Shown piece by piece: positions 1-20,670 of a stretch of DNA of 20,670 nt; position 1 is the first letter of the stretch, and every line of letters begins with the position of its first letter. The stretch lies in IMG/VR virus record IMGVR_UViG_3300027759_000522, positions 1 to 20,670 of that record, one strand, 5' to 3'. Source of the DNA: a virus. The notes beneath the pieces are model-generated. The model was not told the origin of the DNA, ran no database searches, and saw only the letters and a list, made by a program, of their open reading frames with translations. A program made the translations under genes and the position numbers.

Positions 1-106
1 AATCAAGATAGGCCAGTGTATTACTGTTTGTGGTAAAATTTAAGTCAATGCCTTGTCGGTCTAGTTCCGACAATAACATTGGCCCTGCCACACGACCAAT
101 TGCCAT
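1..106 (-). CDS. Virion structural / tail-fibre-like protein, N-terminal part only
   Basis: The minus strand reads ATG at 106 and stays open for 35 codons to the window edge, so the C-terminus is missing. The peptide begins MAIGRVAGPMLLSEL and continues with DLNFTTNSNTLAYLD. This N-terminus resembles small virion or fibre-associated proteins of aquatic T4-like phages (MAIGR-[IV]-x-GP-x-L). The start is well supported: AGGAG lies 6 nt upstream of the ATG and a perfect late-promoter octamer (128-135) lies about 22 nt upstream. The gene follows the other small structural genes on the same strand. The function is inferred from resemblance and position; no catalytic motif is visible. Confidence 0.72.
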   Translation of the reverse strand, partial: MAIGRVAGPMLLSELDRQGIDLNFTTNSNTLAYLD

Positions 107-127
107 CCGCCACTCCTATGCTGTTTG

Positions 128-135
128 TATTTATA
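128..135 (-). promoter_or_regulatory. T4-type late promoter (TATAAATA)
   Basis: The plus strand reads TATTTATA, so the minus strand carries the exact T4 late octamer TATAAATA. It sits just past the stop codon of the 142-564 gene and just upstream of the ribosome site and ATG of the partial gene at 106. In T4 this octamer is recognised by the gp55 sigma factor with gp33 and gp45. A small inverted repeat AGCGG/CCGCT (137-151) lies immediately upstream. Confidence 0.75.
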
Positions 136-141
136 GAGCGG

Positions 142-564
142 TTAGGCCGCTTGTGTACTAGCGAAGTTATGCAGAATAACCACAGCTTGTCCAAACGGTG
201 GTGGGCTTGTGAATGTTGCAGTTGTTGTGCCGCCAAAAGTGTAGTTTACTCCTGGGTTTTGAAAAACTCCGCCAATAAACACCAGGGCTTGTGACTCCTG
301 CCCTGAGTTATAACTATATGTCATTGTGAATCCAGTGGTGGCACCATCACCAGTGAATGCATCTTTAAGAATGGTACTGTTACCTGCCACTGCCAGTTGT
401 TTCCACCCACCGCCAAAATAGGCCTGCATGTTGGCGGTGGTAGCATTGTAACGGAACTGTCCATTAACAGGACCTTCAGGACCCAGTGAACTAGTGCCGT
501 TGGGAATTATAACACTGTAACTACCAGTTGGTTGTAGTGTAAAGTTCTTTACAAATCTTCCCAT
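142..564 (-). CDS. Small virion structural / tail-fibre-like protein
   Basis: A 140-residue Gly/Thr/Asn/Phe-rich protein starting MGRFVKNFTL, with no Cys and no enzymatic motif. The first third (about residues 14-60) contains GSYSVIIPNG, a GPEGPVNGQFRYN segment and MQAYFGGGWKQLA. The pattern 'GQ-[FIL]-R-[YF]-N...W' recurs in phage fibre and virion-surface proteins. The C-terminal half has ALVFIGGVFQNPGVNYTFGG followed by a Thr/Phe strand, again like beta-rich fibre modules. The ATG lies 1 nt after the stop of the upstream gene (566-892), which suggests translational coupling; only a weak GAG is present upstream. It belongs to the same late cassette as its neighbours. The exact role is unknown. 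Confidence 0.7.
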   Translation of the reverse strand: MGRFVKNFTLQPTGSYSVIIPNGTSSLGPEGPVNGQFRYNATTANMQAYFGGGWKQLAVAGNSTILKDAFTGDGATTGFTMTYSYNSGQESQALVFIGGVFQNPGVNYTFGGTTTATFTSPPPFGQAVVILHNFASTQAA

Positions 565-565
565 G

Positions 566-892
566 TTAGATGCTCGTAAAACTAATGGTTGCTAGTACTG
601 AACTTGCAATGCTGGCATTGGCACGCAAGTGGTCGCCTTGCCCAAGCAATAAACGTTCCGAATCAATGACGTAAGTATCATTGCCAGCAACTTGTAAATT
701 ACTATAAAGCATGTTACGAGAAGGGTTTGCTACGTTTGCACCACCTGCCACGCAAAATAGATTGATGGTCACTGGCACATTTGTTGCATTGCATAGATAT
801 ATGGTTGTTACTGCGGTGTTACCGGCACTGGCGTACACGTTAGCTGCCGCAGTGCCTCCCAGCGTAGTAATAATTGAATTTATAATTGCCAT
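566..892 (-). CDS. Small virion structural protein, hypothetical
   Basis: A 108-residue protein starting MAIINSIITTLGG. It is rich in Ala, Val, Asn and Thr and predicted by eye to be mostly beta-strand (VTTIYLCNATNVPVTINLF, DTYVIDSERLLLGQGDHLRA). No signal peptide or enzymatic motif is seen. AAGGA lies about 6 nt upstream of the ATG. The gene is 9 nt downstream of the 902-1543 stop and 1 nt upstream of the 142-564 start, so the three genes form one tightly packed late unit. Proteins of this length and composition between fibre-like genes are common in aquatic T4-like phages and probably decorate the virion. That role is inferred. Confidence 0.68.
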   Translation of the reverse strand: MAIINSIITTLGGTAAANVYASAGNTAVTTIYLCNATNVPVTINLFCVAGGANVANPSRNMLYSNLQVAGNDTYVIDSERLLLGQGDHLRANASIASSVLATISFTSI

Positions 893-901
893 GCTTTTTC
901 C

Positions 902-1543
902 TTAAAAGATCAAGGAAAAGACAATGGCTTTTCCTTTGGTTACTAGTTCATCCTGCCCCACTGTGGGATTGATCACATACAGGCCAGAGCCACCGGTCGC
1001 TACAGTACCGGCAGATATATAGGTGTTTCCTGCTTCTGAAGCAGGAAAATTTGTTTGATTTTGAAGCTTTACGTTACCATAAACAACAAAATGCAATGCT
1101 GGGTCAACTTGTATTGTAGTGTTACTGGTTAGCCAGTTTGACCCAGTCACTAGGTTTGCGCTCAAAGACGGAGCAGTGTCTTCACTTAGTTTAGTAAAAC
1201 CTGTTGTGGTTGCTACCAACGTTACGTATGTGGATCCATCATAGGTCACTTGCCAATTATCAATGGTTTCGTTGAAACGAAGTTGTACATTGGGTAGTGA
1301 TCCGCGAGCTACTTCAATACCGGCAAATCCTGTGCCACCACCCACACCAGCCCCAGTCTCACCACTGTTGATCTGGATGATGTTGTCTGCAACCACTGAG
1401 TTCTGTGTGGACACTGTGGTTGTGTTGCCTTTAATCTGCACGTTACCGTTTAGGATGATAATGCTAGAATCCAGAATAATAGGATCGGTGCGATTAACAC
1501 TGTAAATGGTATATGCGCTGGCTATGTTCTTTTGTATGCTCAT
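902..1543 (-). CDS. Tail-fibre-like virion structural protein
   Basis: A 213-residue protein starting MSIQKNIASAYTIYSV. It has a beta-rich N-terminus (about 22-60: IILDSSIIILNGNVQIKG), then SVVADNIIQINSGETGAGV at about 49-68. Next come FAGIEVARGSLPNVQLRFNE and TIDNWQVTYDGSTYV at about 73-108. This 'DNII-x-[IL]-NSGE...G-[IV]-E-x-x-RG...[LR]-W/F-NE...W' pattern is one I associate with fibre or virion-surface proteins of T4-like aquatic phages. A terminal module contains TYISAGTVATGGSGLYVIN. A GATAAATA late-promoter-like octamer ends about 24 nt upstream of the ATG. The ribosome site is weak (GAGAAG). The gene heads the cassette 902-1543, 566-892, 142-564. Confidence 0.72.
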   Translation of the reverse strand: MSIQKNIASAYTIYSVNRTDPIILDSSIIILNGNVQIKGNTTTVSTQNSVVADNIIQINSGETGAGVGGGTGFAGIEVARGSLPNVQLRFNETIDNWQVTYDGSTYVTLVATTTGFTKLSEDTAPSLSANLVTGSNWLTSNTTIQVDPALHFVVYGNVKLQNQTNFPASEAGNTYISAGTVATGGSGLYVINPTVGQDELVTKGKAIVFSLIF

Positions 1544-1566
1544 GGCTTCTCAATACTTGTATGCTT

Positions 1567-1574
1567 TATTTATC
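1567..1574 (-). promoter_or_regulatory. Late promoter variant (GATAAATA)
   Basis: The minus strand reads GGATAAATAAAG, a 7/8 match to the T4 late octamer. It lies 24 nt upstream of the ATG at 1543, nearly the same spacing as the perfect octamer at 128-135 has to its gene. It falls between the terminator of the upstream gene and the next ORF, where a new transcript would have to start. The same GATAAATA variant recurs at 2462-2469. Confidence 0.6.
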
Positions 1575-1587
1575 CGGAGCAGGCGCC

Positions 1588-1617
1588 AAAATAAAAAGAG
1601 GGCCGAAGCCCTCTTTT
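1588..1617 (-). terminator. Rho-independent terminator with UUCG tetraloop
   Basis: A perfect 10-bp stem AAAAGAGGGC / GCCCTCTTTT (1594-1603 with 1608-1617) closes a 4-nt loop. On the minus strand the loop is TTCG, giving the hyperstable C(UUCG)G tetraloop typical of T4 terminators. The stem is followed by TATTTT. It lies about 20 nt after the stop of the 1638-2381 gene and just before the late promoter of the next gene. Confidence 0.88.
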
Positions 1618-1637
1618 GTTGTAACTATCCAAGTGGA

Positions 1638-2381
1638 TTAGTTAGTTGCTAGTGTAACTGTACCAATATCAGTTGCAGTTGGTGCAGATGCTGCCAGTGC
1701 AAAACTGTTGGTTGCTGGATCAGTCCATTTTGCTTGTGCGCCAGTGGTATAATCAAAGCCGGTGCCGCCATCATTCTGTTGCTCAAGAGTGACCAGTGTG
1801 CCATTTAGCTTGGTCACATAGTATGTGCTAGCTTGGCTGTCTGTTGCAATGATAGTCATTTTGCCAGCTGTTGCCGCAGTGTTTGCCAGTGCGCAAACAC
1901 CAGTGCCTTGTGCAGTAACAACTCTGTAACGACGAGTACCTTTTTGTGCCACAATGTCAGCAGCCACTCCACTGGAGCCGCCGTTGGCCACAGGAATAAA
2001 TGCAGTCACTGCCATTACGTTGGTTACTGCGGCTGTCAAGCCACCACCAGTGATTGTGCCAACTGCTGGAGTTGTGTTTGCACCAGTGAATGTCAGTGTT
2101 GGTTTGGTTGTGTAGCCAGTACCTGCACTGGTCAATCCAACGCCATTCACAGCGCCGTTTGCAAATAAAATAACAGTACCAGTGGCTGCTACACCTGTTG
2201 GCAGTTGTGGTGCACTGAATGTTACCACTGCATTGGCAGAAAAGTAGCCAAGGCCACGATTGCTGAATGTAACTGCAACGTTACTGTTAGTAGAGGTTAC
2301 ACCCTCACCACCAATTAACACGCGACCGTCTGCTGTGTTGTCTACCGGGTTGAAAAATTTTGCCTTAATAGGACGTCCCAT
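1638..2381 (-). CDS. Beta-repeat virion structural protein
   Basis: A 247-residue protein starting MGRPIKAKFFNPVDN. The ATG at 2381 is chosen because AAGGAG lies 6 nt upstream. The longer in-frame ATG at 2471 falls inside a late-promoter-like sequence and has no ribosome site. The middle (about 45-110) shows two diverged copies of a beta module: GLGYFSANAVVTFSAP and GTGYTTKPTLTFTGA, each followed by a Gly/Thr/Ala stretch. The C-terminal part includes TRRYRVVTAQG and YYVTKLNG. The composition (Thr, Ala, Gly, Val) fits an extracellular virion protein. Its place beyond the capsid gene suggests a head decoration or fibre component. I see no resemblance to T4 gp24. A strong terminator follows. Confidence 0.72.
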   Translation of the reverse strand: MGRPIKAKFFNPVDNTADGRVLIGGEGVTSTNSNVAVTFSNRGLGYFSANAVVTFSAPQLPTGVAATGTVILFANGAVNGVGLTSAGTGYTTKPTLTFTGANTTPAVGTITGGGLTAAVTNVMAVTAFIPVANGGSSGVAADIVAQKGTRRYRVVTAQGTGVCALANTAATAGKMTIIATDSQASTYYVTKLNGTLVTLEQQNDGGTGFDYTTGAQAKWTDPATNSFALAASAPTATDIGTVTLATN

Positions 2382-2461
2382 TTGTTTCTCCTTAATGTGT
2401 TGGCGTTCTGGGCCTACGCGGTGGGGACCGCATAAGTTCTCACTTCTGAGATGAACAAACT

Positions 2462-2469
2462 TATTTATC
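2462..2469 (-). promoter_or_regulatory. Late promoter variant (GATAAATA) with structured 5' leader
   Basis: The minus strand reads TGATAAATAAGT, the same variant as at 1567-1574. It lies 81 nt upstream of the ATG at 2381. The intervening leader holds two small inverted repeats: TCTCA/TGAGA with a 4-nt loop (about 2438-2451), and GCGGT/ACCGC with a 4-nt loop (2418-2431). The leader ends in a strong AAGGAG. The promoter is inferred from motif and position. Confidence 0.55.
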
Positions 2470-2476
2470 ATAAAGT

Positions 2477-2505
2477 TTGCTATTGCTCACTGCCTGCTGT
2501 ATACT
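2477..2505 (+). promoter_or_regulatory. Sigma70-like promoter for leader RNA / methyltransferase
   Basis: TTGCTA (2477-2482), a 17-nt spacer and TATACT (2500-2505) match the -35 and -10 elements of a housekeeping bacterial promoter. Transcription would begin near 2512, at the first base of an inverted repeat. This suggests the methyltransferase is read by host polymerase, independently of the late genes on the other strand. A second TATAAT is present at 2589-2594, close to the coding start. Confidence 0.55.
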
Positions 2506-2511
2506 ACGTAT

Positions 2512-2580
2512 AACGCTAGTCAGACAGCGTTCACCTAGAGAGTGCGTGGTAGCCCGGGTAAGAAATTGCCCGGGCTATTT
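2512..2580 (+). ncRNA. Structured leader or small RNA ending in a terminator-like hairpin
   Basis: From the predicted start near 2512 there are two inverted repeats. AACGCT/AGCGTT (2512-2517 with 2526-2531) has an 8-nt loop. TAGCCCGGG/CCCGGGCTA (2550-2558 with 2569-2577) has a 10-nt loop. The second is followed by TTTCTTT, a modest U-rich tail. It is either an attenuator in the methyltransferase leader or the end of a 65-70-nt small RNA. There is no upstream plus-strand gene that would need a terminator here. The structure is seen by eye only; the function is inferred. Confidence 0.4.
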
Positions 2581-2601
2581 CTTTACTGTATAATTATTAA
2601 C

Positions 2602-3336
2602 ATGACTACACTAACTTCAACCATGTCAACAGATACCGAGGAGGTATGGGATCCGTATGGCTTGAAAGCGGCCTGGGCCAAAACCGGACGCAAAGTCGGA
2701 CCAGAGACTGCTAAAACATATAAAGAAAAATTTAACAACGGCTTCTGGGAAAAATACTGTAGCGGACCCAACATGCTAGAGATTGGGCACGACGGAGGGC
2801 TAGGTTGTGAAACTGTGTTTCCTCATGCGATTGGCATTGATAAAAATTACCCCGGGTACAACGGTGTTCTTTTACCTTTTGCAGATACTAGTCAAGATAC
2901 TGTTTATGCTAGTCATATATTTGAGCACGTGGACGACTGGCGTACTGTGTTACAAGAGTGGTATCGTGTGCTTAAAATAGGCGGGTACCTTATTATCATT
3001 GTGCCACATGTTTGGTTATATGAAAAGAAGCCGGATCTGCCCAGTGAGTACAACCCAGATCACAAACGATTTTATACACCAGGTCATTTGTTATTAGAAG
3101 TTTTTGAAGCGTTGCCACACCTAGGCTACAGGGTGCGCCATTGTATAGACAACGATGCAGATTGGAACGACGGATGGACTCGTGTATCCACACAAGGATC
3201 CGACGGACTAGACTACACTGGTCAACTGTTACACTCACACGGTTGCTACGAAATTGAACTGGTATTAGAAAAAACCGCTATACCAGACTGGACCAACATA
3301 GCATTTGGCAATAGAAAAACATTGGGTAGATCTTGA
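2602..3336 (+). CDS. SAM-dependent class I methyltransferase
   Basis: A 244-residue protein of the Methyltransf_11-like class I fold. From the ATG at 2602, motif I is MLEIGHDGGLG (about residue 54), the SAM-binding Gly-rich loop. An acidic residue follows in GIDKNYPGYNG. ASHIFEHVDDW (about 107-117) is the motif II/III region, and RVLKIGGYLIIIVPH (about 126-140) is the typical post-III strand. The substrate cannot be told; proteins of this class methylate glycans, lipids, small molecules or proteins. A GTG start at 2542 is possible but would translate through the leader hairpin. The ATG at 2623 is an alternative, and none of these starts has a good ribosome site. It is the only plus-strand gene between late minus-strand genes and has its own promoter and terminator, which is the layout of a 'moron' insertion. 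Confidence 0.8.
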   Translation: MTTLTSTMSTDTEEVWDPYGLKAAWAKTGRKVGPETAKTYKEKFNNGFWEKYCSGPNMLEIGHDGGLGCETVFPHAIGIDKNYPGYNGVLLPFADTSQDTVYASHIFEHVDDWRTVLQEWYRVLKIGGYLIIIVPHVWLYEKKPDLPSEYNPDHKRFYTPGHLLLEVFEALPHLGYRVRHCIDNDADWNDGWTRVSTQGSDGLDYTGQLLHSHGCYEIELVLEKTAIPDWTNIAFGNRKTLGRS

Positions 3337-3344
3337 GTCACAAA

Positions 3345-3366
3345 AAAAGCACCTTGCGGTGCTTTT
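3345..3366. terminator. Bidirectional Rho-independent terminator
   Basis: A perfect 9-bp stem AAAAGCACC / GGTGCTTTT (3345-3353 with 3358-3366) closes a TTGC loop. On the minus strand it is followed by a run of seven T in total, making a strong terminator for the capsid gene ending at 3401. On the plus strand it follows the methyltransferase stop (3336) with TTTTCC. The two convergent genes share it. A second inverted repeat, TTCCAAT/ATTGGAA, overlaps the capsid stop codon near 3393-3409. Confidence 0.85.
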
Positions 3367-3400
3367 CCTGCCTTCCCATCCCTGGGTTGACGTTCCAATA

Positions 3401-4573
3401 TTATTGGAATGTTAGGTTGCTTACAGCGATCTCTGACAAGTAGTCACCGGCGTTTCCTAGAGAAGACGCAGTGTTTGTCAATTCAACATATCCGTAACGA
3501 GTCATAAATCCTACGACTGGTTCGAATGTGTTTGGATCAAGAACAACACCAGAGCTCATCAATGGCACGTAAGGGCAATAGAACGCGGCAGCATCTGCCT
3601 CGCTAGAACCTTTGTAACCAACTAGAACTGGTGTGCTATCGCTTGCATAGCTGTCAACATACACACGCATTGCGCTGTTCAAAGTACCAACAAACTTGGT
3701 GTTTGTAGGAGCTTCGAATGTACCTTCTGTGGTACGAGCAAATGCTGATGTAGTTGCTGACTGAAGAACAGTCAATGCGGCTGGGCTTACAACTGCCCAG
3801 TTAGCCGCACCACGACGTGTACGCTGTGCGATTTGGTTAGCGGCACGGTTGATTAGAACTGCCAATGCGGCATGCTCGTCACCAACGAATGTAGCTGTAC
3901 CAGATACTGCGTTTTGGTCGTATGTGAAGTCTGTAGCGGCTAGGCTACGTAGTGATCCAAGAATTTCTTGGTCGATTTCAACGGTAATCTCTTGTGCAAG
4001 AGCGGCCATGATTTCTGCTTCGACATCCAAACCATGCATGGCTTGTGCGTCTTGAGCAGCTTCAAATGTCCAACGTGCTGACAATTTGCGGGTTTTAGCT
4101 TCCACAACTTGTTTCAAGATTTGAACGTTGATACGATTACCTGGAACACCTTCAAGGGTTGAAGTGCTTGATGGATAACCATTGGTACCACCCGAGTATG
4201 CAGTAGCAATACGGAATGGGCTCAATGCTTCATCACCAGCAGATGCGCCAGTTGCGCCGCTTGTGCCAGACACGTTGTCTGCATAACGAACACGTAATGT
4301 GTGGATCTGTGCAACAGGTCCGGTCATTGGTTGAACACCAACGATTTCGTTAGCAATAACTGTCGGCATTACACGACGAATCACTGGAAGAATAACGCGA
4401 TTCAATGTTGCTACGTTGCTTGAGCTAGTAGCGCCACCTGTTGCATTTTCAGCCAAGTGCTTGCGAGTGTTCTCGAGGATTACACTCATTGTGGTTCTAC
4501 GTGAACCGTTTAAGCCTTCTAACAGAGCGTCTTTGGTTTCGCCCCAACGGCTTTCTAGTAGTGCGGTTGTCAT
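3401..4573 (-). CDS. 23: Major capsid protein gp23
   Basis: The 390-residue precursor of the major head subunit of T4-like phages. The hallmark segment ANEIVGVQPMTGPVAQIHTLRVRY (about 77-100) matches the conserved T4 gp23 block (GVQPM.GP....). VEAKTRKLSARWTFEAAQDAQAMHGLDVEAE and the C-terminal FMTRYGYVELTN are also family landmarks. The first about 42 residues are a likely propeptide. LAE at 40-42 fits the [IL]-x-E sites cut by the T4 prohead protease, giving a mature N-terminus NATGG. T4 gp23 is 521 residues and cyanophage versions are usually longer than this one. The short region after RVRYADN suggests the insertion domain is missing. AGGAG lies 9 nt upstream of the ATG. It follows gp22 by 22 nt and ends before a strong terminator. 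Confidence 0.95.
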   Translation of the reverse strand: MTTALLESRWGETKDALLEGLNGSRRTTMSVILENTRKHLAENATGGATSSSNVATLNRVILPVIRRVMPTVIANEIVGVQPMTGPVAQIHTLRVRYADNVSGTSGATGASAGDEALSPFRIATAYSGGTNGYPSSTSTLEGVPGNRINVQILKQVVEAKTRKLSARWTFEAAQDAQAMHGLDVEAEIMAALAQEITVEIDQEILGSLRSLAATDFTYDQNAVSGTATFVGDEHAALAVLINRAANQIAQRTRRGAANWAVVSPAALTVLQSATTSAFARTTEGTFEAPTNTKFVGTLNSAMRVYVDSYASDSTPVLVGYKGSSEADAAAFYCPYVPLMSSGVVLDPNTFEPVVGFMTRYGYVELTNTASSLGNAGDYLSEIAVSNLTFQ

Positions 4574-4595
4574 TTCTTTTTTCTCCTATTTAGGG

Positions 4596-5690
4596 TTACT
4601 TTAGCCCTGCTAAACGCTTGATCTCAATGACATTGTCACTGGGTTCCGCAGTTTGTGTTTTAGCAGTTTTATCTCCTGTTACTGTGCTACGGCTTTCGCT
4701 GATCACAGTTTTACCTGTTTTCATTGCGCCATTGTTCAGTACGGCAGGGAGATACTTTTCATATGCATTCTGTAATTTGTCAGTTTGCACATTTTCAAGA
4801 AGTTGACTCATAATTGTAGCCTTCTCCTTGTTAAGAGTCTTCAATAGTGCATCCATAGTTTCCTTGCGGGCTACACTTTCTTTAACTATCTTAATCTCTT
4901 TGTTTTTTGTTTCAACAAGTGCTTTTGTTGTTTCAGCAATATGAACAGCTTCTTTTAGTTGCTTGTTCTTGTGTTGAACCATGTCTTGTAGTTTAGCAAT
5001 TTCACGATTCTCATTGAGATGTGTTACAGCAAACTCACTAGCAAATGCTTCGAACAGACGACGACCAAAATTGTTCTCACGAGCAATTTGAATGTCTTCT
5101 TTAAGTTGAGTTAACTCAGACTCAAGTTTGGTACCTACAGACTCTTTTACAAGTTTGGCACTACGCTCAATAAACTGCTTGCGCAATTGATCATGCTGTT
5201 GTCGTGCCTCAGCTACTAAGCGTACCTTTGCTTCGATTACAGATTTTTTGTCTGTTTCGAATTCACTGATCTCTTCAGCAAGACTCTTCATAACAAACTT
5301 CTCAAGTTGAGAAATATTGTTTTCGTATGTCTTGCGATCAGCACGTAGTTCTTTGATTTCTTCAGCTAGTTTAGTAACTAAGAAATTGTCGAACTTGCTT
5401 GCGCTTTCGCTCATGTGACGTTTGAATTTCACACGATCTTCAGCTAGCTTTTGCTTGTCTTCTGCAAACTCTTTAATTTCTGCAGAAAGAGACTCGGTTA
5501 CCATCTTGTCTAGAGCTTCAACCATCATGCCTTTGTCGTGTTCGTAACGACCGGCAAACTCCTCACGGAGTTCTGCACGAATAGACTCGCGAGCTTCATG
5601 CAACTTGGCTTCCCAAGCTTCACTAATGGCTGTACGTGTGTCTTCGTTGATGATACCGCTGTCTAGCAACGGTTTGATAGCATCAAACAT
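4596..5690 (-). CDS. 22: Prohead core scaffolding protein gp22
   Basis: A 364-residue, highly charged, almost wholly helical protein, as expected for the T4 gp22 internal scaffold that guides gp23 assembly and is then degraded by gp21. About residues 60-165 carry three diverged 30-40-residue heptad repeats, recognisable by ESLSAEIKEFAEDKQ, TKLAEEIKELRADRK and KSLAEEISEFETDKK. The centre has NNFGRRLFEAFASEFAVTHLNENREI, a block I associate with gp22 proteins. The C-terminus ends in VIEIKRLAGLK. AGGAG lies 7 nt upstream of the ATG. Gene order 21-22-23 supports the name. T4 gp22 is shorter (about 269 residues); the extra length is mostly coiled coil. Confidence 0.92.
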   Translation of the reverse strand: MFDAIKPLLDSGIINEDTRTAISEAWEAKLHEARESIRAELREEFAGRYEHDKGMMVEALDKMVTESLSAEIKEFAEDKQKLAEDRVKFKRHMSESASKFDNFLVTKLAEEIKELRADRKTYENNISQLEKFVMKSLAEEISEFETDKKSVIEAKVRLVAEARQQHDQLRKQFIERSAKLVKESVGTKLESELTQLKEDIQIARENNFGRRLFEAFASEFAVTHLNENREIAKLQDMVQHKNKQLKEAVHIAETTKALVETKNKEIKIVKESVARKETMDALLKTLNKEKATIMSQLLENVQTDKLQNAYEKYLPAVLNNGAMKTGKTVISESRSTVTGDKTAKTQTAEPSDNVIEIKRLAGLK

Positions 5691-5700
5691 TACCTATCTC

Positions 5701-6342
5701 CTATAGTTTCAAGTCTTTGATCAAGCGAGTTACCTGCTCTTTCAAATACTTTTGTACTCGTTGATTTCCGCCAGCCTCGCCAGCGATTTCCAACACCCTA
5801 TGACCGTTGCGCATATTCATCATGCCTTCGTAGATTGCATGAGGATATGCATGAGGAGCGGATGGTTGGGCGACCACATCCACCGTGATTATTTCAAAAT
5901 CACTCACATGTCCCGAGCCTTCGCTTACATTACCTGATCCGCGACTGCTCACACCTAGTTTGACTCCGCTTTCCAACATGGTTTTAACCAGGTTACCCAT
6001 TGGAGTCGGTAACACTTTTAATTTTCCGTAACCACAATGACCGTCCATCCACATGTCAGTGATCATGTGGCTAACTCTGTCAAGGTTAATTTTCAAGTCA
6101 TCTGGGTGATCTACTTCACCCAATACGGAATAGCCACCTTTGATCTGCTCATTGATGGTGCTTACGGCTTTTGATATTTCGTGAATAGGGTAAACACGTT
6201 GGTTGGCGTTTTTCAAGCCACCTTCGATGAATACCCCTTTCATATAGAGATTCTTACCGCCTTTGCCGTCGTTGGTTTCTTCTGTTAGAAGCTCCATACG
6301 GGCCGCATCAAATGTAAGATTCTCTCTTAGGTACGAAGCCAT
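5701..6342 (-). CDS. 21: Prohead maturation protease gp21
   Basis: A 213-residue serine protease of the T4 gp21 family, which cleaves capsid and core proteins after [IL]-x-E during head maturation. The N-terminal GKNLYMKGVFIEGGLKNANQRVYP is characteristic. LGEVDHP (about 74-80) holds the presumed catalytic His79. KLGVSSRGSG (about 128-137) holds the presumed nucleophile Ser132 or Ser133. FEIITVDVVAQPSAPHA (about 149-165) is the conserved block after it. The length agrees with T4 gp21 (212 residues). The start is taken at the ATG at 6342; the only upstream purine tract is AGGG at about 12 nt. It stops 10 nt before the gp22 start, and the gp22 ribosome site overlaps its stop. Confidence 0.95.
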   Translation of the reverse strand: MASYLRENLTFDAARMELLTEETNDGKGGKNLYMKGVFIEGGLKNANQRVYPIHEISKAVSTINEQIKGGYSVLGEVDHPDDLKINLDRVSHMITDMWMDGHCGYGKLKVLPTPMGNLVKTMLESGVKLGVSSRGSGNVSEGSGHVSDFEIITVDVVAQPSAPHAYPHAIYEGMMNMRNGHRVLEIAGEAGGNQRVQKYLKEQVTRLIKDLKL

Positions 6343-6358
6343 ATTATAAGTGCCCTAA

Positions 6359-7303
6359 TTACTTAATTTTCTTAAGAATGCTTTGCTTATCTACAGACAC
6401 AGAACCATCAGTTGTGCTACCTTCTGGCTTTTTAGCAGTTGCTTTTGTGTTGTAATAGTCTTGAGCACCTTTGTTGCCACCTGGCTGGTTTACATTGCGC
6501 TCAGCACCTTTTAGTGTGCCTTGACCTTTTGTATACACATTGCTTGGTGCTTTGTATTGTTTGCCGTCTGGGTTTTGCTCACTGCCACCTTTAACGATGT
6601 TGGCAGTTGTACCGCCCATGTCGTTTTTCTTGGCAATAATGCTTTGCTTGTTGATTGGTGTAGTTCCACCTTTACCAACTTCGCCGCCTTCAGTTTTGTC
6701 AGCGCCACCAGATACTTTTTCTACGTATTCACGAATGCGTTCAGCTTCAGACTTGGTACGACGAGACTCAGCAACTTCTTCTTCGTCGTCTTCTTCGTCT
6801 TCGTCTTTGTCTTCTTCAGCTTCCATGTACATGCCTTCGACTTCTTCTTCGCCGCCCATGTCATCTCCGCCCATTTCGTCGCCCATGCCCATGTCGTCAT
6901 GGCCTTCTTCGCCTTGCTCGTCGCTCATTAGTGCGTCAAACTCAGCTTTCAATTCGTCCATTGCGGCTTCCAGGTCCATCACGCGATCTTCAATAGGAGC
7001 TTCTTCGCCGCCCATTTCGTCGCCCATGCCCATGTCATCTCCGCCCATTTCTTCTTCGCCGCCCATTTCATCAGACATTTCGTCATCAGCTTCAGCTTCA
7101 TGCATGCCTTCTTCATCGGCCATGACTTCGTCAGCTAAACCATGTACCTGGTTACCGCCAACGCCTTCTTCATAGTTTTCCTCATCCATAATGTTCTCAT
7201 AGATGTCGCGGCTCTTTTCAACCACGATGGTGTGGAATAAGGCTTTCGCCTTGTCTTGTTCATCATTGATGATGTATTCAATGAGTTGTTCGTATTTGTT
7301 CAT
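6359..7303 (-). CDS. Acidic prohead-core-like protein (gp67/gp68 position)
   Basis: A 314-residue protein of very uneven composition. The N-terminal 40 residues are ordinary (MNKYEQLIEYIINDEQDKAK, then IVVEKSRDIYENIMDEENYE). About residues 65-185 are extremely rich in Glu, Asp, Met and Gly, with repeats of MGGDDMGMGDEMGGEE type. The last 120 residues are Lys/Gly/Asn-rich and end in VDKQSILKKIK. NKQSIIAKK in the middle resembles that end. In T4 the genes between 20 and 21 are 67 and 68, small internal core proteins of which gp67 is acidic. The position and acidity fit that role, but direct homology is not clear by eye. AAGGAG lies 7 nt upstream of the ATG. A TGTAAATA late-like octamer is 33 nt upstream. 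Confidence 0.72.
   Translation of the reverse strand: MNKYEQLIEYIINDEQDKAKALFHTIVVEKSRDIYENIMDEENYEEGVGGNQVHGLADEVMADEEGMHEAEADDEMSDEMGGEEEMGGDDMGMGDEMGGEEAPIEDRVMDLEAAMDELKAEFDALMSDEQGEEGHDDMGMGDEMGGDDMGGEEEVEGMYMEAEEDKDEDEEDDEEEVAESRRTKSEAERIREYVEKVSGGADKTEGGEVGKGGTTPINKQSIIAKKNDMGGTTANIVKGGSEQNPDGKQYKAPSNVYTKGQGTLKGAERNVNQPGGNKGAQDYYNTKATAKKPEGSTTDGSVSVDKQSILKKIK
6867..7036. repeat. Direct repeat pair of 29 bp within the acidic core gene
   Basis: The same 29-bp sequence occurs at 6867-6895 and 7008-7036, embedded in a wider purine/pyrimidine-biased tract of related GAA/GAC/ATG/GGC codons. It encodes the repeated Met-Gly-Asp/Glu segments. Such repeats can expand or contract by slippage or recombination, so the length of this region may vary between relatives. 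Confidence 0.8.
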
Positions 7304-7335
7304 TGGAGAACTCCTTTGTAATATAGCTTGTAAGA

Positions 7336-7343
7336 TATTTACA
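7336..7343 (-). promoter_or_regulatory. Possible late promoter variant (TGTAAATA)
   Basis: The minus strand reads TGTAAATATC, matching 7 of 8 positions of the T4 late octamer. It lies 33 nt upstream of the acidic core gene start, in the only sizeable gap (7304-7399) of the head block. The substitution is at the second base, so the assignment is tentative. Confidence 0.35.
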
Positions 7344-7399
7344 TAACTGCGCAGAAAACTACCTAATATAGGTGTTTTTTGAAGAATTTTGTAAGATAA

Positions 7400-7633
7400 T
7401 TAGAGACTGGCCGGTGCGCCTTCGCCGGCAGCTGGTGCAGAGTATTGTTTTTTAAGATCTTCCATCTTGCCGTCGTGCTCAAATTTACGTACATCATTCA
7501 TCATACGTAAACGATTCAACTGGCCAAGTGTGAGTCTAGTTTTGCGCAGGTCAGAGATTTTAAGAGGCGAATTGTCTTGTTTTTCGTCTCTGTAGCCTGC
7601 AGGGTCTTGTGCCCAAAATTCTGTTATATACAT
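7400..7633 (-). CDS. Small protein between portal and core genes (gp67/68 position)
   Basis: A 77-residue protein starting MYITEFWAQDPAGYRDEKQ, then SDLRKTRLTLGQLNRLRMMNDVRKFE and a short Ala/Gly-rich tail. It is basic in the middle, has no Cys and no membrane segment, and is probably helical over residues 25-65. A small ORF like this sits between genes 20 and 21 in T4-like phages, where T4 has core proteins gp67 and gp68. A head-assembly role is likely from position only. It starts 26 nt after the portal stop with no clear ribosome site. GGTAAATA just upstream is a poor late-promoter match. Confidence 0.7.
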   Translation of the reverse strand: MYITEFWAQDPAGYRDEKQDNSPLKISDLRKTRLTLGQLNRLRMMNDVRKFEHDGKMEDLKKQYSAPAAGEGAPASL

Positions 7634-7659
7634 ATTGTTATTTACCCAAAATGTACAAT

Positions 7660-9381
7660 TTAGGCACTGCCCACTGGGCTGGCAGTTCCTGGTGTGGCAG
7701 GCGGTGCTCCTCCAACAGGTGGTGCTCCTTCTGCCCCGGGTGGTGGCATGCCAGCTTCTCCGCCTTCGGGCGGCGGTGCTAGGCTTTCAATGTCTGCGCT
7801 GATACCACCAGGTGTGATACCCACGCTACGCAATGCACTGCCACCTTCCTGTGACACTGCGCTTTCTGCTTCGCCGTGTTCTTCTGCCCACATACGATCG
7901 TTTTCTGCCATTTCAGCTTCTGTGAGGCCTAGATAGCGTGTGAGCAAGAAGCGTTTGCTAAAGTATGGCAGTGCTTCTAGCTGTGTAAATGTAGCGATAC
8001 GTGCAGTGTCCACGTCTGCCTGACGATACTGTGCAAAGTTTTGCGGTTCAGTAAAGATCAAATCAAACAACTGTCCGTCAATGTTGACACCGCGCCACTT
8101 CATAAACAGCTTGAATTCTTCGTCTAGCTTGTGTGCCATTGCCGCTTGCAGTCGCTTGCAGTACTGGTTGAAACGCCATTCTTGTATTAGTGCTGTGCCT
8201 ACTTTACCGTCAGTAAAGCTGGCTGTACCGTCATCTAGTCCTGTGGGTAAGTAGCTGGACGGTATGCGCAGGCCACGGAACAGCTTGTTGGTAAAGAATC
8301 GCAGGTCTGTGATTTCACCTAGGTTAGTACCGCCTGCTAGTGTTTCTACAGAAGATCCACGACCGTCTGCTGTGGTAGGAAAAAAGTAGTCTTCGTTGGT
8401 GCTGAGTGGGTTATATGTGGCATCCATCATGTTTGTGCCACCACCTGTTTGTGTGGGTATACGGCGCTGATGCACTTCGTTCTTGATACGTTCCACAAAC
8501 GCCATGGCCATGTGACTTGGCATGTTGCCCACGTCAATCTTGAAAATTCTACGCTCTGGCGCACGTTGCACACGATAGATAATGATAGCGTCTTCCAGCA
8601 GTTCTTTTTGCTTGAACACTTTGAAAATGTTTTCTAGTACACTGATACCAAACGGCCAGTATACATCTAGTCCTTCAGTTAGGCTTAGGTGTAGTATGTG
8701 CTGTGCTTCAATTGCACTTTCATTTTTGGCATGAGCAAAACGACTGCCACCTGCAAATGGTGTGTTAGACTGCACATAACTGCCTTGTGCGCCACCCATT
8801 TGTGGGTGATTTGTATATGTGTCACTGGCTGCAACTGCGGTCACTGTCAAATTTTGAAAGTTGATGTTTAGATCTTTAAGCAGGTACTGTTCGGGCTCTT
8901 TGCCTTCTGCTTCGTTTACAATAACTTTGGTAACTTTGGTCATTTCTACCCAGAACAGTTTGAATGTTTCTGGATCACGCAGGAAAATTTGGTCGCCGTA
9001 CTTTAGTGTGTTGCGCACAATTTTGAACATGCGCTTGTTGAATTCGTTTAGACTCACCCACTGCTGTAACTGCTCTTTGATGATTTTGATTTCGTTATCA
9101 GTAGGTTGTTCCTTGAAACTGATGTCAAATGGTGTGCCATTGTCTTCATTTGGCTGTGAACAAAATTCCGCAAGAATGTCCAGTGCGGCATTGACCTCAC
9201 TGTCCATATCCATTTGTTCGTACTGATTGTAGCGTTCTACACGATTTGGGTGCCCAATGTATACTTCAGGCAATTGGCTTTGGTAATTTCTAAAATCGGG
9301 GTTGACTGGCTGTTCTCTTCCAGATATTGGACTGAAGTTGCTGGCCGGCGTTGGCGCCTTAAAGTATTTTTTCCATGACAT
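7660..9381 (-). CDS. 20: Portal vertex protein gp20
   Basis: A 573-residue portal protein of the T4 gp20 family. It forms the dodecameric DNA channel at one head vertex and nucleates prohead assembly. Conserved features include YEQMDMDSEVNAALDILAEF near residue 55, FKLFWVEMTKV near 145, and EGLDVYWPFGISVLENIFK near 240-258. Then comes EDAIIIYRVQRAPERRIFKIDVGNMP at about 265-290, the family's strongest block. FFTNKLFRGLRIPSSYL (about 375-391) and WRFNQYCKRLQ follow. The last about 45 residues are a Gly/Pro/Ala tail (PPPEGGEAGMPPPG...) absent from T4 gp20 (524 residues). The ATG at 9381 is 37 nt after the tape-measure stop. The gene heads the head block. Confidence 0.95.
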   Translation of the reverse strand: MSWKKYFKAPTPASNFSPISGREQPVNPDFRNYQSQLPEVYIGHPNRVERYNQYEQMDMDSEVNAALDILAEFCSQPNEDNGTPFDISFKEQPTDNEIKIIKEQLQQWVSLNEFNKRMFKIVRNTLKYGDQIFLRDPETFKLFWVEMTKVTKVIVNEAEGKEPEQYLLKDLNINFQNLTVTAVAASDTYTNHPQMGGAQGSYVQSNTPFAGGSRFAHAKNESAIEAQHILHLSLTEGLDVYWPFGISVLENIFKVFKQKELLEDAIIIYRVQRAPERRIFKIDVGNMPSHMAMAFVERIKNEVHQRRIPTQTGGGTNMMDATYNPLSTNEDYFFPTTADGRGSSVETLAGGTNLGEITDLRFFTNKLFRGLRIPSSYLPTGLDDGTASFTDGKVGTALIQEWRFNQYCKRLQAAMAHKLDEEFKLFMKWRGVNIDGQLFDLIFTEPQNFAQYRQADVDTARIATFTQLEALPYFSKRFLLTRYLGLTEAEMAENDRMWAEEHGEAESAVSQEGGSALRSVGITPGGISADIESLAPPPEGGEAGMPPPGAEGAPPVGGAPPATPGTASPVGSA

Positions 9382-9418
9382 TATTGGGATTCCCTAGTGT
9401 GTTATATTTAACCCTAGA

Positions 9419-12400
9419 TTACAAACTCGATTGATAATGACGTTCAGCAATGTCTTTATGTCTGCCCAGTGTGTCAATCATTTCACGTTGTTGTTCTATT
9501 TGCTTTTGGCTGATCATCACCAGCTGGCTCATGTTGTCTGTTAGTGTTTTCATTTCTGGGCTTGCTTCTGCTCGAGGCTTATCCTGCTTGGCAAGTTTGG
9601 TATCGTCTGATTTGGCTTCTTCTTTTTTAGGAGCAACTGGTTTCATTGCATCTGTCATTGCTGCCACTTGCCCTGCAAGGCCGCCTACCACTGCACCCAT
9701 TGGGCCGCCTACCATAAAGCCAGCGCCTGCGCCGGTCAGTAGATCTTTGTTTTTACTAGCAAAGTCTCCAATGATGCCTTTGTCAGAGAACGCATTCTTG
9801 ATGCTGTCCATTGCACCACTCACAGGATCTTTGCCTGCATTGTCTTTGTTGAGTCCCTGTGCCTTGCCCATCAGCTGTGCAAGTTCAGGATTGTCTTTCA
9901 TGTACTTGTCAAACTGTTCCTTGCTTGCAGGCTTGCCGTTGATGGTAAATGTTTCTGACTGCTTGCCTGTAACAGGTTGAGTGTTACCAATGTTAAAGAA
10001 GCTTTTGGCTGAGTCTACTAGTCCGCCTAACACACCTTTTTCTTTGTTGTCTTTGGCTGTGACATTTTCAACCAGTGTGCCAATACCCCCGCCAAGTATG
10101 GTACCAAGTCCTGGAAGTAACATTGTGCCAATGGCCGCGCCCACTGCTGTGCCACTGTTTAGTCCCATCTTTTCTAAAAAGTTTGGCTCGTCTTTTTTAT
10201 CACTGCCTTTAGTTTTTGCAGTACTAGCTTTTTCTGCTGTCTTGCGCTTCCAGTCTGCAAACTGTTCGTCTGTCATGCTCTTGCGAGCCAACCGTTCTAC
10301 CTGCAACGATTCCATGCGGGCCATGTCTTGCTTGCTCAGGCTGTCTAGTTGTACGTTTACTAGTTTGCTATTGTTGTCTAACTGCTGACCAAACAATGAT
10401 CTAGTTTGAGCAAACTGTTCATCAAAGTTTGATTGATTCAAGCTTCTTGTTTTGTCGAGGTCTGCCAGCATTGTGCTGGTTGTTAGCTTGGATCCAACTT
10501 GGAAGTCATCAAACAACTTGCTGCCAAAATCAGTGGCTTCAAAGTTAACTGGCTGTCTCATGGCTGCAAACATTTTGTCAAAGCTGCCAGTATTTGTATT
10601 GCCCTTACCTTCGCCGGGTGTTGGTTTGACCATGTCAAACGTTTTACTCAAACTAGATGTCATTGTTGAACCCATGCTACCAAAGCCTGAGTTCAATGTT
10701 TCTGTAATTGTATTTTTTTGTGCTTCTGCCAATGCCATTGGGTCAATGCTAGGTATACTAACGTCCAATGGTACCTTGCCGCCCACAGTAGGAATAACTG
10801 CTTCCTCTCCGTGCAATGCCACTGCATAGCCACTTTCAGGACCTGATGCTATACCACCACGTGCATATCCGTTTTTCTTAAAATATGCAGTTTCTGCATC
10901 AACCCGCTCTTTTCTTACATCGTCAACTGTTTTACCAGTCATAGCTTGTAGCAGACCACTCATCAACCCACCAGTTAATGTATCAGTTACTGCTCCAGCT
11001 TTTTCAATACCCCGGGCGGCACCAGACTCTGCTTTCTGGTACCATTTCATCTTCTTCCAGTTTTCGTCGTCTTGCTGGTCAATTTGAGATTTACCAGCTT
11101 GTTTGCTACCTGCTCCTAATCCAAGTTCATTGATTGCAGTTCTTACACTTTCAAGCATTGCTTTGCTTACTTCAGCAAACTTTGCAATGGCTGGCGTTAG
11201 CAGATCTTGCAGTGCAAGTTTCAAATCTTGTGCGGCTTTTTCGGCACCGATCACACTGTTTGTCAGTGCGTCTGACGTAGTTTTTGCGGCTTCTGTATTT
11301 TTCTTTGCGGCTTCTACACCTTCTGCTGTGTAGGTGTTTGCTTGTGTCAATGCGTCAGCCATTGCTTGCGCGGCACCTTTAACAGACTCTGCGCCTGAGT
11401 AGGCAGCAACACCCAGTGCTTGTTGACCTAGAATACTTTGTTTGATTTGTTCACCGTACTGTTGATTAAGATCTGCATTTGATGTTGCTGTGAGGTTACC
11501 TTGTTCAGCTAGTTTGAATGCTGCCTCGCCTTTAGCTCTTGCTCCATCAATGGTTGCTTCATAGATTGCACCTTCTTTATTGATAACTTCACCAAACACC
11601 ATGCGGTCGCGGAAATTTTTCTTTTCCTGATCTGTCATAGTTGCCATGGCCGCGTCAAGTTGAGCACGTTGCTCTTGACTCATGCCAGCTACTTTTTGTT
11701 GGAATGCAAGCACAGCATTTTCCTGCTGTATTGCAGCCATTTTCTTTTTAGCATCCTCACCAGTAATAGAACTAATGAGTCTTAGATTTTCTGCATACTT
11801 GGCTGTTTGTTCTGCTACTTTTTTGTCGTCTAGTTTACCACCGCCTGCTTTACGCATGTTGGCCATGGTTTCTGCTGTGAGTGCTGCCTGTTCTTCAAAA
11901 CTATACCCTAGTTTCAATAACTGATCTTGCACACCACTGTTTTTAAGCTGTTGCCCAACTCTACCAATCTGTTTAGCACCTTCTACAACACCAAGCCCTG
12001 ACGAACCAATTAGTTCACTATTTGCACTAACTACTTTTGAAAACTGTTCAATCGTGAGTCCTGCTCCTGATGCCGCATTTCGCATACCAGTCATACCGTC
12101 GGCAAATATTGCGCCGCTGGCACTCATAGCATTGAATGCGCCAACTGTTTTTTCTACTTCTTTGCTCAGTACTTCAACGCCAAATTTGGCCAGCTTGCCC
12201 ATGGCGTCAGATGCGGCACCAGTTACAGTGCCCAATACCTGAAGTCCTATTCCAACAAACTTGGCTGGCCCAGGTAACGCCGATAACGCACCACCTACAC
12301 CAGACATGACGCCACCAAGTGCTTTACCTGCACCGGCAGCAACATCTATACTGGCATTCATCAACCCAGATGCTAGCTCTGTTCCAGATGCATTGGATTG

Positions 12401-12859
12401 TAATCCTTTGATTAGTCCGCCAACGGCTTTGGTGGCACCGCTGGCCAGAGTCTTACTCATTTCTACTGCACCAGTTGTCACTGATGCACGTGCTTGATTT
12501 CTAGCTTCTTGTGCTTGTAATTCGTCTCGTTTGGTTTCTAATGCCGCTTTATCAAATTCACTGGTTGCATGTTTTGCGGCTTCTGACAGTCGATCAATAT
12601 CAGCCTGCATGCTCTTGAAGGTGCTTTTGCCTGTGGCCAGTTCTTTGAAGAATGAACCAAATTCTGGCTTGGTTTTTTGTTTTAGATCTGTGCTGAGTTT
12701 GCGCAACTCAATGTCTAGCTCAGCCGCAGTTAATCCAGCATCACCAATTTCTTTGATTTTCTTGGTAGTTGCGTCTGTCTCACCACGAAGTTTTCCAAAA
12801 GCCTCAAATAGAGCTTTCATCATCATTTCTTGTTCGGGTGTCATTCCTTCTGCGGCCAT
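9419..12859 (-). CDS. Tape-measure-like tail protein
   Basis: A 1146-residue, Ala/Gly/Lys-rich, mostly helical protein. Evidence for a tape measure is the great length, the coiled-coil character of residues about 1-130 and 830-900, hydrophobic Gly/Ala-rich segments (about 175-225, 935-965 and 1050-1075), and above all YARGGIASGPESGYAVALHG followed by EEAVIPT (about 690-716). That motif recurs in tape-measure proteins of many tailed phages. This class of protein sets tail length inside the tube and leaves ahead of the DNA. It may fill the role of T4 gp29, but T4 gp29 is only 590 residues and no direct similarity is seen. The start at 12859 has AAGAGA upstream and a perfect late octamer 53 nt upstream. 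It reads toward gp20. Confidence 0.8.
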   Translation of the reverse strand: MAAEGMTPEQEMMMKALFEAFGKLRGETDATTKKIKEIGDAGLTAAELDIELRKLSTDLKQKTKPEFGSFFKELATGKSTFKSMQADIDRLSEAAKHATSEFDKAALETKRDELQAQEARNQARASVTTGAVEMSKTLASGATKAVGGLIKGLQSNASGTELASGLMNASIDVAAGAGKALGGVMSGVGGALSALPGPAKFVGIGLQVLGTVTGAASDAMGKLAKFGVEVLSKEVEKTVGAFNAMSASGAIFADGMTGMRNAASGAGLTIEQFSKVVSANSELIGSSGLGVVEGAKQIGRVGQQLKNSGVQDQLLKLGYSFEEQAALTAETMANMRKAGGGKLDDKKVAEQTAKYAENLRLISSITGEDAKKKMAAIQQENAVLAFQQKVAGMSQEQRAQLDAAMATMTDQEKKNFRDRMVFGEVINKEGAIYEATIDGARAKGEAAFKLAEQGNLTATSNADLNQQYGEQIKQSILGQQALGVAAYSGAESVKGAAQAMADALTQANTYTAEGVEAAKKNTEAAKTTSDALTNSVIGAEKAAQDLKLALQDLLTPAIAKFAEVSKAMLESVRTAINELGLGAGSKQAGKSQIDQQDDENWKKMKWYQKAESGAARGIEKAGAVTDTLTGGLMSGLLQAMTGKTVDDVRKERVDAETAYFKKNGYARGGIASGPESGYAVALHGEEAVIPTVGGKVPLDVSIPSIDPMALAEAQKNTITETLNSGFGSMGSTMTSSLSKTFDMVKPTPGEGKGNTNTGSFDKMFAAMRQPVNFEATDFGSKLFDDFQVGSKLTTSTMLADLDKTRSLNQSNFDEQFAQTRSLFGQQLDNNSKLVNVQLDSLSKQDMARMESLQVERLARKSMTDEQFADWKRKTAEKASTAKTKGSDKKDEPNFLEKMGLNSGTAVGAAIGTMLLPGLGTILGGGIGTLVENVTAKDNKEKGVLGGLVDSAKSFFNIGNTQPVTGKQSETFTINGKPASKEQFDKYMKDNPELAQLMGKAQGLNKDNAGKDPVSGAMDSIKNAFSDKGIIGDFASKNKDLLTGAGAGFMVGGPMGAVVGGLAGQVAAMTDAMKPVAPKKEEAKSDDTKLAKQDKPRAEASPEMKTLTDNMSQLVMISQKQIEQQREMIDTLGRHKDIAERHYQSSL

Positions 12860-12911
12860 ATTTTTTCTCTTGGGTTATTTCTTTACGGTTAAATACACAT
12901 GTACTCAATTA

Positions 12912-12919
12912 TATTTATA
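12912..12919 (-). promoter_or_regulatory. T4-type late promoter (TATAAATA) in a divergent region
   Basis: The minus strand reads CCTATAAATATAA, an exact T4 late octamer 53 nt upstream of the tape-measure ATG at 12859. The 70-bp gap 12860-12929 separates divergent genes. On the plus strand GTTAAATA (12888-12895) is a weaker late-like match for the gp26-like gene, 34 nt upstream of its ATG. AGGA lies about 8 nt before that ATG. Confidence 0.7.
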
Positions 12920-12929
12920 GGATCAATAT

Positions 12930-13787
12930 ATGGACACTAAATCCGTCAAAGCACCTGCATCAAATCCGCTAGCAAAACATTTTAGACAACCCGCAATTTA
13001 TCTTGCACTACCAAGTCTTGGGCGCTGGTGGCCAGAAGGTTCACTGGACATGCCTGAAAATATGGAGATTCCTGTCTACCCAATGACCACAAAAGACGAA
13101 ATCTTGCTTCGCACTCCTGATGCGTTGTTGAATGGATCTGGTGTTGTGGGTGTTATACAAAGCTGTTGCCCAAACATTAAAAATGCATGGGACATGCCTA
13201 GCATTGATGTGGACCCTGTGCTGATTGCTATTCGCATCGCCAGCTACGGACACCGCATGGATTTTGGCGGACAATGCCCGCACTGCAATGAAAGCAATGA
13301 TTATGCAATTGACTTGCGCACAGTAAGTGACGGAATGAAATGCCCGGACTTTGATATTCCTGTGGAAAGCAATGATCTAAAAATTGTGTTGAAACCACAA
13401 AGATATTTTGCAGTGAATCAAAATAATCAACTGCGCTTTGAAGAACAGCGCATCATGAGCATTGTTACAGATGATTCAGACCCTGAACTAAAAACCAAAA
13501 TGTTCAATGAAAGCATGACCAAACTAAATCAGCTGAACATCGACGGCCTAGTATCCAGTACTACTTCAATCACAGTAGAAGATCAGGAAGTGACCGACGA
13601 AGCATTTATCCGTGAATTCTTTGAACAAACAGACAGCAAGATTGTGCGACTGATTCAAACACGACTAACTGAAATGGCCATGGAAGCCAACGTCAAACCT
13701 GTGCCTGTCAGTTGCATGGAATGCAAAAAGCCATTCACTATCACAATCACATTTGACTACGCAAGTTTTTTCGCAACCGGCTCCTGA
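12930..13787 (+). CDS. 26: gp26-like baseplate hub / tail-assembly chaperone, zero-frame product
   Basis: A 285-residue protein resembling the T4_baseplate (gp26) family. Near the N-terminus KHFRQPAIYLALPSLGRWW (about 16-34) and MPENMEIPVYPMTTKDEILLRTPDALLNG (about 41-69) are family landmarks. CPHC (116-119) and CMEC (262-265) form a four-cysteine zinc-ribbon-like pair flanking a variable, charged middle. In T4, gp26 acts with gp51 in baseplate hub assembly. In other phages the gene next to the tape measure makes its chaperone. The last codons contain T TTT TTC (13766-13772), after which the -1 frame continues into the 13814-14002 ORF. Some product is therefore expected to be a 357-residue fusion. 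It is divergent from the tape measure. Confidence 0.85.
   Translation: MDTKSVKAPASNPLAKHFRQPAIYLALPSLGRWWPEGSLDMPENMEIPVYPMTTKDEILLRTPDALLNGSGVVGVIQSCCPNIKNAWDMPSIDVDPVLIAIRIASYGHRMDFGGQCPHCNESNDYAIDLRTVSDGMKCPDFDIPVESNDLKIVLKPQRYFAVNQNNQLRFEEQRIMSIVTDDSDPELKTKMFNESMTKLNQLNIDGLVSSTTSITVEDQEVTDEAFIREFFEQTDSKIVRLIQTRLTEMAMEANVKPVPVSCMECKKPFTITITFDYASFFATGS
13766..13772 (+). promoter_or_regulatory. Programmed -1 ribosomal frameshift site T TTT TTC
   Basis: In the zero frame the codons are AGT TTT TTC, so the heptamer fits X XXY YYZ exactly. After a -1 slip both tRNAs re-pair on TTT (both Phe). The zero frame stops five codons later (TGA 13785-13787). The -1 frame from 13772 has no stop until 14002 and passes through the ATG at 13814. 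A 9-bp inverted repeat (13806-13814 with 13826-13834) lies 33 nt downstream, further away than usual for a stimulatory structure. Confidence 0.78.
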
Positions 13788-13813
13788 CATTAGACAATGA
13801 CGCAATTTCTCGT

Positions 13814-14002
13814 ATGATCGAGGGTTACGAGAAAGAGTCACGAGCCATTAGAGAAGAAGCGTTGCGTTTTAGTTGGTGGATGCGTGGAGGTTTATCATAT
13901 GAAGACGCAATGATACTCAGTCGAGAAGAACGCGAAATCATTTCAGAAATTATCAAAGACAACTTGGAGAACACCAAGAAGTCAGGCATGCCAATGTTCT
14001 AA
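13814..14002 (+). CDS. 51: gp51-like C-terminal domain, probably made by -1 frameshift from the gp26-like gene
   Basis: As an isolated ORF it has 62 residues, starting MIEGYEKESRAIREE and continuing RFSWWMRGGLSYEDAMILS, then a Glu/Ile-rich helix and the end TKKSGMPMF. Short proteins of this pattern ('SWWMRGG-[IL]-S-x-EDA...ERE-I...TKK-x-x-MP') follow the gp26-like gene in T4-like phages and are sometimes called gp51 (hub assembly catalyst). The ATG at 13814 has no ribosome site and its first base lies in a 9-bp hairpin stem. The frame is open upstream without a stop to the slippery heptamer at 13766-13772. I therefore infer that it is mainly translated as a 76-residue extension from 13772. 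Similarity to the gpT half of lambda gpGT is one of layout only. Confidence 0.75.
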   Translation: MIEGYEKESRAIREEALRFSWWMRGGLSYEDAMILSREEREIISEIIKDNLENTKKSGMPMF

Positions 14003-14010
14003 CCCATTCA

Positions 14011-14065
14011 AGACTTACTGCGTAAGTCTATTGCTTTCGCTATGCGCTCAGCAATGATTTTTCTT
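14011..14065 (+). terminator. Double hairpin with T-run after the gp26/gp51-like genes
   Basis: Nine bases past the stop codon is AGACTTAC/GTAAGTCT (14011-14018 with 14022-14029), an 8-bp stem with a 3-nt loop. Next comes ATTGCT/AGCAAT (14030-14035 with 14050-14055), enclosing CGC/GCG, followed by GATTTTTCTT. The second hairpin with its T-run is a plausible Rho-independent terminator for the plus-strand unit. Its 5' arm could also pair with 14083-14095, so alternative folds are possible. Confidence 0.6.
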
Positions 14066-14477
14066 CTACTAATATAAACGAGAGCGAAGCGATAGTAAGT
14101 TTCATCTAGATTCTATGGTCACACTTTGCCCGCACAGGGCAAAGAAAGCTTCATCTGAGTTCTGACAGCACTTAGCGTTACAACAATTACAGAGGCGGTT
14201 GTCCGGTACCTCGAGTTGCGTCTTTATAACAACGGCGATTTAGTATACATACGCTAACACATACACTAAACGTGTGCAATCGCTTGCACGTCTTTTCAGC
14301 CTTAACATTTTGTTCAAACAATCAAACTGGGGCATTTAACCAGTCAACATCCTTTCGGGTAGTGATTGAGTACTCTGTACAGCGCAGAGAATTCCGTCCC
14401 TGTGATCCGAGATCCAGGTTTAGGACACCCGAGTTAGGCCGGTGCGAGCCAATACTGTTAACTTGCTAGACTGAGTG
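14066..14477. other. Gene-free, inverted-repeat-rich region between convergent genes (candidate structured RNA)
   Basis: About 410 bp without a convincing ORF, between genes that converge, so no promoter or leader is needed here. Perfect short stems include CTTTGCCC/GGGCAAAG (14124-14144, 5-nt loop) and GTGCAA/TTGCAC (14274-14289, 4-nt loop), the latter followed by GTCTTTT and so terminator-like on the plus strand. Others are TTTAGT/ACTAAA around 14240-14270 and CTCTG/CAGAG near 14372-14389. TTCATCT-x3-TTCT occurs twice (from about 14101 and 14150). I find no tRNA, no tmRNA ends and no known riboswitch core. A small RNA on the plus strand ending near 14296 is the most concrete possibility. 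It could also be a remnant of lost genes. Confidence 0.4.
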
Positions 14478-14906
14478 TCAGAGTTTGTTGATTATGTGTG
14501 AGCCATGTACACGAACTTGAATGTGTCCGTTATAGTAGTCTGTTGATTCTAGCACTTTGCGTGTGAATTGTTCTCGGGCTTCGATGTATGAGCATTCTGC
14601 TTTGGATTTACAAATAAAGAGGATTTCTCTGGTGAAGTTTTCTGTGCCCAGAGCAACAACATCTTTTGTTAGTTCCGGGCTTGAGCCATAATAGGTGCGC
14701 CAATCACTGTCGATCTTGGAGCGGATTTTCTTTTTCTTTTTGGTGCCGTTTTTTAGCTTTACTGTTTTAAGTGTGGTCTTAGAAAATTTTGCTAGTTTTT
14801 TACCTATGTACTTGCGGCCAGAGATAGTATTAGTGATCATGTAGACAAACCCAATGCAGTCATCGGGCAGTTCCTCTACTGTTTTGCCTTGAAAAGTCCA
14901 TGTCAT
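14478..14906 (-). CDS. GIY-YIG-family endonuclease
   Basis: A 142-residue single-domain nuclease. The GIY-YIG core is seen as GFVYMI (19-24) and KYIGKK (32-37). A basic loop follows (KNGTKKKKKIRSK, about 52-64), then DWRTYYGSSPEL (68-79), a block typical of phage members. YIEAREQF (about 108-115) carries the presumed metal-binding Glu109. GIY-YIG enzymes cut DNA; phage versions include Seg-type homing endonucleases and repair or degradation nucleases. No intron surrounds it and there is no separate DNA-binding domain. It starts 44 nt after the radical-SAM gene stop on the same strand, so it is probably the last gene of that transcript. No good ribosome site is visible. Confidence 0.75.
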   Translation of the reverse strand: MTWTFQGKTVEELPDDCIGFVYMITNTISGRKYIGKKLAKFSKTTLKTVKLKNGTKKKKKIRSKIDSDWRTYYGSSPELTKDVVALGTENFTREILFICKSKAECSYIEAREQFTRKVLESTDYYNGHIQVRVHGSHIINKL

Positions 14907-14950
14907 AATACGTAAACATAATTATCTCGTGCGTCAGTGGGGTTAAAATA

Positions 14951-16477
14951 TCAGTGTTCTGTGTCAATTTGTGCCAGTTTTACTAGAGGTTTAGTGCGGT
15001 CTTGGCCTATAATCTGCTCCGCAATGATCTTCAATATCTTGAGTTCTTCTGTGCCTTTGGTGATGGGATAGTTTAGTCTAGCACTAAGCTCATGCACCTC
15101 TAAACGGCGCCGCAAGCGTTCTTTTAGTGTTAATGTTGGGTTATTTAGGTTGATCCAGTTGCGTCCATACACCCAGTCTTGATCTTGGTCTTCCAAATGG
15201 CTCAAGTTCAAATCAGGCCATTCAGGCACCAGCTCAAGTCCTAGATTGCTGAGTTCCAGTCTACTGCCGCGATCTATACTGCCTGTGTATCCCCAGCGTA
15301 TGAGTGCTATGGTACCTGCTTGCATGTACTTTTGATAGCGTTTCAAGAATTGTAGCTGTTCTTTATGATCAGACATTGTTTCTGTTGGGTAGCCTATGAA
15401 CATTAAAAATACGTTTTGTATGCCGTAGCGAGCACACATGCGAATGTGATGATCTAAATCATCGTTGTCAAACTCTTTGCCCATGTGCTGTCTTACAGCC
15501 CAGCTGGCATGTTCAACTCCAGTGATCAACATACGACTGCCACCTGCTGCCATGGCAGCGTACATTGTTTCTGGCATGTCTTTGGCCTTGCGTATGTTAA
15601 ATTGGCTCAGCCATGTGGGCTTGAACTCTGGATTTTCTTGTGACAGTCTAGCAATGTTTATATTAAGAGAATAAAACTCTTTGAGGTTACCGTTGATAAC
15701 GCTGTCGGTAAACTGAAACAGTTGTACTTTTGTTTCTTTCCAGTGCTGTAACATTTCATTGGCCATGCTCTCACCTGTACGATATTTGTACTTGGGCCAG
15801 CGATGTGGCACATCACAAAATGTACAACGGCGCACACAGCCTCGAGAAGCAGTCAAGTAAATGCCTGCTGTTTGATTGTAAAAGTATTTCCACGGATCTA
15901 GCTTGCTGAAGTCTGCAGGAGGCAAAGATTCAATGTCATCAATTTGCACAGTAGGCCGATCATCTGTTCCGTCTACATCAAAGTTGCCTTGCATCCATTG
16001 CTGCCACATGATCTCGCCATCACCCCAGCCCACATGATCCACTAGACTCTGTTCACGCAACCAGTCGCCAAAGCGTTTGGTGCCGTACGGAGTAGTGAGT
16101 CCTTGCCCACCCGCTACCAACATCACTTGACTCATTGGTCGGAAACGTTCACAGAACAATCTAGCCGCACGAGTACTAAACTTTGAAAACACACTCACTG
16201 CCACACAGTCATAGCCGCTGGCAATGATGTTGTCTATAGTGATGTCAAACTCTTCAAACACTCGCTGTGGCAACAGCCTGTCATGTGCTGTGCGCCAGTA
16301 GTCACTGGCTTCTGCAAATTCTTCTGCTGTCAGCTTCTTTGCCAGTTGTAGATTGATATCAAACACCGTGTAATCAATACCCATGTGACGACATAGTCCG
16401 CCTAGCACAGCAGGTGCGGCAGGTGGTCGTTCAAGCTCTTGGCTTGGGAAAGTTACAATGGCCACACGTTTATACAT
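14951..16477 (-). CDS. B12-binding-domain radical SAM protein
   Basis: A 508-residue radical-SAM enzyme. Residues about 1-165 look like the cobalamin-binding-type Rossmann domain that precedes many class B radical-SAM proteins: MYKRVAIVTFPS, then PPAAPAVLGGLCRHMG, VAVSVFSKF and MLVAGGQG. The radical-SAM core begins TASRGCVRRCTFC, with cluster ligands Cys214, Cys218 and Cys221 (CxxxCxxC). LFQFTDSVINGN, ITGVEHASWAVRQHMGKEF and VFLMFIGYPTET are typical TIM-barrel strands. The C-terminal third is not recognised. Related proteins do methylations or carbon-skeleton chemistry; the substrate here is unknown. ATG at 16477 is preferred over TTG at 16480. It overlaps the stop of the preceding gene by 8 nt (ATGTATAA), so the two are coupled. 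Confidence 0.85.
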   Translation of the reverse strand: MYKRVAIVTFPSQELERPPAAPAVLGGLCRHMGIDYTVFDINLQLAKKLTAEEFAEASDYWRTAHDRLLPQRVFEEFDITIDNIIASGYDCVAVSVFSKFSTRAARLFCERFRPMSQVMLVAGGQGLTTPYGTKRFGDWLREQSLVDHVGWGDGEIMWQQWMQGNFDVDGTDDRPTVQIDDIESLPPADFSKLDPWKYFYNQTAGIYLTASRGCVRRCTFCDVPHRWPKYKYRTGESMANEMLQHWKETKVQLFQFTDSVINGNLKEFYSLNINIARLSQENPEFKPTWLSQFNIRKAKDMPETMYAAMAAGGSRMLITGVEHASWAVRQHMGKEFDNDDLDHHIRMCARYGIQNVFLMFIGYPTETMSDHKEQLQFLKRYQKYMQAGTIALIRWGYTGSIDRGSRLELSNLGLELVPEWPDLNLSHLEDQDQDWVYGRNWINLNNPTLTLKERLRRRLEVHELSARLNYPITKGTEELKILKIIAEQIIGQDRTKPLVKLAQIDTEH

Positions 16478-17066
16478 CAAGAGTTTGTTTTATTTCTTTA
16501 ATTAATTGTAAATCTTCGTCGCTGATACTGCGATGGTTATCTCGTATCTGTCCTGTGGGGTCAACCAAGGTACTGAGCACACGCTGAGTGCGTTGTTCTT
16601 GATACCACGACCAAAAGTCTTGACTGTTGGGCAAGTTCATGATCATGTACCTGCCAGGAAAGTGCCATACCAGCTGACTACGTTGTTCTTTAGGCGCATC
16701 AGGATTGCTCCTAAGGTATCCTTGAAAGTAACTGGGATAGTAGTAGTGATCAGTCCAGAACCAAGACTCCAGTAGAATATCATCAGCGTGTACGCTGAGT
16801 AATTCCAAACTTTGATCACGCACAATCTTTCCGTCTTCTAGCACAGTTTCTGATTCGTATTTGTTAAAGTAACCAATACTGATGTTGTTGGGGACTTGGG
16901 CAAAGTCCACAGTAACACTAGCACTGGTGTCTTTGCTATTAATTTCAAATGTATTAATTTGATAGTTGTTCACGAGAATAAAAATCCTGGGCCATGTTAC
17001 TCCTGGCTGTGGATTAAACTTGAATTCAAAAGTTATTTTGTCACCACGAGGTCGCATAGTTTTCAT
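16470..17066 (-). CDS. Unknown protein within the radical-SAM operon
   Basis: About 198 residues. The N-terminal half is a likely beta-sandwich: ITFEFKFNPQPGV, WPRIFILVNNYQINTFEI, SASVTVDFAQVPNNISIGYFNK, and DGKIVRDQSLELLSVHADDI. This strand pattern recalls small carbohydrate-binding-type domains, but that is a weak impression. The second half is aromatic-rich (ESWFWTDHYYYPSYFQGYL, WHFPGRYMIMNLP, FWSWYQEQ) and ends in a charged helix. It has no Cys and no signal peptide. The start could be ATG 17066 or 17057; TTG 17072 is unlikely. It overlaps both neighbours (26 and 8 nt), so it should be made with the radical-SAM enzymes and may be their partner, substrate carrier or binding subunit. I do not recognise the family. 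Confidence 0.72.
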   Translation of the reverse strand: MKTMRPRGDKITFEFKFNPQPGVTWPRIFILVNNYQINTFEINSKDTSASVTVDFAQVPNNISIGYFNKYESETVLEDGKIVRDQSLELLSVHADDILLESWFWTDHYYYPSYFQGYLRSNPDAPKEQRSQLVWHFPGRYMIMNLPNSQDFWSWYQEQRTQRVLSTLVDPTGQIRDNHRSISDEDLQLIKEIKQTLDV

Positions 17067-18051
17067 CCACAAATTTTTGATTGCATTTGGTTGTACACTC
17101 CAGCCACTTGAACTGTTGGAATTCGTTTTTCCAAAAGTTATCAGCTAGCACACTCTCTAGTGTACTATGTTTAAGGTTGTATGCACGACCTCTATCTAGC
17201 CACTCTGTGTTGTGTCCATAGCGGTTGGCTACCCAACAACACGGAAAGAAGTCGCCTTGACTGTTGATAAACAATCCTTTGTTGCCCACTGCACACAGTG
17301 GTAGGATGTCTCCGGTGTAGTTTTGTTGCGCTTGTGCATAGTGCTGTTTTGCAAATGGGGTGTCTCTAAGCACTCGTCCGCTTAGATTATCTATATCTCT
17401 TTCAAATCGCATGCTAGAGCTGATGAGTTGATCTCTAGGCTGTAGCGCATCGCTAGGACCGTATATTGGATATACTTTGGCAAATTTGGTACTGCGAGTA
17501 AGCTGGAATTGATCCATTTCTAATTCACGTGCTTGCTCACGCATGACATCAACATGATCTTGATTGAATTCAAATGCAATAGCGGCCCAGGTAATGTTTA
17601 CGGGACTTGTGCTTCTCAATGCACGTATACCGCGCATGATGCTCTCCCAATCACTATTGACCCTGTAGATGTTATTACTGGCATTATCATAGCCGTCAAT
17701 GCTGAAATGCACTTGATCTTGTGCCCCTAGGAACCGTCCTAGACCCTGCCACCACAGTGCATTGCGATAGCTGCCGTTGGTCACAATAACAATTTGCACA
17801 GGGTAAATACTCTTGACGTATTCAATTACTGACACCAGCTCATGTGCATATATTGGATCACCATCGTCTCCGCAAAATGTAATCTTACGCACGTTTTCTC
17901 TTATAAAATCAGGAGTAAAGTTTCGTTGAAAGAATGCCAGGTCCAGTTCTGTGTTGACCAGCCCATCTGGTACTTCTTGTCTACTGCATCTAGGACAGCG
18001 TAGAGTACACTTGCTTGATATCTCAATGTGCCAGTGCCATGTTGCTAACAC
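17041..18051 (-). CDS. Radical SAM protein with SPASM-like C-terminal cysteine cluster (second copy)
   Basis: A 336-residue radical-SAM enzyme. KCTLRCPRC supplies Cys15, Cys19 and Cys22 (CxxxCxxC). Barrel landmarks are ITFCGDDGDPIYAHEL (about 57-72), IVIVTNGSYRN (about 87-97) and VHFSIDGYDNASNNIYR (about 114-130). The C-terminus has Cys253, Cys271-Cys272, Cys319 and Cys323, resembling a SPASM/Twitch auxiliary Fe-S domain, including FPCCWV. Such enzymes modify peptides, sugars or cofactors; the substrate is unknown. The start is GTG at 18051, with GAGGAGG about 5 nt upstream, overlapping the previous gene's TAG by 7 nt. The gene is paralogous in layout to the 18045-18980 gene. The two differ enough not to be a recent duplication. 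Confidence 0.85.
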   Translation of the reverse strand: MLATWHWHIEISSKCTLRCPRCSRQEVPDGLVNTELDLAFFQRNFTPDFIRENVRKITFCGDDGDPIYAHELVSVIEYVKSIYPVQIVIVTNGSYRNALWWQGLGRFLGAQDQVHFSIDGYDNASNNIYRVNSDWESIMRGIRALRSTSPVNITWAAIAFEFNQDHVDVMREQARELEMDQFQLTRSTKFAKVYPIYGPSDALQPRDQLISSSMRFERDIDNLSGRVLRDTPFAKQHYAQAQQNYTGDILPLCAVGNKGLFINSQGDFFPCCWVANRYGHNTEWLDRGRAYNLKHSTLESVLADNFWKNEFQQFKWLECTTKCNQKFVDENYATSW

Positions 18052-18980
18052 AAAGCCTCCTCAGACTTCCATTGTTCTTGAAATGCAGTTTTGTCTTGAC
18101 CAACAGAGCAGTGTCGTTTACACACAGCATCTGGTTCGGTGATAATACTGTTGAATGATTCCACTTGTTCTCGTAGTACAGGATTGTCCCACGGCAGTTG
18201 TTTACTAAAAATGTCACTGCCAAAAAAGCAACATGGTAGCACTGCTCCTGTTGCTGTGATATAAATGCTTTGTTCTTTTAATGCATGGCAACTGACAGTG
18301 GTGCCTGCGGCCGGTGCAGTATGCCCAGTTGGAGGACGCAACCATTCCACAGGACGTTCCTGGAATCGCGAGCTTACCTTGGTGCGAAAACGTGTGAAGC
18401 CCATGTCACGTGCCAGTTCACGGCAAGCATCAACTTGATGTTGATTGTGTTCGTACACCAGCATGTCCCAGTGTGCAGTACCACCTGAGGCAATGTATGC
18501 TTCTGCATTGGCCATCAGTATGTCCCATTGTACGCCAGCACGGTAGATGTGATTGGTGTCTTCTAGTCCGTCAATGCTGAACACCACATAGTCCAGTTCG
18601 TTCTTCATGTTGTTGGCCAGCTCTTGCCACCAGTACTTGGTACGCAGGCCGCCATTGGTATTCATGCCTAGCACAATCTTGGAGTTGACTGCACGAAAGT
18701 ATTGATATATCTGTAGTGTGTCTTTTGCTGCCGCTGGGTCGCCAAAGTTACCGCACATGAACATCTTGTCCAGCTGACGTATCAGCTGATCTGGCACTAG
18801 TTGTTGTACTTGATTGAGTCGTAGTTCACTAGCATGCTGTTCATGAACATACTGCTCAGGATTCATTCGGGCACACTGAGGGCAAGCCGCATTGCAAGTG
18901 GTAGTGGGCTCGATGTGTAGTACTCGGATGTTGTCATAGTTAAACTGCGTCAACATCGGTGTTGTAGGAAGTGAATCCAT
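18045..18980 (-). CDS. Radical SAM protein with SPASM-like C-terminal cysteine cluster (first copy)
   Basis: A 311-residue radical-SAM enzyme. LHIEPTTTCNAACPQCARMN supplies Cys29, Cys33 and Cys36. Barrel landmarks are MFMCGNFGDPAAAKDT (about 73-88), GMNTNGGLRTKYWW (about 105-118) and VVFSIDGLEDTNHIYRAG (about 132-149). Auxiliary cysteines are Cys231, Cys250-Cys251 (LPCCFFGSD), Cys287 and Cys291. This is the same C...CC...CxxxC spacing as the neighbouring copy. The reaction is unknown. The start is taken as ATG 18980, which overlaps the gp46 coding end by 41 nt. ATG 18956 is an alternative; neither has a good ribosome site. Its position directly after gp46 ties the accessory enzymes to a core replication gene's transcript. 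Confidence 0.85.
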   Translation of the reverse strand: MDSLPTTPMLTQFNYDNIRVLHIEPTTTCNAACPQCARMNPEQYVHEQHASELRLNQVQQLVPDQLIRQLDKMFMCGNFGDPAAAKDTLQIYQYFRAVNSKIVLGMNTNGGLRTKYWWQELANNMKNELDYVVFSIDGLEDTNHIYRAGVQWDILMANAEAYIASGGTAHWDMLVYEHNQHQVDACRELARDMGFTRFRTKVSSRFQERPVEWLRPPTGHTAPAAGTTVSCHALKEQSIYITATGAVLPCCFFGSDIFSKQLPWDNPVLREQVESFNSIITEPDAVCKRHCSVGQDKTAFQEQWKSEEALC

Positions 18981-20670
18981 TTTCTTTTACCACGGTCAGT
19001 ATGTTGTTTACACGACTGCTCAGTTCGTCCTTGTGACTCACAAGCCAAATACTCTTGTTACGTTCTCGACTCATCTTTTTAAGAATACCCAGTGCTGATT
19101 CAACACCACTGGAGTCCATACCCGAATCAATCACTTCGTCAATAAACAACAGGTTGATGGGCTGGTATAAACTTTCCCACACATCGCGGAATGACCAACT
19201 TAGACTTAGAATAAGTCTGTTACGTTCGCCACGACTTAGATTGTCAAAATCTAGTTCTCGACCCAGCTCACTGATATTTACCGTAAGATCGTTTTGAAAA
19301 ATCACAGTGTGCGGCAGGCCAATCTTGTCAAGATAGTAGCTTAGTCGTTGGTTTAAGTAGGCCAAGTTCTGATCAATGATGCGTTTGCGCACAAACGAAT
19401 CTTTGGATGTCAGCAATTTAAGCAAGAAGTCTTGATGGTCACGCAGACTAACCAGTCTGTTCATTTCATCATAGTCAATATCTTCTTCTGCTTGTGTTTT
19501 CATTTCTGCAATTTGTTCCACATATGGATCAGCTTCTGCATCCTTGGCCACCAACTGACTCAGGATATTGCCCAAACTTGCACGATGCTCAAATGCATCG
19601 GACTCTTTGTCGTAGTAGGTACGTGGTGCAGGGCCAGGCTCGCCTAGTTCTTTTAGTGCGCCTGTGAGCTCAATCCATTGACCGTTTGTTGCCAAGGCTT
19701 GCAGTGCAGCCTCTTGCAGACTCTTGCGTTTGTCTGCCAGCACCTGCTCGTGCTTTTCGTCATGCATTTCTTGTCCACAAGCATAGCACTTGTGATCTTC
19801 TAACTGTGCAATTTCTGCCTTGAGCTTGTCTACTACCTTGGTTTCTTTTGCTTCGTCTAGCTCACAACGAGCAACAAGTTTTTGTATGTCAGCACGATCT
19901 TTAAGCAGTTGTGAATGCCGTGTTAGATCCTGATGCATCAGTAGTTCTGCTTCAATATCAATCTTGGCCAGTTCGTCGTAGGCTGATTGTAGCTTGCCCA
20001 GATCTTCGTCTTTTTTCTTTTGCCACATGCCTTGTCTGCGTATGAGATTAGACACTTGTTCTTTCAGTCGCTCATTGGCATCCTGTACTGCTTTGATACG
20101 GAATTCTTCTTTGACAATTCCGTCCTTGCTGGCTTTGAGCTGTTCTTTGAGATTTTCTGCTTTTTCACTCAGTTGTGTCACACCCAGCAACTGCTCAATC
20201 ATTGTGCGTTGTTCTGCGGCTTTCAAACTAAGGAATGGTTCTGTGTAGGTATTGAGGGCAACAATGTTTCGAAACATGTCATGACTCATACCCAGCATGC
20301 GTTCAATGGCGGCTTGGGTTTCACGACTGTCGCCTTGACTTTCGTCTGTTACTTCTTGTTCTTCTCCGCCAATGTAAAACTTCACAATGTTGGGTTTGCG
20401 GCCACGTTCAATCTTGTAGCTCACACCATTGGTTTCAAACTCAATAGTGACCAACATGGCCTTGCCGTTGGTTTTGTTGATCAAGTTTTCTTTACGGATG
20501 TTGGTCAGTGCTTGCCCGTACAGTGCAAAACTCAGGGCATTGATGATTGTGGTCTTGCCAGTGCCATTACGTGCGCCTGTGTCATCCCCGCCCAAGTCCA
20601 AGTTTTGTCCCAGTACCAGTGTAAGGTCATTGCGATTGAACTTGATTGCCTGCGTGGAATTGCCCACGCT
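18940..20670 (-). CDS. 46: Recombination endonuclease subunit gp46 (SbcC/Rad50-like), N-terminus cut by window
   Basis: At least 576 residues of an SMC-like ATPase. With gp47 it forms the T4 Mre11/Rad50-type nuclease for end resection, recombination-dependent replication and host DNA breakdown. Positions count the Val of SVGN as residue 1. Walker A is GARNGTGKTT (31-40). Coiled coils run about 165-290 and 300-395, either side of the zinc-hook CYAC (Cys294, Cys297). The ABC signature is NLSRGERNR (476-484) and Walker B is LLFIDEV (506-512), followed by LVSHKDEL. The frame is still open at the edge, reading SVGN, the end of the usual 'xxxSVGN' N-terminus. GTG at 20667 is therefore an internal Val and the true start lies outside. 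T4 gp46 is 560 residues. Confidence 0.93.
   Translation of the reverse strand, partial: SVGNSTQAIKFNRNDLTLVLGQNLDLGGDDTGARNGTGKTTIINALSFALYGQALTNIRKENLINKTNGKAMLVTIEFETNGVSYKIERGRKPNIVKFYIGGEEQEVTDESQGDSRETQAAIERMLGMSHDMFRNIVALNTYTEPFLSLKAAEQRTMIEQLLGVTQLSEKAENLKEQLKASKDGIVKEEFRIKAVQDANERLKEQVSNLIRRQGMWQKKKDEDLGKLQSAYDELAKIDIEAELLMHQDLTRHSQLLKDRADIQKLVARCELDEAKETKVVDKLKAEIAQLEDHKCYACGQEMHDEKHEQVLADKRKSLQEAALQALATNGQWIELTGALKELGEPGPAPRTYYDKESDAFEHRASLGNILSQLVAKDAEADPYVEQIAEMKTQAEEDIDYDEMNRLVSLRDHQDFLLKLLTSKDSFVRKRIIDQNLAYLNQRLSYYLDKIGLPHTVIFQNDLTVNISELGRELDFDNLSRGERNRLILSLSWSFRDVWESLYQPINLLFIDEVIDSGMDSSGVESALGILKKMSRERNKSIWLVSHKDELSSRVNNILTVVKENGFTSYNTDVDAV

Follow-up and report, generated by a model that had tools for sequence, protein, structure and literature searches.

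A conserved T TTT TTC slip site and a downstream RNA stem point to a frameshifted gp26-like tail assembly chaperone gene in a T4-related phage of the jumbo-phage branch

Phage lambda makes two tape-measure chaperones, gpG and gpGT, the second through a -1 slip close to the 3' end of the gene for the short form; excerpts of PMC5009743 describe this slip as conserved widely, with T4 as the exception. For gp26 and gp51 of T4, roles as chaperones or cofactors have been proposed (PMC9024508). The tail assembly chaperones of T4-like phages were identified by Vladimirov, Gautam and Davidson (2022, Virology 566:9-15; as cited in PMC10885494 and PMC12846349), and the title of that paper states that they suggest a mechanism other than frameshifting. 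According to passages of the PRFect paper (PMC10885494), some T4-like phages have a short gene together with a fused long gene, while passages of the Adele paper (PMC12846349) name poly-T stretches as known -1 signals in T4-like chaperone genes. The same passages propose a -1 slip at GTTTTT for the chaperone of the Vandenendeviridae, where the extension is annotated as hypothetical. PMC3711429 concerns a different chaperone cluster.

The locus described here lies in IMG/VR record IMGVR_UViG_3300027759_000522, of which positions 1 to 20,670 were analysed and are called the window below. It resembles lambda gpG/gpGT, as outlined in PMC5009743, in having a putative -1 slip site near the end of a short gene for a putative tape-measure chaperone, followed by a -1 frame extension. 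It differs from lambda in its core domain, which is PF12322, in its heptamer, T TTT TTC, and in the divergent orientation of the chaperone gene relative to a tape-measure-like gene. T4 gp26 and gp51 share PF12322 with the window gene, and gp51 has a C-terminal extension, but in T4 the two are encoded by separate genes and gp26 has no heptamer. As far as the citing texts describe them, the T4-like chaperones of the 2022 paper likewise comprise short and long forms of one chaperone. The slip proposed for the Vandenendeviridae myovirus is also a -1 slip on a T run, but in another phage group and at another slip site. A link between slippage and the two-gene arrangement of T4 therefore appears not to be new, having been in print since 2022 to judge from the citing papers. 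A slip in the jumbo branch was found in no title or abstract opening, and a literature query for TTTTTTC returned nothing; subscription journals were outside the scope of both searches. The sequence comparisons reported below indicate, with a probability of about 0.9, that the gene starting at 12930 is frameshifted and encodes the tail assembly chaperone of a T4-related jumbo-branch phage, with a short form of 285 and a long form of 357 residues.

The features of the locus are as follows.

9419-12859, minus strand: ORF of 1146 aa adjoining the gp26-like gene and divergent from it, assessed by BLAST and synteny
12930-13787, plus strand: gp26-like ORF, short form of 285 aa, putative tail assembly or baseplate hub chaperone core (PF12322, phrog_150, AlphaFold2 model)
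13766-13772, plus strand: slippery heptamer T TTT TTC, codons Phe280-Phe281, in frame with the ATG at 12930
13772-14002, plus strand: -1 frame C-terminal extension, 76 codons plus stop, an open frame with conserved FFRxRLL...W.MRG...N and pN/pS 0.19
13779-13788, plus strand: 5' arm of the RNA stem, starting 6 nt 3' of the heptamer and overlapping the zero-frame stop; fold z = -2.80
13806-13834, plus strand: predicted inner hairpin in the loop of the stem, present in the MFE and centroid structures of the window sequence alone
13814-13816, plus strand: first -1 frame ATG after the heptamer
13837-13846, plus strand: 3' arm of the RNA stem, pairing with 13779-13788 (fold and covariation)

By its sequence, the window belongs to a T4-related phage of the jumbo-phage branch, and members of the gp23, gp20 and prohead protease families are encoded near the gene. 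The 285-residue product matches PF12322 (T4_baseplate) with 57 bits (cut-off 24.5; E = 2.9e-15), residues 41-282 covering profile positions 9-219 of 219, and the domain terminates at the slip site. It also matches phrog_150 ('baseplate hub') with E = 1.9e-20. An AlphaFold2 model of this product, built from 9 sequences, has a mean pLDDT of 84, with values below 50 for residues 278-285, which include the zero-frame tail. In BFVD, the rank-1 match of the model is a T4-like baseplate hub assembly protein, and gp26 of Aeromonas phage 25 follows at rank 42 (E 1.1e-4). Comparison with the PDB gave none of 924 aligned chains at Z 8 or more; the matches are mostly helical pairs, and the 50 matches listed mainly cover residues 139-223 and include no solved tail chaperone, so that they exclude nothing. 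The structure model of a gp51 relative has a pLDDT of 81.7.

The gp26-like ORF ends with gca AGT TTT TTC GCA ACC GGC TCC TGA. The heptamer is in the phase required for a tandem -1 slip and lies 19 nt 5' of the stop codon at 13785-13787; an open -1 frame extends from 13757 to 14002. Joined at the slip site, the two frames would encode a product of 357 residues with the second Phe of the heptamer as residue 281. The first-pass annotation had placed a perfect heptamer at Phe281, an open -1 frame running through the ATG at 13814 to 14002, products of 285 and 357 residues and no ribosome site before the downstream ATG; its coordinates all hold on inspection of the sequence and frames, and no SD-like sequence is visible upstream of 13814. 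Its description of a fused 'gp51-like ORF' needs to be narrowed, since the counterpart of gp51 is the fused product and the small ORF corresponds to a C-terminal extension, not to a whole gp51. In-frame X XXY YYZ heptamers occur elsewhere in these genes at 0.0054 per codon (119 in 22,033 codons), and the chance of finding one within the roughly 9 codons of open -1 frame before the stop is about 1 in 20. Taken alone, the heptamer of the window is only suggestive. It is the presence of a heptamer at the same place almost throughout two sets of relatives that removes chance as an explanation.

In the first set, consisting of window-clade and jumbo-phage loci, 106 of 107 loci combine a heptamer at this position with an open -1 frame; it reads TTTTTTC in 105 and TTTTTTT in one (XacN1). 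These 106 loci stem from IMG/VR scans for relatives of the window gene (11 loci, and the best 80 of 530) and from 15 of 16 fetched jumbo-phage records; the sixteenth, L027, lacks the heptamer and is the 107th locus. Eight contigs (L002-L009) are present twice, leaving 98 distinct records with 66 distinct junction and extension sequences, and the gp26 of L002 is identical to that of the window, so this contig may come from the same phage. The second set contains 87 loci of the cyanophage/Straboviridae type, namely the best 80 of 127 found with gp26 of cyanophage DSL-LC02 and seven phages (DSL-LC02, P-TIM68, HTVC008M, phiAS5, Aeh1, phi-Grn1 and YB07). All 86 scoreable loci carry the in-frame heptamer (84 TTTTTTC, 2 TTTTTTT), and the remaining one, L188, was left unscored with its gene running off the contig. 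Pooled, the sets contain 189 TTTTTTC and 3 TTTTTTT, and a closed -1 frame was found in none of the scored loci. These counts refer to related sequences and not to independent events. T4 and SJ_PmiM, which have two genes, and 20 Ackermann-type loci stand outside both counts. In total, 63 phage records match the window protein, of which the 16 jumbo records were fetched, and 11 further records came from T4 and cyanophage searches, including T4 by accession. Among these 11, the slip site is present in seven and absent from two (Vi01, Cygsa01), while two (T4, SJ_PmiM) have separate gp26 and gp51 genes. The junction alignment that the first-pass annotation had proposed as its own check thus came out in favour of a conserved site, and stops in the -1 frame, named there as grounds for refutation, do not occur in the scored loci. 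Relatives lacking the site, also named there, are rare within the clade in question (L027), but the distant Ackermann-type phages do lack it (0 of 20). The T run of the slip site is at least seven long in HTVC008M (L117, around 4693; eight T), XacN1 (L023, around 5786) and L170 (around 4711), and in these three polymerase slippage could add to ribosomal slippage.

Codon usage was analysed in 84 clusters formed at 80% identity. The residue before Phe-Phe is of nine kinds (Ser, Asn, Asp, Ala, His, Arg, Gly, Thr, Tyr), yet its codon ends in T in all 84 clusters, against a background of 0.56. The first Phe is encoded by TTT in 84 of 84 and the second by TTC in 81 of 84 clusters, while the background is 72% TTT. 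Directly after the heptamer, the -1 frame codon specifies Arg in 70 and Gln in 9 of the 84 clusters, and the zero frame is variable; the zero-frame stop follows 7 to 40 nt from the heptamer start. The extension is under purifying selection: pN/pS is 0.19 among 295 close pairs and 0.485 across all 496 pairs of the window clade, for which pS is nearly saturated. Possible starts within the extension show no comparable order. The first -1 frame ATG occupies scattered positions among relatives, with no consistent start, and a single one of 83 clusters has a 4-base SD-like core ahead of the first start that the -1 frame could use. Its absence is a weak argument against a separate start, because the gp26 starts themselves show the core in just 36 of 84 clusters. 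An SD-like sequence of at least 4 bases is found 5' of the heptamer in 29 of 84 clusters, the ten printed being of the cyanophage type. It is not claimed as a stimulator, because it lies within Glu-Gly codons.

The 70-nt stretches 3' of the heptamer fold more stably than shuffled sequences, with a mean z of -2.34 and values below -2 in 54 of 84 clusters, whereas control stretches from the same genes (n = 60) have a mean z of 0.02, with 2 of 60 below -2. RNAalifold found no consensus structure in the first alignment (A4). Both stems discussed here were therefore proposed by eye from the sequences and then tested by shuffling and sliding, that is, post hoc. In 32 sequences from the window clade and its relatives, 80.6% of the cells of the window-type stem are paired, as compared with 26-52% for slid partners. 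Compensatory changes occur in 26 cells versus 9.2 after shuffling, a number reached in 0 of 500 shuffles; counted as pairs with any double change, the result is not unusual (matched in 112 of 500 shuffles). The cyanophage set has a different, compact hairpin at nearly the same spacing, with 77.0% of cells paired. Here, 12 cells are double-changed versus 4.5 after shuffling, but some slid versions reach 10 to 12, and the number of double-changed pairs is again not unusual (235 of 500 shuffles as high). The window-type gene has a covarying RNA stem that starts 6 nt 3' of the heptamer.

From the heptamer, frames, conservation, selection, stem and core homology to gp26 and gp51 computed here, we infer slippage, its efficiency, the commoner form and the chaperone roles of the products. 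Most ribosomes would stop at 13785-13787 and release a short form of 285 residues that corresponds to T4 gp26. A minority would slip by -1 in tandem on U UUU UUC, aided by the RNA stem 6 nt downstream, and would read on to 14002, which would give a long form of 357 residues corresponding to T4 gp51. If lambda gpG/gpGT is taken as a model, the core shared by both forms may bind the tape-measure protein, while the extension may recruit parts of the tail tube or hub.

Several other explanations of the same sequences can be weighed against a ribosomal slip. That codon bias acting on a conserved Phe-Phe could account for the heptamer has a negligible probability: Phe-Phe is indeed invariant in a 19-sequence family alignment, but a preceding codon that always ends in T across nine residues, together with the near-fixed TTT-TTC order against a background of 72% TTT, rules out chance and codon bias, and T4 retains Phe-Phe without a slip site. 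It is also very unlikely that the extension is translated on its own, whether by coupled re-initiation or from a start in the -1 frame such as the ATG at 13814. This arrangement is the one recorded in 19 of 22 annotated heptamer-bearing records, which list the extension fully or partly as a separate small gene (three omit it), and TAATG is found at the zero-frame stop in some relatives; the scarcity of SD-like cores counts for little, given their modest frequency at gp26 starts. However, the first ATGs are scattered, conservation begins at the heptamer, upstream of most starts, and a separate start would leave both the T TTT TTC codon pattern and the stem unexplained. A separate start for the extension was therefore judged unlikely. 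The ATG at 13814, at a position unconserved among relatives, is probably an internal Met codon of the extension, and the separate start with ribosome site that the first-pass annotation had listed against itself was encountered as an SD-like core in a single cluster.

The frame could alternatively be changed by RNA polymerase, adding one U on the T run, and the six-T run, extended to seven or more T in the three scored loci named above, lends this idea some plausibility. A run of six T is nevertheless short for polymerase slippage. The terminal C, which shortens the run, is kept in 81 of 84 clusters, and heptamer phase, 6-nt spacer and stem all fit slippage by the ribosome, which makes the polymerase a highly improbable source of the frame change. 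A different objection accepts the slip but takes its products for virion parts of the baseplate hub instead of tape-measure chaperones. The PHROG and Pfam labels (baseplate hub and base plate protein) agree with it, as does the record of CBB, which calls the gp26 homologue a structural protein, and excerpts of PMC3004832 report genetic support for gp26 in the hub. The same excerpts, however, count both gp26 and gp51 among the chaperones of hub assembly and describe gp51 as absent from the final particle. In the PA5oct record, ESI-MS/MS notes are attached to the neighbouring virion genes but not to the gp26 homologue, and the window gene adjoins the tape-measure-like gene. Hub parts are accordingly an unlikely identity for the two products, and the frameshifted chaperone is retained as the preferred reading.

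In lambda, the chaperone gene adjoins the tape-measure gene, and the usual layout is chaperone followed by tape measure in one operon. The first-pass annotation had noted that such slips in tailed phages lie next to the tape-measure gene; a tape-measure-like ORF does adjoin the gene here, but on the minus strand (9419-12859), divergent from it. BLAST relates this 1146-aa ORF to syntenic virion-protein genes of BF, Munch, GAP32, CBB and RaK2 (E 2.8e-9 to 1.6e-6), and the record of the RaK2 counterpart notes similarity to tape measure. Pfam, PHROG and NCBIfam searches of the ORF gave weak matches only, none of which names it. By its length, its synteny and this one record note, the ORF probably encodes the tape-measure protein. 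In 12 of 15 annotated jumbo records (Phosso, PA5oct, 121Q, RaK2, Kaldavass, BF, Munch, CBB, SCTP-2, GAP32, Hallingskeid and XaC1), a portal gene and a long gene lie on one strand and are followed by gp26 on the other, the portal-sized gene of Munch being annotated as 'capsid assembly protein'; the gene order differs in Atu_ph07, XacN1 and Vibrio 2.275. In the window, the chaperone and tape-measure-like genes (9419-12930) diverge from a short shared intergenic region. Further observations concern the other side of the gene. An ORF at 14478-14906 (minus strand) resembles a SegE-like GIY-YIG endonuclease, although its best PHROG is labelled 'NAD synthetase', apparently a misnomer. Three radical-SAM-like genes occupy 14951-18980 on the minus strand (14951-16480, of the B12-binding type, 17041-18051 and 18045-18980), with an unnamed 200-aa ORF at 16470-17072 between them. 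This cluster, an unusual phage cargo whose best NCBIfam matches are far under the cut-offs, adjoins an ORF that resembles, by eye, a gp46-type exonuclease subunit.

T4 gp26 and gp51 both match PF12322 from its first to its last position (8.8e-64 and 3.9e-52) and both match PHROG 150. T4 gp26 terminates with the domain, while gp51 continues for about 48 residues. By sequence, the two are paralogues of the domain of the window gene, with gp51 as the long form. The proposal of the first-pass annotation that the pair in the window is the equivalent chaperone pair is supported, with the qualifications given here. The -1 extension of the cyanophage set aligns with the gp51 tail from the junction Phe onwards (hhalign 97.2%, E = 4.5e-11). 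The window-clade extension matches the gp51 tail or the cyanophage-type extension weakly (hhalign 5-9%; 8-18% with jumbo rows), and the 121Q-type extension alone scores 0.4-4% against cyanophage-type or gp51 tails, with reversed controls at 0.1-0.2%. Window-clade and 121Q-type extensions match each other at 97.3%, and it is through this match and its position that the window-clade extension can be tied to the gp51 tail. Direct comparison does not support the small -1 ORF as an outright gp51 homologue, and it is accepted only as the equivalent of the gp51 tail by position and family. The link to T4 that the first-pass annotation had expected to be notable holds in a sharper form, although the idea had apparently already been published and direct similarity to the gp51 tail is strong for the cyanophage extension and weak for that of the window.

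Where gp26 lies beside a gp51 gene, the last 80 nt of gp26 contain no heptamer in 10 of 10 loci, several of which are near-copies of T4; in one, L208, the gp51 frame stops early at 120 aa. From an eleventh gp51-encoding locus (L202), gp26 was not recovered. T4 gp26 encodes Phe-Phe as TTC TTT, which is no slip site, and translation in its -1 frame would continue into gene 25. In SJ_PmiM, gp26 contains AAATTTA in frame, 25 nt 5' of the stop, but there the -1 frame is closed. In a tree of 42 cores, gp26 and gp51 are sister groups (97/91) within a group (81/83) that they share with the frameshifting phiAS5, Aeh1, phi-Grn1 and YB07, and frameshifting genes occur on both sides of the longest inner branch. 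Because the pair are sisters among frameshifting relatives, the T4 line probably exchanged an ancestral slip for a gene duplication; the tree on which this rests is deep and unrooted.

The Ackermann-type loci follow another pattern. None of the 20 (Vi01 with 18 near relatives, and Cygsa01, which groups with Vi01-type phages at 98/96) has the heptamer. These loci (L115, L210-L227, L032) have a conserved -1 extension ORF with ATT TTC at the place of the heptamer and strongly conserved flanking bases, and the extension is perhaps made in some other way. In the jumbo record L027 (LR756508), an extension-like sequence at 5734-6021 is in the +1 frame, with its own overlapping ATG.

On balance, it is fairly probable that the U UUU UUC slip and its stem are ancestral across the T4-like superfamily, including the jumbo phages. 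The T4 line would have hard-wired the ratio by a single duplication after loss of the slip, with gp26 as the short and gp51 as the long form, while the Ackermann-type phages and L027 would have moved to other ways of making the long form. The locus represents a deeply conserved putative frameshift cassette made up of heptamer, 6-nt spacer and covarying stem, and annotation misses the long form that the gene would yield. If this history is true, the same chaperone ratio would be set by at least three different mechanisms; the two T4 hub chaperones would go back to one frameshifting gene that was duplicated and no longer slips, and the proportion of the two forms should be important for T4 too.
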